DNA from: Paramylibacter kogurei
Lineage (GTDB): Bacteria; Pseudomonadota; Alphaproteobacteria; Rhodobacterales; Rhodobacteraceae
NCBI RefSeq assembly: GCF_002742285.1
Contig: NZ_MDGM01000007.1
Coordinates: 62,001 to 126,000, forward strand
Length of the DNA stretch: 64,000 nucleotides
Direction: 5' to 3'
Shown: positions 1 through 64,000 of the stretch, in pieces
Numbering within the stretch: the first letter of the stretch is position 1
Layout of the letters: each line of letters starts with the position of its first letter
Notes under the pieces: model-generated
What the model was told of the DNA's origin: nothing
What the model saw: the letters and a program-made list of their open reading frames with translations, nothing else
The model's database searches: none
Translations under genes and position numbers: made by a program

Positions 1-16
1 ATTGTTGATTTATTTT

Positions 17-56
17 CATTACGCTGACAAAATGACAACGTAATGTCAACGTAGAG
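17..56. promoter_or_regulatory. Repeat cluster upstream of the TRAP operon
   Basis: CATTACG (17-23) and CGTAATG (39-45) form an inverted repeat. TGACAACGTA is followed 11 bases later by TGTCAACGTA as a near-perfect direct repeat. The cluster lies 40-80 bases upstream of the first TRAP gene. It could be the operator of a local regulator such as the MarR-type gene behind the operon; that link is inferred. Confidence 0.35.
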
Positions 57-95
57 ATTCGCAAAAAGACGAAATCTTTCAAAAGGGAGCCTGAT

Positions 96-1055
96 ATGAA
101 CAAGTTTACAATCGTTGCAGCCAGCGCTGTTTTCGCCATGCCAGCATTCGCAGAAGACTGGGATATGCCAACGCCATATGGCGATTCAACATTTCACACG
201 CAAAACATTTCGCAATTTGCAAAAGACGTAAGTGCCGCCACAAATGGTGATCTGAACATCACCATCCATTCCGCCGGATCATTGTTTCCACATGGCGAAA
301 TCAAAAACGCGGTGCGTTCACGCCAAGTACCACTGGGTGAATTTTTCCTCTCGACCCTGTCAAATGAAGATGCGGCATATGGCGTTGATAGCCAACCATT
401 TGTGGCAACATCATATGAAGATGCGGCAAAACTATGGTCTGCGCAAAAACCAGTGATTACAGAGCTTTTGGCAGAACAAGGTTTGATGCCTTTGTTTTCC
501 GTGCCATGGCCAGCACAAGGGCTTTACACAAAGAATGAAATCACGGCAGTTGAACAGCTAAACGGCCTGCGGTTTCGCGCATATAACGCTGCCCTCGAAG
601 AATTCGCAGCCCTTGCAGGCGCCGCCCCAGTTCAAGTGGAAGCACCCGACATTCCACAAGCATTTAGCACAGGCCAAGTGGATGCGATGATCACATCACC
701 ATCGACGGGCGCCAATTCCAAGGCGTGGGATTTTGTCAGCAACTATAACGCCATCGACGCATGGGTTCCAAAAAACATTGTTGTTGTAAACAAACGTATG
801 TTTGATGGGTTGTCTGCCGAAACTCAACAAGCGGTGCTGGATGCAGCACAAGCCGCCGAAACACGCGGTTGGGAAATGTCCGCCGAAGAAGCAACTGCAA
901 AAACGGCAGTTATGGCCGACAATGGCATGACAATTTCTACACCAACAGATGCATTGAAATCCGGCCTTCAGGCGATTGGTGCCACCATGTTGGAAACATG
1001 GAATGCTAAGGCATCAGATGCCGCAAAATCCATCATTGCGACATATAACCAATAA
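96..1055 (+). CDS. TRAP transporter substrate-binding protein (DctP type)
   Basis: Periplasmic solute receptor of a tripartite ATP-independent periplasmic (TRAP) transporter, which captures a small organic acid and hands it to the two membrane subunits encoded next. The 319-residue length is typical. The N-terminus is a Sec signal peptide with probable cleavage after MPAFA. The start is supported by AAGGGAG eight bases upstream. A UUCG hairpin separates it from the small permease gene, which would allow more receptor than permease to be made. The substrate cannot be read from the sequence. Family assignment is firm; no ligand is claimed. Confidence 0.9.
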   Translation: MNKFTIVAASAVFAMPAFAEDWDMPTPYGDSTFHTQNISQFAKDVSAATNGDLNITIHSAGSLFPHGEIKNAVRSRQVPLGEFFLSTLSNEDAAYGVDSQPFVATSYEDAAKLWSAQKPVITELLAEQGLMPLFSVPWPAQGLYTKNEITAVEQLNGLRFRAYNAALEEFAALAGAAPVQVEAPDIPQAFSTGQVDAMITSPSTGANSKAWDFVSNYNAIDAWVPKNIVVVNKRMFDGLSAETQQAVLDAAQAAETRGWEMSAEEATAKTAVMADNGMTISTPTDALKSGLQAIGATMLETWNAKASDAAKSIIATYNQ

Positions 1056-1061
1056 ACACTG

Positions 1062-1079
1062 CCGCCCCTTCGGGGGCGG
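1062..1079 (+). terminator. UUCG hairpin between TRAP receptor and permease genes
   Basis: CCGCCCC-TTCG-GGGGCGG is a perfect seven-pair stem with a UUCG loop and only a short T stretch after it. It probably acts as a leaky terminator or an RNA 3'-end stabiliser, raising receptor mRNA relative to permease mRNA. Confidence 0.7.
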
Positions 1080-1096
1080 TTATCAAAGGGGATGAT

Positions 1097-1621
1097 ATGC
1101 GTAAATTTTTGGATGGTTTATACCATATTTCAGGTGCGATTGCTGGTGTATTGATATTGGCAATTTGCGTATTGATCAGTTGTCAAATTTTATTAAATGG
1201 CTTGGGTCGGATGTTTGGTCAAATCTTGCCAACAACAATACCGTCATATGCAGATTTTTCGGGCTATATGTTGGCAGCGTCATCATTCCTTGCCTTGGCG
1301 CATACGTTGCGCAGTGGCGGACATATTCGTGTGAACCTCATCATGCAAACGATGTCCAAAAATTTGCAAGTTTTGTTTGAAACTATCAGCCTGATCATTT
1401 CAATATCATTGGTGGGCTATGCCACATGGTTTATGGCCAAACTGGTCCAAGAAAGCATTCATTACGGCGATAAATCATCTGGTATTATCCCTATCCCACT
1501 TGGCATTCCACAAAGCGTGGTTTTGATTGGTCTGATCATTTTATTGATCGCGCTGATCGATACATTTGTTGAGCTTTTGCGCAAACGCGAGCCGATTTTA
1601 ACATCTGCGGACGAGGTGTAA
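1097..1621 (+). CDS. TRAP transporter small permease (DctQ type)
   Basis: Small membrane subunit of the TRAP transporter, 174 residues with four predicted hydrophobic segments (about residues 10-35, 50-70, 90-112 and 135-160), as usual for DctQ. It helps hold the large permease and is needed for transport. AAAGGGG precedes the ATG. The stop codon ends one base before the large permease start, so translation of the two is probably coupled. Confidence 0.85.
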   Translation: MRKFLDGLYHISGAIAGVLILAICVLISCQILLNGLGRMFGQILPTTIPSYADFSGYMLAASSFLALAHTLRSGGHIRVNLIMQTMSKNLQVLFETISLIISISLVGYATWFMAKLVQESIHYGDKSSGIIPIPLGIPQSVVLIGLIILLIALIDTFVELLRKREPILTSADEV

Positions 1622-1622
1622 G

Positions 1623-2924
1623 ATGTCTGATCCAATTATCGCACTGACACTTCTTGGGTTATTGATTGGCCTTTTGGCAATGGGTGTTTGGGTGGCGGTG
1701 TCGCTTGCCATTGTCGGGCTGGTTGCCATCACATGTTTCTCCAATGCACCCTCTGGTTTGGTTTTGGCCACCACATTTTGGGGGCATAGCCATTCTTGGT
1801 CGCTGACCGCATTGCCATTATTCATCCTGATGGGTGAAATATTGCTCCGATCGCGGCTAAGCCAAGATATGTTTAGCGGGCTTGCCCCATGGCTTGGTGG
1901 GTTGCCGGGGCGATTGTTGCACGTCAACATTTTGGGTTGCGCAATTTTCGCCGCCGTATCGGGATCATCAGCTGCCACCGCCGCCACGATTGGGCGCATG
2001 TCCGTTCCGGAACTCAAAGAACGCGGATATCCAGAAGGCTTGATTTTGGGCACACTCGCAGGTTCCGCCACATTGGGGTTGCTGATCCCGCCATCGATTA
2101 TCTTAATCGTTTACGGCGTGGCCACAGAACAATCCATTGCACGATTATTCGTGGCTGGCATCTTGCCTGGTATTTTGTTGATCAGCCTCTTCGCAGGCTA
2201 CGTCGCCATTCGTGCGTTTTTAAATCCTGATCTGATCCCAAAAGATAACATCAAATTTAGCCTACGTGAAAAATTGCGCGCATCGCGCAACCTGATCCCC
2301 GTGGCGTTGTTGATCATCGGTGTGATCGGGTCAATTTATGCAGGGCTCGCTTCCCCCACAGATGCCGCAGCACTTGGCGTCGTTCTCTCAATCCTATTGG
2401 CATATCTAACCGGTTCGTTTTCCAAATCACTCATTTGGGATGCGGTTATGTCCGCCACGCGCACATCATGTATGATTGCGTTCATCCTTGTTGGTGCCGC
2501 GTTTTTATCAAGCGCGATGGGGTTCACCGGATTGCCGCGCAACCTTGCCGCGTGGATTGGCGACATGAATTTATCGCTTTATGCATTGCTCGCTGCTTTG
2601 ACTGTGTTCTTCATCATATTAGGATGTTTTTTGGACGGGATCTCCGTTGTGGTTTTAACCACCTCTATCATCATGCCAATGGTTGCACAGGTTGGAATCG
2701 ATCCGCTGTGGTTCGGAATCTATCTCGTGGTTGTGGTGGAAATGAGCCAAATCACACCACCCGTTGGATTTAACCTTTTCGTTATCCAAGGACTAACGGG
2801 GATCAACATTTTGCGCATCGCAAAGGCAGCATTCCCATTTTTCCTATTGTTGCTGTTGGGTGTGGCTTTGATCACCGCATTCCCATCCATTGTCACATTC
2901 TTACCAAATGCAATGTCTGGCTAA
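1623..2924 (+). CDS. TRAP transporter large permease (DctM type)
   Basis: Large membrane subunit forming the sodium-driven transport channel of the TRAP system. At 433 residues it is full length, hydrophobic throughout, and carries the family's small-residue-rich GSSAATAATIGRM stretch near residues 113-125 and an EMSQITPPVGFN motif near residue 375. It is the last gene of the operon. Its stop codon directly abuts the stop of the convergent MarR-type gene, leaving no room for a separate terminator. Confidence 0.9.
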   Translation: MSDPIIALTLLGLLIGLLAMGVWVAVSLAIVGLVAITCFSNAPSGLVLATTFWGHSHSWSLTALPLFILMGEILLRSRLSQDMFSGLAPWLGGLPGRLLHVNILGCAIFAAVSGSSAATAATIGRMSVPELKERGYPEGLILGTLAGSATLGLLIPPSIILIVYGVATEQSIARLFVAGILPGILLISLFAGYVAIRAFLNPDLIPKDNIKFSLREKLRASRNLIPVALLIIGVIGSIYAGLASPTDAAALGVVLSILLAYLTGSFSKSLIWDAVMSATRTSCMIAFILVGAAFLSSAMGFTGLPRNLAAWIGDMNLSLYALLAALTVFFIILGCFLDGISVVVLTTSIIMPMVAQVGIDPLWFGIYLVVVVEMSQITPPVGFNLFVIQGLTGINILRIAKAAFPFFLLLLLGVALITAFPSIVTFLPNAMSG

Positions 2925-3446
2925 CTAAAACGAAGCAGCGGCGCGGCTAGCTTGTTCATATTGTCCCGATAATGTGCGCAAATCAGCCGCAATTTTACGC
3001 ATTTCATCCCCTGACATATTTAAGCTGCTTAAACCATCCAACAAACAACGTTCGCGGATTTCTCGGTATTTTTCGCACAAGCCCTGACCCGCATCAGACA
3101 CGTTGTAAAAAACCTCTTTGCCGATTTTTTCGGATACCAAAAGTTCCATTTTTAACAACTTGCGCAATGCGTAATTAACGGTATGGGTATCCTCGATATT
3201 CAACAGGAAACAAATGTCATTCAAACGTTTGCCGCGCCCACGGTGATTGGTATTATGCAGCACCAAAATCTCGAGCGGCGTTAAATCCACACGCCCCGCC
3301 GCCGACATGCAACGCACCATCCAACGGCTAAACGCGTTATAGGCGATGATCATACCATATTCCAATTCAGATGTTTCCCATCCCTCGCCCTGTGCCAAAT
3401 GGCGTGATGATACGATTGGGCGTTTGGGTTCGGTATTCTTGGACAT
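2925..3446 (-). CDS. MarR-type winged-helix transcriptional regulator
   Basis: Predicted DNA-binding regulator of 173 residues with a MarR-like winged helix (about residues 50-130: LTPLEILVLHN, then a recognition helix around HTVNYALRKLLKMELL). The start at 3446 is preferred over one 13 codons upstream because AGAGGTG sits just before it. It lies 73 bases downstream of the thioesterase gene on the same strand and tail-to-tail with the TRAP operon, so it could regulate either. In related genomes such predicted regulators often sit near indolepyruvate oxidoreductase genes (recollection, not searched). The ligand is unknown. Confidence 0.75.
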   Translation of the reverse strand: MSKNTEPKRPIVSSRHLAQGEGWETSELEYGMIIAYNAFSRWMVRCMSAAGRVDLTPLEILVLHNTNHRGRGKRLNDICFLLNIEDTHTVNYALRKLLKMELLVSEKIGKEVFYNVSDAGQGLCEKYREIRERCLLDGLSSLNMSGDEMRKIAADLRTLSGQYEQASRAAASF

Positions 3447-3519
3447 GGTGCACCTCTTTGAATGAATAATGATCACATTATACATTCAAAACGTTTGCGA
3501 TTTAATGCCAAAAATTCAC

Positions 3520-3933
3520 CTATCGCTGAAAAAGTGTGCGAATTTCTTCGGGAACCTGTACCGACTTTATCCCATCACCATCATCAGCGCGTTTCACCAA
3601 AACGCGTTTTTCATACCCTTCAACCGCCAATTTATCACCCCGCAACAACCGGTGATGCACATCAAAACTTGATTTTCCAAATCCTGTTATGGTGGTTTCA
3701 ATGGTAACTTCATCCCCGAATTTTGAGGGGGTGTAAAATTTGCCTTGTGTATCAACCATCGGAAAACCAACAACACCGTAACGCGCGATCAATTCTGGTT
3801 TTAGCAATCCTACACTGGCAAAATGATTGGCGGTGGACGCATCAAACCACGCAAAATATCGCGGATAAAACACGATGCCCGCAGGATCACAATCACCCCA
3901 TTCGATTAAAACATTTCGTCGGCTAATGTGCAT
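3520..3933 (-). CDS. Acyl-CoA thioesterase, hot-dog fold (YbgC/4-hydroxybenzoyl-CoA type)
   Basis: Hot-dog thioesterase of 137 residues that hydrolyses an acyl- or aryl-CoA. The N-terminal signature IEWGDCDPAGIVFYPRYFAW contains the conserved Asp of the YbgC/4-hydroxybenzoyl-CoA thioesterase family. The start overlaps the end of the preceding oxidoreductase gene by 11 bases, so it belongs to that operon. Context suggests removal of CoA from aryl-acetyl-CoA produced by the indolepyruvate oxidoreductase; this substrate is inferred. A longer reading frame begins 54 codons upstream inside the neighbouring gene and is rejected. Confidence 0.82.
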   Translation of the reverse strand: MHISRRNVLIEWGDCDPAGIVFYPRYFAWFDASTANHFASVGLLKPELIARYGVVGFPMVDTQGKFYTPSKFGDEVTIETTITGFGKSSFDVHHRLLRGDKLAVEGYEKRVLVKRADDGDGIKSVQVPEEIRTLFQR

Positions 3934-5434
3934 GAGCAGGCTTTCGGGCAAGGGTTGGCGGTTGAATTTCAATTTCGCCTGTTTGCATAAATTGATCAAA
4001 CGATTTGTGGTTTTCATCGGCAAGAGCCGCCGCGATCGCCCCGCGAAGCGATGGCGTTTTTGATGATAAATCAGCATCCATCGCGGGCTTAACAATATCC
4101 GCCATGATCATATCAAACGCGCGCTTGCCGCGTTGTTGCGTGTCTGAATACCCTTTCAAAACGCGGGGCAATTGCGCCAAGGCGCCCGCAAAATCGGGGG
4201 CATCACGCAATGCTTGCGCCATCTTCGCAAGCCAATTTTCAATCGCTTCTTGTTCAACGTGATATCGCAATGATTTTCGACGGATATGTTTGAACGCCGC
4301 CATCGTGCGCAACAACCAATAACCCACAATCCCATTTGATCGGATATAAATCCCGCGACCAATAAACGGAAACCATCCACCGCGTGTTGCCCGTTTCATG
4401 ATACGTTCACCAATCCATCGCGGCATCACATCTGCAATCTCTTCTGCGCGGGGTTTTAGGTATTCAGTAATACGAAAAACTTGCCCATCTTTAATTTCCG
4501 CTTCTTTGCGAATGGTTTCAAAACGCGATGCGCGGGTTTTTAAATCAGCAACGCGCGCCGTATCCTCATACGCCATCCACAGCGCCAATCGGCGGCATGC
4601 CTCGGTTAATGCATCCTGTGCGGTGTGATCGGATCGCGCAGCGTCGATCAACTGTTTACACCGTGTCAGGTATAACGCGCCGTATTCTGCATCCTGAAAA
4701 TCGATTGTGCGTTCATAGCCAAGCGTGATCACCTCTCGCAAAGCTGGGGCGCAATCCTCAAAACCAGACAGGGATGTTATGGACGGTTGTTCTGTTTCGT
4801 CGTCAAACTCGTTTACAAGTGCATCCAATTGCAATGCTGCAAGCGTCGCATCAAACCCTGCAAGACTTGGCGATATTTTGCCCCCCGTTTCCAAAATCGC
4901 GCGGGATTTATCCGCAGGCCACGGCAAAACACCACTACCAGCCAATGCACCAAACATGGTCGCACTGATGAATGTTTTATGGTCATTCGCAAGCTGTTCC
5001 AAATCCAACGAATGGCACGTCTTGGCCAGAACTTGCGCCGCTTCTTTCACCGCGGATGCATCAAATCGGCCATCCCCCAAATTGATTTTTTCCGCCGTTG
5101 AAAACACGCGGCTCGATGATGTTATCAACGTCGTACGATTGGGTGAAACAAACCCTGCATCCATCATACGCGCCGTTTCGATCAGCTCGCTCGACAGCAC
5201 AACATCCACACGCGCAGGCATCGGCACCAGTCCCAGCACTGTGTTTTTATCGGGCGAAATTTCGATGTAATAACTGGTTGAACCTGTGCGTTGAGCAACC
5301 CCTGGAACCGACGTTGCCTGAACATGAAAATCGTTTTGACGCGCCGCGCTTACGATCCAGTTCATCAACGTGCCACCACCCTGTCCACCAAGGGCTGCGA
5401 TCAATATTCTCAATGTTTTATCCGAATTATTCAT
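3923..5434 (-). CDS. iorB: Indolepyruvate oxidoreductase, beta-type subunit
   Basis: Partner of the alpha subunit encoded just upstream. Together they decarboxylate arylpyruvates such as indolepyruvate to aryl-acetyl-CoA. Residues 1-200 are the 2-oxoacid oxidoreductase gamma-type domain, opening with a nucleotide-fold-like glycine-rich strand (AALGGQGGGTLMNWIV). Residues 210-503 form an alpha-helical extension seen in long bacterial IorB proteins. The gene overlaps the alpha gene by four bases (ATGA) and the thioesterase by 11, a tight operon. Family is clear; the exact arylpyruvate preference is not visible. Confidence 0.85.
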   Translation of the reverse strand: MNNSDKTLRILIAALGGQGGGTLMNWIVSAARQNDFHVQATSVPGVAQRTGSTSYYIEISPDKNTVLGLVPMPARVDVVLSSELIETARMMDAGFVSPNRTTLITSSSRVFSTAEKINLGDGRFDASAVKEAAQVLAKTCHSLDLEQLANDHKTFISATMFGALAGSGVLPWPADKSRAILETGGKISPSLAGFDATLAALQLDALVNEFDDETEQPSITSLSGFEDCAPALREVITLGYERTIDFQDAEYGALYLTRCKQLIDAARSDHTAQDALTEACRRLALWMAYEDTARVADLKTRASRFETIRKEAEIKDGQVFRITEYLKPRAEEIADVMPRWIGERIMKRATRGGWFPFIGRGIYIRSNGIVGYWLLRTMAAFKHIRRKSLRYHVEQEAIENWLAKMAQALRDAPDFAGALAQLPRVLKGYSDTQQRGKRAFDMIMADIVKPAMDADLSSKTPSLRGAIAAALADENHKSFDQFMQTGEIEIQPPTLARKPAHAH

Positions 5435-7578
5435 GCCGATTGCACCCCCGTCAAAACTCCGCGTATCTTTGCCAGAACGCGATCAAAAAGGTTTGGATTG
5501 CTGATCACCTCTGCACGCCAAAACGATGGACACAGGGTTGCGGCATGGGCCACTTCGCCACATAATCCACAACCAACACAGCCGTTGGTGACATGTGCCA
5601 CGGGATCTGTTTTCAACGGATCGGATGATGTTTTCACCGTAAGCGTTGGACAGCCTGACAAACGGATACACGAATGATCACCGGTACAGGTTTCTTCATC
5701 AATGCCAAAACGTGTGCGCGATACACGCTCACCCTTGGCTAAGGCTTTGGCGCGAATGGGTTTAATGCGGCGTTGGCGCTCCAACTGGCATTCGCCTTCG
5801 GCGACGATCACTTTTAACCCGTTGAACGGCGTTTGAAATGCTTCGCGTAACGTATCGCGCATTTTTGCTACGCTATAGGTATGCACCGTGCGTTGCCATT
5901 TTACCCCAACCCCGCGCAATGCATCCTCGATCGTGGTTTCGCCATGGGTTGCGCTTTGTTCTGCGGCGGCCAATTTCATTGGTGCATCAGGTGATGAAAT
6001 CACCTCTTGTGTGCCCGTGGCAGAGGTATAGCCATTTTTCATAATCACCAGAACGCCATCGCCATCGTTTAACAATCGCGACGTGACACCAGACAGCAAC
6101 CCATTATGCCAAAACCCACCATCGCCCATCACCGCAAGAGATCGTTTTTGTTGAAAGCTACTGACGCTGGCATTGGACGCAAGGCTCATACCATAACCAA
6201 GGATCGAGTTGCCAAAATTAAACGGTGCAAATGTTGCAAATGCATGACAACCTATGTCGGCTGAATAATGTACCTTGCCAATTTCGCGTTCGGTTAATTT
6301 TAGTGCTGCGAAAAACGGGCGTTCTGGGCAGCCTGTGCAAAACCCAGGTGGGCGTGGCGGCACAGGTTCGCCTAACAGTTTTTTTGCATCCTTGCGAAGC
6401 TGTGCGACCTCATCCTCGTATTGTTGATCGATCAGTTGATTACCAACAGCCGGTAAATATTGGCGCAGAAATTTGGCAACACCGTCCATCAGTACCTCTG
6501 ATGTGTATTCACCCGCCATCGGCAATACATCCTTGCCCGACAATTTTGTATTCACATCATGGCGGCGCAGGATCGATCCGATTTCATATTCGATATATTC
6601 TGGTTGGCCCTCTTCGATCACAACTACTGCGTCTTTGCCCATGGCAAATTCCACGATTTCATCGGGCACCAGCGGATAAACTACGTTCAACACCATGATC
6701 GGGATGTCACAATTGCCCTGATCATCGGATAATCTCATTTCACACAGTGCGCGGATCAATGCGTTATACAATCCGCCCTGCACGATCAGCCCGACATTTT
6801 CATGCCGACCCGACAGCACATCATTCAATTTATGTTTGCGGATATATTCACGCGCTGCGGGCATACGTTCGTCATATTTTCGTTTTTCATGGGCAAAAGT
6901 TACAGGAGGATGGGCTAATTGCGCATAATTATGTGGTGCGGGTTCTGCGAGCAGTTTTTCTGTCGAAATTTCGGGGGCGATATTATCCTTGGCGACAAAG
7001 CTGCCTTGGACATGGCAGGCACGAATGCGCATTTCCATCATCACAGGGGTGTTCGATGCCTCTGACAATTCAAACGCGTGCTCAACACAATTAACCATGC
7101 TTTCCAAATTAGGGCGCGGATCCATCAACCATAGGCCAGATTTCATCGCATATGAATGTGATCGCTCCTGAATAACGCTGGCACCTTCGCCGTAATCTTC
7201 GCCGATGATAATTAGCGCACCACCAATCACACCTGGGGATGCCAAATTGGACAATGCATCGGCGGCGACATTGGTGCCCACGATAGATTTCCATGTAACC
7301 GCCCCGCGTGCAGGATACATAATTGATGCACCCAGCATCGCCGCCGCCGATGCCTCGTTCGTGCAAGGTTCCACATGCACACCAAGCGCGGCCATTTCCG
7401 ATTTTGCCTGAACCATCACGTCGATCAAATGAGATACGGGCGCACCTTGGTATCCGCCAACGTATGAAACGCCAGATTGCAACAACGCCTTGGTCACGGC
7501 AAGGATACCTTCGCCGTAAAATGTTTCCCCGTCGCCCAGTGTCAGGCTTTCAATTTCCTTGGCGAATGATCTTTCCAC
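5431..7578 (-). CDS. iorA: Indolepyruvate oxidoreductase, alpha subunit (TPP and 4Fe-4S)
   Basis: Catalytic subunit of 715 residues. The N-terminal pyruvate-oxidoreductase domain (GGYQGAPVSHLIDV) is followed by the thiamine-pyrophosphate domain with GDGGFWHNGLLSG. The C-terminal ferredoxin-like part has cysteine clusters CTGDHSCIRLSGC and CVGCGLC. It oxidatively decarboxylates aryl-2-oxoacids from aromatic amino-acid breakdown and passes electrons to the iron-sulfur centres. The start is GTG (7578), chosen because AAAAGG lies at good spacing upstream. A LysR-type gene is divergent across 90-130 bases and is the obvious candidate regulator. Confidence 0.88.
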   Translation of the reverse strand: MERSFAKEIESLTLGDGETFYGEGILAVTKALLQSGVSYVGGYQGAPVSHLIDVMVQAKSEMAALGVHVEPCTNEASAAAMLGASIMYPARGAVTWKSIVGTNVAADALSNLASPGVIGGALIIIGEDYGEGASVIQERSHSYAMKSGLWLMDPRPNLESMVNCVEHAFELSEASNTPVMMEMRIRACHVQGSFVAKDNIAPEISTEKLLAEPAPHNYAQLAHPPVTFAHEKRKYDERMPAAREYIRKHKLNDVLSGRHENVGLIVQGGLYNALIRALCEMRLSDDQGNCDIPIMVLNVVYPLVPDEIVEFAMGKDAVVVIEEGQPEYIEYEIGSILRRHDVNTKLSGKDVLPMAGEYTSEVLMDGVAKFLRQYLPAVGNQLIDQQYEDEVAQLRKDAKKLLGEPVPPRPPGFCTGCPERPFFAALKLTEREIGKVHYSADIGCHAFATFAPFNFGNSILGYGMSLASNASVSSFQQKRSLAVMGDGGFWHNGLLSGVTSRLLNDGDGVLVIMKNGYTSATGTQEVISSPDAPMKLAAAEQSATHGETTIEDALRGVGVKWQRTVHTYSVAKMRDTLREAFQTPFNGLKVIVAEGECQLERQRRIKPIRAKALAKGERVSRTRFGIDEETCTGDHSCIRLSGCPTLTVKTSSDPLKTDPVAHVTNGCVGCGLCGEVAHAATLCPSFWRAEVISNPNLFDRVLAKIRGVLTGVQSA

Positions 7579-7705
7579 GTGCGAACCTTTTGCAGATTAA
7601 TTCTTGCGCCGATGGTCGCGTGAAAGTAAATTAAAGTCAAAGTTAATTGCTGAATAAGGTACATTCACCATTTCAATAAATGTAAATCACATCGATCTGA
7701 ATCTC

Positions 7706-8566
7706 TTGCGCTTGTTGCTCGCTATCGATCAACACGGTTCGGTATCAAATGCAGGTGCCGCTGTTGGGTTAAGCCAGCCCGCGTCCAGCAACGCATTGGC
7801 ACGCCTGCGTGCATCTTTGGATGATCCGTTATTTTTACGAAGCCGCGATGGCATGATTCCAACAGTTTATTGCGAAAAAATACTTCCGATTATACGTCAA
7901 AATTTGAGTGGCATCGAAACCGCATTGCAACAACAGAATGATTTCGTTGCACAAGAAAGCAGCGAAGTTTTTCGACTATCGCTTTCTGATTTGGGGGAAA
8001 TGATGTTTTTGCCACGCTTGGCGCATCACGTTTCAAACCTTGCGCCAAAACTGCGAATGTACAACATCGCCGCAACGCGCAACACTTTGCACATGGCACT
8101 GGAACAACGCCAATGTGACATCGCCATCGGGATATTAAATCCCTCTGGTCGAGGCATTCATTCGCAAACTTTGTTTCACGAAACATATTCAGCGGTCATT
8201 GGATGGCGGAGTGATCCACATAATTTCCCAACGCTTCGCAATGCACCCATTGCATTGACAGCGCCCAGCGCGACATATGCAAATGACATTGAAAATGTTT
8301 TGGCACAAAACGATCTGGCACATAACATCGTGCTACGGCTACGCCATTTTGGTGCCTTGCCCCAATTGTTAAATCAAATGGATGTTGTTGCGATTGTGCC
8401 AACACAATATGCGCATAGTTTGGAAGATGAACAACAGGCGCAAATCTTACCCGTCACTGTGCCCCTTGGCGAACATGCCGTGAAAATGATTTGGCATCAG
8501 GTCACCGATAATGATCCTGCGAATATTTGGTTTCGCGCACAAATTTTGGATGTCTTTGGTGCATAA
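7706..8566 (+). CDS. LysR-family regulator with no ordinary in-frame start
   Basis: LysR-type regulator, probably of the divergent iorAB operon. The winged HTH (GAAVGLSQPASSNALARL) and the effector-binding domain are intact to the stop. The listed TTG start cuts off the first HTH helix. In the same frame the upstream codons 7682-7705 read VNHIDLNL, the normal LysR opening, back to a TAA at 7655. There is no ATG, GTG or TTG in that stretch. An ATG at 7680 is one base out of frame and runs straight into TAA; deleting one base would give Met-Asn-His-Ile-Asp-Leu. Either a rare start (ATT at 7670, ten bases after AAGG) is used, or a one-base insertion has damaged the gene or this assembly. Confidence 0.75.
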   Translation: MRLLLAIDQHGSVSNAGAAVGLSQPASSNALARLRASLDDPLFLRSRDGMIPTVYCEKILPIIRQNLSGIETALQQQNDFVAQESSEVFRLSLSDLGEMMFLPRLAHHVSNLAPKLRMYNIAATRNTLHMALEQRQCDIAIGILNPSGRGIHSQTLFHETYSAVIGWRSDPHNFPTLRNAPIALTAPSATYANDIENVLAQNDLAHNIVLRLRHFGALPQLLNQMDVVAIVPTQYAHSLEDEQQAQILPVTVPLGEHAVKMIWHQVTDNDPANIWFRAQILDVFGA

Positions 8567-8602
8567 GGGGCTGTGCAAATTGCACCACCCCTTGCATATA
8601 AT

Positions 8603-11600
8603 TTACCCAATCACCTGATCGCCCAAATCCAAACCGATGATCAATGGATCATGATCCGATGCGGCAAACACATCATCGCTATAAAACGCCGGATTGTTAA
8701 AGCTGGTGTCATAATTCAACAAATCGGGTTCATCAGCATTGATATGCCATTCGGTAATTCCTGTGACCTGATCCGCCATAGTATTGGATGCGAATGCTTG
8801 ATCCAGCGTTCCGCGTTGGCCGTCAAACACATAGCTATATGCGTCTTCTTGCCCAATGAATTGATCAATCAAATCGGCCAGCCCGGCTTGGTCACGCACA
8901 GCTTGAACGGGGTCTTCCATACCATAGGCGTTAAAATCACCCAGTATCAGGTAATCACCATCCGCACTGGTTCCAGCGTATGAATTTTCCATCCAATTCA
9001 CAACTTCGTTGGCAGCATCCGTTCGCACCCCGTTCCAGAAACCTTGTCCATCCCCCTGATCAAAGTTTGGATCCGCATAAAGCGCGTTCAATGCATCTGT
9101 AACTGCGTCAATCTGATCTGCGGGAATTGTTCCCGCATCAAGTGCCGATTGAACCGCATCGGCCAAATCTTGCAGACCACTATCACCTTTGGATTTGAAA
9201 TGTGTGCTGACAATTGTGAATGTTTCACCTGTTAGATTATCGGTGAATGTTGCTGCAACCGCGGGTCGGTTTCGTTGTAAATCATCCAGTTGATCCGACG
9301 GGGAAACGTATTGGTTCAAGAATTCGGCCAACGCGTATGTGGCAGCGGCAGAATCTTCGCTAAATTCCAGATAATCTGATGTGACCAGCGTCACCGCATT
9401 GCTGTCATAAACAATTCCTGTCGTGATTGCATCATCTCCAAGGAAACCGTCCACCGATCCATTGGTGGGATCAACAAATGCAAAAATGGCATCCGAGCCT
9501 GTTGCACTCGCTTCGATATTCAATTCATCAACCAAAGTTGAAATAGCCGAATTCGTATCGAACCCATTGTTTTCCAATTCTTGCAATGCAAACACTTCGG
9601 CACCTGTCGTGCTCATTGCATTCACAATATTCTCGGATTGGCGATCGAATTCTTCTTGGTTTGAAGCGCCACGCGGGGACAAGTTATTCGGCCCTGATCC
9701 GCCTTCGCCAGTGAATGTTGTGAAATAGTTCAACACATTGAAACTCGCCACTTGGATATTGCCGCCGACATCATCAGGGGTTTCTTGTCGTGCGCCCGTA
9801 TTAGTATCCTCGTCAATGCTCAATGTGCCATTCACCAACATGCGATAATCACCAAAGCCGAACGTCATCACGCCTTCAACTGGTTCGTTGATTTCGGATC
9901 CTAATCGAATGGTGGAACTGCCAGCGTCGAATGTATCACCACTATCCAAATATCCATTTCCATTATCGCCAGTGGTATTGGGAATATATGTAAACTCATC
10001 GGGATTTTGTCCCGATACACCATCGTCAATTAGCAATGAATTATTGGCATTTTCTTCCTGAAGCTGCGCAATTTCATCCGCTTGGGTTTGCGCATCATAT
10101 ATTTGCGTTGGCTGTGTTTGCACACCTGCGCTGATGGTGATTTCACCAAAGCGATCAAGGTTAAAGTTTTCGATAACCGTCAATGCTTCGCCATTGCCGC
10201 TGGTCACAGAAACATGCATGCCTTCGACCGCTTCGAAATTGGAAGCACTTCCCGACAATTGAATCTGTGCGGCGGTGGGGATTGTATTGTCACTTGAAAG
10301 CACGATTGTGCTGGTCACGTTAGTAAGTTCGGTCAGGCCGTTAAATTCAGTGACCGTACCAATGGTTTCCACCAAATCACCCGTTTCGACAAGTGGCGCG
10401 CCACCTGTGTAGATGAACAATCCTTCAGACGTATTTAAATCACCGTCTGCATCCGCATCTTCTTCTTGCACATAAAATCCGTCGCTGACGACATAGGTCA
10501 CAACTGCCGAGACCAAAACATATTCCCCAACCATAAAGCTGGCGTCACCGGAACCCTGAATTGATGAAATAAGGGTTGCTTCTGTTGGTTCTGGGTTAAT
10601 CACATCTCCCGCTGTTGGGGTATAGGTGGAGCTATCGGAAAAGCTGGTGATTTCAAATTCACCGATGCTTTCGGGATCGCGCACCGCACCTGCGGGTAAA
10701 AACGTGCCATCGGGGCCAACCACATTGTCGGAATAGACCAGATCGCCATCGCTTTCTACCAATGCAACGGAATCAACAATGTTGGTGAAAGGTTGACTAT
10801 CCAGTGTACCATCATCATCCACATCCAAATCACCCGAATTGGTTACGCCATCATACCCTTCGACCAACAGAAAACTGGATGGTTCGTTGTTCAGCGTATT
10901 ATTCGCAAATGTAATATTTCCCGTTACGCCAAATGTAGTTTCAGCCTGTTCGCTCGCCGCCAAGAAATATCCATTTTCACCAATGCTTTGCCCATCAAGG
11001 TTTATGACACTGATAATTTCACCTGATGCATCCAGTTGAAGCATTGCAAACCCATCAAGCGACAATCCCGCATCACCCGTTAATTCAACAAATTCCCAAT
11101 CAGTGCCCGATGTACTGACGGCCAATTCATTAATCACCACAGCAGGTGCCGATGTGCCCGCATTATCGCCACCTTGGGTATTGGCGCGTGGTGCATCCCA
11201 TGTACCGTCTTCATTGCGTTGCAGTGAATCACCAATGGCTGTGTCGCTTGGTTCTGATTGCCCAATATCGGTGGATGTCATGCCGTCAGCGGTGCCACCA
11301 ACGGCCGTGAGCGTTCCCTCGTAACTGATAAATTCAATCACTTCGCCAGCATTTGACAATGCGATTCCATCGGGTGATCCATTTTGAATGCCACCCGCAT
11401 CCCAAATATAATAATCGTATGTCCCATCTGTGATTATGGTCAGATCAGAAACCTGAACCGTTTGATATACCGTACCGTTTGATCCGTTGTACAATTCAAC
11501 CACAAGGGCGGAAACATCATCCCCGGCATTGGTGCGAATTTCGAAAAATTCGCCCTCATCCGCACCCACATTGTCGTAATGGATTTCGTTAACGCGAGCA

Positions 11601-13048
11601 TCCAGTGTTGGCGCAATAATCGCATCATTCGCACCACCTTGTGTATTGGCGCGTGGTGCTTCCCAGTTGCCGTTTTCATCACGTTGCAATGAATCGCCGA
11701 TTGCAGTGTTGCCAGATTCTGAATGCCCGATATCGGTGGATGTCATGCCGTCAGCAATCCCCCCAACGGCCGTGAGCGTTCCCTCGTAACTGATAAATTC
11801 AATCACTTCGCCAGCATTTGACAATGCTATACCATCGGGTGATCCATTTTGTATGCTGCCGGCATCCCAAACATAATAATCGTATGGCCCATCTGTGGTC
11901 ATGGTCAGATCAGAAACTTGAACCGTTTGATAAACCGTACCGTTTGATCCGTTGTATAATTCAACCACAAGGGCGGAAACATCATCACCTGCATTGGTAC
12001 GAATTTCGAAAAATTCGCCCTCATCCGCACCCACGTTGTCGTAATGAATTTCGTTGATCCGTGCATCAACAACTGGGGTTTCATCAACGTCTGTTACGGT
12101 TGTGGTTATGTTTTGCGTTGTTATAGCACCCGCATCATCTGTTGCACTTACGGTTACTTCGTAAACGTTATCAAAATCTGCATCACTTGGGTTTTCATAA
12201 TCTTGAGGGGTAAGAAAAATCAGCTCGCCGGTTTGTGCATCAATGGCAAAATGCGACGCATCCGCACCGCCAATAATGGCATAGGTAACGGTATCCCCAT
12301 CCACATCAGTGGCCAAAACATTCGCAACTGTGCCTGATTGGTTTTCTTCGATGTCAAATGCATCAGCGCTGACGATTACAGGGCCGTCATTCACACCTGT
12401 TATCGTCACGGTTACGGTTGCAGTGTCCACACCCCCATGACCATCATCAACGCTGTAGGTAAATGTATCGGTTGCAACATCACCAGCGCCAAGAGCATCG
12501 AACAAATTACCTGCATCATATGACACCATTCCATTTGCAAATGTTACGGTTGCTCCTGCGGCACTGGTCGCAGATACGCCTGTAATTGCAATAGTGTCGC
12601 CATCAAATTCTTGGTCATTTGCCAGCAAATCATCCGCATCCAACGTCAATACTTCGTCTTCGGAAACAGATGCGGTATCATCACCCGCCAATACCGCATT
12701 ATTTGTACCATCAAGGTGGTATGTATAATCATCACCCGCAAAATAGAGCGATTCAACGGAATGCAAACGCGTTACTGATTCCACATGTCCATTTTCATCG
12801 CGCGATACAATGCGTGTGATCGGGTTCCACCACCCACCGCGATTGATTATGTCATAGTCAGCAACAGATCCATCAAGCTGTACTGTATCCGAACCACGCC
12901 CGCCAAAAATACGATCATTTCCGCCGCCACCGATAAAAGTGTCATCCCCACCAAAGCCAAAAAAATGCTCCGATCGTTCGGTTCCAATTAATGTGTTTGA
13001 TGAAGAATTTCCAAAAATGTGGCTGTGCCAGAAATGACGAAAATGCAT
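8603..13048 (-). CDS. Secreted multidomain ExeM/NucH-like nuclease
   Basis: Very large (1481 residues), acidic, probably extracellular nuclease. Order: RTX-like Gly/Asp nonapeptides near the N-terminus (about 40-56, FGFGGDDTFIGGGGNDRIFG); cadherin/VCBS-like modules (about 95-320); three lamin-tail-like domains (about 325-490, 495-650, 655-840), the first two nearly identical; an OB-like region (about 860-1010); and a C-terminal endonuclease/exonuclease/phosphatase domain (about 1110-1470) with ASFNVLNYF, ALQELENNG, GDFNAYGMEDP and a final SDHDPLI. No Sec signal is seen, so type I secretion is likely. Start 13048 is favoured by GGGGA upstream over 13081. It would release phosphate and nucleosides from extracellular DNA. 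Confidence 0.85.
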   Translation of the reverse strand: MHFRHFWHSHIFGNSSSNTLIGTERSEHFFGFGGDDTFIGGGGNDRIFGGRGSDTVQLDGSVADYDIINRGGWWNPITRIVSRDENGHVESVTRLHSVESLYFAGDDYTYHLDGTNNAVLAGDDTASVSEDEVLTLDADDLLANDQEFDGDTIAITGVSATSAAGATVTFANGMVSYDAGNLFDALGAGDVATDTFTYSVDDGHGGVDTATVTVTITGVNDGPVIVSADAFDIEENQSGTVANVLATDVDGDTVTYAIIGGADASHFAIDAQTGELIFLTPQDYENPSDADFDNVYEVTVSATDDAGAITTQNITTTVTDVDETPVVDARINEIHYDNVGADEGEFFEIRTNAGDDVSALVVELYNGSNGTVYQTVQVSDLTMTTDGPYDYYVWDAGSIQNGSPDGIALSNAGEVIEFISYEGTLTAVGGIADGMTSTDIGHSESGNTAIGDSLQRDENGNWEAPRANTQGGANDAIIAPTLDARVNEIHYDNVGADEGEFFEIRTNAGDDVSALVVELYNGSNGTVYQTVQVSDLTIITDGTYDYYIWDAGGIQNGSPDGIALSNAGEVIEFISYEGTLTAVGGTADGMTSTDIGQSEPSDTAIGDSLQRNEDGTWDAPRANTQGGDNAGTSAPAVVINELAVSTSGTDWEFVELTGDAGLSLDGFAMLQLDASGEIISVINLDGQSIGENGYFLAASEQAETTFGVTGNITFANNTLNNEPSSFLLVEGYDGVTNSGDLDVDDDGTLDSQPFTNIVDSVALVESDGDLVYSDNVVGPDGTFLPAGAVRDPESIGEFEITSFSDSSTYTPTAGDVINPEPTEATLISSIQGSGDASFMVGEYVLVSAVVTYVVSDGFYVQEEDADADGDLNTSEGLFIYTGGAPLVETGDLVETIGTVTEFNGLTELTNVTSTIVLSSDNTIPTAAQIQLSGSASNFEAVEGMHVSVTSGNGEALTVIENFNLDRFGEITISAGVQTQPTQIYDAQTQADEIAQLQEENANNSLLIDDGVSGQNPDEFTYIPNTTGDNGNGYLDSGDTFDAGSSTIRLGSEINEPVEGVMTFGFGDYRMLVNGTLSIDEDTNTGARQETPDDVGGNIQVASFNVLNYFTTFTGEGGSGPNNLSPRGASNQEEFDRQSENIVNAMSTTGAEVFALQELENNGFDTNSAISTLVDELNIEASATGSDAIFAFVDPTNGSVDGFLGDDAITTGIVYDSNAVTLVTSDYLEFSEDSAAATYALAEFLNQYVSPSDQLDDLQRNRPAVAATFTDNLTGETFTIVSTHFKSKGDSGLQDLADAVQSALDAGTIPADQIDAVTDALNALYADPNFDQGDGQGFWNGVRTDAANEVVNWMENSYAGTSADGDYLILGDFNAYGMEDPVQAVRDQAGLADLIDQFIGQEDAYSYVFDGQRGTLDQAFASNTMADQVTGITEWHINADEPDLLNYDTSFNNPAFYSDDVFAASDHDPLIIGLDLGDQVIG
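11130..12080 (-). repeat. Intragenic tandem duplication of a lamin-tail domain
   Basis: Two adjacent units of roughly 470-480 bases within the nuclease gene encode near-identical domains, both opening with RINEIHYDNVGADEGEF or RVNEIHYDNVGADEGEF and closing with APRANTQGG. Most DNA differences look silent, as expected of a recent duplication or of gene conversion. Confidence 0.85.
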
Positions 13049-13179
13049 GATGTGTCCCCAAGTTGCATAGATTCTGACCACAACCTAAGCATGTTTTTCT
13101 TCATTTTTGTGACATTTCTTCTGGCAACTCAGAAATCGGCGGAGAATTATTAATTATCTTAGTTTTTTAATCAGGTATT

Positions 13180-13199
13180 GCAAATGACTGTTCATTTGC
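13180..13199. promoter_or_regulatory. Perfect palindrome upstream of hemP
   Basis: GCAAATGA-CTGT-TCATTTGC is a 20-base perfect inverted repeat 48 bases upstream of the HemP start. Its shape and place suit a Fur/Mur-type metal-responsive operator, expected for a haem-uptake gene. Identity of the regulator is inferred. Confidence 0.5.
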
Positions 13200-13246
13200 T
13201 AAAAAGAATTCAATACCCGACTCTTTTACTTGGAAAAGGAAGCCCG

Positions 13247-13423
13247 ATGTCTTACAACGCCCCAACGCCGCTAGAACCCACTCAATCCGTAGAGGTTAAA
13301 ACCGGACCAACCTTTAATGTGGAACACTTGCTTGGTGAAAACAACACAGCCCAATTGGTTTTGGATCATCAAGTTTATACTCTGCGCAAAACGCGACAAA
13401 ATAAATTGCTGCTGACAAAATAG
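13247..13423 (+). CDS. hemP: HemP-family hemin uptake protein
   Basis: Small protein of 58 residues ending in the HemP signature (LDHQVYTLRKTRQNKLLLTK). HemP proteins accompany or regulate haem uptake systems. The start at 13247 is chosen because AAGGAAG lies just upstream; an in-frame extension to 13178 would run through the palindromic operator. No haem receptor or transporter genes lie beside it, so it is an orphan here. Confidence 0.8.
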   Translation: MSYNAPTPLEPTQSVEVKTGPTFNVEHLLGENNTAQLVLDHQVYTLRKTRQNKLLLTK

Positions 13424-13510
13424 ACTGAAAAATTGAACAAAGATGTGATTATTGATTTCAAACTGTTGTGCTAGGCTTAAATTTCGGCCCACCCCAACAG
13501 GAGAAATAAA

Positions 13511-14275
13511 ATGTACTCTCGCCGTCAATTTTTATCATCTGGTACGACCACGATTGGTGCGTCGCTTATATTACCCTATGCTGCCCATGCACAAACAGGG
13601 GGATCTGATATGTTCGAAACAAGTACTGGCACGATCACCGTTCACCCCGTTGCCCATGCATCATTTGTCATGGAAACACCTGGCATGGTTATTTACAACG
13701 ATCCCGTTGGTGATCCTGCGAACTATGCGGGTAAACCAGATGCCGATCTAATATTACTAACCCATGAACATGGCGATCATTATGCGCCTGACACACTTGC
13801 GGTATTGGCCAAAGATAATACCAAGCTCCTTACGAACCCTGCGGTTTATGACATGCTGCCAGATCCGCTCAAATCAAAGGCGCAAAAAATCGGCAATGGC
13901 GAAGATACAACCATCGGTGATATCGCAATCGAAGCAATACCAGCGTATAATTTGACCGAAGATCGGTTGAAATATCACCCCAAAGGCCGTGATAACGGCT
14001 ATGTGCTCACCATCGGCGGAAGCCGCATTTACATCGCGGGTGACACCGAAGATATCCCCGAAATGCGTGCGCTCACCGATATCGATCTGGCATTCGTTCC
14101 GATGAACCTTCCTTATACGATGGATGTAAATCAGGCCGCATCGGCAATTGCTGCGTTCAAACCAAAACACGTTTACCCATATCACTATGGTGAATCCAAC
14201 GTTGATAGTTTTGGCGCAATGGTGGCCGAAGGGGACAGTGGCACTATCGTTCATTCTGGAAAGTGGTATTCATAA
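13511..14275 (+). CDS. Tat-exported metallo-beta-lactamase-fold hydrolase (UlaG-like)
   Basis: MBL-fold hydrolase of 254 residues. A twin-arginine signal (SRRQFLSS, then a hydrophobic stretch ending AAHA) sends it folded to the periplasm. The metal-binding motif HEHGDH is near residues 86-91, and a later conserved Asp (IAGDTED) supplies further ligands. AGGAGA precedes the start. UlaG-like members cleave phosphodiester or lactone bonds; the substrate here is unknown. A strong terminator follows. Confidence 0.82.
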   Translation: MYSRRQFLSSGTTTIGASLILPYAAHAQTGGSDMFETSTGTITVHPVAHASFVMETPGMVIYNDPVGDPANYAGKPDADLILLTHEHGDHYAPDTLAVLAKDNTKLLTNPAVYDMLPDPLKSKAQKIGNGEDTTIGDIAIEAIPAYNLTEDRLKYHPKGRDNGYVLTIGGSRIYIAGDTEDIPEMRALTDIDLAFVPMNLPYTMDVNQAASAIAAFKPKHVYPYHYGESNVDSFGAMVAEGDSGTIVHSGKWYS

Positions 14276-14293
14276 GTTAAGACAGAAATCTGT

Positions 14294-14330
14294 TATCGGT
14301 CCGCGATCTGTGGACCGATATTTTCTTTTA
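14294..14330 (+). terminator. Rho-independent terminator after the metallo-hydrolase gene
   Basis: TATCGGTCC and GGACCGATA form a perfect nine-pair stem with a nine-base loop, followed by TTTTCTTTT. It insulates the thiamine locus from upstream transcription. Confidence 0.85.
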
Positions 14331-14377
14331 CAAAAAGCAGCTTGCAACACCGCGCATAACTGGCTACCCCTAAGGAA

Positions 14378-14464
14378 ACCGTTGGGGAGCCTGTGCACAG
14401 GCTGAGACTTGCAATCGCATAAACCCATCGTACCTGATCCGAGATAAACGGCGTAGGGAACGGT
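14378..14464 (+). promoter_or_regulatory. TPP riboswitch (THI element)
   Basis: Closing stem ACCGTT (14378-14383) pairs with AACGGT (14459-14464). Inside lie the conserved GGGGAGCC, GGCTGAGA, ACCTGATCC and GCGTAGGGAA boxes in the right order. Binding of thiamine pyrophosphate should shut off the ten-gene operon that starts about 60 bases later, most likely by hiding the thiD ribosome-binding site, since no clear terminator stem follows. Confidence 0.93.
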
Positions 14465-14525
14465 AAACATATGTAAATGTTGCACGCTCCTATTCCATTT
14501 TCTCACAAACGAAATGGAATATGTG

Positions 14526-15326
14526 ATGACCCCAATCGCCCTTACAATTGCAGGTTCTGACAGCGGCGGCGGCGCAGGCATACAAGCCGACCTCAAAGCA
14601 TTTAGCGCCCTTGGCGTTTATGGTGCCAGCGCAATCACCGCGATCACCGCGCAAAACACACAGGGCGTTACAGCGGTGCAAGATATCAATCTGGATATCC
14701 TTGGCGCACAGATCACCGCGGTGCTGGATGATCTGGCGGTGAACGCGATTAAAATCGGCATGTTGTCATCGCCCGAAATTATCGGTGTTGTTGCGAAAAA
14801 ACTGAACGAATTTAAACACCCCATCGTCCTTGACCCGGTCATGGTCGCAAAGTCTGGCGACACATTATTGCAAGACAGCGCAATAGATGCTCTGAAATCT
14901 AAACTTTTGCCTATGGCGACTGTTCTAACGCCAAATCTGCCAGAGGCGGCAAAACTGTTGAACGCGACCGAAGCCGCAACCAAGGATGAAACCTTGGCAC
15001 AAGGTCACGCATTATTGGCGATGGGTGCACAGGCGGTATTTATGAAGGGTGGTCATGCATCAGGTGCGATCTGTACCGATTATTTAGTCACCCAAGATGG
15101 CATCACTGAATTTAGCGCACCACGCGTGGATACCAAAAATACACATGGCACTGGCTGCACTTTGTCATCTGCAATTGCGGCTGAACTAGCCAAAGGGCAA
15201 AACCTTTCGAACGCTGTGCGCAATGCGCATCAATATTTGCAACGTGCAATATTACGCGCCGATGAATTGCAAATCGGATCAGGACACGGCCCTGTGCATC
15301 ATTTTCACAACGTTTGGACAAGCTGA
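14526..15326 (+). CDS. thiD: Hydroxymethylpyrimidine/phosphomethylpyrimidine kinase
   Basis: Phosphorylates 4-amino-5-hydroxymethyl-2-methylpyrimidine (HMP) and then HMP-phosphate to give HMP-PP, the pyrimidine half of thiamine. Ribokinase-fold protein with the N-terminal signature TIAGSDSGGGAGIQADLKAF and the C-terminal anion-hole/ATP motif NTHGTGCTLSSAIAAEL. Start 14526 gives the usual MTPIALTIAGSD opening; an ATG four codons earlier is possible. It is the first gene behind the TPP riboswitch and its stop overlaps the thiO start (TGATG). Confidence 0.93.
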   Translation: MTPIALTIAGSDSGGGAGIQADLKAFSALGVYGASAITAITAQNTQGVTAVQDINLDILGAQITAVLDDLAVNAIKIGMLSSPEIIGVVAKKLNEFKHPIVLDPVMVAKSGDTLLQDSAIDALKSKLLPMATVLTPNLPEAAKLLNATEAATKDETLAQGHALLAMGAQAVFMKGGHASGAICTDYLVTQDGITEFSAPRVDTKNTHGTGCTLSSAIAAELAKGQNLSNAVRNAHQYLQRAILRADELQIGSGHGPVHHFHNVWTS

Positions 15327-16300
15327 TGGTTGATGTGTCCATCATTGGTGCTGGTGTTGCGGGGCTATGTCTTGCCACCGAAATCACTGCGCGTGGTGGC
15401 AATGTCGCAATTTATGATCGTGAACCCCAAATTGGTGAACATGCCTGTTCCTGGTGGGCGGGTGGCATGCTCGCCCCATTTTGCGAAGGTGAAAGCGCCG
15501 AAGAGCCTGTCGTACGCCACGGTCAAACCGCCGCCGCTTGGTGGGAAAAACACACATCATCGGTGACACGCAATGGGTCTCTTGTGCTCGCACTTGGGCG
15601 CGACACATCTGAACTCACCCGATTTTCACGCCGCACATCTGGCATGGAAACGGTCAATGCCGATGTGATCGATACATTGGAACCTGACCTTTCTGGCCGA
15701 TTTTCAAAAGGTCTATTTTTCAAGTCAGAAGCACATCTATCACCCCGTGATGCATTGGCTCAACTAACCAAAAATTTACAATCCAATGGCGTAGCTGTGC
15801 AAACCGATATGCCCGACACCACGCCAAATCGGATTGATTGTCGCGGACTATCCGCCAAAGATGCCTTGCAGGATCTTCGCGGTGTAAAGGGCGAAATGCT
15901 CATCTTGCGTTGCCCTGACATTACGTTGTCGCGCCCAATCCGTTTGTTGCATCCGCGCATTCCGATCTACATCGTTCCGCGTGGTGATGGTGTATTTATG
16001 CTGGGTGCAACGATGATTGAATCCCAAGATCGCAACCGCATCACAGCACGATCAATGTTGGAATTGTTATCGGCGGCATACGCCCTGCTCCCTGCATTTG
16101 GTGAGGCGGAGATATTAGAAATTGGTGTCGATGCTCGCCCTGCATTTCCCGATAACTTGCCGCGCATACAACAACGCGATGGCGTTATTTACGCCAATGG
16201 ATTGTATCGACATGGATTTTTATTAGCTCCTGCTTTGGCGCAAATGACGGCGGATTATCTTTTCACAGGAAACAAACCGGAGTTTTGGCATGAAAATTAA
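15326..16300 (+). CDS. thiO: Glycine oxidase ThiO
   Basis: FAD-dependent glycine oxidase that makes the dehydroglycine needed for the thiazole ring in the aerobic pathway. The dinucleotide-binding motif IIGAGVAGLCLATEI lies at the N-terminus; conserved SWWAGGMLAPFCEGE follows near residue 45; the C-terminal GLYRHGFLLAPALA loop closes the flavin site. At 324 residues it is a normal length. Start 15326 overlaps the thiD stop. It is shorter and more divergent than most ThiO at the centre, but the pathway context leaves little doubt. Confidence 0.88.
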   Translation: MVDVSIIGAGVAGLCLATEITARGGNVAIYDREPQIGEHACSWWAGGMLAPFCEGESAEEPVVRHGQTAAAWWEKHTSSVTRNGSLVLALGRDTSELTRFSRRTSGMETVNADVIDTLEPDLSGRFSKGLFFKSEAHLSPRDALAQLTKNLQSNGVAVQTDMPDTTPNRIDCRGLSAKDALQDLRGVKGEMLILRCPDITLSRPIRLLHPRIPIYIVPRGDGVFMLGATMIESQDRNRITARSMLELLSAAYALLPAFGEAEILEIGVDARPAFPDNLPRIQQRDGVIYANGLYRHGFLLAPALAQMTADYLFTGNKPEFWHEN

Positions 16301-16487
16301 TGTGAATGGCGAACTGCGCGAAATTACATCACCCAACCTTGCGGATGCGCTGGATGAGCTTGGCTATGGCGATGCAAAAATCGCAACGGCGGTGAATGAA
16401 AATTTCATCCCCGCTACATTGCGCCACGATACAGAACTTGTTCAAAATGATCGGCTCGAAATCCTTGCGCCGATGCAAGGAGGATAA
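16290..16487 (+). CDS. thiS: Sulfur carrier protein ThiS
   Basis: Ubiquitin-like sulfur carrier of 65 residues ending in the required Gly-Gly (APMQGG). Its C-terminus is adenylated by ThiF, converted to a thiocarboxylate, and delivers sulfur to ThiG. It overlaps the end of thiO by 11 bases and stops three bases before thiG. Confidence 0.92.
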   Translation: MKINVNGELREITSPNLADALDELGYGDAKIATAVNENFIPATLRHDTELVQNDRLEILAPMQGG

Positions 16488-16490
16488 ATC

Positions 16491-17264
16491 ATGCGATCAT
16501 TTTATGGTGTGACCTTGGACAATCCGCTGATGCTTGGCACAGCACTTTATCCATCGCCCGCGATCATGGCCGATGCGTTTGCTACATCCAAGGCCGCTGT
16601 GGCGACGGTATCATTGCGCCGCGAAGGCAGCGTTGATCAAGCTGGACAAGATTTTTGGAATATTATCCGCGATCTCAGTGTGCACATTCTGCCCAATACC
16701 GCAGGGTGTCATAGCGTGAAAGAGGCCGTGACCACCGCCCATATGGCCCGCGAGATTTTTAACACCAATTGGATCAAGCTCGAAGTCATCGGCCACACCG
16801 ACACATTGCAGCCCGATGTTTTTGGTCTGGTCGAAGCTGCGCGGATATTGTCCCAAGATGGGTTCCAAGTGTTCCCCTACACCACCGAAGATTTGGTCGT
16901 GGCCGAAAAATTGCTCCATGCGGGGTGCGAGGTTTTGATGCCGTGGGGTGCACCGATTGGATCGGGTCAAGGGTTGAACAATATCTTGGGTTTGCGATCG
17001 ATGCGTGCCCATTTCGCCGATGTTCCTTTGGTCATTGATGCTGGGATTGGCCTGCCATCCCATGCGACGGCGGCGATGGAGCTTGGCTTTGATGCGGTAT
17101 TGTTAAACACCGCTGTGGCCAAGGCTGGTGATCCCGTTGAAATGGCACGTGCCATGGCGCTTGCACTGGCGGCGGGACAAGCGGGTGCAAATGCCGACCC
17201 GATGGAACCACGCGATATGGCCGCCCCATCCACACCTGTGATTGGAAAGGCATTTTTGGAATGA
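16491..17264 (+). CDS. thiG: Thiazole synthase ThiG
   Basis: TIM-barrel enzyme (257 residues) that forms the thiazole phosphate from deoxyxylulose phosphate, dehydroglycine and ThiS thiocarboxylate. Visible are the Schiff-base lysine region [12 protein letters not shown] and the phosphate-binding loops [12 protein letters not shown] and [23 protein letters not shown] lies just before the ATG. The stop overlaps thiE by four bases. Confidence 0.95.
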
Positions 17265-17857
17265 CCCTTGATCGTTTTTACCCAATTTTTGACAGCGCCG
17301 ATTGGATTGCGCGTATGTTGCCCCTTGGTATCAAATTGGTGCAATTGCGCATGAAGAATCAACCAGATGATGTGTTGCGCAACCATGTCAGACGCGCGAA
17401 AAAAGAGTGCGCCAAATTTGGTTGTACACTGGTCGTGAATGATTATTGGCAAATCGCCATCGACGAAGGTTGCGATTTTATCCATCTTGGGCAAGAGGAT
17501 TTGGACATCGCCGATATGGCGCAAATTCGCGCCGCAAATTTACGTGTGGGGCTCAGCACTCATGACGATGATGAACTGGAACGCGCATTATCTTTTGACC
17601 CTGCCTATGTCGCACTTGGCCCCGTTTATCCAACCATATTCAAAAAAATGAAATGGACCGAACAAGGTTTAGACCGTGTCACCGATTGGAAAAAACGTGT
17701 TGGTAAAACCCCATTGGTGGGGATTGGCGGCATGTCCGTTGAACGTGCGGCGGGTGTGTTTGATGCGGGCGCGGATATCGTATCCGCCGTCACCGACATT
17801 ACATTGAACGCTGATCCAGAAGGGCGCGTGCAACAATGGCTGGACGCGACCCGATGA
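17261..17857 (+). CDS. thiE: Thiamine phosphate synthase ThiE
   Basis: Joins HMP-PP to thiazole phosphate, giving thiamine phosphate. A short (198 residues) TIM-barrel ThiE with LVQLRMKN (pyrophosphate-binding), [15 protein letters not shown] and the phosphate-loop VGIGGMSVE. It overlaps thiG and thiF by ATGA at both ends, showing translational coupling along the operon. Confidence 0.93.
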
Positions 17858-18825
17858 ACCGATACGCACGCCAAATCATTCTGCCTGAATTGGGGCAAAC
17901 GGGACAAGACAGTTTGTCCAACTCCCATGTATTGATCATTGGCGCAGGTGGGCTTGGCGTGCCGGTATTGCAATATTTGGTCGGGGCGGGCGTAGGCAAA
18001 ATCACACTGGTTGATCCCGATATTGTGGAGCAATCCAACCTGCATCGTCAAACGCTCTATGGCACTAAATGGATCGGCCAGCCCAAGGTTTTGGCCGCGC
18101 AGAAAATATTGCACGATCTTAACCCCGAATGTGAAATCGATGCTCGACACACAACGCTTGATCCCGCAAATGCCCCTGCGTTGGTTGCATCCGTTGATCT
18201 GGTGCTGGATTGCGCCGATAGCTTTGCCGCATCTTACATCCTGTCAGATATTTGCTTGAACACACAAACCCCATTGATCAGCGCATCCGCACTTGGCCTG
18301 TCTGGATATGTTGGTGGGTTTTGCGCAAGCGCGCCAAGCCTGCGTGCAGTGTTTCCCGATCTGCCAGATAGCGCAGCCAGTTGTGCAACGGCAGGGGTGC
18401 TTGGACCAGTTGTTGGGACATTGGGCGCGATGCAGGCGCAAATGGCGCTATCCGTTTTGTTGAAGTTTGAGCCAAGCCCCCTTGGCCAAATGGTGCAACA
18501 CGATGCAAAATCATTTCGCACCAGCAGTTTTCGATTTGATAATGCCCCTGAGCCAACGGGCGATCATTTCGCATTTGTTGCGCAATCACAATTCACCAAA
18601 GATGACATGATTGTCGAGCTTCGCGACGAGGTTGAATCCCCAACCCCCGCACATCCCGATGCTATTCGATCCAGCGTTGCAGATATTTCACGACTTGCCC
18701 CACCCGCACCCAATCAGCGCGTGGTGATGTGTTGTCGATCTGGGCTGCGATCATGGCAAGCGGCGACAAAATTCAAACAAAAATGGGACGGGCAAATTGT
18801 TGTGGCCGCTCTTGGCGATAACTAA
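17854..18825 (+). CDS. thiF: ThiF/MoeB-type adenylyltransferase with C-terminal rhodanese-like domain
   Basis: E1-like enzyme that adenylates the ThiS C-terminus. The ATP-binding motif IIGAGGLGVPVLQYL is near residue 28, followed by the conserved NLHRQ. The region ASCATAGVLGPVVG holds the usual catalytic cysteine. A shortened rhodanese-like tail (about residues 245-323) carries the active-site loop CCRSGLRS, which could pass sulfur directly to ThiS; its length is below the family norm. The usual zinc CxxC pairs are not obvious. Start 17854 overlaps the thiE stop (ATGA). Confidence 0.88.
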   Translation: MNRYARQIILPELGQTGQDSLSNSHVLIIGAGGLGVPVLQYLVGAGVGKITLVDPDIVEQSNLHRQTLYGTKWIGQPKVLAAQKILHDLNPECEIDARHTTLDPANAPALVASVDLVLDCADSFAASYILSDICLNTQTPLISASALGLSGYVGGFCASAPSLRAVFPDLPDSAASCATAGVLGPVVGTLGAMQAQMALSVLLKFEPSPLGQMVQHDAKSFRTSSFRFDNAPEPTGDHFAFVAQSQFTKDDMIVELRDEVESPTPAHPDAIRSSVADISRLAPPAPNQRVVMCCRSGLRSWQAATKFKQKWDGQIVVAALGDN

Positions 18826-18840
18826 CGCAAAGGAACAGAT

Positions 18841-19779
18841 ATGCGTATTTTAACACTTGCAACACTTGCCATGATGGCAACCCCTGCGATGGCGCAGGAT
18901 AAAATGACATTGCTTTTGGATTGGTTCATCAACCCCGATCACGGCCCGATTATTGTCGCCGAAGAATTGGGATATTTTGCCGATCAAGGCTTGGACGTTG
19001 AAATCATTGCGCCCGCCGATCCATCAGATCCACCAAAGTTGGTTGCCGCTGGCAAGGGTGATTTGGCCGTTTCATACCAACCATCATTGCACCTGCAAGT
19101 GGCCGAAGGTTTGCCGCTAAAACGCGTTGGTACATTGGTTGCGACACCGCTCAATTGTTTGCTGGTTCTGAAAGATGGGCCAATCAAAGAAATTAGCGAC
19201 CTTAAGGGTGGCAAAGTCGGGTTTTCCGTTTCTGGTGTCGAAGAGGCCGTGCTTGGCACGATCTTGAAAAAGAACGGCTTGTCGATGGATGATGTTGAAA
19301 TGGTCAATGTAAATTGGTCTTTGTCACCATCATTGATGTCAAAACAGGTTGATGCAGTTATTGGCGCATATCGTAATTTCGAACTAAACCAGATGGAAAT
19401 TGAAGGCGTCGAGGGTAAATGTTTCTACGTCGAAGAAGAAGGCCTTCCCGCCTATGACGAGCTGATTTACGTTGCTAACAAAGACACAATGGACGTTGAT
19501 AAAATCACCCGTTTCTTGGCCGCCACGGAAAAAGCGACGCAATATATTGTTAACCACCCCGATGAAAGCTGGGACATATTTTCCGCCACATCAAAAGAAT
19601 TGCAAGATGAGCTGAACGCCAAAGCATGGGTTGATACCCTGCCCCGCTTTGCACTTCGCCCAAATGCATTGGATCATGGGCGTTACCATCGCTTTGAAAC
19701 CTTTCTGTTAGAGGCAGGTTTGATCAGCGAGCGTCAATCCATCGACGATTTGGCAATCGATTTGAGCGTTGAAAAATGA
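18841..19779 (+). CDS. thiY: ThiY-type pyrimidine-precursor binding protein
   Basis: Periplasmic receptor of the NMT1/THI5-like family (312 residues) for thiamine pyrimidine precursors such as formylaminopyrimidine. A short signal peptide ends at PAMA. The family's opening LLLDWFINPDHGPIIVAEELGYF and the VSYQPSLHLQVAEGLPL segment are clear. It follows thiF by 15 bases and overlaps tenA by four. It works with thiZ and thiX in the same operon. Confidence 0.87.
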   Translation: MRILTLATLAMMATPAMAQDKMTLLLDWFINPDHGPIIVAEELGYFADQGLDVEIIAPADPSDPPKLVAAGKGDLAVSYQPSLHLQVAEGLPLKRVGTLVATPLNCLLVLKDGPIKEISDLKGGKVGFSVSGVEEAVLGTILKKNGLSMDDVEMVNVNWSLSPSLMSKQVDAVIGAYRNFELNQMEIEGVEGKCFYVEEEGLPAYDELIYVANKDTMDVDKITRFLAATEKATQYIVNHPDESWDIFSATSKELQDELNAKAWVDTLPRFALRPNALDHGRYHRFETFLLEAGLISERQSIDDLAIDLSVEK

Positions 19780-20462
19780 CCAATGCCCCTGATTATGGCC
19801 GTGCGTTCGCAGCATGGCGCAAGGCGAGTGAAACATCATGGCGCGATTACACCCGCCATGATTTTGTCAACGGATTGGGCGATGGTACATTGCCCCGTGC
19901 CAATTTCATCCACTATCTGATTCAAGATTACGTATACTTGATCCACTATTCCCGCGCATGGGCATTGGGCGTGGTTAAGGCTGAAACATTGGATGAAATG
20001 CAGCTTTGTTCGGCAACGGTTGATGCATTGGTGAACGGTGAAATGCAGCTTCATGTTCAAACATGTGCGCGTGATGGCATTTCCGAAGCGCAATTATTTA
20101 GTGCAGCCGAAGAACCCGAAAACATGGCCTATACACGCTATGTCCTAGAAGCGGGATTTTCGGGCGGGTTCCTTGATCTGATGGCTGCACTTGCCCCTTG
20201 TGTTTGGGGGTATGGTGAAATTGGCGCTATCTTGGCCAATGAAGGTTCCAGCGAAACCTACCGCAAATGGATCGACACCTATGCAGGGGATGATTATCAA
20301 ACCGCATGTGTCAATGTTGGCAAATTGTTGGATCAAGCATTGATCGCGCGCCTTGGTGATGATTTCGAAAATTCGCCAAGCTGGCCCGCATTATGTAAGA
20401 AATTCGAAACTGCGACACGCCTTGAAATCGGATTTTGGGACATGGGAATGCGCGGCGCATGA
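19776..20462 (+). CDS. tenA: Aminopyrimidine aminohydrolase / thiaminase II (TenA)
   Basis: Salvage enzyme that hydrolyses aminopyrimidine breakdown products of thiamine to HMP, which ThiD then phosphorylates. 228 residues, all-helical family. Recognisable are FIHYLIQDYVYLIHYSRAWALG and APCVWGYGEIG, where Cys142 is the expected catalytic cysteine, placing it in the cysteine (TenA_C) class. Position between thiY and thiZ ties import to hydrolysis. It overlaps both neighbours. Confidence 0.92.
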   Translation: MTNAPDYGRAFAAWRKASETSWRDYTRHDFVNGLGDGTLPRANFIHYLIQDYVYLIHYSRAWALGVVKAETLDEMQLCSATVDALVNGEMQLHVQTCARDGISEAQLFSAAEEPENMAYTRYVLEAGFSGGFLDLMAALAPCVWGYGEIGAILANEGSSETYRKWIDTYAGDDYQTACVNVGKLLDQALIARLGDDFENSPSWPALCKKFETATRLEIGFWDMGMRGA

Positions 20463-21187
20463 TTGCCGCCCCATCCATAACATTTAGCGGAGCAGCGGAA
20501 TTTTCTGGTGCTCCGCTTTTTGATAACATCACCCTTGAAATCAAAGGTGGTGAATGGACATGCTTGCTTGGCCCATCAGGTGTGGGAAAAACCACAGTGT
20601 TGCGCATTATCGCAGGGCTGGACAGCGCCGTTAATTTTCGCGGTAAAATCATCAGCAGCGATGGGAAAACTCTGCAAAATCGAACGGCTTATATGGCACA
20701 AAACGATCTGTTGTTCCCTTGGCTCACACTTTTGGACAATGTCTGTATTGGTGCGACGTTGCGCGGGGATCACGTGGAAAAAACCCGTGCAATTGAAATG
20801 ATTTCACGTGTGGGCCTGGCTGGTCATGAGGGTAAAAAACCATCACAACTATCAGGTGGTCAACGCCAACGTGGCGCATTGGCGCGTACATTGATGGAGG
20901 ATCGCCCGGTGATCTTGCTCGATGAACCGTTTAGCGCATTGGATGCAAAAACCCGTGCCGATATGCAGGAACTGGCCGCCGAATTATTGACAGATCGCAC
21001 TGTGTTATTGGTGACACATGACCCGGCAGAGGCCGCGCGATTATCGCATCAGGCCATCGTTATGCACAGCACAGGATTGCAACATATCGATATGCCAGCA
21101 ACGCCCCCCGTGCGTGGCATCGACGATCCCCAAACGCTCGCCACCCAAGGCAAGATGTTGAAAATTCTGCGCGAGGGTCCGCAATGA
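20459..21187 (+). CDS. thiZ: ThiZ-type ABC transporter ATP-binding protein
   Basis: ATPase that powers the pyrimidine-precursor importer. Walker A GPSGVGKTTVLR, signature LSGGQRQRGALARTL and Walker B VILLDEPFSALD are all present. Start 20459 (overlapping the tenA stop, ATGA) is chosen over an in-frame ATG eight codons earlier. Similarity to nitrate/taurine-type ATPases is general; the assignment rests on the operon. Confidence 0.87.
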   Translation: MIAAPSITFSGAAEFSGAPLFDNITLEIKGGEWTCLLGPSGVGKTTVLRIIAGLDSAVNFRGKIISSDGKTLQNRTAYMAQNDLLFPWLTLLDNVCIGATLRGDHVEKTRAIEMISRVGLAGHEGKKPSQLSGGQRQRGALARTLMEDRPVILLDEPFSALDAKTRADMQELAAELLTDRTVLLVTHDPAEAARLSHQAIVMHSTGLQHIDMPATPPVRGIDDPQTLATQGKMLKILREGPQ

Positions 21188-21915
21188 ATTGGAAACACGG
21201 GATCATATCCGCGATTGTTTTGATCGCCGTGTGGCAATTGACAGTCACACTGACGGGTGTTGCGTCTTTTATTCTGCCCTCTCCATTGCGTGTGGCAAAT
21301 GCGCTTTGGCACAGCCGCGCATTGATTGCGGAACACGCATGGGTAACGTTGGCAGAGGTGATCCTTGGCCTTATTATCGGGTCAATCCTTGGGATAGTAA
21401 CGGCGATAAATTTAGCGACATCATCCACCGCACGCGCAATTTTACGCCCCATATTGGTGTTTTCACAGGCCATCCCCGTGTTCGCGCTCGCACCACTGCT
21501 TACACTTTGGTTTGGGTATGGCATGGGGTCAAAAATCATTATGGCAGTCATGATTATCTATTTTCCTGTGGCATCAGCCTTTTTCGATGGATTGATGAAA
21601 ACGCCCAGCGGATATTTGGACTTGGCGCAAACAATGGCTGCAACGCAATCGCGCGAGTTGTGGCATATTCGTATGCGTGCAGCGATGCCTTCGCTTGGTT
21701 CTGGGTTGCGCTTGGCCGCGGTTTACGCCCCCATTGGTGCGGTGATCGGTGAATGGGTTGGTGCATCAAAGGGATTGGGATATTTGATGTTGCTGGCCAA
21801 TGGGCGGGTCAAAACCGACCTATTGTTCGCCACATTAATCGTTCTGGCCGTGCTCACCGTATGTTTGCATCTTTGCGTTGATATATTGGCGCGTAGATTG
21901 GCAAAAGATCATTGA
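21184..21915 (+). CDS. thiX: ThiX-type ABC transporter permease
   Basis: Membrane permease of 243 residues with about six hydrophobic segments and the EAA-like cytoplasmic loop near GYLDLAQTMAATQSRELWHIRMRAA (split over two turns). It completes the ThiXYZ importer and ends the riboswitch operon. It overlaps thiZ by four bases. A 116-base gap without a strong terminator separates it from the next transporter. Confidence 0.87.
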   Translation: MNWKHGIISAIVLIAVWQLTVTLTGVASFILPSPLRVANALWHSRALIAEHAWVTLAEVILGLIIGSILGIVTAINLATSSTARAILRPILVFSQAIPVFALAPLLTLWFGYGMGSKIIMAVMIIYFPVASAFFDGLMKTPSGYLDLAQTMAATQSRELWHIRMRAAMPSLGSGLRLAAVYAPIGAVIGEWVGASKGLGYLMLLANGRVKTDLLFATLIVLAVLTVCLHLCVDILARRLAKDH

Positions 21916-22031
21916 GCATGGGCAAAGTCATAGATTAGCAACGCCCATTGCGTTTTTCATCTTGATTTATCCGTCGAATAATTGTCCGATAGTTTACCCA
22001 CATCGCCACCAACCCAAGGCAATTTACGACG

Positions 22032-22916
22032 ATGAGCAAAAATCAAACCCACAATCGTTGGCGCCAGTCAGAGGCCGCACAGGGTTTATTTTTAATCAGT
22101 CCAACATTTATTTTCTGCACAGTTTTGCTGGCGATTCCGCTTGGTCTTGTGCTCGCGTTGAGTTTTTGGACACAAAATTATCTGGAACTTGATAAAACCC
22201 TGACCCTTGCGAATTATCAAACCGCTTGGGGCGAGGAGATTTATCAAACCCTGATGGGGCGGTCATTGAAAATTTCGGCCTGCGTGACAATCCTGACGGT
22301 TTTATTGGCCTATCCCGTGGCCTATTTCGTGTCGTTTCACATCAAACCAAAACACAAGGCGATGTGGATTTTCCTGATCACCATACCTTTTTGGACAAGC
22401 TATCTGATGCGGATTTTCCTGTGGAAAGTTATCCTTGGGTATAATGGCGTGGTAAACGGATCGCTGATTGGTGCGGGATTGATTGAAAAACCGCTAAGCT
22501 TTATTTTGTATAATCAAAATGCGGTTGTGCTGACCCTTGGACATGCTTGGTTGCCTTTCGCAATCCTTCCCATTTTCGTGGCACTTGAAAAAATCGATCA
22601 TTCACTGCTTGAGGCTGCCCAAGATTTAGGCGAAGGCCCCATCCGCCGATTTTTGCGTGTCACGCTACCCTTATCCATGCCAGGTGTATTGGCAGCGACG
22701 GTTATCGTATTCATCCCTACCATTGGTGATTACGTCACGCCGCGTTTGGTGGGTGGACCCAATGGTTTGATGATTTCAAACATGATTGAATTACAGTTCA
22801 AAAAGGCAAACAATGCCCCGCTTGGTGCGGCTCTTGCCGTGTCTGCGATGGTAATTGTGAGTGTGATTTCGTTGATCTTTGTCTGGCTCAATCGCAAATA
22901 TTTAAAGGCGCGGTGA
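22032..22916 (+). CDS. Polyamine-type ABC transporter permease (PotB-like)
   Basis: First membrane subunit of a spermidine/putrescine-type importer, 294 residues with six predicted transmembrane segments. The characteristic PFWTSYLMRIFLWKVIL stretch and the EAA loop EAAQDLGEGPIRRFLRVTLP are present, as is the IPTIGDYVTPRLVGGP motif of PotB proteins. The second permease starts one base after its stop. The substrate (polyamine or a related cation) is inferred from family. Confidence 0.87.
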   Translation: MSKNQTHNRWRQSEAAQGLFLISPTFIFCTVLLAIPLGLVLALSFWTQNYLELDKTLTLANYQTAWGEEIYQTLMGRSLKISACVTILTVLLAYPVAYFVSFHIKPKHKAMWIFLITIPFWTSYLMRIFLWKVILGYNGVVNGSLIGAGLIEKPLSFILYNQNAVVLTLGHAWLPFAILPIFVALEKIDHSLLEAAQDLGEGPIRRFLRVTLPLSMPGVLAATVIVFIPTIGDYVTPRLVGGPNGLMISNMIELQFKKANNAPLGAALAVSAMVIVSVISLIFVWLNRKYLKAR

Positions 22917-22917
22917 T

Positions 22918-23730
22918 ATGTTGAAATCTATTACCCCACTTAAAATATATATCCTGTTCTTTTTGGTGTTTTTATACGCTCCTGCGATCCTGTTACCGAT
23001 TTTTGCGTTTAACGATAGCGCGATTGTTGCGTTTCCGCTCAAGGGTTTCACAACCGAATGGTTCGGCGTTCTCTGGGAAACAGAGGCGTTACATTCAGCG
23101 GCAAAAAACAGCTTTATCATTGCGATCACCACGGCAATTTTATCAACCCTGCTTGGCATGTTGGCCGCACGTGCGAATGCGCGATATAAATTTCCCATGC
23201 AACGCCCAATGATGGGGTTGATCATGTTGCCGATGGTGTTGCCCGAAATTATCGTGGGTGTTTCGTTGTTGGTGGTGATATTGCAGCTTGGCTTTGATCT
23301 ATCACTTTGGACCATCATTTTGGGGCATGTTTTGATCTGCACCCCGTTTTGCATTGCAATTCTTTCATCCGCATTCATGAATTTGGATCAAAGCTTGGAA
23401 GAAGCATCATTTGATCTTGGACAAACGCGGCTTGCCACGTTTTGGCTGATCACTGTCCCATTGGTGATGCCCGGTCTTATTTCCAGCCTGTTGATTTCAT
23501 TCACCATATCACTGGATGAATTTATCATCGCATTTTTCCTTGCGGGTACGGAACCAACGCTGCCCGTTTACATCTGGGGTCAGTTGCGCTTCCCGCAACG
23601 TCTACCCAGCCTAATGGCGCTTGGCACTTTGTTGCTCGCGGTGTCATTGGTGTTACTTATTTTGGCCGAATATTTCCGCCGTCGCGGCGCACGTAAAACC
23701 GGCACGACCGATACCGGAGGTTTCTTATGA
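22918..23730 (+). CDS. Polyamine-type ABC transporter permease (PotC-like)
   Basis: Second membrane subunit, 270 residues with six hydrophobic segments. The EAA loop is EEASFDLGQTRLATFWLIT, and SFTISLDEFIIAFFLAG is the usual PotC motif. It overlaps the ATPase gene by four bases. Confidence 0.87.
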   Translation: MLKSITPLKIYILFFLVFLYAPAILLPIFAFNDSAIVAFPLKGFTTEWFGVLWETEALHSAAKNSFIIAITTAILSTLLGMLAARANARYKFPMQRPMMGLIMLPMVLPEIIVGVSLLVVILQLGFDLSLWTIILGHVLICTPFCIAILSSAFMNLDQSLEEASFDLGQTRLATFWLITVPLVMPGLISSLLISFTISLDEFIIAFFLAGTEPTLPVYIWGQLRFPQRLPSLMALGTLLLAVSLVLLILAEYFRRRGARKTGTTDTGGFL

Positions 23731-24809
23731 GCGAACCCATTATTCGCCTAAATAACATCGATAAATTTTACGGCGACTTTCAGGCGCTTTATGACGTAAG
23801 CGTCGATATCAAACGCGGCGAGTTTTTCTCGCTGCTTGGTCCATCTGGTTGTGGCAAGACAACTTTGTTGCGCACCATCGCAGGGTTTGAACACCCGAGT
23901 AATGGCGAAGTGTTTATCGATGGAAAATCCATGCGCGGTGTGCCCGCGAATGAACGCCCCACAAATATGGTTTTTCAAAGCTATGCAATTTTCCCCCATA
24001 TGAGCGTTGCGGAAAATGTCGCCTATGGGCTAAAGGCGCGCAAAACACCCAAGGCAGAAATTAAAACACAGGTTGCCCAAGCCTTGGAAATGGTTGGGCT
24101 GGGTGGATATGGTGCGCGTGCATCACATGCCCTGTCAGGTGGGCAACGCCAGCGTGTGGCGCTGGCGCGTGCGCTGGTCCTTAAACCCAAGGTTTTGTTG
24201 TTGGATGAACCGCTATCGGCGCTGGATAAAAAGCTGCGCGAACAAATGCAATCCGAATTGCGCAATTTACAACGTGCGGTTGGGATTACATTTATATTGG
24301 TAACACATGATCAGGAAGAGGCGTTAACAATGTCAGATCGGATCGCTGTGATTAATGATGGGCGCATTGCACAATTGGCAACACCCCACGATTTGTATCA
24401 ACGCCCAATAAACCGATCTGTGGCGGATTTCATCGGGGTGATGAATTTTCTGAATGCAGGTGCAATCAATGAAACCAGCAAAGGGTATGAAACATCCGTG
24501 GCTGGTTTGGGAAAGGTTATCGTTCCAAAGGCGCAAGCGCCCGATGGGATTGCTGGGAATATAACGGTTGGTATCCGGCCCGAAATGCTCACCATTTTGA
24601 TTGGTGATGAAAAAGCGGAACGTGAAACCAAGGCCAAAGTGTCCGAAGTTTTCTACTACGGCGACATGACATATTATGATGTCATGCTTGATGGGGTGGA
24701 TACGCCAGTGACCATTTCCATGCGCAACACCGCAGGGCGCGGCGTGCTGGGCGTGGGTGATACCGCACGTGTTGGCTGGGGGGCGGAATCGATCTTGTTG
24801 CTAAAATAA
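23727..24809 (+). CDS. Polyamine-type ABC transporter ATP-binding protein (PotA-like)
   Basis: ATPase of 360 residues. Walker A GPSGCGKTTLLR, signature LSGGQRQRVALARAL, Walker B VLLLDEPLSALD, and a C-terminal TOBE-type regulatory domain (from about residue 275). It completes the permease-ATPase set; the binding protein gene lies convergently just behind it. Confidence 0.9.
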   Translation: MSEPIIRLNNIDKFYGDFQALYDVSVDIKRGEFFSLLGPSGCGKTTLLRTIAGFEHPSNGEVFIDGKSMRGVPANERPTNMVFQSYAIFPHMSVAENVAYGLKARKTPKAEIKTQVAQALEMVGLGGYGARASHALSGGQRQRVALARALVLKPKVLLLDEPLSALDKKLREQMQSELRNLQRAVGITFILVTHDQEEALTMSDRIAVINDGRIAQLATPHDLYQRPINRSVADFIGVMNFLNAGAINETSKGYETSVAGLGKVIVPKAQAPDGIAGNITVGIRPEMLTILIGDEKAERETKAKVSEVFYYGDMTYYDVMLDGVDTPVTISMRNTAGRGVLGVGDTARVGWGAESILLLK

Positions 24810-24831
24810 AGGGCGCATAACGCGCCCCTTA
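24808..24831. terminator. Bidirectional terminator between convergent transporter genes
   Basis: GGGCGC-ATAAC-GCGCCC is a six-pair GC stem, with T-rich sequence on one side and A-rich on the other, so it can serve both the ATPase gene and the convergent binding-protein gene. Confidence 0.75.
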
Positions 24832-24852
24832 AATTCAATGTATTTGCTTGGT

Positions 24853-25902
24853 TTAAAAACCAGCTTTGATCTTTTCAAACTCAGCAACCATTTTTTCGCG
24901 CAATGCTTGATCCATTGGGATTTGCGCCAACACAGGCACATCTACTGGGCCAAGACCCATTTCGTCCAGCAACTCGCCACCCAATGCCGCCATCGCGGTG
25001 GCGTTACCATTGCCATAGCCCCATTCATTCACGATATATTCAGCGGCCGATGGGTCCATCCATGCGTTGAGGAAATCATAAACTTTGTCTTCGCTGTTTT
25101 CACCGTTTTTCAGGTTCACATAACCACAAAACCACGATGACGATCCCTCTTTCGTGGAACGGTTCGCCGCGACAGCAATATCTTCGGCCTGAAGCGAAGT
25201 CGGTGTTTCATTCCATGCCCAAGATACGATCACTTCGCCACTGGTCAACAATTGCGCAAGCTCTGCGCCATCGGCCCAATAGGCACGCACATTTTGATGT
25301 GCCTGGCGCAACCAATCGGATGCACGCTTGAAATCATCGTCCGTCGCCTTTGACCAATCGGTCGTACCCGTCGCCAAATAGCCCAGCGCATAGGCATCAT
25401 CCACATTATCAGGGATCGCAGTGCGCCCTGCATATTCTGGATCAAGGAACACTTCCAACGTGTTCATTTTGGCTTCGTCAACCATATCCGTGCGATATGT
25501 TAACGCTGTTGTTCCCCAATCAGCAGGCAAGAAATAATAAGAACCGTCGAATTTAAACGCTTCTTTCATATCTGCGTTCACTTCGTCCCAGCGTTCAATT
25601 TTGGAAATATCCAGCGGTTCGATCAAATCTGCAGCCAGCCATTTTTCCACGGATTGGCTACAGGGGTGGGAAACATCCGCCTTAAACCCTGCGCGTAACT
25701 TTTGAAATGCTTCTTCTTCTTCGCCAAAGAATGTGAATGTCGGGCTATCGCCATGTTTGTCGATATAGGTTTGGAAGAATCCGGTATCTTCGTAACCTGA
25801 CCAATCAAAAACAATAAGCTCTTTATCTGCCGCGTTGGCAGCAATTGCACTGGCCACAATCGTTGTTGTGCCCAGAAACAATTTACGCAGTGAATGTTTC
25901 AT
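24853..25902 (-). CDS. Polyamine-type periplasmic binding protein (PotD/PotF-like)
   Basis: Receptor of 349 residues with a Sec signal peptide ending near AIAANA. LIVFDWSGYED and the later PADWGTTALTYRTD and VSWAWNETP motifs match spermidine/putrescine-type binding proteins. AGGGAGA precedes the ATG at 25902. It is transcribed towards the permease-ATPase genes instead of with them, an unusual split of one transporter into two facing units, which would allow separate control of receptor level. Confidence 0.87.
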   Translation of the reverse strand: MKHSLRKLFLGTTTIVASAIAANAADKELIVFDWSGYEDTGFFQTYIDKHGDSPTFTFFGEEEEAFQKLRAGFKADVSHPCSQSVEKWLAADLIEPLDISKIERWDEVNADMKEAFKFDGSYYFLPADWGTTALTYRTDMVDEAKMNTLEVFLDPEYAGRTAIPDNVDDAYALGYLATGTTDWSKATDDDFKRASDWLRQAHQNVRAYWADGAELAQLLTSGEVIVSWAWNETPTSLQAEDIAVAANRSTKEGSSSWFCGYVNLKNGENSEDKVYDFLNAWMDPSAAEYIVNEWGYGNGNATAMAALGGELLDEMGLGPVDVPVLAQIPMDQALREKMVAEFEKIKAGF

Positions 25903-25991
25903 GTTTTCTCCCTGAAAATACATTGCCTAGGACCGATAGATTAACCGTATATCGCACCTAAGCAAAGCATTGTTTCATGGGATGCGCGATG

Positions 25992-26738
25992 TCAAATCTT
26001 ATCCAATGCTTTATCAAGCCAACGCAAAAAACCGGTGGGTTCTGATGCGACAGGCGCCAATAATGGGGCCAGAATATCAATTTCTTTGCCCGTATCCTTG
26101 GGGCGTGGTGGCAGATATTTATTGACGGGCTTTGTGCCCATCTCTGGCATCAAATCAAACCCGCCGCGATCAGCGACCAGTTTGCTTACATCACTTTCCA
26201 CATCACCCAAATCGCCAAAATGACGTGCACCTGCTGGGCATGTTCGCACACATGCAGGCTGGCGGTCTTCTTCGGGTAGATTTTCATTGTAAATGCGATC
26301 AACACACAGTGTGCATTTTTTCATAACACCTGCGGCCTGATCCAATTCACGTGCACCATATGGGCATGCCCATGCACATAAACCACAACCGATACAGGCA
26401 TCTTCGTTCACCAAAACAATGCCATCATCGCTGCGCTTGTAACTCGCTCCAGTTGGGCACACCGTGACACATGGTGCATCTTCACAGTGAAGGCAAGATT
26501 TTGGAAAATGGAATGTTTGTGCGGCACCCGTTTCAGGTTGAACTTCGTAAGTATGGACACGGTTTAAAAACGTACCAGACGGTTCTGCGCCATATGCGTC
26601 TTGGTCGGATAACGGCACGCCATAATTTTGCGTGTTCCACCCCTTACAAGACACCACACAGGCATGACAGCCAACGCATGTATCCAAATCAATCACCAAT
26701 CCCATTTTACGGGTAGTTTCGTTTGGCAATTCAGTCAT
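25992..26738 (-). CDS. soeB: Four-cluster ferredoxin subunit of a DMSO-reductase-family enzyme (SoeB-like)
   Basis: Iron-sulfur electron-transfer subunit of 248 residues. Four cysteine groups are visible: CVGCHACVVSC (residues 21-31), CLHCEDAPCVTVC, CIGCGLCAWAC and CTLCVDR with CVRTC, giving four [4Fe-4S] clusters. Start 26738 overlaps the molybdoprotein stop (ATGA) and has an AGGTTGG-like site. It should pass electrons from the molybdenum subunit to a membrane quinone reductase subunit, but no NrfD/DmsC-type anchor gene follows. Confidence 0.85.
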   Translation of the reverse strand: MTELPNETTRKMGLVIDLDTCVGCHACVVSCKGWNTQNYGVPLSDQDAYGAEPSGTFLNRVHTYEVQPETGAAQTFHFPKSCLHCEDAPCVTVCPTGASYKRSDDGIVLVNEDACIGCGLCAWACPYGARELDQAAGVMKKCTLCVDRIYNENLPEEDRQPACVRTCPAGARHFGDLGDVESDVSKLVADRGGFDLMPEMGTKPVNKYLPPRPKDTGKEIDILAPLLAPVASEPTGFLRWLDKALDKI

Positions 26739-29542
26739 TTTCCAACCTCCCATGCGATATCTTTGGGTCCGCGATCCACGGGTGATTTTGCGGGGGCGAA
26801 ATTGGGGGCGGTTTCGACCAATGGTTTCGTCTTTTCGATTTTCACTTTCAAATCAAACCACGCCGCCTGTCCCGTTATGGGATCGGAATTGGCCCAACGT
26901 AAACCATCCCCCTTGGGTGGCAATAACTCATGGATCAAATGGTTTAACAAAAACCCCTTGGTGGTTTCTTGTGCGTCGTTGGATAATGCCCATGCGCCTT
27001 TGCGTTTTCCAATCGCATTCCAAGTCCACACCGTGTTTTCGTTCAATGCCGCGTGATGCGCCACTGGCACGGTGATATCGCCATGGGGCGATGTTACCCG
27101 CGCCCAATCGCCATCGGAAAATCCATGTTCCTTCCAGATTTTTGTTGGCAAATACAACGGATTGCGACCATGAATTTGGCGCAACCACGCATTTTGCGTG
27201 CCCCAACTGTGATACATCGCCATCGGGCGCTGGGTGAGTGCATGAATGGGGTATTCAGCGCCTGAATTGGTTGAATTTGACCAAATGGGAAATGGTTCCA
27301 TCGATGTTTTCACCAATTCACGCAGATGTTCCGGTGGTTGGCGTTCGCCATGCCCTTCGGCCGCCAACTGGAAACGGCGCATAGGTTCAACATACAACTG
27401 AAACAAATAGGGTTGTGGCGCATCGTAAATCCCCATGCCCACGGCCCAATCTTGGTATTCCACATTCCACGGTTTGTAATAAGTTGCACCGTCGGGAATA
27501 TGTTCAACGAAGAAACCACCGTTTTTGATATATCGATCCAATTGATCTGGGTTCACATCGCCGCGCCCCACATCGTTTCCATCACCACGAAACCCTGCCA
27601 AAGGGCCAATGCCTGGGCGGCGTTCGTGATTCACAATATAATCGGCATAATCTTTGTATTTCGCCGAGCCATCGTCGTTGGTGAAATTGGGCAATCCCAA
27701 TCGATGCCCCAAATCACACAGAACGGATTGAAACCCGCGCACATCGCGATCAGGTTCGATCACCGGCCAACGAATGGCGTCCGCTGCACCGTCTGCCTCG
27801 CAAATCGGACGATCCAACAGAGAAATACAATCATGGCGTTCTAAATATGTTGCATCTGGTAAAACGATATCCGCGAACGCCACCATTTCAGAAGAATATG
27901 CATCGGAATAGATGATATTAGGGATTACATAATCACCGTTTTCATCCGTATCGGTTAACATTTCCATCACACCCTTGGTGTTCATCGAACTGTTCCACGA
28001 CATATTCGCCATATACATAAATAGCGTGTCGATTTTATATGGATCGCCCGCATGGGCATTGGAAATTACCATATGCATCAATCCATGGCTCGACATCGGG
28101 TTTTCCCAAGTGAACGCCTTGTCAATCCGTGCAGGCGTGCCATCAGGGCGAAGTGCTAGATCCTCTGGCCCATGCACAAATCCCAGATGCGGCCCATCCA
28201 GCGGTGCATCTGGGCAACTGGCCACGTGTGGTTTTGGGTGTGCCTCTGGTGGTTTTGGATATGGAGGTTTGAAACGAAACCCGCCTGGCACCTCAACGCT
28301 GCCCAACAAAATTTGCAAAATATGTAATGCGCGACAGGTTTGAAAACCATTGGCATGTGCGGAAATCCCACGCATGGCGTGAAATGAAACGGGGCGTCCG
28401 ATCATTTCGCTATGTTTTTCACCGCGAAAATCTGTCCATTCGATGGGCAATGTGATTGCCTGATCAAACGCCACATGCGCCAATTCGGCGGCAATGCGTT
28501 GGATGGTTGCAACGCTGATCCCGCAACGATCGGCAATGGCGGCAGGTGCGTGTTCTGCGCCCAAATAGGTTTGCGCAATTTTATGGAAAACCGTTGTGTG
28601 GCTGATGCCAGCTTTGCGAAATTCTGCGTTCAGATCAGGGCGAATACCCTTGGTGTCAAATGCCACCATATCGCCAGTGTTGCGATCGATAACCAATGGC
28701 TTGTCATTGTCATCGCGCAAAAACAATCCATATGTTTCGCTTTTGGGATCGCTATCCAACAAAACCGGTGCGTTTGTATATTGCGCCAAATAGTGCAAAT
28801 CAATTTTACCAGCGCGCAACAGCTCATGTATCAAAGCCGTGATAAACAGCCCATCTGTGCCAGGTGTAATACCAACCCATTCATCGGCAATCGCATTGTA
28901 ACCCGAACGAATGGGGTTCACGCCTATCACCTTGGCACCGCGCGACTTTAACTTACCAAGCCCGATTTTAATGGGATTTGAATCATGATCTTCGGCAACG
29001 CCGAACAGCATGAACATTTTGGTGTGATCCCAATCAGGTTGGCCAAATTCCCAAAACGCACCCCCCATTGTGTAAATACCAGCCGCCGCCATATTCACCG
29101 AACAAAACCCACCATGTGCGGCGTAATTTGGGGTACCAAACGCCTGTGCCCAATATGACGTGAATGATTGCGATTGATCGCGCCCCGTAAAAAACGCAAG
29201 CTTATCTGGGTTATCTTTGCGGATTTTTCCCAGCCGTTTGGTGACGATGCCCAAGGCCTCGTCCCAACTGATTTCTTCAAATTCACCAGACCCACGCGGC
29301 CCAACACGTTTCAAAGGCGCGCGAAGCCGTGATGGCGCATTCACCTGCATAATCCCCGCAGAGCCTTTGGCGCAAAGCACACCCTTGTTCACAGGGTGAT
29401 CTTTGTTTCCCTCGATATAGGCAACTTCGCCATCCTTAAGATGCACATTGATCCCACAGCGACAGGCGCACATGTAACAGGTGGTTTTGCGAATTTCATC
29501 AGATACATTTGGCGAAGTATTCAAATTAGGTGGCTGCGCCAT
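26735..29542 (-). CDS. soeA: Molybdopterin oxidoreductase, sulfite dehydrogenase SoeA-like
   Basis: Catalytic subunit of 935 residues in the DMSO-reductase family. The N-terminal [4Fe-4S] site is C22-x2-C25-x3-C29-x27-C57. No twin-arginine signal is present, so it works in the cytoplasm, as SoeABC sulfite dehydrogenases do. Regions such as GGAFWEFGQPDWDH and ADEWVGITPGTDGLF resemble SoeA from memory. The likely reaction is oxidation of cytoplasmic sulfite (for example from taurine or DMSP-linked metabolism) to sulfate. Other DMSO-reductase-family dehydrogenases remain possible. Confidence 0.75.
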   Translation of the reverse strand: MAQPPNLNTSPNVSDEIRKTTCYMCACRCGINVHLKDGEVAYIEGNKDHPVNKGVLCAKGSAGIMQVNAPSRLRAPLKRVGPRGSGEFEEISWDEALGIVTKRLGKIRKDNPDKLAFFTGRDQSQSFTSYWAQAFGTPNYAAHGGFCSVNMAAAGIYTMGGAFWEFGQPDWDHTKMFMLFGVAEDHDSNPIKIGLGKLKSRGAKVIGVNPIRSGYNAIADEWVGITPGTDGLFITALIHELLRAGKIDLHYLAQYTNAPVLLDSDPKSETYGLFLRDDNDKPLVIDRNTGDMVAFDTKGIRPDLNAEFRKAGISHTTVFHKIAQTYLGAEHAPAAIADRCGISVATIQRIAAELAHVAFDQAITLPIEWTDFRGEKHSEMIGRPVSFHAMRGISAHANGFQTCRALHILQILLGSVEVPGGFRFKPPYPKPPEAHPKPHVASCPDAPLDGPHLGFVHGPEDLALRPDGTPARIDKAFTWENPMSSHGLMHMVISNAHAGDPYKIDTLFMYMANMSWNSSMNTKGVMEMLTDTDENGDYVIPNIIYSDAYSSEMVAFADIVLPDATYLERHDCISLLDRPICEADGAADAIRWPVIEPDRDVRGFQSVLCDLGHRLGLPNFTNDDGSAKYKDYADYIVNHERRPGIGPLAGFRGDGNDVGRGDVNPDQLDRYIKNGGFFVEHIPDGATYYKPWNVEYQDWAVGMGIYDAPQPYLFQLYVEPMRRFQLAAEGHGERQPPEHLRELVKTSMEPFPIWSNSTNSGAEYPIHALTQRPMAMYHSWGTQNAWLRQIHGRNPLYLPTKIWKEHGFSDGDWARVTSPHGDITVPVAHHAALNENTVWTWNAIGKRKGAWALSNDAQETTKGFLLNHLIHELLPPKGDGLRWANSDPITGQAAWFDLKVKIEKTKPLVETAPNFAPAKSPVDRGPKDIAWEVGK

Positions 29543-29810
29543 ATTGATATCCTTGTTGAAATTACATCACTTTTCATAAGATGAATTCCACAAATGGTAA
29601 AATCAATTTGCGACACGAAGTAGCAGAAAAATCTTGTTTTCGTTTTCCCGAAACTGCGTTTTTGAAAACGAAAGCCAAATCATCTGCAATCCGAATTGCA
29701 TTAGCATTTTAACATGCTGGTGAATAACCCTGTTTAGCCCTAGCTATATTTTTTCCGGGGAACCTAGCCCTGAAAATCAAAGCAATTTCAAGAACAATGG
29801 TTATAGGATA
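29543..29810. other. Intergenic region left of the integrated elements
   Basis: No gene is seen between the soeA start and the first tRNA fragment. TTTCGTTTTC (29638-29647) and GAAAACGAAA (29664-29673) form a perfect ten-base inverted repeat about 100 bases upstream of soeA and could be an operator for it. This is the chromosomal flank next to the left attachment site. Confidence 0.4.
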
Positions 29811-29853
29811 TGGTGCCCACACGGACTCGAACCGCGGACCTACTGATTACAAA
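29811..29853 (-). repeat. Left attachment site of E1: 3' half of tRNA-Thr
   Basis: Copy of the tRNA-Thr 3' half, from CCA to the anticodon loop, differing from the intact gene only by a two-base loss in the run of C. Sequence diverges immediately after ATTACAAA. It is the scar of integration into the tRNA gene now found at 44003-44078. Confidence 0.88.
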
Positions 29854-29931
29854 GCTCAATTTGGCGTTTTTTAAGCAATTGAAATTTAACCAATTTTCGT
29901 GTTAACTGATTGTAATAAAACATTTAATCAG

Positions 29932-29958
29932 GACACCGAAAGACAGGTTGAGACAGCC
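29932..29958. repeat. GACA iterons left of E1 integrase (arm-type site candidate)
   Basis: GACA recurs three times at exact ten-base steps (GACA-N6-GACA-N6-GACA), one per helical turn. A second copy of the 27-base block, matching at 21 of 27 positions, lies immediately after the integrase stop codon at 31145. The layout suits integrase arm or Xis binding. Confidence 0.5.
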
Positions 29959-29959
29959 A

Positions 29960-31144
29960 ATGACACGGACATACAACGATTCTGCTGACACTACACGGAC
30001 ACGAAACGGCGCTGTCCGCCTCACTGATAATTTGGTAAAGGGTCTTAAACCTCCGCTTAAAGGGAACAAGATTACCTATGATGAACGCCTACGCGGGTTT
30101 GGTGTTCGGGTCATGGCTTCGGGTAAAAAATCATTCATCCTGAATTATCGCATCAATGGACGCGAGCGGCGCATGACGATTGGCGCGTATCCAGAATGGA
30201 CATTGCTCGCAGCGCGTCGACGTGGCGAAGAATTGCGCCGCGATGTTGATCTCGATATCGACCCATTGCAACGGCGCACTGACAAGATGAACGCGCCAAC
30301 GGTGCAAGACCTCTATGATCGTTACGTTACAGATCACCTCCCCAAGAAGTCCGAGTCATCGGTGGTGAGTGATTTGCAGATGTGGAAAAAGAACATCCTT
30401 CCCGTTCTAGCTCGGCGCAAGCTCTCAGATGTGAGTTTCGATGAGATTGACGCGCTCCATCGGAAAATCACGCGCCGCGCTCCCATTCAGGCGAACCGCA
30501 ATATTTCTCTGTTGCGCAAAGCGTTCAATCTGGCGATGCGGTGGGGCTGGATGAAAGCGAACCCAGCTGTTGGCATCGAAGCAAATCCAGAGGTTAGCCG
30601 CACGCGCTACCTGAGCGACTCTGAATTGAAACGGTTGATCCATGCGCTAAAAACCAGCGCAAGCCGCACGTCCTGCGATGCAATCTTATTCATGCTGCTG
30701 ACGGGCTGTCGGCGCGGCGAAGCATTTCAAGCAACTTGGGAACAGTTTAACGAGGAGTTACGCATCTGGACGAAACCAGCGGCAACAACCAAACAACGCA
30801 AGTTACACCGCGTGCCAGTATCGAGCGCCGTGACCGAATTACTTAAATCGCGCCAAGATCGCAGCACTTCACCTTTCATTTTTGCATCACATACAGGCAA
30901 GGCGCTGACTGATGTTAAAAAGACGTGGAACAGAATTTGTGAAACGGCTGAACTGGAAGACATGCGGCTACACGATCTGCGCCACACATTCGCAAGCCTT
31001 CTCGTTTCAAACGGTCAATCGCTGCCAACAATCGGGGCAATGTTAGGGCATACACAAACGCAAACCACGGCAAGATACGCACATTTATTCGATGAAACCT
31101 TGAGCGAAGCTGCGGAAATTGCGTCATCGGCAATATATAATTGA
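29960..31144 (+). CDS. int: Tyrosine-family integrase of E1 (P4-like, DUF4102 N-terminus)
   Basis: Site-specific recombinase of 394 residues that inserts E1 into the tRNA-Thr gene. The N-terminal DUF4102-like arm-binding domain (LRGFGVRVMASGKKSFILNY) is followed by the core-binding and catalytic domains. Catalytic residues are visible: Arg in LLTGCRRGE, His-x-x-Arg in LHDLRHTFAS, His in LGHTQTQ and the Tyr nucleophile in TARYAHL. Start 29960 (ATG) is preferred over a TTG four codons earlier. The gene is the first in the element, as is usual for tRNA-targeting islands. Confidence 0.92.
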   Translation: MTRTYNDSADTTRTRNGAVRLTDNLVKGLKPPLKGNKITYDERLRGFGVRVMASGKKSFILNYRINGRERRMTIGAYPEWTLLAARRRGEELRRDVDLDIDPLQRRTDKMNAPTVQDLYDRYVTDHLPKKSESSVVSDLQMWKKNILPVLARRKLSDVSFDEIDALHRKITRRAPIQANRNISLLRKAFNLAMRWGWMKANPAVGIEANPEVSRTRYLSDSELKRLIHALKTSASRTSCDAILFMLLTGCRRGEAFQATWEQFNEELRIWTKPAATTKQRKLHRVPVSSAVTELLKSRQDRSTSPFIFASHTGKALTDVKKTWNRICETAELEDMRLHDLRHTFASLLVSNGQSLPTIGAMLGHTQTQTTARYAHLFDETLSEAAEIASSAIYN

Positions 31145-31443
31145 GACATTGAAAGACAAATTGAGACAAGCATTGCCAACACAAAATAAGTTGTTGACTC
31201 AAAAAACGCTTTGATCAATTTTATGACCAAGCCTCAGAGATATATATAAAATAAGCCAGCAACATATTTAGCGCATCCGAAATGATAGAGACCAGAAAAA
31301 CTGGCTCAGATAGAAAATAAGCGCACAACAAACAAGCGGCACAAATCAAACTGAAAAGAGAGCTGACCATGAACCCCTCACATCAATAGTGTGGTGTCGA
31401 ATGCCTTGGGTGTTTGATACCACCTTCACTCAAAGGTATTATT
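31145..31443. other. Intergenic leader between E1 int and alpA
   Basis: AT-rich, without a recognisable gene. It opens with the second GACA iteron block (31145-31171). Near its end a six-codon frame with AGAGAG upstream (31369-31389, MNPSHQ) is followed by an 11-pair hairpin with two wobble pairs (31391-31401 with 31413-31423), just before the AlpA-like gene. This could be a regulatory leader. Confidence 0.35.
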
Positions 31444-31650
31444 ATGAACAACTCTCAAGAGTTGGACGAATTCATGTCCAAACCTCAAGCAGCCGCATAT
31501 CTCAACCTGAGCACGCGCACCCTTGATCGCCGCCATGCAGAAGGTATCGGCCCAAGACGTATCAAGCACGGTAGCAAAATCGGCTACTTCAAAAGCTCTC
31601 TCAATGAATGGTTAAAAGGCTTTGAACAAGCTCCCGTTCGATATGGCTAA
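31444..31650 (+). CDS. AlpA/excisionase-like small DNA-binding protein of E1
   Basis: Protein of 68 residues with a MerR/AlpA-type HTH (KPQAAAYLNLSTRTLDRRHAEG, wing IGPRRIKHGSKIGYFKSSLNEWL). Such proteins activate excision or control the integrase. The start at 31444 is chosen for fit to the family. Its counterpart in E2 is a 75-residue protein at the same place between integrase and initiator. Confidence 0.8.
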   Translation: MNNSQELDEFMSKPQAAAYLNLSTRTLDRRHAEGIGPRRIKHGSKIGYFKSSLNEWLKGFEQAPVRYG

Positions 31651-31722
31651 AATCGATTGGCGCGTGCGGCGATGCCCGCCAGGGCAATGCGCTGTGCGCG
31701 TCTGTCGCAATTAGCTTCCTAC

Positions 31723-31745
31723 GGGGGGTCTTTGTAGCACCCCCC
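31723..31745 (+). other. Conserved G6T/AC6 hairpin before rep of E1 (candidate origin)
   Basis: GGGGGGT (31723-31729), a nine-base loop containing TTGTAGC, then ACCCCCC (31739-31745). The same stem, loop length and loop core occur before the E2 initiator at 39529-39551. No T-run follows, so it is not a typical terminator. Position 36 bases upstream of a Rep_trans-like gene suggests a nicking origin; this is inference. Confidence 0.6.
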
Positions 31746-31780
31746 TCTACAAATACATAACAACACGACAAGGATAAAAA

Positions 31781-32920
31781 ATGTTAGTAATTTATTCGGG
31801 TTTTGACGGATTAGATATATCCATCAAAGCACAAATCTCTGAAGAATTTGATGAACAACTCGCCGAGGCAAAAGCCCTAGCTAAAATATGGAATAGCGAA
31901 GCGTTATTACCCATCGGTAAAGAACGTTTACAAGTCTTTGAATCTGGATCGCGGGGCGGATATGCCTACACCTGTGATCTGAGTGGTAGTGGAACAAAGT
32001 GGTTTATCAAAAGCCCCAATAAAAATGATCCTTGGGGTATCCGTGTTTCTGTTGCCTCATCTCAACTGGCACTTCATGGCCTTGAAGGCACGCGAAAATA
32101 TATTGAAGAAACATTGAAACTTTTCGGTGTTGAATTGGACGAAAATGCCATCAGCATAACACGGGTAGATTTTGCGGTGGATATTCTTGCACCTCATCTC
32201 GCTATTGATCGTCAAAATATTGTCACACATGCACGCAGCAATATTACAGAACGCGATGTGGCGACAAGTGGTCATTCTTCGCGTGTGACATCAATAACAG
32301 TCGGGAAAATGCCAAGCCGTCAATTTATCATCTATGACAAACGTGAAGAGGTGATGGTTAAGCATAAAGGACACTGGCTCAGAATTTGGAACAACAGCCT
32401 CGAAAAAATGGGATTGCCCCCTTTAGACTTTTCCAATCCAAAAGCATCCCGCATCTGGCGCATAGAAGCGCGGGCGGGAAAAAAACACCTCCAAGAAAAA
32501 TGGGGTATTCGTAGTTGGAATTCGCTTTATGAAAAGCTTCCAGAACTGATGGCAGATGCGTTTGAAAAGGTTCGATATTGCGAGCAAACCACCGATACCA
32601 ATCGCGCTCGCTGGCCTTCCCACCCGATTTGGGACTTGGCGAAAGGAACTGTGACAACCAGATTAACCGAATTTGAGCCATTAATCACGCAAAGTGAATT
32701 TCAAGAAATATCCAAGCATGAGCGCATTGGCATTCTGGAAAAACAAGCCCTAGGGCTGGCCGTCAGCTTGGCAGCCATACATCAGATTGAAAGCAGAGAG
32801 TTTCCCGATTTTTTATATGCGCTAGCTCGTCAGATGGACGCGAATTCGCAAGATCATTACGTGCCTATTGAAGATCGATTACAAAAGGCTCGTGATCGGT
32901 ATGTGCAGTTTCAGATGTAA
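31781..32920 (+). CDS. Replication initiator-like protein of E1 (Rep_trans/RstA-type)
   Basis: Protein of 379 residues clearly homologous to the E2 protein at 39579-40814 (shared GFDxLxxxI start, KxPWGIRxS, WRxExRAGK and RARWPxHxxW blocks). TRVDFAVDIL (Arg128, Asp130, Asp134) and FIIYDKREE (Tyr185, Lys187) resemble motifs of rolling-circle replication initiators of the Rep_trans/phage RstA group. It probably nicks the hairpin just upstream to start autonomous replication after excision. AAGGA precedes the ATG. The family link is from motif resemblance only. Confidence 0.65.
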   Translation: MLVIYSGFDGLDISIKAQISEEFDEQLAEAKALAKIWNSEALLPIGKERLQVFESGSRGGYAYTCDLSGSGTKWFIKSPNKNDPWGIRVSVASSQLALHGLEGTRKYIEETLKLFGVELDENAISITRVDFAVDILAPHLAIDRQNIVTHARSNITERDVATSGHSSRVTSITVGKMPSRQFIIYDKREEVMVKHKGHWLRIWNNSLEKMGLPPLDFSNPKASRIWRIEARAGKKHLQEKWGIRSWNSLYEKLPELMADAFEKVRYCEQTTDTNRARWPSHPIWDLAKGTVTTRLTEFEPLITQSEFQEISKHERIGILEKQALGLAVSLAAIHQIESREFPDFLYALARQMDANSQDHYVPIEDRLQKARDRYVQFQM

Positions 32921-33016
32921 TTTCGAGACTCGGCCCAAAGCCGCCGTTCGTGGATTACGCAGAGAATGTCAACTTTGAGCCCTTATGCGACGTACAGATT
33001 TCAAAACTGACGGCAT

Positions 33017-33041
33017 AAAAAAGCCCTGAGCGGACTTTTCT
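33017..33041. terminator. Terminator between E1 rep and the convergent defence genes
   Basis: AAAGCCC (33020-33026) and GGACTTT (33032-33038) form a stem with a five-base loop. A's lie on the left and T's on the right, so it can end the minus-strand defence operon and the plus-strand rep transcript. Confidence 0.65.
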
Positions 33042-33134
33042 TGCATTTGCAGATGCTGAAATTCCAGTCCTCTTCAAGCGGCCAGGTTTCAAACGAAGCT
33101 AAAGGACAAACGGAAGGCAATGCTTACCAAAAAA

Positions 33135-34034
33135 TTAGGCGGCTTCAGCATCACGCATACTCCGAGTGTCTTGTAGGACTATGAAGCCGGTTGCTTTCTC
33201 CCAAAACCGTATGTGCGCATAGGAATGTGTTGCGCGAAACATGTCAATTGCGTACGAAAGCCTGAGAATCTTTGCGAGAGTTTCGTTGCCCTCTTTGCTA
33301 TTGAATTCATTCGTGCTTCCTAATCTATTTCGTAGCGACTTAGATAAGACTGCCACACAGTCGTGCCCGTTCGAAAGCACCCAAGATGAGTATCTTTCAA
33401 GGTTCTCCGTTATCGCCTTTTTTGCTTGCGCTTCAGTTGGCGAAGATGCTTTCGAGGAACGAGAAAGCACGTGTTTTGACGTTTTGTCGGGGCATATTTC
33501 CGGAGAATTCGGTGCCACAAACTTGTAGGCCATTTCTGAGAAATACAACCCCCAACTGTTGACGGTTGATGCAAGACGCAGTGCACCCGTTGGTGCCGCC
33601 CAAGCGGCAATTGTTTCGTGAGGGTCAACACATGGATCACCCATTACCGAAGCCACTTTGCCCATACTTCCAAATTCATTTAAAATGTTGATTAAAACCT
33701 GAGAACTAAGAATCTGCGCTTCAAGATCATTTTCATCCGTAAATACAACATTGCCATGATATTCAGGGTAACCAATAAGGTCTGAAAAATCTCGATCAGC
33801 GAATGCCAGTACTCCGTCGACAAGGCTGGATTCGAGTTTGGAAATTGCACCAAAAAGCCTATCTTTTCCCAAACAAACAACAACTGAGCAGTCGGGTTCA
33901 CTAGTAAAGCGTTTGAGAACTCGTGCGTCGGATGAGCCTTCAACCAACAAGAAAGACTTGCCAGACTCTGCTCGCAGCATTCTGATTTCATTGTATATTG
34001 TATCAATAGATACTTCCTTCTCGACGCTATTCAT
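33135..34034 (-). CDS. DUF4435/TOPRIM-type effector, PARIS AriB-like
   Basis: Protein of 299 residues with TOPRIM-like features: Glu32 in LLVEGSSDARVL and the acidic pair in AFADRDFSD (Asp80, Asp82), then a helical C-terminal half. DUF4435 proteins next to an AAA ATPase form the PARIS anti-phage system, in which the AriB nuclease is released when phage anti-restriction proteins are sensed and then cleaves host tRNA. Start 34034 lies one base after the ATPase stop, so translation is coupled; a start 14 codons earlier is possible. Gabija- or OLD-like pairs are alternatives, but those usually fuse or differ in domain order. Confidence 0.68.
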   Translation of the reverse strand: MNSVEKEVSIDTIYNEIRMLRAESGKSFLLVEGSSDARVLKRFTSEPDCSVVVCLGKDRLFGAISKLESSLVDGVLAFADRDFSDLIGYPEYHGNVVFTDENDLEAQILSSQVLINILNEFGSMGKVASVMGDPCVDPHETIAAWAAPTGALRLASTVNSWGLYFSEMAYKFVAPNSPEICPDKTSKHVLSRSSKASSPTEAQAKKAITENLERYSSWVLSNGHDCVAVLSKSLRNRLGSTNEFNSKEGNETLAKILRLSYAIDMFRATHSYAHIRFWEKATGFIVLQDTRSMRDAEAA

Positions 34035-34035
34035 C

Positions 34036-35388
34036 TTAGTCTCGAGACAGTTCTTGCACCAAATCCCAGTTGTCATGGATGATCTGGGGCGAATGCGTGG
34101 CGATCACAACCGACAAATGACGCAAACTCTGAATTTTGAGAAGATCAGATATGAAACGCTTTTGCCAAGCTACATGAAGCGAGAGTTCCGGTTCATCAAT
34201 TAAAATCAACGCACCTTCCTTGACCTTGAATAGCAACTCGTAAACTAGCACTAATTCATGTTGCTCACCTGATGAAAGCTCGGCAAGAGGAATCTGCTCA
34301 CCAGTATCGCTATCTACAATTATGATACCATTCTCGGAACTTATCCTAACTTCTTTGAAAGTGAAATATTCGTCCAATATCTCTTTAAAAAGTCGAATCC
34401 TATCGTAAATATCTGAAAACACTGAAAGCTTCGTTTGGGTGTCATCGGCATAAATTGATAGAATTCTACGAACGTTGTCTTCTTCAAAGATCTGACTGGG
34501 TTGAATTGGCTCAGAAACTGCTTCATCAATTATCCCGACATCTACAAGAGACTGTCGACTTGCGCTCAGTTCCAGAAGACGTTCTCTGATGTCACTCTCT
34601 GTCGAGGCAGCGCTTCCATGGCTCTCGATAATCCTTTTAGGGAAGGTCTGATCTAGCTTTTGTGACTCATTTGCATATTGTTGCAGAACTCGATTGATCT
34701 TCTCGGCCAAATCCGATGCATCTTTTTCTACAACGGAGTCCGGCTTTACTGGACGACTATGTCGTGGTAAATGCCGGCTGTGGCTTTCTTCCAGCGCCAA
34801 CAACCGCTGCGTTTCAATCAAACTTACTTGGTGCTCTTGCGTTATTTCTTGGAGCCATATTGGCATATCGATGCTTTTTGTTAATTCTTCCGGTAGTTGT
34901 TCGACGTATCTGGCCACCAATTCCGATGTGCTCAAAATTTCCTCTGATGGGAAGTCAATCCATCGATCAGCTCCCACGCGATCAACCGGAAGACTTCTTT
35001 CAAGGTAAGAGTAGCTAGAGCGAGGAATCTTTGGCTTCAGTGCGTATGGTTCCTCACAATTTTCGAACCCCTCACCTTTAACATAGACGATGCTGCTTTC
35101 AGTACTGTCGTCTTCAAAGAGGGTTCCAAATTCCTTGTAAATCGAAATACGTTGGCCATTTTCAAATTTGAATATTATTTCCGAAAACATTGTTCTCCAA
35201 AAGAAGCTAAACTTGCGATTGAAAAAAGCGTCGACGGCTCTCAGGACGGCGGTTTTGCCAAAACCGTTGGGAGCCGTGACTATCGTTAGTAAGTCATTTT
35301 TTTGGAGCACGATCTCGTGGTTAAACCGCTTGAATAGTCCTCTGATCTTCACACTCGAAATCTGGTTTGTTTGCATAGAGTCTGTCAT
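34036..35388 (-). CDS. AAA ATPase with ABC-like head, PARIS AriA-like
   Basis: ATPase of 450 residues: Walker A APNGFGKT (39-46), a central helical and coiled-coil-like region (about 190-300), signature LSSGEQ (371-376), Walker B ILIDEPE (about 395-401) and a final ATHSP switch motif. This is the AAA_15/AAA_21 overcoming-lysogeny-like class. In PARIS the ATPase binds the phage trigger protein and holds AriB in check. It is the first gene of a two-gene operon transcribed against the element's core genes. Assignment rests on domain pairing with the DUF4435 neighbour. Confidence 0.7.
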   Translation of the reverse strand: MTDSMQTNQISSVKIRGLFKRFNHEIVLQKNDLLTIVTAPNGFGKTAVLRAVDAFFNRKFSFFWRTMFSEIIFKFENGQRISIYKEFGTLFEDDSTESSIVYVKGEGFENCEEPYALKPKIPRSSYSYLERSLPVDRVGADRWIDFPSEEILSTSELVARYVEQLPEELTKSIDMPIWLQEITQEHQVSLIETQRLLALEESHSRHLPRHSRPVKPDSVVEKDASDLAEKINRVLQQYANESQKLDQTFPKRIIESHGSAASTESDIRERLLELSASRQSLVDVGIIDEAVSEPIQPSQIFEEDNVRRILSIYADDTQTKLSVFSDIYDRIRLFKEILDEYFTFKEVRISSENGIIIVDSDTGEQIPLAELSSGEQHELVLVYELLFKVKEGALILIDEPELSLHVAWQKRFISDLLKIQSLRHLSVVIATHSPQIIHDNWDLVQELSRD

Positions 35389-35419
35389 TCTTAACTTTTC
35401 TATTAGTTATTCAGATCGT

Positions 35420-35451
35420 CTCAAAAAATGAGCATCGCGCTCAAAAATGAG
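35420..35451. promoter_or_regulatory. Twin CTCAAAAATGAG boxes upstream of the ATPase gene
   Basis: Two near-identical boxes start 20 bases apart, 32-63 bases upstream of the ATPase start. Each is an inverted repeat (CTCA and TGAG arms). They look like a repressor or activator site controlling the defence pair. Confidence 0.4.
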
Positions 35452-35834
35452 AATGGGCGCCTTTAGATTTGTTGGTTCGCAAGTTGGCGTTTATTTGCCC
35501 CTTGGTCAACACACATATTAAATCGGTCGTGCGAACTTGCGTGAACGTATTCGTCGCTACGTTTGCTATTTTATAAACGTTGCGGCTCCTTTAGCACCCT
35601 CAACGAATGACCGCTACCCACCCCGTTCAGGTCATTCGTCAGTTTGGTCGAAACGGTCACTATATCTCTATAGCAGACCTCGGCGCAAATCGCAGCGAAT
35701 GTCGGCAATCCGCCCATAGCCATTTGGCTAAGTACAAAATTGTTTATTTACTTAGTCGATCTCAGAATCAAACTGAGCGGGATTTATCTTTCGTGATCAA
35801 CGAAAAACAACAAATTTAACAAAAATAAAGTTTT

Positions 35835-35854
35835 CGGACACTGCGCGGACACTG
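35835..35854. repeat. Arm-type repeats at right end of E1
   Basis: CGGACACTG occurs twice, 11 bases apart. Related GGACA(C/T) words occur at the left end of E1 (29932, 29965 and 29997 areas). The layout mirrors the paired GCTTCCG repeats of E2. Confidence 0.45.
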
Positions 35855-35897
35855 ATTGAGCGCAACTCAAGAGGGAAATTTCACCTTACCTCAACTC

Positions 35898-35964
35898 ATT
35901 GATATTTAAGTGAAAAATGGTGCCCCCACACGGACTCGAACCGCGGACCTACTGATTACAAATC
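35898..35964 (-). repeat. Middle attachment site (E1 right / E2 left)
   Basis: A 67-base exact copy of 43983-44049. It includes 20 bases beyond the tRNA 3' end plus the CCA-to-anticodon part of tRNA-Thr. It marks the joint between the two tandem elements. Confidence 0.9.
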
Positions 35965-36092
35965 GACTTTGGGCCATTTCTCTGCATTTCTCCACTTTGC
36001 GCCAAACGACCATAAATGACTGTTAATAAACATTTTTTCTTGACGATCAACACGCTTGTCTATCATCAGTGACGCTATGAAACGCTGCACGG

Positions 36093-36111
36093 TGCTTCCG
36101 ATATGCTTCCG
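36093..36111. repeat. E2 arm-type repeat, left copy
   Basis: TGCTTCCGATATGCTTCCG, itself two GCTTCCG words 11 bases apart. An exact copy lies at 43918-43936 just inside the right end. Paired copies near both ends of an integrase-borne element are typical of integrase arm sites. Confidence 0.65.
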
Positions 36112-36139
36112 GATTTGCACCCCATACTGAGAAAATCGA

Positions 36140-37297
36140 ATGTCAAAACTTACAAAACGCCTTGTTGATAGTCTAGTCGCCGAACCCAAAGAACGCATTT
36201 ATTGGGACGACGAATTGGGCGGTTTTGGTATTCGGATTTATCCAACAGGGCGCAAAGTTTATATCGCTCAATATCGCGCCAACGGACGCACACGGCGCAA
36301 GAACATTGGGCAGCATGGTGTCATGACCGCCGAGGAAGCACGCAAAGAAGCCAAGTTTATTCATGCAGACGTTGCACGCGGTGCAGACCCCTCCGCCGAT
36401 CGCAAGGCACGATTGCGTAGCCCAACGGTAATGGAACTTGGTGAACGTTTTATTACCGATCATGTGCAGCTACATTTAAAACCCACGACGCAAACCGATT
36501 ACATCAACATGTTGCGCAAGAAAATTTACCCTGCTCTTGGTTCGATCAAAGTTTTTGAAATCACGTTTAATGACGTTGCCGCATTTCATCTGAAATTGCG
36601 AGATACGCCTTACCAAGCCAATCGTTGTGTCATGCTCATGTCCAAGATGTTTAATCTTGCCGAAGATTGGGGTTATCGCCCCATGAACACCAACCCGACA
36701 AAGCGGCTTAAGAAATATCCCGAAGCTGAAAAGAAGCGATACTTGGACGAAGTCGAACAAGAAAAACTTGGCGAAACAATGGCCCAGATGTTGACCGATG
36801 GAAAAATCAGTCGATACGTTTTTGCAGCTTTCTATTTACTACTTTTGACAGGTTGTCGATTGAGCGAAATTCAAAAACTGAAATGGGATTACGTCACGCG
36901 CACCCATTTGGAATTACCAGACAGTAAAACAGGCCGCCGCCGCATTCCCCTGCCCCGCGAAGCACGTCAATTGTTGGCGTCATTGGAACAGCGCGACGAT
37001 AATCCCTATGTAATTATCGGCGATCATGCGACGGGATATTACAATGATCTGCAAAAACCTTGGCGCAAAATTAGATCACGCGCTGGGTTGGAAGATGTAC
37101 GATTGCACGATCTGCGACACACCTATGCGTCAGTCGCGGTCATGAATGGAATTGACCCATTCATGTTGAAAGAAATCTTGGGGCATAAGAATTTGAGTAC
37201 AACTTTGCGCTATGCGCATTTGTCAGATGATGCAGTGCAAAAAGCGGCGGGGCAGATTGCGAATAGGTTATCCAACACATTGGGAAGACTTAACTAA
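36140..37297 (+). CDS. int: Tyrosine-family integrase of E2 (P4-like, DUF4102 N-terminus)
   Basis: Recombinase of 385 residues, same architecture as the E1 enzyme but clearly diverged. The DUF4102-like N-terminus (LGGFGIRIYPTGRKVYIAQY) precedes a catalytic domain with Arg in LLTGCRLSE, LHDLRHTYAS, LGHKNLST and the nucleophile Tyr in LRYAHLS. It lies 175 bases right of the middle attachment site, which it presumably recombines with the right-hand tRNA copy to excise E2. Confidence 0.93.
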   Translation: MSKLTKRLVDSLVAEPKERIYWDDELGGFGIRIYPTGRKVYIAQYRANGRTRRKNIGQHGVMTAEEARKEAKFIHADVARGADPSADRKARLRSPTVMELGERFITDHVQLHLKPTTQTDYINMLRKKIYPALGSIKVFEITFNDVAAFHLKLRDTPYQANRCVMLMSKMFNLAEDWGYRPMNTNPTKRLKKYPEAEKKRYLDEVEQEKLGETMAQMLTDGKISRYVFAAFYLLLLTGCRLSEIQKLKWDYVTRTHLELPDSKTGRRRIPLPREARQLLASLEQRDDNPYVIIGDHATGYYNDLQKPWRKIRSRAGLEDVRLHDLRHTYASVAVMNGIDPFMLKEILGHKNLSTTLRYAHLSDDAVQKAAGQIANRLSNTLGRLN

Positions 37298-37436
37298 ATC
37301 TAAAAAAGGCCGATGTAACGGTCTTGCTTTCTATAAGTATCGTATGTTTGCCTCGAACCAACTCAGATAGAATAACAAACTTTCTCTAACATTTCTTCGA
37401 ATTTCGCAAACTTGTTTCGTTGAGTTGGTACATGCT

Positions 37437-38537
37437 ATGCTGGATAAGATGAAAACTGCATATGTAATCAAATCGGCTGCCAAGGATGTAAGTTTTGACT
37501 GTGACCGCGTGAAGGGCTTAACTTTTATCACTTCGGTAATAGACGTGACCTATCTGAATAACGCTATTCTAGGATGCAATCTCAAATTATTAGTTCAACA
37601 AAAAATTGATGATGATAGAATTGAAAAACCGATTATTTGGTTTCTAATTTTTTCTGCGGAACCAATTTCTAATACGAATCTCGAAAAAGCGTGGAGATAT
37701 GCAATTAAAGTTGGGGCAACTTTAAATCAGTATACCCAACTCGGCCACAGCTTTTCCTACGAGAATTTCTGGGGGATTTCCGGTATTCCTGATGAATGGA
37801 ACCTAGCTGAAACACAGATAAAATTTTCAGACAACCAAGAATTTGAGGGCATATATTGGTACGATCCAAAAAAACCAACAAAGATTGAAAACGGTGAAGA
37901 ATTTGCCGAAGTTGAAATCAGACACCGACAGCGCGAAGTGCGCTTCACTACTGTAAGCCCAGAAGGCCTCACTTACAACCATTTTGCCCATGCATCAATT
38001 CCAGGGAAGGTAAATGTTGGTTCAAAGTTTTCTCAACGCAAAAATGTATTGGAAAAACTTGGTAAGAAAGGTTTTTCGCTCAAATGTGAAACATCCTATT
38101 ACCTATTATCACTCTACAATCGTGCAATCACGTCACATGATGTTTTTCATAGTAACAATACACTATTTCAGATGGTTGAAGTCATTATTGGCAGTGTAGA
38201 TGGCACCAAAATTTCACCTGAGGCAAAATCCAAACTTGCGGCGTTAATAGATTCCGATCCTGACTTGCACCCATTTTCTGACCGCATTGTTAATGCTATT
38301 GGCGGTATCCCAATTGAGACGTCCAAAGAACTCCTAAAAAGTGGTCTAATAAAGTTAGTAGGAAAAGAAGCCGCCGAAAATTTGGATTTTTCTGATTTTG
38401 GAAAATGGCGGAAACTGAGGGGTGCATTGACACATCCTAAAAAGGCACAAGCTTTGACAGATGTGGAATTTGTAGCCACCTACAATTCACTGAGGAACTT
38501 TTGTACCGCTTTGACAAAATGCGTCAATGAACTCTAA
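37437..38537 (+). CDS. Orphan protein with C-terminal HEPN-type Rx4H motif
   Basis: 366 residues, no family recognised. The N-terminal two thirds are mixed strand/helix (WFLIFSAEP; EGIYWYDPKKP; REVRFTTVSPEG). The C-terminal third is helical and contains FGKWRKLRGALTHPKK, where R328-GALT-H333 fits the Rx4-6H active site of HEPN ribonucleases, placed as in ApeA- and Abi-like defence proteins. It is AT-rich compared with the chromosome and sits as single-gene cargo behind the integrase. The start is uncertain (TTG 37425, ATG 37437 or 37449). A phage-defence toxin is the best guess, not a proven function. Confidence 0.6.
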   Translation: MLDKMKTAYVIKSAAKDVSFDCDRVKGLTFITSVIDVTYLNNAILGCNLKLLVQQKIDDDRIEKPIIWFLIFSAEPISNTNLEKAWRYAIKVGATLNQYTQLGHSFSYENFWGISGIPDEWNLAETQIKFSDNQEFEGIYWYDPKKPTKIENGEEFAEVEIRHRQREVRFTTVSPEGLTYNHFAHASIPGKVNVGSKFSQRKNVLEKLGKKGFSLKCETSYYLLSLYNRAITSHDVFHSNNTLFQMVEVIIGSVDGTKISPEAKSKLAALIDSDPDLHPFSDRIVNAIGGIPIETSKELLKSGLIKLVGKEAAENLDFSDFGKWRKLRGALTHPKKAQALTDVEFVATYNSLRNFCTALTKCVNEL

Positions 38538-38841
38538 TTATCATCCAATAGCCCGATAACTGAAAACAATAACTTAGTTAACAACGCATTCGAAGTCCTA
38601 CCCCTTTCATGCAAATGTTGGGATTAAAGAATTGTTTGCAATGCCAGATTACTCACTTTCAATTCCATTCGAATCACTCTCGTATTTTAATATTTTTGAA
38701 CAGAAAGCTAACTTAAACCTCAACATTGCCATCCCAAGTTCATGCTTTTACACGAAATATCACGTTATTTCATATATCCAAACTTCGCGCCAAACTATAT
38801 TTTAGACGGCATAAACTTCGATATAAGCCTCTGGAAACACA
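38538..38841. other. Intergenic region before E2 alpA
   Basis: About 300 AT-rich bases without a credible gene. A small inverted repeat GAAATA/TATTTC (38754-38771) lies about 70 bases upstream of the AlpA-like gene and may be its operator. Confidence 0.3.
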
Positions 38842-39069
38842 ATGGAAAATAAACTTCATATTCAATCAAACGATAACAACAAACTGGTCAACGAGCGCGA
38901 AGCCGCGTCCATTCTTTGCTACTCTGTTCGCGCTTTGCAAAATTGGCGTCACCGTGGTGGCGGACCTGACTTTGTAAGAGTATCGGCCCGCTCAATTCGC
39001 TATCGCCGCGCCGATCTGGATGCTTGGGTTACGGCGCGAACCGTGTCGAACACTTCACAAACAAACTAA
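38842..39069 (+). CDS. AlpA/excisionase-like HTH protein of E2
   Basis: 75 residues with a MerR/HTH_17-type DNA-binding fold: VNEREAASILCYSVRALQNW, then a wing GGGPDFVRVSARSIRYRRADLDAWV. Likely excisionase or activator of excision. Equivalent in position to the E1 protein at 31444. Confidence 0.82.
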   Translation: MENKLHIQSNDNNKLVNEREAASILCYSVRALQNWRHRGGGPDFVRVSARSIRYRRADLDAWVTARTVSNTSQTN

Positions 39070-39134
39070 TTCAGTTTTGCCTTTGCGGGCTTGGCAGCAC
39101 CGCAAGGGATTTTGGGGCCGATTGGTTCTAAACA

Positions 39135-39169
39135 GGGCGCGAGATCACTTGCGAACTCGCGCCCTTTCT
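39135..39169 (+). terminator. Hairpin terminator after E2 alpA
   Basis: GGGCGCGAG (39135-39143) and CTCGCGCCC (39156-39164) form a nine-pair stem followed by TTTCT. It separates the alpA transcript from the replication genes. Confidence 0.7.
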
Positions 39170-39205
39170 ATGTCTGCCGTTAACTTTAATGGAAGGGAAT
39201 TCCAC

Positions 39206-39424
39206 ATGACTAAAACACCAATATACAAGTTCCGACTGGGGCTTATCACAGCGACAATCTGGGAAAACGACAATTTCTATTCTGTCGATATGACCCGCTC
39301 TTACAAAAACAGTGAAGGCCAATGGCAAAACACCACAAGCTATTCCCATGCTGACCTTTTGAACTTGGCTAAATGCGCCGAACGCGCTGAAAACTGGATC
39401 GCGAGAAAATCAAATGTATCTTAA
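39206..39424 (+). CDS. Small protein upstream of rep in E2
   Basis: 72 residues, MTKTPIYKFRLGLITATIW onward, with a helical C-terminus (LLNLAKCAERAENWIAR). A good AAGGGA ribosome site lies at 39194-39199. No family recognised with confidence. The start looks like a beta strand-rich single-domain protein, and its place just before the initiator hints at a replication accessory role. E1 has no counterpart. It partly overlaps an upstream extension of the rep reading frame. Confidence 0.6.
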   Translation: MTKTPIYKFRLGLITATIWENDNFYSVDMTRSYKNSEGQWQNTTSYSHADLLNLAKCAERAENWIARKSNVS

Positions 39425-39528
39425 TCAATCAACTTATTTGGCCCCTACTCGGCCCCAAAACATAAGCTGCCCTGCCAGCGGCACTTATGCGTTCAAATCT
39501 AACCCGACTGATACCGATAATTCGGTAA

Positions 39529-39551
39529 GGGGGGTGATTGTAGCACCCCCC
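39529..39551 (+). other. Conserved G6T/AC6 hairpin before rep of E2 (candidate origin)
   Basis: GGGGGGT (39529-39535), nine-base loop GATTGTAGC, ACCCCCC (39545-39551), then TCT and AAATACA. The E1 hairpin has the same stem, loop length, TTGTAGC loop end and AAATACA tail. It ends 27 bases before the conserved initiator start. Confidence 0.62.
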
Positions 39552-39578
39552 TCTGGAAATACACCTGACATTCCAAAC

Positions 39579-40814
39579 ATGACAATATTACACCAAGGCT
39601 TTGATACACTCGCCCTTGCGATTGAAGCAAACATTGGGCCAGAACTTCACGCCTATCTTGAAACTGAAAAGACACGCGCCGACAAAGAGCGGCGCGATGT
39701 TTTGATCAATTACAATGGCGTTGAAATGCTGCTTAAGCCACATGGCGGCAATGGGTATAGCTATATCGCCAGCGGCGGCCCAGATGGTGCGACATGGTTT
39801 TTCAAGAAACCCAATGCCAAAGACAAATGGGGCATTCGTTTATCCTTTGGTTCTTTCTTTATGGCGCTGCATGGCATTCACGCGGCAAAGGCACATTGTG
39901 AGCATGTCATGGAAAGACTGGGCATTCGATATGCCCCGCATCAAGTCAGCATTTCACGCATCGATTTTTGCATAGATATTCTGGCAAAAAATTTCACTCT
40001 AATTCCCGAAAATTTCGTGATGCACAGTTCAACTGGTCGACGCGATCATATCACCGCCGACGATGTGTCTGTGAACGGAAAATCAGGACGGACAACATCC
40101 GTGACCGTTGGACAGAGTCGAAATCGACAAGTAATTATTTACGACAAAACGTCTGAGATTGCCGCGAAAGGCAAGTCACATTGGTGGCAAATCTGGCATC
40201 ACAATTTATATGAAAATCCATCTAATTGTACGAAATATGATGATATTAAAAGAAATTTTAAGTTTATGAAATCATCTGAAATGTTACGAAATTACATGAA
40301 AAATCATAAAAGTTCACGTATTTGGCGCACAGAGTTTCGCGCAGGCAAAGACCTACTTAAAGATCGCTGGGGCATTCGCACTTGGGAACAACTGTTCGAA
40401 AAATTTGGCGATCTGTGTCGCGAGATGGGAGCTGTCATTCGTTACACCGAGCCACAAGAGAACGACCCGAACCGCGCACGTTGGCCCAACCATCTGCTCT
40501 GGGAAATCGCCTGCGCAGAGATTAATCGCGATCTAATTAACATGCGAAGCGGTGCTGATCCAAATCCATTGAAAGAGGTTCACCGCGAACAACACATAAG
40601 TCTGATATTTCGTAATATTCTTGGATCAAGCATTGCACTTGCAGCATTGAAAGATGCGAATTTTGAAAATTTACCAAAGTGCTTTGATGAATTGGCAAAG
40701 GAGATGAACGAAACGGTCAGCGCAAATGCTGAGAAAACTAAGAAGCAATTAAGGGAAGCTGGGGAAAGGTATTTGTTTATATCTAAGTCAAGTCAGCCTA
40801 CGTATGAAAATTAG
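39579..40814 (+). CDS. Replication initiator-like protein of E2 (Rep_trans/RstA-type)
   Basis: 411 residues, homologous to the E1 initiator. SRIDFCIDIL and QVIIYDKTSE match the conserved acidic and Tyr-Lys motifs, and the RIWRTEFRAGKDLLKDRWGI and RARWPNHLLWEIA blocks align. Start 39579 is chosen because homology begins here (MTILHQGFDTL against MLVIYSGFDGL) and because the longer frame from 39414 would translate through the hairpin. The ribosome site is weak, so the longer form cannot be excluded. An AT-rich insert near residues 210-240 is absent from E1. Confidence 0.65.
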   Translation: MTILHQGFDTLALAIEANIGPELHAYLETEKTRADKERRDVLINYNGVEMLLKPHGGNGYSYIASGGPDGATWFFKKPNAKDKWGIRLSFGSFFMALHGIHAAKAHCEHVMERLGIRYAPHQVSISRIDFCIDILAKNFTLIPENFVMHSSTGRRDHITADDVSVNGKSGRTTSVTVGQSRNRQVIIYDKTSEIAAKGKSHWWQIWHHNLYENPSNCTKYDDIKRNFKFMKSSEMLRNYMKNHKSSRIWRTEFRAGKDLLKDRWGIRTWEQLFEKFGDLCREMGAVIRYTEPQENDPNRARWPNHLLWEIACAEINRDLINMRSGADPNPLKEVHREQHISLIFRNILGSSIALAALKDANFENLPKCFDELAKEMNETVSANAEKTKKQLREAGERYLFISKSSQPTYEN

Positions 40815-41028
40815 TTACGCGCACGGCCCAAAGCGGCCATTGAATCCAACATTTATTGCTGCGCAGCAGAAACGCTTTGGAATAGACTGTAAAAAAATTC
40901 GGCCATAGCGTAGCTAGGTTCATGTGTCGCATGCGTCCTGAAAAACGTGGAACACAGTATCAAAAGTGGTTATTGATACGACAAAATACAGAAGAAGAAC
41001 CCGACTTTGACGGGACTGCGAGGCAACG

Positions 41029-42870
41029 ATGCATTTTGAGACCGAGATTGTAGTAGACAAACCGACAGTAGCTCCACCAAAACTCACGATCTTCATGATT
41101 GGCGCTGACGAGTTCATGTTCTGCCCGGTTCGAGGCAAAATTTACAAGGTGAATGCGAAGCCTGAAGAAAAAGTCCGCCAATGGTGGATTTATCGCCTAC
41201 GCGACACTTATGGGTATGGCTTCAATCAACTGTCAGTAGAGGTTTCTGTAAAAGTTGGTTCCTCAGAGGCAAAGAAAAAAGCGGATATTGTTGTCTACGC
41301 CGATAAAACTAAACGCGTACCTCGAATATTTGTTGAGGTTAAGAAGCCAGATCGAAAAGACGGGCTGGATCAACTTCAAGTATACATGAACGCAACCGGG
41401 TGCCGCCTTGGGCTATGGAGTAACGGGTCACCACCTCACGTTTATCTCCTCAGAATGGAGCCAAAGGGTGGGGTGGAAGAAGCCAGCTGGCGAGAACTCA
41501 GAAACATTCCCGCCAGCGGCGAAAAAATTTCTGATGTTGATAGCCCAATTACGCGAGATCAGCTGGTCCCAGTCAAAGATTTCCTCGCAATTCTAAAGGA
41601 GTGCGAGGATCATATTAAGGCGCACGAGGGCGTGAATGTCTTCGAGGAAGTCTTCAAACTCATCTTTGCTAAACTCTACGACGAACGACGAAACCTAAAA
41701 AATGATAAGTCGCCTGCACAGTTCAGAGTAGGTGCTCTTGAAGCAGCGTCAGATGCTCGCGAAAGGGTCGTAAAGCTATTCAAAGATGCTAAGTCACAGT
41801 GGCAAGGGGTGTTCACAGCCGGAGAAGAGATTTCACTAAAGGACGACACGCTGGCATTTTGCGTATCCGCGCTTCAAAAAGCGTACCTTTTAAAATCTGA
41901 CGCTGATGTCCTTGGGTCTGCATTTGAGGTTATGATCAACCCAACCATGAAAGGTGATAAAGGACAGTACTTCACTCCGAGGCATGTCATTGATCTTTGC
42001 ACAGCGGTTTTAAAGCCAAAAGACAACGAAACCATTTTCGACCCTGCATGCGGAAGCGGCGGATTTCTTGTTTCAGCCATGGATCATGTTTTTGCGTCCA
42101 TAAGAGCAGAGCGTGACGATGAAAGTGAAATCCTTGAAAATCAGAAGGATTATGCTTCCAACAATGTATTTGGAATCGATTACGATCCGATTATTGCAAA
42201 AGTGGCCAAGGCCTACATGCTAATTTGGGGTGATGGCCGTTCAAACATATGTGTTGGAGACGGGTTGAACGAGGCAAACTGGAACGATGATATTCGTTCT
42301 AAGTTCTTAATCAAAATCGGGGGAAAACGTGTTCCTCGTAAGTTCGACATTATAGCGACTAACCCCCCATTTGCGGGCGATATTTCCGCAGAGGACACTT
42401 TGTCGAAGTACAGGGTAGCTTTCAAAACGGACAACAATGGTCGAACAAAGCGAAAAGGGAAGGTTGCACGTGACATCCTCTTTCTCGAACGCTGTTTAGA
42501 TTTTTTGGAGCCGGGAGGCCGGATGGCGATTGTTGTACCGAGAGGCTTTCTCAAGAATTACAACGATGAGCCTGTCAGGCAGTTTGTTTTGAAGCAGGCT
42601 CGCATGAGAGCTGTCGTTAGTTTGACCGGGAACATGTTCAAGCCATTCACGAACACCAAGACTTGTGTTGTCTTCCTGGAAAAAAGAGCATCTGAGCTAA
42701 AAGCCGTTAGTGAGGCTGTAGATGATCCGGATGTTGTTTATGCGGTGTCGGAGAACCCAGGGAAGGATAGAAGCGGTCGGTTGATCCGTGACTTGAATGG
42801 GGACATCGTTTCGGACCTTGGTGAGATTGCGGAATACCTCAACAAGAATTTACAGTGGGGGGAAACCTGA
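41029..42870 (+). CDS. Restriction nuclease - N6-adenine methyltransferase fusion
   Basis: 613 residues. An HsdR-N-like PD-(D/E)xK nuclease lies at the N-terminus: Asp86, Glu103-x-Lys105 in FVEVKK, and Q115xxxY119, all intact. A helical HsdM-like linker (about 180-310) and a gamma-type adenine methyltransferase follow, with DPACGSGGF (338-346) and NPPF (445-448). No helicase/translocase is present. Together with the separate specificity gene this resembles type IIB/IIG enzymes such as BcgI, where one chain cuts and methylates. GCGAGG precedes the start. Its stop overlaps the specificity gene start (TGATG). Confidence 0.82.
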   Translation: MHFETEIVVDKPTVAPPKLTIFMIGADEFMFCPVRGKIYKVNAKPEEKVRQWWIYRLRDTYGYGFNQLSVEVSVKVGSSEAKKKADIVVYADKTKRVPRIFVEVKKPDRKDGLDQLQVYMNATGCRLGLWSNGSPPHVYLLRMEPKGGVEEASWRELRNIPASGEKISDVDSPITRDQLVPVKDFLAILKECEDHIKAHEGVNVFEEVFKLIFAKLYDERRNLKNDKSPAQFRVGALEAASDARERVVKLFKDAKSQWQGVFTAGEEISLKDDTLAFCVSALQKAYLLKSDADVLGSAFEVMINPTMKGDKGQYFTPRHVIDLCTAVLKPKDNETIFDPACGSGGFLVSAMDHVFASIRAERDDESEILENQKDYASNNVFGIDYDPIIAKVAKAYMLIWGDGRSNICVGDGLNEANWNDDIRSKFLIKIGGKRVPRKFDIIATNPPFAGDISAEDTLSKYRVAFKTDNNGRTKRKGKVARDILFLERCLDFLEPGGRMAIVVPRGFLKNYNDEPVRQFVLKQARMRAVVSLTGNMFKPFTNTKTCVVFLEKRASELKAVSEAVDDPDVVYAVSENPGKDRSGRLIRDLNGDIVSDLGEIAEYLNKNLQWGET

Positions 42871-43634
42871 TGGCATTGCTGACGACGAGACCCTTTGCAG
42901 ATGTTTTTCTTGATCTCGATGGTGACAAGGACGCCAACCACATATTTGAACCTGAGTTCCATCAGGACGTGTATGTAAACGCCTGTAAAGAAGCGGAGAA
43001 AACGCCAGGAAGCTTTCAGCTTGGCGACCTCAGCAAGCTAGTACGATATCCCAATCGAGGCAGCCAACCGACATACTGTGATGATGAAAGTGACCCTGAA
43101 AGCCTAATTTATAGAGGGATGGTAAAAACAGACGGTGCTTCGGTTTCTGACAAAGAAACATCTAACGTTTGTGCTTTGAAGTCAGTTGCTATCCGTTGGG
43201 GGTTCGTGGATTTTGGCGTGGCCCGAGCGGTCGATGAAGAATTCTTCAAGAAAAAGAAACTTCGCAACGAGGCACAAAGCGGTGACGTTCTGATAAACTC
43301 AACAGGAGATGGTACAATCGGTCGGGTGGCTGTTTACAACAGGTCGCACCCTGCTCTGGTTGATGGGCATGTTACAATCGTTCGCTTCAAAGATAAGAAA
43401 CTTGCTTGGTATGCTGCTGCCTATCTTTTGAGTGACCAAGGACAGAAGCAGATCTACCGATATATCAACGGCTCTAGTGGTCAAGTTGAGATCTACCCTC
43501 AAGACATAGCACGCATATGGATACCGAATGGTGATGCTCAGAAGATTTCAGCTGTTGCTAAGCAATATGAGAGTGCAGCTCGAAAGTACGAGGAGTTTCA
43601 GGCTGAACTCAGTTCAGTGCTTTCAAAGGTTTAG
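42870..43634 (+). CDS. Half-size specificity subunit (HsdS-like)
   Basis: 254 residues with one target-recognition domain: GDVLINSTGDGTIGRVAVYN and VDGHVTIVRF are typical type I TRD signatures, and YINGSSGQVEIYPQDIARIWIP matches the TRD end. A C-terminal helix (AVAKQYESAARKYEEFQAEL) suits dimerisation. Standard HsdS has two TRDs in about 400 residues, so this subunit should work as a dimer and recognise a palindromic split site. Start 42870 overlaps the fusion gene stop with GGGGGA upstream. Confidence 0.83.
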   Translation: MALLTTRPFADVFLDLDGDKDANHIFEPEFHQDVYVNACKEAEKTPGSFQLGDLSKLVRYPNRGSQPTYCDDESDPESLIYRGMVKTDGASVSDKETSNVCALKSVAIRWGFVDFGVARAVDEEFFKKKKLRNEAQSGDVLINSTGDGTIGRVAVYNRSHPALVDGHVTIVRFKDKKLAWYAAAYLLSDQGQKQIYRYINGSSGQVEIYPQDIARIWIPNGDAQKISAVAKQYESAARKYEEFQAELSSVLSKV

Positions 43635-44002
43635 TAATTTTTTGGATTCGAATGACTTGTCTTGGTGCTACCGCAGCGAAAGTCCGCTTCCCGCCCATTT
43701 GAGACATTTTCGATCTCACTCAGGCTCAGTATCCACTTATCAAATTTTGCAATTCGCCAATATTACCGCCAATGGCGAGCACTCGTTCGGTTTGTTGTGT
43801 TTGCCGACATTTAACAACCAAACGAAATCCACAATGGGAATATTTGGCAATCACATTGGAATTAGATAAAAAACGATTCTGTTCCCTTTCCACAACAGTA
43901 CGATTTTAACATTTCACTGCTTCCGATATGCTTCCGAATCCAAAATCGCATATTTCGCCACGCAACGAAAATCTTGCAAGTTATTGATATTTAAGTGAAA
44001 AA
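43635..44002. other. Right end of E2, no gene
   Basis: About 370 bases without a credible gene. It contains the right copy of the 19-base arm repeat (43918-43936) and the 20 element-derived bases of the attachment repeat (43983-44002). Confidence 0.5.
43918..43936. repeat. E2 arm-type repeat, right copy
   Basis: TGCTTCCGATATGCTTCCG, identical to 36093-36111, in the same orientation and 46 bases from the right attachment core. Confidence 0.65.
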
Positions 44003-44078
44003 TGGTGCCCCCACACGGACTCGAACCGCGGACCTACTGATTACAAATCAGTTGCTCTACCAGCTGAGCTATAGGGGC
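44003..44078 (-). tRNA. tRNA-Thr (anticodon TGT)
   Basis: Read on the minus strand it folds as a full cloverleaf. The acceptor stem GCCCCTA pairs with TGGGGGC (one G-T pair), the discriminator is A and CCA is encoded. The anticodon stem is CTGAT/ATCAG with loop TTTGTAA, giving TGT (reads ACA). The T arm has GTTCGAGTC. Its 3' half is the integration target of both elements, and the 67-base repeat 43983-44049 ends in the anticodon stem. The gene is intact because each integration rebuilt its 3' end. Confidence 0.95.
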
Positions 44079-44146
44079 ACTGCGCGGGTATTTGGGCGAT
44101 TTATGACAAAGATGCAAGAGGAATTTTGCACTTTTTTCGGGTTTTT

Positions 44147-45811
44147 TTAATTTTCACCCTTGCTCGCATTCGCCAGAATGAAAACTGCGATGATACTGAC
44201 TAAAATTATGAGTAATGCGGCGACGGCTGCGCCTTTGATGTCTTCGAGAGATGCAAAATCATAGACATGCGTGGCAAGTGTATTGAACCCAAATGGGCGC
44301 AGCAATAATGTTGCAGGTAGCTCTTTCACACTATCCACGAAAACCAAGAGTATAGCGGTCAAAACACTTGTTTTAAGCAATGGCGCATGTACGTGGCGCA
44401 ACACCGCCCCTGGTCGATATCCAAGCGAGCGTGCGGCCATGCCAAGGTTTGGAGATACCCGCCCAAACCCCGCATCAATACTGCCATAAGCAAGCGTGAA
44501 GAACCGCACGCAATAGGCAAAGATTACCGCACCAGATGTACCCGTAACCAAAAGGCCAATGTTGATCCCAAACAGCGCCTCCAACCCATCTGCAAGCCAA
44601 TGATCGAACCGTGACATGACAATCAAAATGCCAAGCCCAAGCACAGCACCAGGCGCAACATAACCAATGGATGTTGCAGGCAACAACAAACGCGGCAATG
44701 CTGCGCGTGACAATCTGATGCCATAGACCAAGATGATAGCACCAATGACGGTTAGCAGTGCAGCCACGCCAGCGACCCAAAGAGTTGTAAATACCGCCCT
44801 TAACACCTCCGCGTCATGCCACTGATCAAAATTGCCCAATGCATGGTTTAGGATAATAAGAAATGGCATACAAAAACCGATCAGAACGGGTACACCACAG
44901 GTTATCACCGCTAATATCCGCGCCGTTCCAGATAATGTAACAGGTGTAGGTTTTTTGTTGTTATTCGCACCTTGATAGACGCGAATGTTGCGACGACTGA
45001 ATCGTTCTAACAACAGCAGAGCTAAAATCAGCACGAACACCACACAGGCAATTTGAGCCGCCGCGCCTACGTTTGATCCTTCGAGCCAGGCGCTAAAAAT
45101 TCCTGTGGTCAGTGTCTGCACCGCGAAATATTCAACAGTGCCAAAATCATTCAATGTTTCCATCATGACAACCACGGTGCCGGCGACAATTGCAGGACGC
45201 GCGAGCGGTAAACCAACGCGAAAAAAACTGGCCCATGGCCCGCAACCAAGGGCGCGTGAAACCTCGATCGCGTTATTGGATTGTTCACGATATGCCGCAC
45301 GCGCCAACAAATAGACATATGGATAAAGCGAAAAGGCGATAATGATGATGGCTACCGCGCGCGAGCGAACCTCTGGAAACCAATAATCACGCGCAGAATT
45401 CCAACCAAATATATCGCGCAGCATTGTTTGAAATGGCCCCGCATATTCCCAAAAATCAACAAATGCATAGGCACCGATATAGGCTGGTATCGCCAAGGGC
45501 AGCAATAGCGCCCACTCCAAAACACGCTTTGCGGGGAAATCTTTCATAACCACAAGCCAAGCACAGGCAACACCAATTGTACCCGCAATCAGTGCAACAC
45601 TTATCATCATCACAAAACTGTTGATGAAATAGCGTGGCAAAACCGTTGCCATCAAATGCGGCCAAATGTTTTCACTTGGAAAAAACGCAAGCCAAACAAC
45701 CGCTCCGATTGGTAATAAAACAAGTGCCGCAATCGCAAACGCAGAAACAGACCACACATCAGGCAGCCTATTTTTAATGTATCGTTTACGCGTGTTTGTT
45801 AAATCAATCAT
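44147..45811 (-). CDS. Iron-type ABC transporter permease (FbpB/SfuB-like)
   Basis: 554 residues made of two fused six-helix permease halves (about 20-265 and 290-545), each with an EAA-like loop (EVSRALGCGPWASFFRVGLP; AARSLGYRPGAVLRHVHAP). This architecture is typical of ferric-iron importers. No iron-binding protein or ATPase gene is adjacent, so the rest of the transporter must be elsewhere. It faces away from the neighbouring plus-strand gene across about 60 bases. Confidence 0.85.
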   Translation of the reverse strand: MIDLTNTRKRYIKNRLPDVWSVSAFAIAALVLLPIGAVVWLAFFPSENIWPHLMATVLPRYFINSFVMMISVALIAGTIGVACAWLVVMKDFPAKRVLEWALLLPLAIPAYIGAYAFVDFWEYAGPFQTMLRDIFGWNSARDYWFPEVRSRAVAIIIIAFSLYPYVYLLARAAYREQSNNAIEVSRALGCGPWASFFRVGLPLARPAIVAGTVVVMMETLNDFGTVEYFAVQTLTTGIFSAWLEGSNVGAAAQIACVVFVLILALLLLERFSRRNIRVYQGANNNKKPTPVTLSGTARILAVITCGVPVLIGFCMPFLIILNHALGNFDQWHDAEVLRAVFTTLWVAGVAALLTVIGAIILVYGIRLSRAALPRLLLPATSIGYVAPGAVLGLGILIVMSRFDHWLADGLEALFGINIGLLVTGTSGAVIFAYCVRFFTLAYGSIDAGFGRVSPNLGMAARSLGYRPGAVLRHVHAPLLKTSVLTAILLVFVDSVKELPATLLLRPFGFNTLATHVYDFASLEDIKGAAVAALLIILVSIIAVFILANASKGEN

Positions 45812-45869
45812 TGATCCGCGCTTAAACCAAAGCTAATTCAGTGTCCAGAATTGCAATCGCTTTGTGTTG

Positions 45870-46793
45870 ATGGGAAATGTCGTGCAACTAAATATCTATC
45901 TTGGCGCATTTCGCACGGGTGGTCAGCATTTGTTCGCAATGGCACGTGCAAATGAAGCAATGTTAAATGACCAAGGAATATTTTTGGTTCAAAAAAATAT
46001 CTTTAACACCGCTTTTTCAGAAGCAACCAAAAGCGCCGAACAAGGGCATGATCGCGCCGAAATTCAAGACAAGTTGTTTGCCGCTCTTGCACAAGGGCAG
46101 GATGCAAAGACACTTTTGTATTTTGATCCACTTTTGTCGGGCAATATCACCCGCCCAATTGGCGCAGGGTTGATCTTTCCTCGTATCAAGAATTTCTCAC
46201 GTCTCTTGGCAAATGTTATGGATCACGACAAAATCCGCCTTGCAATGTCTGTGCGCGAACCCTCGGCATTTTTGACATCATGCTATGGCCAAGCATTGAT
46301 CAATGCCCATGTCGTGCCATTCGAAGAATATGTTAATGATGTGAAATTTGATGCCATCCGATGGTCAAACTGTATTGATCGCCTCACCGCACCATTTTTT
46401 GATGACTCAACGCAAACATATGGCGTTAAGCCGATCATTTGGCGTATCGAAGATTATCCCTATATCTGGCGACAAGCTTTAGGGGCAATTACTGGTGTTG
46501 AAAATCCACAGGATCTTGTGGGGAGTTCTGCGCCAAACAATGCTGGCTTGTCCCTATACGGGAGCCATCTCATGTATAAATATCTGCAAAAACATGCACC
46601 CAAAGCACGCGGTGATTTCAAAAAGGTGCGCGAAGCATTTTTGGAAAAATACCCAAATGATGCATCAAAACCAGATGATCCGTTTTGGAACGCTGATCAA
46701 ATCAAAGAAATGCAATATGCTTATGATGATGATTGGTACTTTATCGAACGCATGGAAAATGTGCAGGCCTTGCGCCGACAAATCGTGAGCTAA
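45870..46793 (+). CDS. Hypothetical protein, weak sulfotransferase-like opening
   Basis: About 307 residues, family not recognised. The opening QLNIYLGAFRTGGQHLFAMARANEAML is reminiscent of the P-loop region of Roseobacter sulfotransferase-like proteins (IYLHxGAHKTGTT), but the glycine-threonine loop is not conserved, so catalytic ability is doubtful. The body is mixed alpha/beta with aromatic-rich segments (WRIEDYPYIWRQAL). The start could be ATG 45870 or GTG 45882. A strong terminator follows. Confidence 0.6.
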   Translation: MGNVVQLNIYLGAFRTGGQHLFAMARANEAMLNDQGIFLVQKNIFNTAFSEATKSAEQGHDRAEIQDKLFAALAQGQDAKTLLYFDPLLSGNITRPIGAGLIFPRIKNFSRLLANVMDHDKIRLAMSVREPSAFLTSCYGQALINAHVVPFEEYVNDVKFDAIRWSNCIDRLTAPFFDDSTQTYGVKPIIWRIEDYPYIWRQALGAITGVENPQDLVGSSAPNNAGLSLYGSHLMYKYLQKHAPKARGDFKKVREAFLEKYPNDASKPDDPFWNADQIKEMQYAYDDDWYFIERMENVQALRRQIVS

Positions 46794-46837
46794 ACATTCT
46801 CCAAATGTTCAAAATATCCAAAATCTAAAAATCTCGC

Positions 46838-46855
46838 GCACGCCCTTGGGCGTGC
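46838..46855. terminator. Terminator between convergent genes
   Basis: GCACGCCC-TT-GGGCGTGC inverted repeat between the 309-codon gene and the convergent GapR-type gene, flanked by A-rich sequence. Confidence 0.65.
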
Positions 46856-46875
46856 ACAATTTGATGACTTGGATA

Positions 46876-47130
46876 TCACAGACCAAGCGCTTCTTTATAC
46901 ATTTCCAACACCGCTTCTTCTTCGGAACGTTCCGCTGGGTCTTTTTTGCGCAGCGCGATTAACTGGCGCAATGCTTTGGTATCATATCCACGTGATTTCG
47001 CCTCGGCCATCACTTCCTTTTGTTGATCCGCGATGTCTTTTTTTTCGGCATCTAAACGTTCAACCCGTTCTACGAATGCGCGCAACTCGTCCGCGGCAAC
47101 ACGGTAAGTATTTCCAATTTCGTCGTTCAT
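46876..47130 (-). CDS. GapR-family (DUF2312) nucleoid-associated protein
   Basis: 84 residues: VAADELRAFVERVERLDAEK opening, then DIADQQKEVMAEAKSRGYD, then TKALRQLIALRKKD. This is the alphaproteobacterial DUF2312/GapR coiled-coil family, whose Caulobacter member clamps overtwisted DNA ahead of replication and transcription. A ribosome site (AGGTG) precedes the start. Length is normal. Confidence 0.88.
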   Translation of the reverse strand: MNDEIGNTYRVAADELRAFVERVERLDAEKKDIADQQKEVMAEAKSRGYDTKALRQLIALRKKDPAERSEEEAVLEMYKEALGL

Positions 47131-47181
47131 TTTTTCACCTATCTGTCAAACTCGCCCCGTGATTAGCGAGCCACAACAAGC

Positions 47182-47203
47182 GGGGCAAGAGCAACCTTGC
47201 CCC
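47182..47203 (+). terminator. Hairpin upstream of small membrane protein gene
   Basis: GGGGCAAG-AGCAAC-CTTGCCCC, perfect eight-pair stem, followed a few bases later by TTTTCGTT. It lies between the divergent GapR-type gene and the small membrane gene; it may be an attenuator for the latter. Confidence 0.45.
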
Positions 47204-47244
47204 AAGCCACAGTTTTCGTTAGTGACCCCCAAAGGAGAAATGAC

Positions 47245-47457
47245 ATGAGTGCACTTACAATCGCTGGAATCGCCTTAACCTTGATCGGCATTGCGGGCCT
47301 TACTTACTGTATCGTAAAGGCGTATCAGGCAAAAAAACTTGGCCTGACGGGCGAGGAGCTGACCAAACATCTCCAAGGGTTGGTCGCTGTAAACCTTGGT
47401 GCATTTTTCCTGTCTGCTATCGGGTTGGCTTTGGTGATTTTTGGGATTCTATTTTAA
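47245..47457 (+). CDS. Small two-helix membrane protein
   Basis: 70 residues with two hydrophobic segments (about 3-25 and 45-70) joined by a polar loop (KAYQAKKLGLTGEELTKHLQ). AAAGGAG precedes the ATG at 47245. No family or function recognised. Its end overlaps the end of the convergent hydrolase gene by nine bases. Confidence 0.7.
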   Translation: MSALTIAGIALTLIGIAGLTYCIVKAYQAKKLGLTGEELTKHLQGLVAVNLGAFFLSAIGLALVIFGILF

Positions 47458-48438
47458 TCCAAAAATCCAGTTAACCATGGCCTGCGTTGCGGTTTCATTT
47501 TGGCTTGGGCTTAAAATATCACCAGCAATGACATGGCTATATTCGTCATCCTCTGCATTAAGCGTTGGGTTGATTACTTGAACCGCCCCACCCCATTTTT
47601 CGCTGATTTCACGTGATACGGTCGCGTTCACGACCGCATCGTCATCTGAAAAATAAAATAGTGCAGGGATTTTTGTCGCTGCGAAATCCTGATCATTCAC
47701 AAAATCGATTAATCGCATCATCGGCACAACTGATTTCAAAGGATATGAGGTTGTCCAATTTTCTGCCTGACCTGGCTTTCGTGCCTCAAATGATCTTGTT
47801 TCACCCGCCACTATTGGCCCCCACTGGCGAAAAAACGGCAAATTCGCCAGATCGGCCGCGGCGCTGTGCACAGCAAAATTTGGCGAGACAAAAATTATCC
47901 CTGCAAGTTTTTCTTGGAACTGCGCATCCGACAATGCAGCGGCGGCCAATGTGCCACCTGTTGATGTGCTCATAATCACCACACGTTCACCCAATGCACG
48001 CCCGATGCTCATGGATTCTGCCAGATCGTTGATCCAGTCTTGTACAACCACATCCCCCATCGCCGCACCTGTGCGGCCATGTCCGGGTAATCGTGCGAAA
48101 TAAAGGTTCGCCCCCAACTCTTTTGCCACCATATCTGGCACTGGGCGAATTTCCGTCGCACTTGCTGAAAATCCGTGCAGATATACAATCGCGGTTTCGG
48201 TTTTTACACCTGCCGCGCCTGCCCAGATAATCTGTTTTTGCTGGTTTGGTTTGATATCATTATATGCGGCTTCTTGCGCGACAAGATATGCATCTGCTCC
48301 GCTCACGGTCACATCATGCGCAGTATTTTCAATCTGCGCCAAATCCACATTTTCACGCGGGCCAAAAACCAATACCGCCACAAATGCTAAGACCAGCAAC
48401 AAAATTACACCAAGGCTACGCATGAAAATCCGATACAT
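47449..48438 (-). CDS. Membrane-anchored alpha/beta hydrolase
   Basis: 329 residues with an N-terminal membrane anchor (LGVILLLVLAFVAVLVFG) and a serine-hydrolase fold: oxyanion region YLHGFSASATE, nucleophile motif STSTGG (a GxSxG variant in which the first Gly is Ser), acid YFSDDDAVV and His in DEYSHV. Start 48438 has GGGGAGG upstream and lies two bases after the stop of the other hydrolase, so the two form an operon. The substrate is unknown. Confidence 0.78.
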   Translation of the reverse strand: MYRIFMRSLGVILLLVLAFVAVLVFGPRENVDLAQIENTAHDVTVSGADAYLVAQEAAYNDIKPNQQKQIIWAGAAGVKTETAIVYLHGFSASATEIRPVPDMVAKELGANLYFARLPGHGRTGAAMGDVVVQDWINDLAESMSIGRALGERVVIMSTSTGGTLAAAALSDAQFQEKLAGIIFVSPNFAVHSAAADLANLPFFRQWGPIVAGETRSFEARKPGQAENWTTSYPLKSVVPMMRLIDFVNDQDFAATKIPALFYFSDDDAVVNATVSREISEKWGGAVQVINPTLNAEDDEYSHVIAGDILSPSQNETATQAMVNWIFGLK

Positions 48439-48440
48439 TG

Positions 48441-49202
48441 TTATTCCTCCCCAGAAATAGCCGCCGTGATCGAATGAATTGATTTGTGGATCAGGCGCAA
48501 ACATGTGTCATCAGAAAACCGATGGTCGGCGCCCTTGATGAATTGTAGCCGAATATCATCGCCATTTGCATGTTCAAGCAAGCGTAACGCCACGTCCATC
48601 GACACGTCCTCGTCCGCCGTGCCATGCAACAGACGCACAGGAAATGGTAGATCAAGCGCATCGCGCAACACCAATTGATCGCGCCCATCGTCGATCAGCT
48701 TTTTTGTAATGGCATAGGGCTCGCCGTAATCCGATGGCAGATAAATCACCCCATTTGCTTCCAAATCCGCGCGTTGTGCATCATCCATGCCTGCCCACAT
48801 GCTATCTTGGGTGAAATCGGGTGCGGCGGCTATGCCAACCAATCCGGCCACACGTTCGGGCATGTGCTTTGCGACCAGCAATGAAATCCAACCACCCATA
48901 GATGAGCCCACTAAAATTTGTGGTCCCGACGTGAGGGTGGCAATGCTTTCGATCGCATCCGCCGCCCATTCACCAATACATCCATCGGTAAATTCACCGC
49001 TCGATTCCCCATGCCCTGAATAATCAAATCGCAAAAACGCGCGTCCGTTTTTTTGCGCCCATTCTTCCAAATACACGGCCTTGGTACCGCCCATGTCGGA
49101 TTTAAAACCACCCAAAAACACCACCGCCGGCCCTGCCCCGTCGGTTTTGTGATACGCAATTTTACGCCCTTTGGAAGTTTCTAAAAACTGTGTTTGTTGC
49201 AT
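48441..49202 (-). CDS. Cytoplasmic alpha/beta hydrolase (ABHD10/BEM46-like)
   Basis: 253 residues. Nucleophile elbow VGSSMGGW, oxyanion loop FLGGFKSDMGGTKA, and C-terminal LLHGTADEDVS (acid) and KGADHRFS (His), as in small carboxylesterases or acyl-protein thioesterases of the ABHD10 type. No signal peptide. It is the first gene of the hydrolase pair. The substrate is not evident. Confidence 0.8.
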   Translation of the reverse strand: MQQTQFLETSKGRKIAYHKTDGAGPAVVFLGGFKSDMGGTKAVYLEEWAQKNGRAFLRFDYSGHGESSGEFTDGCIGEWAADAIESIATLTSGPQILVGSSMGGWISLLVAKHMPERVAGLVGIAAAPDFTQDSMWAGMDDAQRADLEANGVIYLPSDYGEPYAITKKLIDDGRDQLVLRDALDLPFPVRLLHGTADEDVSMDVALRLLEHANGDDIRLQFIKGADHRFSDDTCLRLIHKSIHSITAAISGEE

Positions 49203-49364
49203 TAAATTGCCTCGTTCAACATTCGCATTTGCACCAAACTAGATCAGCAATTTTTCCTGTGCAATCAATTCCCATCCCACTTGACAAATCAACCGCATGT
49301 GCCAAAACACCACAAAACTTCAACCGAGCGTTTCGTAGGCGCTAAAACGAAAGGACCTGACCAA

Positions 49365-51311
49365 ATGTCAGAGATTTCCATTACCCTTCCCGATGGCAAT
49401 TCACGCAACTATCCTGCTGGTGTAACTGGCATGGATGTAGCCAAGGATATTTCCACTTCATTAGCGAAAAAGGCGATTAGCTGTTCTGTAAACGGTGAAC
49501 ATCGCGATTTATCACGCGTTATTGAATCAGACGCAGAATTCGCCATTCACACCATGCAAGACGATGCGCATGCGTTGGAATTAATCCGCCACGATTGCGC
49601 CCATGTTATGGCGCGCGCTGTCCAAGAAATATGGCCAGATGTGAAGGTCACAATCGGCCCCGTTATCAATAATGGTTGGTATTACGATTTTGATCGCGCA
49701 GAGCCATTCACACCCGAAGATTTGACAACCATCGAAAAAAAGATGCGTGAAATCATCAATAAAAAAGACATGGTGCGCACCGAAACTTGGGATCGCGCGC
49801 GCGCGATCAAGTTTTACGAAGATAACAACGAACCCTACAAGGTTGAGCTGGTCAATATGATCCCAGAGGGTGAAGATTTGCGCATGTATTGGCATGGCGA
49901 ATGGCAGGATCTGTGCCGTGGCCCACATTTGGTTCATACCGCACAAATTCCGGGTGACAGTTTCAAATTGATGTCGGTTGCGGGTGCCTATTGGCGTGGG
50001 GATTCCAACAATGCGATGTTGCAACGTATTTATGGTGTTGCGTTTAAAAACAAAAACGACCTGAAGGCGCATTTACATATGCTGGAACAGGCCGCATTGC
50101 GAGACCATCGCAAATTGGGGCGCGAAATGGATTTGTTCCATATGCAAGAAGAGGCCCCAGGCCAAGTATTTTGGCACCCCAACGGTTGGCGGATTTATAC
50201 CACCTTGCAAGATTACATGCGCCGCAAACAAGATGCTGGTGGATATGTTGAGGTAAACACCCCTCAAGTTGTCGATCGCAAATTATGGGAAGCATCCGGC
50301 CACTGGGAAAAATACCAAGAGAACATGTTTATTGTCGAAGTTGACGAAGAACATGCCCGCGAAAAGGCCGTGAATGCGTTAAAGCCGATGAATTGTCCTT
50401 GTCATGTTCAAATTTTCAATCAAGGTTTGAAATCATACCGTGATTTACCGTTGCGCATGGCCGAATTTGGATCATGTAACCGTTATGAACCATCGGGTGC
50501 ATTGCATGGCATTATGCGTGTGCGCGGGTTTACTCAGGATGATGGGCACATTTTCTGTCGCGAAGATCAGATCGAAGAAGAAACCAAAATTTATATTGAT
50601 TTCTTGTCTGAAATTTACCGCGACCTTGGTTTTGAAAACTTCAAAGTGAAATTTTCCGATCGCCCAGAAACCCGTGCCGGTTCTGATGATGTCTGGGACA
50701 AAGCAGAACAAGCATTGTTATCCGCCACCCGCGCCGCAGGGATCGAACCAGAATTGAACCCAGGCGAAGGTGCATTTTATGGCCCCAAATTGGAATTTGT
50801 TTTAACCGATGCGATTGGGCGTGATTGGCAATGTGGTACACATCAGGTTGATTTTGTTCTGCCCGAACGTCTGGATGCATCATATGTCGGACAAGACGGC
50901 GCAAAACATCGCCCGGTAATGTTGCACCGCGCCACACTTGGCAGCTTTGAACGTTTCATCGGCATTTTAATCGAAAGCCATGCGGGCAAATTGCCATTCT
51001 GGTTGGCACCGCGTCAGGTAGTTGTGGCATCCATTGTATCGGATGCAAATGATTACGCTCAAAAGGTGGTGGACGACTTGCGCGCCGCAGGTGTGCGTGC
51101 CGAAACCGATTTGCGTAACGAAAAAATCAATTACAAAGTGCGCGAACATTCATTAGCCAAGGTTCCTGTAATCCTTGCCGTTGGGATGAAAGAAGTTGAA
51201 CAAGGAACTGTATCCGTGCGCCGACTTGGCCAAAAACAAACCAGCGTTGATGCGTTTGAAACAGTTAAGTCAACGCTCGCCAAAGAGGCAATCGCCCCCG
51301 ATTTGGCATAA
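49365..51311 (+). CDS. thrS: Threonyl-tRNA synthetase
   Basis: 648 residues, standard length. The N-terminal TGS domain (about 1-60), editing/SAD domain with [11 protein letters not shown] (HxxxH zinc site), class II core (motif 2 [15 protein letters not shown]; motif 3 around [13 protein letters not shown]) and C-terminal anticodon-binding domain are all present. Start 49365 with AAAGGACC upstream is preferred over an in-frame ATG 28 codons earlier. No T-box is seen; a short TTTCGT/ACGAAA pairing overlaps the ribosome site. Confidence 0.95.
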
Positions 51312-51335
51312 AGAATACCCGCAATAACCAACTTG

Positions 51336-51375
51336 CCGCCAAAGTCGAATTAATCGATTTTTGGCGGTTTTTGGT
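51336..51375 (+). terminator. thrS terminator
   Basis: CCGCCAAA (51336-51343) pairs with TTTGGCGG (51360-51367), followed by TTTTTGG. Confidence 0.8.
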
Positions 51376-51464
51376 TAAAAATCGCTCAAACGTGGCGTAA
51401 AGCTCGCATTTTGGGTTCAATTTCACTATGTATGACCAAACGAATACAATGTTGGTACATAGCA

Positions 51465-52487
51465 ATGGCGACTTACACAATTACTGGTTACGACCTGTCC
51501 GATTTCACAGGAACAATCGCGACAGATAATACAACCACTCCGAACAATGGCATTGGGTCGTCCACCACATTTAATGGTGACGGTTCCAGCATTGATGTGG
51601 TTGTCGAAGATGACGATCTTAATCTGGAAGACGCCTATCTTGAGACAGGTAATCTCCAAGAATTGGCGCAAGCGGTTACGCTGAACGGTACGACCTATAA
51701 TGTTGGTGCGTCGATTGAATTGGAATACACGCTTACAACTGACGATGTTCCACCAATTACATTTTATATTATCCGATTTGGCACAGGGACAAGCAACAGT
51801 GGTGAAAATTCGATGGTTATCACCAGTGAACCGCTGACACCCGGACAAACCTATAATTTTGTTGCTGGCGATGATGGTCAATCCGTGCCTTATGAAACGA
51901 TTTGTTTTGCACGCGATACGCGGATTAAAACGCCAAACGGTGGTCGCGCAATCCAAGATTTGAAGCCGGGACAATCGGTGATCAATTTGGATGGTGAAGC
52001 GTGCAAAATCAAATGGATCAATTCGCGCAAAATTTCACCCGCTGAAATGGCGCTGAAACCTCGGCTTCGACCTGTTCGTATTCGCAAAGGTGCGTTGGGT
52101 GATGGACGCCCGAAACAAGATTTGATTGTGTCACAACAACACCGCATATATTTGCGTGATTGGCGTGCCCAAACCCATTTGGGCACCGATGGGTATTTGG
52201 TTCCTGCAAAGGCATTAATCAATGATCATTCGATCACACTAGAACCCGTCGATCAGGGCGTTGAATATTTTCATTTCATGTGTGACGAACATCAGATCGT
52301 GATGTCCAATAGACAACCAAGTGAAAGTTTTCTGCCCGGAAAACACGCATTAAATACGTTGGAAAAAGATGCTTACAATGAATTGTTGGAACTGTTTCCT
52401 GAATTAAACGAATTTAACAATTCGCGTGCGCGTGCCGCAACAACCTGCATTACACCAACTGAATTCGCCGCGTTGAATAAGCTGTGA
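51465..52487 (+). CDS. Hint-domain protein (Hedgehog/intein type)
   Basis: 340 residues. The N-terminal half (1-145) is acidic and beta-rich with no known family. A Hint domain starts at about residue 147 with ICFARDTRIKTPNGGRAIQDL, carrying the autoprocessing Cys, and continues through the conserved VSQQHRIYLRD. Rhodobacterales encode many such Hint_2 proteins, often secreted; self-cleavage at the Cys is possible. Start 51465 is taken as the first ATG before the structured part. Function unknown. Confidence 0.78.
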   Translation: MATYTITGYDLSDFTGTIATDNTTTPNNGIGSSTTFNGDGSSIDVVVEDDDLNLEDAYLETGNLQELAQAVTLNGTTYNVGASIELEYTLTTDDVPPITFYIIRFGTGTSNSGENSMVITSEPLTPGQTYNFVAGDDGQSVPYETICFARDTRIKTPNGGRAIQDLKPGQSVINLDGEACKIKWINSRKISPAEMALKPRLRPVRIRKGALGDGRPKQDLIVSQQHRIYLRDWRAQTHLGTDGYLVPAKALINDHSITLEPVDQGVEYFHFMCDEHQIVMSNRQPSESFLPGKHALNTLEKDAYNELLELFPELNEFNNSRARAATTCITPTEFAALNKL

Positions 52488-53894
52488 TCAACTGCCCATG
52501 CTTACGGGTGGGTTTGCCAATAATTCGTTAATCACCGCCAATGCATCGCTATAGTTTTGCGATGGCAGGTTGCTGTTCACCGCAATCCGCACTCCATTGG
52601 GGACGGGCATATTTTGCAACGCAAATTCATCGGCCGCACGCACAATAATATTTTCACGCTCGCAAGCCGCAGCAAATGATGACCCACGCCAACCTGACGG
52701 CAAGGATAACCAGATAAACGGCACGTCCTTGCGCCATGAAACATCCCATTTACCCAAAATATTAACTGTTTGTTGGACGTTTTTTTGAACCAGTTTCAAA
52801 ACAGCCCCGCGCACCGCCGCCGCATCACCAGAAACAAATAATTCGCGGACAATATCCACAACCGCGCGTGATACACCAAAGCTATAACTTTGCATCAAGC
52901 GTTTTGTGTCATCAAAAAAAGCATCCGGGCAGAGCAAATAACCAAACCGAACACCAGATGAGATCGATTTTGAAATCGACGAAAGATACCAACCACGTTC
53001 AGGGCAGATTTGTGAAAAACTTGGCACGTCATTTGCGCCGATGCCCCAGCAATCATCCTCTACAATTTGCAGATCATATTTGCGTGCAATTTCTGCAATT
53101 TGCAATCGCCGTTCCAGTGGCATTTTGCCTGTTGTCGGGTTCAACACATTCGCGGATGTGAACAATGCTTTGATCTGTTTCGCGCGACACGCACGCACCA
53201 AGGCGTCTGGAATAATACCATCCGCATCGGTTTCGATCCCGATCAATTGTCCTCGCTGCGCCTGAACCGCAAAACGAATACCCGGATAGGTTAGCGCATC
53301 AATTGCGATCCCCCCTGTTTGTGTATTCAATATGGTTGCAACCGCCAACGAAACCGCGTTCTGTCCACCATTGGTAACGATCAATTTTTCTGGGCTGGTA
53401 TAAACACCAGCATATTCCATCCACTCACAAAGGGGTTGGTAAATGTCAGATACATATTGTTGATCGGGGTAATAAATATATTGATCCGCCTTGGTTTCCG
53501 CCACTTTTATCATCGCACGGCGCAACGCAGCGCTTTGCCCAACATTGGTGGTATTGGTATTGCGCAAATTTATTTGACCATTCACAGGTAGCGGATAAAT
53601 ATCATCCATCGCCGATTGCATATAATGTTCTGCATCTTGCGATGGGCGCGGCGCGGAAACGAATGTTCCGCGTCCAACCTGTGCGGTTAATGTTCCTGCC
53701 TTAATGCCCTCTTGATAGGCACGCGCAACGGTTCCGGGTGTCACACCTAATTTCCACGCCAGATCGCGCACTGGTGGCAATTTATCCCCAGCAACCAAAA
53801 CACCTGTATCAATGTCGCTTTGCAACGTATCCAGCAGTGCTTTGTACTTAGGTCCATCAGACGAAAGCGCCTTTGGCGCCCAAATTGTATCCAT
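52488..53894 (-). CDS. MocR/PdxR-type regulator (GntR HTH + aminotransferase fold)
   Basis: 468 residues. The N-terminal GntR winged helix (about 15-85, LPPVRDLAWKLGVTPGTVARAYQ) is joined to a type I aminotransferase domain that binds pyridoxal phosphate (SSISKSISSGVRFGY contains the likely Schiff-base Lys). Such regulators respond to PLP-linked ligands. Divergent from a DUF1127 gene across a 93-base region packed with ATACAAT half-sites, probably its own operator. Confidence 0.85.
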   Translation of the reverse strand: MDTIWAPKALSSDGPKYKALLDTLQSDIDTGVLVAGDKLPPVRDLAWKLGVTPGTVARAYQEGIKAGTLTAQVGRGTFVSAPRPSQDAEHYMQSAMDDIYPLPVNGQINLRNTNTTNVGQSAALRRAMIKVAETKADQYIYYPDQQYVSDIYQPLCEWMEYAGVYTSPEKLIVTNGGQNAVSLAVATILNTQTGGIAIDALTYPGIRFAVQAQRGQLIGIETDADGIIPDALVRACRAKQIKALFTSANVLNPTTGKMPLERRLQIAEIARKYDLQIVEDDCWGIGANDVPSFSQICPERGWYLSSISKSISSGVRFGYLLCPDAFFDDTKRLMQSYSFGVSRAVVDIVRELFVSGDAAAVRGAVLKLVQKNVQQTVNILGKWDVSWRKDVPFIWLSLPSGWRGSSFAAACERENIIVRAADEFALQNMPVPNGVRIAVNSNLPSQNYSDALAVINELLANPPVSMGS

Positions 53895-53912
53895 TACAAT
53901 ATTTTCCTAGCC

Positions 53913-53973
53913 ATACAATCCGATTCTTTGTATCTATAAATACAGATACAATATAGATTGTATCAATACAATC
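53913..53973. promoter_or_regulatory. ATACAAT half-site cluster between MocR and DUF1127 genes
   Basis: ATACAATC (53913-53920), TTGTATC (53929-53935), GATACAAT (from 53945) and the inverted repeat GATTGTAT-CA-ATACAATC (53956-53973) crowd the divergent promoter region. MocR proteins bind repeated ATAC-type half-sites, so this is a good candidate operator. Confidence 0.6.
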
Positions 53974-53987
53974 AGAAAGTTAGGACA

Positions 53988-54221
53988 ATGACACATTCAC
54001 AAACCAAAACCGCATATTTCGCTCATGATTTGGCAACACGCTCAACGCTTCCTGCGTTTGCGACACTGGCCATCAATGTTGCCCATGTGATTGTCGTTTG
54101 GAATGACCGCGCCAAGGCTCGAAAGGTTTTGCGCAATATGTCACCCGAACGCCTCGCCGATATTGGCATCACCCCGTCGCAAGCGGGGCAAGAATGCCAG
54201 AAACGTTTCTGGCACGCTTAA
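53988..54221 (+). CDS. DUF1127 (YjiS-like) small protein
   Basis: 77 residues with the DUF1127 signature at the C-terminus (WNDRAKARKVLRNMSPERLADIGITPSQA). Members in other alphaproteobacteria affect RNA turnover and phosphate or carbon metabolism. TTAGGAC precedes the ATG at 53988. The end of the gene contains an 18-base perfect palindrome (54196-54213). Confidence 0.82.
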   Translation: MTHSQTKTAYFAHDLATRSTLPAFATLAINVAHVIVVWNDRAKARKVLRNMSPERLADIGITPSQAGQECQKRFWHA

Positions 54222-54228
54222 CCCAATA

Positions 54229-54283
54229 CTATTGTTGCAAGTTGTAACAATAGGCGCGCGCTTTTGCTCCCCTTGGCGCGCGC
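54229..54283. terminator. Paired hairpins between DUF1127 and the convergent operon
   Basis: CTATTGTT/AACAATAG (54229-54236 with 54246-54253), then GCGCGCGC/GCGCGCGC (54254-54261 with 54276-54283) around TTTTGCTCCCCTTG. Probably ends transcripts from both sides. Confidence 0.6.
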
Positions 54284-54284
54284 A

Positions 54285-56705
54285 TCAACTGCGTAGCTTT
54301 TCCCCTGTTGGGTCAAATGGTGGCTGATCCAATAATGTGGCGCGATGCGGCTGACCCAAAATCGCAACATCAAACTGTGCCCCAGCAACCACATGTTCAG
54401 CCTTGATAAAACAAAGCGCGAGCGATTTTTCAACGGTATAGCCATAAGCACCCGAACTAACCCGACCAACGGGCGCACCATCGGGTAAAAACACAGGCTC
54501 CCCCCCCGATGCATCGGCGTTTTTCACATTCACTTCCAATATTACCAGTTTCTCACGGGGCGAATTTTGCGCCAATTTCGCATAGGCCGATTTGCCCAAA
54601 AATTCAGGCTTTTCCATTTTGATTAAGCGATCAAGCCCCACTTCTTGTGGCCAATATTCAGGGCTATATTCACGCCCCCAAGAACCATACCCTTTTTCAA
54701 TACGCAAACTGCCCAGCGCACGACTACCCACGGGGTGCACACCAAGATCAACACCCGTACCCAACAACGTGTTATAAAGCGAAAGCTGATCCTCAGATTT
54801 TATATAAAGCTCCCAACCCAAATCGCCCGTGAATGACACACGCATGGCAATCGCATCCAAACCCGCAATTGAAATTTGGCGCGAGCGCATGAATTTCCAA
54901 TCATCATTGGACAGGTTTTCCTGGGTCAATCGCGATAATAATTCTCGCGATTGAGGACCCGCAACATTGAACCCGCAATATTCATCTGTTCGGCTGTTGA
55001 ATGCCACGGTTTCAGGGCGCGGTATTTCATTAAAATAACGTTGATGATAGCGTTCCGCCATTCCAGAACCCACCATCCAATAATGATCTTCACCCAGCAT
55101 TGTAATGGTGAAATCACCCGCAATACCACCACGCACCCCGATCAAGGGGGTTAGGCAAGATCGCCCTATTTCCGTTGGTACATAATTGGCGACAATACGG
55201 TTCAACCAATCACGTGCACCTGATCCGACAATCTCGTATTTGGCAAAATTGGAAATATCAATTACGCCAACACCATTGCGCAATGAACGACATTCTTCGC
55301 CCACAGGTTCAAACCAATTCTGGCGATCAAAACCATATTCTTCGCCATTTTCAGCGCCCTCTCCCGCAAACCAAAGCGGATGTTCCCAGCCATAATTCAA
55401 CCCAAACACCGCCCCAAGTGATTTTTGTTTTTCATAAACGGGGCGCATTCGCATCGGGCGACCCGCCGTGCGCTCCTCATATGGAAAATGAATTTTAAAG
55501 CGGTTGGCATATTGATCCGCGACACGCGCGCGGGTGAAACCCTTGTCTGCCCAAGCGCCAAATCGCGCGACATCCCAAGGGAACATATCAAATTCTGGTT
55601 CACCCTCGACAATCCATTGTGCGGTCATCAACCCAAGCCCGCCCGATTGGCTAAACCCTGGAATGATACCATTGCAACAAAAGTATCCTTTTTTCTCTGG
55701 CACTGGACCATAAAGTGCTGCGCTGTCTGGCGACCAGATCATCGGGCCGTTAATGACGCGTTTTATGCCCACTTGTGCGGCTGCGGGCACGCGATCCATT
55801 GCGCGCATTACATTATCCATAATCCGATCCAAATCATCTGCGAATAATTCATGACCAAATCCCGCGGGCGTACCATTTTCGGCCCAGAACCGCATATCTT
55901 TTTCATAAGCACCGATCAGCAATCCGTTGCCCTCTTGTCGCATGTAATATTCGCCATCGCGATCTGCGACCGATGGTAATCGGCGCGACATTGCGGCGAT
56001 CTCTGGGATGGTTTCGGTGACCAAATATTGGTGCTCTGTTGGTTGTAATGGCAAATTGATCCCCGCCATCGCGGCGACCTCGCGCCCCCACAATCCAGCG
56101 ACATTCACCACCCATGGTGTGTGAATGGAACCCTTGGGCGTTACCACATCCCATGTCCCATCGCCACGTTGCGTTGTAGCGGTTACAGGGGTGAAGCGAT
56201 GGATTTCAGCGCCCATATTACGCGCACCCGCGGCATATGCATGGGTGACACCGCTTGGATCCACATTGCCACCATCTGGTTCAAACATCACGCAACGCAC
56301 ACCGTCAAAATTCACCAAAGGGTTCTTTTGCTGTGCTTCGTCAATCGACAGTTCATAAAAATCAGCGTTGAAATACCGCGCCTTGGCGGCCTGAATACGC
56401 AATTGGTGTTCGCGTTGTTCGGTTTGCGCCAGATAAAGCGATCCGGGTTGGAACACTCCGCATCCCTGACCCGTTTCCAGTTCCAGCTCTTTATACAGGT
56501 TCATCGTGTAATATTGCAGCTTGGATATATTGTTATTGTCATGCAGCCCATGCAAATTGGCCGCTGCGTGCCATGTAGACCCAGAAGTCAATTCATCGCG
56601 TTCTAATAAAACAACATCCCGCCAACCCAATTTTGCCAGATGGTACAAAATGGAACATCCAACCAAACCGCCACCGATCACCACCGCCTGTGCATGTGTG
56701 CGCAT
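54285..56705 (-). CDS. Dimethylglycine/sarcosine dehydrogenase-like FAD protein with GcvT C-terminus
   Basis: 806 residues. The N-terminal FAD-binding oxidoreductase (VVIGGGLVGCSILYHLAKLG, then ERDELTSGSTWHAAANLHGL with the flavin-linking-type His region) is fused to a GcvT-like folate-binding domain (about 430-806). Such enzymes demethylate dimethylglycine, sarcosine or related N-methyl amino acids and pass the methyl group to tetrahydrofolate. Start 56705 overlaps the small upstream gene by one base (TAATG). With the Rieske oxygenase upstream it suggests glycine-betaine-type demethylation; the substrate is inferred. Confidence 0.85.
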   Translation of the reverse strand: MRTHAQAVVIGGGLVGCSILYHLAKLGWRDVVLLERDELTSGSTWHAAANLHGLHDNNNISKLQYYTMNLYKELELETGQGCGVFQPGSLYLAQTEQREHQLRIQAAKARYFNADFYELSIDEAQQKNPLVNFDGVRCVMFEPDGGNVDPSGVTHAYAAGARNMGAEIHRFTPVTATTQRGDGTWDVVTPKGSIHTPWVVNVAGLWGREVAAMAGINLPLQPTEHQYLVTETIPEIAAMSRRLPSVADRDGEYYMRQEGNGLLIGAYEKDMRFWAENGTPAGFGHELFADDLDRIMDNVMRAMDRVPAAAQVGIKRVINGPMIWSPDSAALYGPVPEKKGYFCCNGIIPGFSQSGGLGLMTAQWIVEGEPEFDMFPWDVARFGAWADKGFTRARVADQYANRFKIHFPYEERTAGRPMRMRPVYEKQKSLGAVFGLNYGWEHPLWFAGEGAENGEEYGFDRQNWFEPVGEECRSLRNGVGVIDISNFAKYEIVGSGARDWLNRIVANYVPTEIGRSCLTPLIGVRGGIAGDFTITMLGEDHYWMVGSGMAERYHQRYFNEIPRPETVAFNSRTDEYCGFNVAGPQSRELLSRLTQENLSNDDWKFMRSRQISIAGLDAIAMRVSFTGDLGWELYIKSEDQLSLYNTLLGTGVDLGVHPVGSRALGSLRIEKGYGSWGREYSPEYWPQEVGLDRLIKMEKPEFLGKSAYAKLAQNSPREKLVILEVNVKNADASGGEPVFLPDGAPVGRVSSGAYGYTVEKSLALCFIKAEHVVAGAQFDVAILGQPHRATLLDQPPFDPTGEKLRS

Positions 56706-56935
56706 TATTCTTCTCTTCCATATTTCTTTAGTATTGCGTGAATTTGGCCAAGCTCTTCGCAATTGGATTCCAACGCAAAAACATAGGCATGGGTAAAATA
56801 AAAACAGGCCGTGTCAACCTGCCCAGCCTCCAACGCATTTTCACCCGCTTGTTTGTAAATATGCGCGATTTTCGCACCATCCTTGGCCGCATGTGCAGCC
56901 AGCAATTCACGGTTCAATGCCACAAGATCAACCAC
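56705..56935 (-). CDS. Small conserved-looking helical protein in the demethylase operon
   Basis: 76 residues starting at GTG, three predicted helices (LVALNRELLAAHAAKDGAKI; AHIYKQAGENALEAGQ; ACFYFTHAYVFALES), resembling a tetratricopeptide-like hairpin pair. It sits between, and is coupled to, the Rieske oxygenase and the flavoprotein genes, so it is probably an accessory or assembly factor. No family recognised. Confidence 0.7.
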   Translation of the reverse strand: MVDLVALNRELLAAHAAKDGAKIAHIYKQAGENALEAGQVDTACFYFTHAYVFALESNCEELGQIHAILKKYGREE

Positions 56936-56937
56936 GC

Positions 56938-58095
56938 CTAGGCTCGATTTTCGCGATGATTATCAACCTGTGTCGCCACCCATTCGTGGAACAAATGCGT
57001 GGGACCATCCATTGCTGGCGCGAATTTACCCCCATCAAAAAACCGCCCGTGGCGCCCTTTTTGCATCCCTTCAACGACAAAAATGTCTTCTTCAAATACT
57101 TCTTTCCAAAACGCGGTGTTTGTAGTGCGCAAATCCGCATAATCGTCGCCCGTGCATTCCGGTTTTGCGTAATAGATGGAAACATGTTCAACCGTGCGAT
57201 CAAGACTGACAGGTTCCAAAATTATTGCATATGTGTGATCACGATGGACGCCGAATAAAACATTCGGGAAAAATGAAATATATTCAGAACCAGTGTCCCA
57301 TTTGGCCGATAAATCGTCAAAATCTTTGAAACAACGTCCGTTATTATCCTTTAATTGGGTGTAAACAACGGAACCCTGCCCTGAAAATTTTTGGCGTTCT
57401 TCCAAGTGATAGTGATCTTCAAGTTTTGAAACCACATTCAATCCGGGGTGAACCCAAGGCAAATGATAGCTTTCGCAATAATTTTCGACGGCCAATTTCC
57501 AATTGCTTTTGACGGTCAGGTTAAAACAACTATCTTCACCCGCACTGTAAATCGGTTTGTCAAATTCCTGCCAGCGTTCCAATACGGCCGCATTCGCGAT
57601 TTCAAACGGTTCGGCATTACCTGAAATATTCACAAAAACCACATCCATATAAACATGTGATGGAATTTCGATCAGACCCAATTCCTTGCGGTTTATATTG
57701 TCATGTAAATTTTGCCCCGGCCCGCCCACATGAGGCGTGGAACGCAATCGTCCATCAAGCGCATAACACCATGAATGATACGGACAGCGGATCGTGCCGC
57801 GAATGTTGGATTTTTCCGAAACAAGGATCATTCCGCGATGGCGACAGGTGTTTTGATACACACGTATTTGCCCCGCATGGTCGCGTAGGATCAACAAAGG
57901 CATGCCCAAAAAATCCACAGGGTTTGCATCCCCTTCGTTCGGGATATCTTTGCCAAATCCAATGGCGGACCAATTTGCGAATAAAACTGCGTCGCGTTCT
58001 TCTTCAAAAACGGATTGGTCGATGTAATGTTCATTGGGAAGACCGCGCGCCACTTGTACAGGTTGTTTTACGGCGGATAAATCCGATACGGTCAT
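56938..58095 (-). CDS. Rieske non-haem iron oxygenase (GbcA/stachydrine-demethylase type)
   Basis: 385 residues. Rieske [2Fe-2S] ligands C84-x-H86 and C104-x2-H107 (CRHRG, CPYHSW); mononuclear iron histidines H211 and H216 in ESYHLPWVHPGL. This is the ring-hydroxylating-type oxygenase family that includes glycine betaine and stachydrine N-demethylases. First gene of a three-gene operon with the small protein and the dimethylglycine-dehydrogenase-like enzyme. No reductase component is adjacent. Exact methylated amine unknown. Confidence 0.83.
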   Translation of the reverse strand: MTVSDLSAVKQPVQVARGLPNEHYIDQSVFEEERDAVLFANWSAIGFGKDIPNEGDANPVDFLGMPLLILRDHAGQIRVYQNTCRHRGMILVSEKSNIRGTIRCPYHSWCYALDGRLRSTPHVGGPGQNLHDNINRKELGLIEIPSHVYMDVVFVNISGNAEPFEIANAAVLERWQEFDKPIYSAGEDSCFNLTVKSNWKLAVENYCESYHLPWVHPGLNVVSKLEDHYHLEERQKFSGQGSVVYTQLKDNNGRCFKDFDDLSAKWDTGSEYISFFPNVLFGVHRDHTYAIILEPVSLDRTVEHVSIYYAKPECTGDDYADLRTTNTAFWKEVFEEDIFVVEGMQKGRHGRFFDGGKFAPAMDGPTHLFHEWVATQVDNHRENRA

Positions 58096-58190
58096 GGGCG
58101 TATCCTTTGCAAATTGACGATAAACGCAATTTAGCGCAGCATTTCAATTTCCCGCAAATGAGTTTTATTGCAGTAATAGTTGAGAAGGAT

Positions 58191-59075
58191 TCAATTCAAA
58201 TTGCGCAACAACCATTCGCGCACCAATGCGGTTTGAACGGTGTTTTCATCACCAGAGTGGATCAGGTAAAACCGCCCCGGTGCAGCGCTTTTATAACGAC
58301 CAAGTACAACAAGTTCCCCCGCATCCAGTAACGGTGCAACCAAACGTTGCCAACCCAACACAACGCCTTGTCCATCCTTGGCCAATTGCAATGCAATGGT
58401 ATAATTGTTTACGCGATGACGCGTTGATAGATCACCATCATATTGCAGGGAATCGAACCAATTTCGCCAACTTGTCCAATTGGTTTCTTTTGCATCCAAA
58501 TGGATCAATGGCATCGCAGCGAGGTTATTTAATTGCGGTTCAGGCGAATGATTAAAGCCGGGCGAACAAAGCGGTAAAAGCACATCATTAAACAACACAT
58601 CATGGGGTTCGTCGGGCGTTGAAACACGGTATTCGATGATCAAATCCAGTGAAACCGGGCGTGTGAACGGGCGATCGCGTACTTGTTGATTTATTGTGAT
58701 TTCACCGTGGTCTCGCCAAAATTTGCTGATACGTGGGGTTAACCACAACGACGATACAGCAGTCGTTGCACCAATTGTGACGCTGTTGGGATCTGCGCGC
58801 AGTTGAACCGATTTAATGGCACGTGACATATCAAAAAAACCACGCGACAACGCGTCTTTTAACATCCAACCTTCGGGGGTGAGCTCGATCGCGCGGTGGC
58901 GACGGGTGAATAACTGCACGCCGAGTTCTTGTTCCAACGCTTTCACCTGATGGCTCACGGCACCTGGGGTGACGAACAATTCTGTCGCGGCATCCTTGAT
59001 TGACCCACAACGCGCAGCGCATTCAAAACTTTTGAGCATTTTTAACGATGGTAAATCATATGGATTGCGCGACAT
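58191..59075 (-). CDS. LysR-family regulator (GcvA-like)
   Basis: 294 residues. The N-terminal LysR HTH (LKSFECAARCGSIKDAATELFVTPGAVSHQVKALEQELGVQLF) is of the GcvA subgroup, which often controls glycine or one-carbon genes; the rest is a substrate-binding fold. It is 95 bases upstream of the Rieske gene on the same strand and is the likely operon regulator. Given in segments here; the motif spans residues 13-56. Confidence 0.85.
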   Translation of the reverse strand: MSRNPYDLPSLKMLKSFECAARCGSIKDAATELFVTPGAVSHQVKALEQELGVQLFTRRHRAIELTPEGWMLKDALSRGFFDMSRAIKSVQLRADPNSVTIGATTAVSSLWLTPRISKFWRDHGEITINQQVRDRPFTRPVSLDLIIEYRVSTPDEPHDVLFNDVLLPLCSPGFNHSPEPQLNNLAAMPLIHLDAKETNWTSWRNWFDSLQYDGDLSTRHRVNNYTIALQLAKDGQGVVLGWQRLVAPLLDAGELVVLGRYKSAAPGRFYLIHSGDENTVQTALVREWLLRNLN

Positions 59076-59197
59076 ATGGTATCCAAGTTAAGTTCAATTT
59101 AATTCAGTTTATTCGATTTTTTCGACTTGGTCTATTGAATCACAACTTGCATGAAAATCAGCCTTGCCCAATGGCGAAACTGCGGTATTCTCGCCGT

Positions 59198-59611
59198 ATG
59201 AAATCATTATTCCATCTTGCCTATAACGTCACCGATCTGGAAGCCACGCGAAGATTTTATGGCGATGTTTTAGGATGCAAAGAAGGGCGCAGCACCGATA
59301 GCTGGGTCGATTTTGATTTCTTTGGTCATCAAATTTCGCTGCATCTAGGCAAGCCATTTGTCACAGAAAACACAGGGCACGTTGGGGAACACATGGTGCC
59401 GATGCCCCATATGGGTATCGTGCTTTCGCTTCAGGATTGGTTGGCGCTTTCAGCGCGATTGCAAAGCGCAAAAGTGAAATTTGAAATTCCTCCGCAAGTG
59501 CGGTTCGAGGGCCAAGCAGGCGAACAACGTATCATGTTTTTTCGCGATCCTTCTGGAAACCCGATCGAAGCAAAGGGTTTTGCCGATTTTGACAAGGTAT
59601 TCGCAAGCTAG
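59198..59611 (+). CDS. VOC-family (glyoxalase/dioxygenase fold) protein
   Basis: 137 residues, two beta-alpha-beta-beta-beta modules. Opening FHLAYNVTDLEATRRFYGDV has a conserved metal-ligand His; FFRDPSGNPIEAKGF near the end has the matching Glu. An uncharacterised dioxygenase- or lyase-like member. Start 59198 is chosen by family fit; longer frames start upstream, but the added residues look non-coding. Confidence 0.82.
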   Translation: MKSLFHLAYNVTDLEATRRFYGDVLGCKEGRSTDSWVDFDFFGHQISLHLGKPFVTENTGHVGEHMVPMPHMGIVLSLQDWLALSARLQSAKVKFEIPPQVRFEGQAGEQRIMFFRDPSGNPIEAKGFADFDKVFAS

Positions 59612-59649
59612 GGCTTGACCAACGCCGCGCCGCCCTGCATCTGTAATCC

Positions 59650-59988
59650 ATGTTAATCTACAAAATTCTTCGCACGCCAGAATGGGCTGATTTGCAATCT
59701 AACGGCACCAGTAAGGGCGCACCCATCGACATTACTGATGGGTATATTCATTTTTCGACGGCAAAGCAGGCCAGTGAAACGGCAGCGAAACATTTTGCAG
59801 GCGAAGAAGAATTGTTATTGCTGGCCTTTGACAGCGATCAAATGGGCGATAAATTGAAATGGGAAACATCGCGCAACGATGATTTATTTCCACATTTATA
59901 TGCGCCTTTGTCGCTGTCTGATGCGGTGTGGGTGAAACCATTGCGATTAACCGAAACTGGCCATGTCTTTCCAGAAGAAATGCGATGA
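59650..59988 (+). CDS. DUF952 family protein
   Basis: 112 residues, [13 protein letters not shown] opening and [20 protein letters not shown] block, typical of DUF952. Function unknown; members share a fold with ADP-ribosyltransferase-like proteins. Its stop overlaps the pyrD start (ATGA), indicating a pyrD operon. Confidence 0.85.
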
Positions 59989-61043
59989 ATCTAATAGAAA
60001 AAATGGGGCTGGCGGCCCTTTACCAGCTTGATCCCGAATTGGGGCATGGCATTGCGATCAAAGCATTAAAAATGGGGCTTGCACCCACAGGTGGCGCCAT
60101 AAGCAATGATCGACTTTCAACACGTATTGCGGGGTTGGAATTACCAAACCCCATTGGTTTGGCAGCGGGGTTTGACAAAAACGCAGAAGTAATCGCGCCT
60201 CTGTTAAAAACAGGTTTTGGCTTCATCGAAGTGGGGGCCGCAACACCATTGGCACAACCAGGCAATGCCAAACCACGCCTGTTTCGTCTGCGCGAAGATC
60301 AGGCATCGATCAATCGGTTCGGATTTAACAACGAGGGCATGCAAACAATCGCAACCCGTTTGGCCGAAAGACCAAAAAATGGTGTGGTTGGCATCAACCT
60401 TGGCGCAAATAAATCAAGCAGCCACCGTGCAATTGATTATGTGAAAGTGTTGGAACACTGCGGCCCATATGTTGATTTTGCCACTGTAAATGTGTCGTCG
60501 CCCAACACGGAAAAACTACGTGACCTACAAGGTGAACGTGCGTTGAATGCATTGTTATCAGGAGTGATGGAAACACGTGAAAATTTGGCACGGCCCATTC
60601 CCATTTTCCTAAAAATCGCACCCGATTTAAATGGTGAAGAAATCGCACAAATTGCCCAAGTGGCGAAACACAATCGTATTGATGCGATCATTGCAACCAA
60701 CACCACGTTGGATCGTGAAGGATTGCAAAGCAAACATGCAAATGAAGGTGGCGGCCTGTCTGGTGCGCCATTGTTTGAAAAATCTACGCGGGTTTTGGCG
60801 CAATTGGCACGTGAAACCGAAGGGGCTATTCCCTTGATCGGGGTTGGCGGTGTATCATCCGCTGCGCAGGCATTTGCGAAAATTCAGGCGGGCGCATCGG
60901 CGGTACAGCTTTATACCGCGCTGGTTTACCATGGATTTTCGCTGGCGAATGAAATTGTCCAAGGTTTGGATCAATTGTTGCAAGAAAAGAATTACGCCAA
61001 TGTCGCAGATGCGATTGGCACGGATATCGGAGCCTATTTATGA
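59985..61043 (+). CDS. pyrD: Quinone-dependent dihydroorotate dehydrogenase
   Basis: 352 residues, class 2 enzyme of pyrimidine synthesis oxidising dihydroorotate to orotate at the membrane quinone pool. The N-terminal helical membrane-association domain is followed by a TIM barrel with [24 protein letters not shown], and the catalytic-serine loop [17 protein letters not shown]-binding [12 protein letters not shown] lies near the end. Overlaps its neighbours on both sides by four bases. Confidence 0.93.
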
Positions 61044-61384
61044 GCGCCACAATTTGGCATAACCCACGCTGTTCCAAATCTCGCCAAACATTGGCATTGA
61101 TCGATGCACAACGCGTTCCTGTGAAGATTTTTCCTTACACAAAACAAATCCCAACAGCGGATCAAATCGCGGATGTGTTAAGGTTGTTGGATATTCCCGC
61201 GATTGAATTGATGCGTACAGGTGAACGATTATTCAAGGAATTGGGCCTGTCCAAAACCGATGCGGACGATGTATTGATCAAGGCGATGGTGGAAAACCCG
61301 ATTTTAATCGAACGCCCAATTGTGATTGCCAATGGCAAGGCTGCGATTGGCCGCCCACCTGAAAACGTTTTGGATATCCTTTAA
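61040..61384 (+). CDS. arsC: ArsC/Spx-family reductase-like protein
   Basis: 114 residues, thioredoxin fold with the ArsC loop [16 protein letters not shown] (redox Cys at residue 11) and [12 protein letters not shown] near the C-terminus. Glutaredoxin-dependent arsenate reductase is the usual annotation; many chromosomal members far from ars genes have other or unknown roles. Last gene of the pyrD operon; it abuts the convergent MATE gene. Confidence 0.82.
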
Positions 61385-62710
61385 TCAGGCCGTATCGGCT
61401 GATGCTTCGAGTGCGGGATATTTCCACGCCAATGTGATTGTGCGCACAATATTCAATATCATCAAACTGGCCCAAAGCCCGTGATTGCCATAGGCTGGCA
61501 ACAAGATCAGAATGGAAACAACGTAAAACGCAAATGATATCAGCATCATATTGCGCATATCGGCCGTGCGTGTGGCACCGATAAATACCCCATCCAACAT
61601 CCACGCACCCACACCGATCATCGGGGCAATCACCATCCACGGCAGATAATGTTGCGCTGCCATCTGCACGGGTTCAGATTTCGCCATTAATGCGATCAAG
61701 AAACCACCGCCAAACCAAAATGCAATGCTGAGCACGATACAAATCAAAACGCCCCAAATGCTGGTTAAATATACCGCGCGGCGCAATCGAGTGCGATTTC
61801 TTGCACCCAGTGCATTGCCAACCAATGCCTCGGCACTGAATGCAAAACCATCCAATGCATAGGCAGTGATATTCAGAAATTGCAAAAGCACCTGATTTGC
61901 CGCCAAGGTCACATCATCAAATGATGAACCCAAGAACAGAAAGCTGACAAATGCGATTTCTAATAAGATCGAACGGATCATAATATCCCCGTTAACCGAC
62001 GCCATACGTGCCATTTTCACATGATCAAACACCCGCGCTTTGTCACGCCAATAACCACCCGAAAACCCAGCCCGAGCAAGCCATAGGCCAAGTGCCAAGC
62101 CAGACCATTCCGCGATGAAGGTTGCAAAGGCCACACCTTGAACGCCCCAATCAAATTGCAATACAAACAACAAATCCAACAGGATATTCAACCCGTTCAT
62201 CCAGAGTTGAAGCACCAAGACAGACCGTGTTTGTTCCTTTGCGATTAACCAACCGGTAATCCCAAACAGTGCAATCGCGGCAGGTGCACTGAAAATACGG
62301 ATGTGTAAATATTGCCTTGCGAGGTTTTCCACCTCTGGCGAGGCGGGTGCTGCCTTGAACGCGAGCCAAAACAGTGGCGCTTGTAAAACCACAAACACCA
62401 ACCCTGCACCAATGCCGATGATCATTGCGCGTGTTAACATTGCGCTGACTTCGCCGTGGTCATCCGCACCAATTGCCTGTGCGGTGAGCCCAGTTGTACC
62501 CATGCGTAAAAATCCAAACACCCAATAAATTGCGGTTAGGATAATCGCACCAATGCCAACGGCGCCAATCGGTGCAGCCAACCCCATTTGCCCAACCACA
62601 CCTGTATCAACGGCACCTAAAATCGGCACTGTTGCATTGGACAACACAATCGGAAGTGCAATTGTTAAAACACGTTTATGTGTCAAGGGTGTTGATCGCG
62701 TGGCAACCAT
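61385..62710 (-). CDS. MATE-family multidrug/metabolite exporter (DinF-like)
   Basis: 441 residues, 12 hydrophobic segments, MATE signatures such as LPIVLSNATVPILGAVDTGVVG at the N-terminus. Uses an ion gradient to expel cationic or other small compounds. Start 62710 (AAAGAAAG upstream) is taken over an in-frame ATG 58 codons earlier, which would add a non-MATE extension. Divergent from the first MerR gene. Confidence 0.85.
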   Translation of the reverse strand: MVATRSTPLTHKRVLTIALPIVLSNATVPILGAVDTGVVGQMGLAAPIGAVGIGAIILTAIYWVFGFLRMGTTGLTAQAIGADDHGEVSAMLTRAMIIGIGAGLVFVVLQAPLFWLAFKAAPASPEVENLARQYLHIRIFSAPAAIALFGITGWLIAKEQTRSVLVLQLWMNGLNILLDLLFVLQFDWGVQGVAFATFIAEWSGLALGLWLARAGFSGGYWRDKARVFDHVKMARMASVNGDIMIRSILLEIAFVSFLFLGSSFDDVTLAANQVLLQFLNITAYALDGFAFSAEALVGNALGARNRTRLRRAVYLTSIWGVLICIVLSIAFWFGGGFLIALMAKSEPVQMAAQHYLPWMVIAPMIGVGAWMLDGVFIGATRTADMRNMMLISFAFYVVSILILLPAYGNHGLWASLMILNIVRTITLAWKYPALEASADTA

Positions 62711-62822
62711 AATCTTTCTTTCATTTACCAAAAACTGACCAAATTCCATGACTAGGGTAATTGTACCGCTTGAAAAATGGAAAAATAACCGTAAAATCGC
62801 GGGAATTAACGTGGAACCAGAA

Positions 62823-63200
62823 ATGACGCAAAGTATTAAAACTCTTAAAGAAATGTGCGAAGAATTCGATGTCACGCCGCGCACGCTTCGTTATTACGAA
62901 TACATTGAATTGTTGTCACCTGAAAAACAGGGGCGCACGCGTCTTTATGGTGCCAAGGAACGTGCACGCATGAAATTAATCATGCGCGGGCGTCGTTTTG
63001 GTTTTTCATTGGAAGAAGTGCGCCAATGGCTTGAACTATACGATCAAGACCCATCGCAACGGGTTCAAATGGAATCTTTGCTCGAACGCAGCAAGGTGCG
63101 CATGAAAGATCTTCGCAATCGCAAAAAAGAGCTGGAAGAAGCCATTTCAGAGCTGCAAGATCTTATTAAAATTGCGAGCGAAAGCTTGGACAAAGACTAA
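62823..63200 (+). CDS. MerR-family regulator, first of tandem pair
   Basis: 125 residues from ATG 62823. MerR HTH (LKEMCEEFDVTPRTLRYYEYIELLSP) followed by a dimerisation coiled coil (SLLERSKVRMKDLRNRKKELEEAISEL). No metal-binding cysteines. In-frame codons upstream to 62748 look like promoter sequence. Together with the next gene it probably regulates fatty-acid or detoxification genes downstream; this is inferred from similar pairs seen in Rhodobacterales. Confidence 0.83.
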   Translation: MTQSIKTLKEMCEEFDVTPRTLRYYEYIELLSPEKQGRTRLYGAKERARMKLIMRGRRFGFSLEEVRQWLELYDQDPSQRVQMESLLERSKVRMKDLRNRKKELEEAISELQDLIKIASESLDKD

Positions 63201-63330
63201 TCCAGCACAATATGCGCAAAAAATAGCCATATTTCGTGACGCAAAGTCAAGCAAGTTGACGCGCCCAACACATATTGAAAATATAAACAAGCGTCTCCAC
63301 ATGACAATCACAACAACCACGGGGTGATTG

Positions 63331-63729
63331 ATGTCTTATCCAATTCTTACAATACGTGAAATGTGTGAACGCTTTGAAGTAACGGCAAGAGCTTTGCGAT
63401 TTTATGAAAGCAAAGGTTTGCTTAACCCATTGCGGGATGGATCGCGACGTTTGTATTCCAATACAGACTGCGCAAAGTTGAAATTAATACTACGTGCCAA
63501 ATTTTATGGCTTCTCACTCGAAGAAATATCACAGCTGCTCGAAATTTATCACAGCGATAATCTTGAATATAATAAACTTACTGCCATTGCGGATATTGCA
63601 CAAAAACAACTTGCTGCATTGGAAAAACAACAGACTGAATTAAATCGTGCGATTGAAAGTCTGCGCCACGAACTTGATACGGGGCTACGCGACTTGAAAA
63701 ATTGTGCGGTGCTGAAACAAGCCGCCTAA
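63331..63729 (+). CDS. MerR-family regulator, second of tandem pair
   Basis: 132 residues, HTH IREMCERFEVTARALRFYESKG, clearly paralogous to the preceding regulator (shared CERF/CEEF-x-VT-RxLR-YE, GFSLEE and coiled-coil tail). One cysteine near the C-terminus. Starts at ATG 63331 after GGGGTG. The two genes are separated by 130 bases and so can be expressed independently. Confidence 0.83.
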   Translation: MSYPILTIREMCERFEVTARALRFYESKGLLNPLRDGSRRLYSNTDCAKLKLILRAKFYGFSLEEISQLLEIYHSDNLEYNKLTAIADIAQKQLAALEKQQTELNRAIESLRHELDTGLRDLKNCAVLKQAA

Positions 63730-63741
63730 ATGGGTGCAACG

Positions 63742-63791
63742 GGGTGGAACCCGCGCGAAGGTGCAAATACTCGCGGTGTTCCACCCATTTT
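63742..63791 (+). terminator. Terminator after the MerR pair
   Basis: GGGTGGAAC (63742-63750) pairs with GTTCCACCC (63778-63786), with additional CGCG/CGCG pairing inside, followed by ATTTTCC. Confidence 0.75.
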
Positions 63792-63846
63792 CCTTGACCA
63801 TTCCTGACAATGTGTAACCATGTGTGCATACGCAAGGGGACCTGTC

Positions 63847-64000
63847 ATGGCTGAATATCAACTTTATTGTTTTGGTGAATCTGGAAATGCTTACAAAGCC
63901 GCGCTGACACTTGAATTGTCAGGCTGTGATTGGGATCCAATTTTTGTGGATTATTTTAATGGCGAAGCGCGTAGCGAAGCCTTTCATCAAATCAATGAAA
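63847..64000 (+). CDS. Glutathione S-transferase, 5' part only
   Basis: Open frame from ATG 63847 to the window end (51 codons). QLYCFGESGNAYKAALTLEL is a thioredoxin-fold GST N-terminus, with a Ser in the usual catalytic turn. GGGGACC precedes the start. The gene is cut by the window edge, so length and C-terminal domain are unknown. Confidence 0.75.
   Translation, partial: MAEYQLYCFGESGNAYKAALTLELSGCDWDPIFVDYFNGEARSEAFHQINE

Follow-up and report, generated by a model that had tools for sequence, protein, structure and literature searches.

A candidate two-gene Type IIB/IIG-like restriction system with a one-TRD specificity subunit in a tRNA-Thr element of Paramylibacter kogurei

An integrative element and its gene pair

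An 8.1-kb element of Paramylibacter kogurei carries a two-gene restriction system consisting of an RM gene and, downstream of it, a short S gene. Except where a locus (L002 and so on) is named, coordinates are positions in the window, the 64-kb stretch of contig NZ_MDGM01000007.1 (62,001-126,000 of the forward strand) that was analyzed. The element lies at a tRNA-Thr gene (tgt; minus strand, 44003-44078; ARAGORN), its integration site, and spans 8,085 bp between 73-bp direct repeats that are 97% identical; the right repeat (43977-44049) overlaps the tRNA gene and the left one (35892-35964) is a copy of its 3′ part, in agreement with the 8-kb element proposed by the sequence-only reading that preceded this work. 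The genes run in the order integrase, 370-aa protein, small ORF, Rep-like protein, RM, and S. The tyrosine integrase (36140-37297, plus strand) matches Phage_integrase (E 1.6e-21) and Arm-DNA-bind_3 (E 8.3e-16). The Rep-like protein (39414-40814, plus strand; its real start may be further in) is 34% identical to another Rep-like protein encoded at 31781-32920; its own match to Rep_trans reaches only E 0.05, that of the other protein is 3.1e-05, below the cut-off, and a scan of viral contigs with the Rep protein returned no relative. The 370-aa protein (37425-38537, plus strand) has no family match in Pfam, NCBIfam, or PADLOC and no plasmid match. Near its C-terminus stands the sequence RGALTH, an R-X4-H arrangement that we take to resemble the HEPN motif; the feature is suggestive of an HEPN nuclease, and this may perhaps be a second defense gene.

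RM (41029-42870, plus strand) encodes a subunit of 613 aa and S (42870-43634, plus strand) a subunit of 254 aa. The mechanically listed frame of S opens at a GTG at 42855, which the sequence-only reading had adopted; both of its ORFs exist, and it is this start that is probably wrong. We favor the ATG at 42870 as the true start because it shares one base with the RM stop codon (TGA, 42868-42870) and is preceded by GGGGGGAAA. The hsdM and hsdS genes of EcoKI likewise overlap by one base (PMC3510504). Scans for promoters and terminators gave no more matches than shuffled sequence.

A second integrative element (29783-35892) adjoins this one on the left, arranged in tandem at the shared tRNA-Thr repeat; its left repeat is 70% alike. 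It contains an integrase gene (29948-31144), the other Rep-like gene (31781-32920), and, on the minus strand (33135-35388), an AriB-like gene (E 3.4e-08) next to an AAA gene whose best PADLOC match is AriA (E 9.5e-25), with PtuA close behind (1.9e-22); judged by these matches, the two genes are like a PARIS pair. A hairpin of the form GGGGGG-loop-CCCCCC, its loop containing TTGTA, occurs near the start of all six Rep-like genes examined, at 31723-31745 and 39529-39551 of the window and, in same-genus genomes, at 10719, 8306, 5538, and 5991 of loci L062, L063, L064, and L065, respectively. The pattern is found nowhere else in the window, and the two window hairpins fold better than shuffled sequences (z -2.4, with 6 of 200 shuffles as good, and z -3.2, with none of 200). 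By inference, the hairpin may be a replication origin for Rep. The Rep-like genes of the same-genus genomes belong to the same family and have other neighbors: an integrase and Rep lie near tRNA-Lys or tRNA-Met in L063-L065, and L062 has a Rep that is 95% identical with different flanking genes. These observations suggest a family of small integrative elements whose cargo is exchangeable.

The RM and S subunits and their relatives

RM combines a nuclease, a helical region, and an adenine methyltransferase in a single chain. Pfam places HSDR_N_2 at residues 45-146 (41161-41466; E 8.4e-21) and N6_Mtase at residues 291-556 (41899-42696; E 2.3e-39), the latter with the motifs DPACGSGGF (338-346) and NPPF (445-448), and finds no helicase or translocase family in the protein. 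The presence of both domains argues that the HsdR-type nuclease motif named in the sequence-only reading is not a chance match; D86, E103, K105, Q115, and Y119 were found exactly where they had been placed, the PD-(D/E)XK catalytic residues D86, E103, and K105 being all present, and the fusion of nuclease to methylase without a translocase was borne out with them. The AlphaFold2 model of RM is of moderate quality (mean pLDDT 78.8, pTM 0.66, with blocks of pLDDT 46-58 at about residues 131-160). Its best whole-chain fold match is the RM subunit of the Type IIB enzyme BsaXI, which the predicted model matches over residues 1-611 (Foldseek E 1.3e-24); a VIA comparison gives Z 29.7 over 555 residues with an rmsd of 13.0, a value that probably reflects a different placement of domains.

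In the AlphaFold2 model of S (mean pLDDT 83.4), a single TRD is followed by one long helix at the C-terminus. In the PDB it is matched best by the second half alone of the S chain of PacII (residues 193-376; Z 17.9, rmsd 3.4, 178 residues, 20% identity), so that the half-size, one-TRD HsdS proposed earlier is what the model predicts. Also among its best PDB matches is Esub1 (about 196 residues, Z 15.9), a name that occurs in none of the papers listed by a literature search for it. PADLOC Specificity_I matches S (E 2.1e-25); no Pfam S-subunit family does so at E ≤ 1.

Relatives were sought by scanning genome contigs with six short peptide patterns, a procedure that finds close relatives only, and 10 loci were returned. 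Nine (L002-L010) are 63-75% identical to RM in the best segment, and in every one of them an S ORF of 258-269 aa directly follows RM. The named hosts are Tranquillimonas, Frateuria (L003), Bradyrhizobium, Aurantiacibacter (L006), and an acidobacterium; the metagenome-assembled ones are Devosia, Lachnospiraceae, Solidesulfovibrio, and Comamonas. Since these last four of the nine, including the sole member of the Bacillota, are metagenome assemblies, the spread across phyla rests partly on binning. In profile searches, S (E ≤ 1e-20) is matched in two of 398 genomes of the phylum, one being that of P. kogurei and the other very probably the Frateuria genome already counted, with the same genes, and RM (E ≤ 1e-100) is matched in three of 385 genomes of the class, the organism's own and two at 40-42% identity, where the S frames are at least 427 and at least 429 aa long (both cut by the locus end). 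Relatives of RM that go with two TRDs are 37-42% identical to it, and the best plasmid and phage relatives stay below 60%. A relative on a viral contig (L015) ends inside RM, and a further locus (L011, 36% identity) lies at a contig end and was excluded from comparisons. A relative on a Picosynechococcus plasmid (L036, 5881-9420) carries the annotation of one N-6 DNA methylase gene of 3,540 bp, about twice the length of RM, which suggests a fusion of RM to S.

RM is interrupted in three of the nine close relatives, and S is open in each: by a stop at residue 210 in L002 (4173-6005), by a stop at residue 115, the motif glutamine, in L004 (8001-9830), where the rest of the RM frame is open as well, and by a frameshift near residue 323 in L010 (8001-9807). 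Either decay or assembly error would account for these interruptions. In the seven intact copies D86, E103, Q115, and Y119 are invariant, as are the methyltransferase residues 338, 340, 342, and 445-448, and K105 is kept in six. The nuclease domain is the best-conserved segment of RM (mean pairwise identity 75% for residues 45-146, against 67% for 147-290, 68% for the methyltransferase at 291-556, and 44% for each end of the protein). In S, the conserved part is the TRD (residues 31-215, mean 62%, in the seven intact systems); the C-terminal helix (216-254) averages only 32%.

Class assignment, proposed mechanism, and alternatives

We think it likely that RM and S form a stand-alone, two-gene enzyme of the Type IIB/IIG kind, built from two RM and two S subunits, that methylates and cuts DNA at a symmetric split site. 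The kinship with these types is seen in the joining of a nuclease and a gamma-class adenine methyltransferase (NPPF) in one chain, and no helicase family was detected by Pfam among the six element proteins. By analogy with described enzymes, S, holding one TRD, would dimerize through its C-terminal helix, and two such S with two RM would assemble into a complex of two-fold symmetry on a palindromic split site, in which a few specific bases are followed, after a spacer, by their complement. Such a complex would methylate one adenine per strand and, where the site is unmethylated, cut at a short, fixed distance from it, with no need for ATP-driven translocation. The pair may be defense or self-maintenance cargo of the 8.1-kb element. 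The poor conservation of the C-terminal helix, the proposed dimer surface, counts against the dimer.

The sequence-only reading had drawn a parallel to BcgI. Its IIB/IIG part holds in sequence, fold, and relatives, but BcgI is not the closest parallel: BcgI and BsaXI likewise pair an RM fusion with a separate S, but their S has two TRDs and their subunits combine as 2RM:1S (PMC3874165 for BcgI; PMC11997821 for BsaXI, a Type IIB enzyme given as (RM)2S), and BsaXI RM, at 916 aa, has additional knob and paddle parts. We reject the BcgI-type arrangement on the one-TRD model of the 254-aa S. S.BcgI is taken as reading a single half-site in PMC4450513, which conflicts with the two-TRD organization described in PMC3874165; we follow the latter. 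A one-TRD RM+S organization is already known. The BcgI-like Type IIG enzyme HpyUM032XIII of Helicobacter pylori uses a fused RM with a one-TRD S1 to methylate CYAN7TRG (PMC4450513), though its half S is thought to have come from a two-TRD gene by frameshifting, S2 being retained downstream, whereas the short S of the present system recurs in all nine close relatives. BplI, a two-chain Type IIB enzyme with a proposed 1:1 ratio, recognizes the palindrome GAGN5CTC (PMC1892151); we liken it to the composition predicted here by its described ratio and site, not by sequence. The palindromic split site with nearby cutting that the sequence-only reading predicted is in line with these two enzymes. The 'Type 1 1/2' methyltransferases, such as M.AhdI (2M+2S), also have a separate single-TRD S (PMC3874165), and differ in that no nuclease is fused to the M subunit. 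According to PMC6158711, engineered half-S subunits dimerize and remain active, although a fusion of a nuclease to HsdM had not yet yielded an analogue of Type IIB enzymes with full activity. None of the entries in Table 4 of PMC3874165 is an RM that works with a separate S of one TRD, and in literature outside REBASE and subscription papers we found no description of this RM-S lineage or of a frozen one-TRD S.

Four other readings deserve consideration; they are not mutually exclusive. The pair could in practice be a methyltransferase, its nuclease vestigial or silent, that mainly marks DNA for regulation or for self-marking of the element. The L004 copy, with its stop at the motif glutamine ahead of an otherwise open RM frame and an open S, would fit this reading, as would L005, in which arginine replaces K105. 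Against it, the nuclease domain is the best-kept part of RM, and in a nine-row alignment that does not include L004 the residues D86, E103, Q115, and Y119 are invariant in every row and K105 in eight. We regard a silent nuclease as unlikely.

The best named NCBIfam family for RM is MAD2 (E 1.1e-105, residues 27-606 aligned), and S matches MAD5 (E 1.4e-08), so that the system could be a reduced relative of the methylation-associated defense systems (MADS) that needs further genes, for instance the HEPN-like 370-aa protein as effector. Yet both matches fall far under the family cut-offs (354 of 720 bits for MAD2 and 34 of 400 for MAD5), and no other MAD family occurs among the six element proteins; on these grounds membership in MADS was rejected. 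In the relatives, moreover, RM and S stand beside other genes: Pfam identifies resolvases (L010, L015), GmrSD (L010), RhuM (L007), DnaB-like and VapE-like genes (L008), and AAA_13 (L009). A dependence on additional MADS-like components is, in our judgment, improbable.

We are similarly doubtful that S acts without dimerizing, one RM and one S reading a short continuous or asymmetric site in the manner of a monomeric Type IIG enzyme. The single TRD and the weakly conserved helix are what such an enzyme might have, and MmeI-type enzymes work without a partner methyltransferase (PMC3874165). Monomers of the Eco57I, BpuSI, and BseRI types, however, bring extra methyltransferases (PMC3874165), and Pfam finds none among the six element proteins; furthermore, palindromic sites accompany the one-TRD S subunits of H. 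pylori, among them a Type I S that goes with RTAYN5RTAY (PMC3936762), as well as the 1:1 enzyme BplI.

Finally, the cut might be made by an HsdR borrowed from elsewhere. The genome (2,978,879 bases in 16 contigs) has, in profile searches, one HSDR_N_2 match, which is RM itself, three N6_Mtase matches, and one SWI2/SNF2 match. The last is an HsdR of 955 aa on another contig (C9), where it forms a separate Type I operon with an HsdM (518 aa) and an HsdS (403 aa). Since HSDR_N_2 misses this R subunit, a search with that family alone cannot exclude an HsdR; the genome-wide search for motors covered the SWI2/SNF2 family, and within that scope the HsdR that would have refuted the sequence-only reading did not turn up, the sole match belonging to its own M-S-R operon. 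An HsdR with a motor encoded alongside, the mark of a Type I system, was found neither in the element nor, as an HsdR or SNF2 family (Pfam, E ≤ 0.001), among the 20 neighboring ORFs of relatives that were scanned, out of 36 listed. That RM and S borrow the HsdR of the Type I system, the fused domain having another role, is very unlikely: this HsdR has its own M and S next to it on a different contig, and RM has a nuclease domain of its own.

A conserved specificity subunit

Returning to the two-gene enzyme that we favor, what appears new is that its S looks locked: the part that would read the target differs unusually little between bacteria that are only distantly related. Over 21 pairs from seven intact systems (leaving out L002, L004, and L010, with interrupted RM, and L015, at a contig end), RM is 65.1% identical (61-74) and S 54.8% (48-62). 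In a Type I control at nearly the same level of M identity (65.3%, 59-78; 36 pairs, nine systems), S is only 28.4% identical (22-32). For this control, nine plasmid loci were picked among the 50 listed of 348 plasmid records with a match; L026, with no S recognized beside M, and L030, where a short hypothetical gene and then an IS follow, were dropped, and the remaining seven, with L025 and the organism's own operon (L023), make up the nine systems. A first control set (seven systems, 21 pairs) gave 64.6% for M and 27.7% for S. Among two-TRD sister systems, three hand-picked examples (L013, L014, and one on a Klebsiella plasmid; in L013 and L014 the locus ends within the S frame), RM is 69-76% and S 21-23% identical. 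Within the family, RM and S identities rise together (r = 0.63, over 21 non-independent pairs). An S alignment of the family has 10 rows.

The simplest reading of this conservation is one kept recognition sequence without swapping of S, from which we infer that close members may have a recognition sequence in common, or nearly so; a conserved TRD does not prove that the motif is identical. As for the half-site itself, PacII S (20% identity) and the S matches on plasmids and phages (28-42%, mostly partial) are too distant, and we claim no motif. It is possible, though we would not call it probable, that these systems form an enduring lineage of Type IIB enzymes with one TRD, in which the recognition sequence is frozen, such that members in the Proteobacteria, the Solidesulfovibrio assembly, the acidobacterium, and the Lachnospiraceae assembly all write and cut one shared palindromic motif.

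The two elements at tRNA-Thr and their relatives in the genus illustrate small integrative elements whose cargo is exchangeable and partly defense-like, and the RM-S pair within one of them provides a compact enzyme of two genes for study. In both sets of controls used here, Type I and two-TRD, the divergence of S far exceeds that of M. A clade in which a single RM scaffold stays together with a single TRD would make it possible to test cleanly why specificity becomes frozen if one subunit, presumably homodimeric, reads both half-sites. If the shared motif is real, the cassette would be a portable, phylum-crossing DNA mark, the opposite of the rapid drift usual for S specificity.
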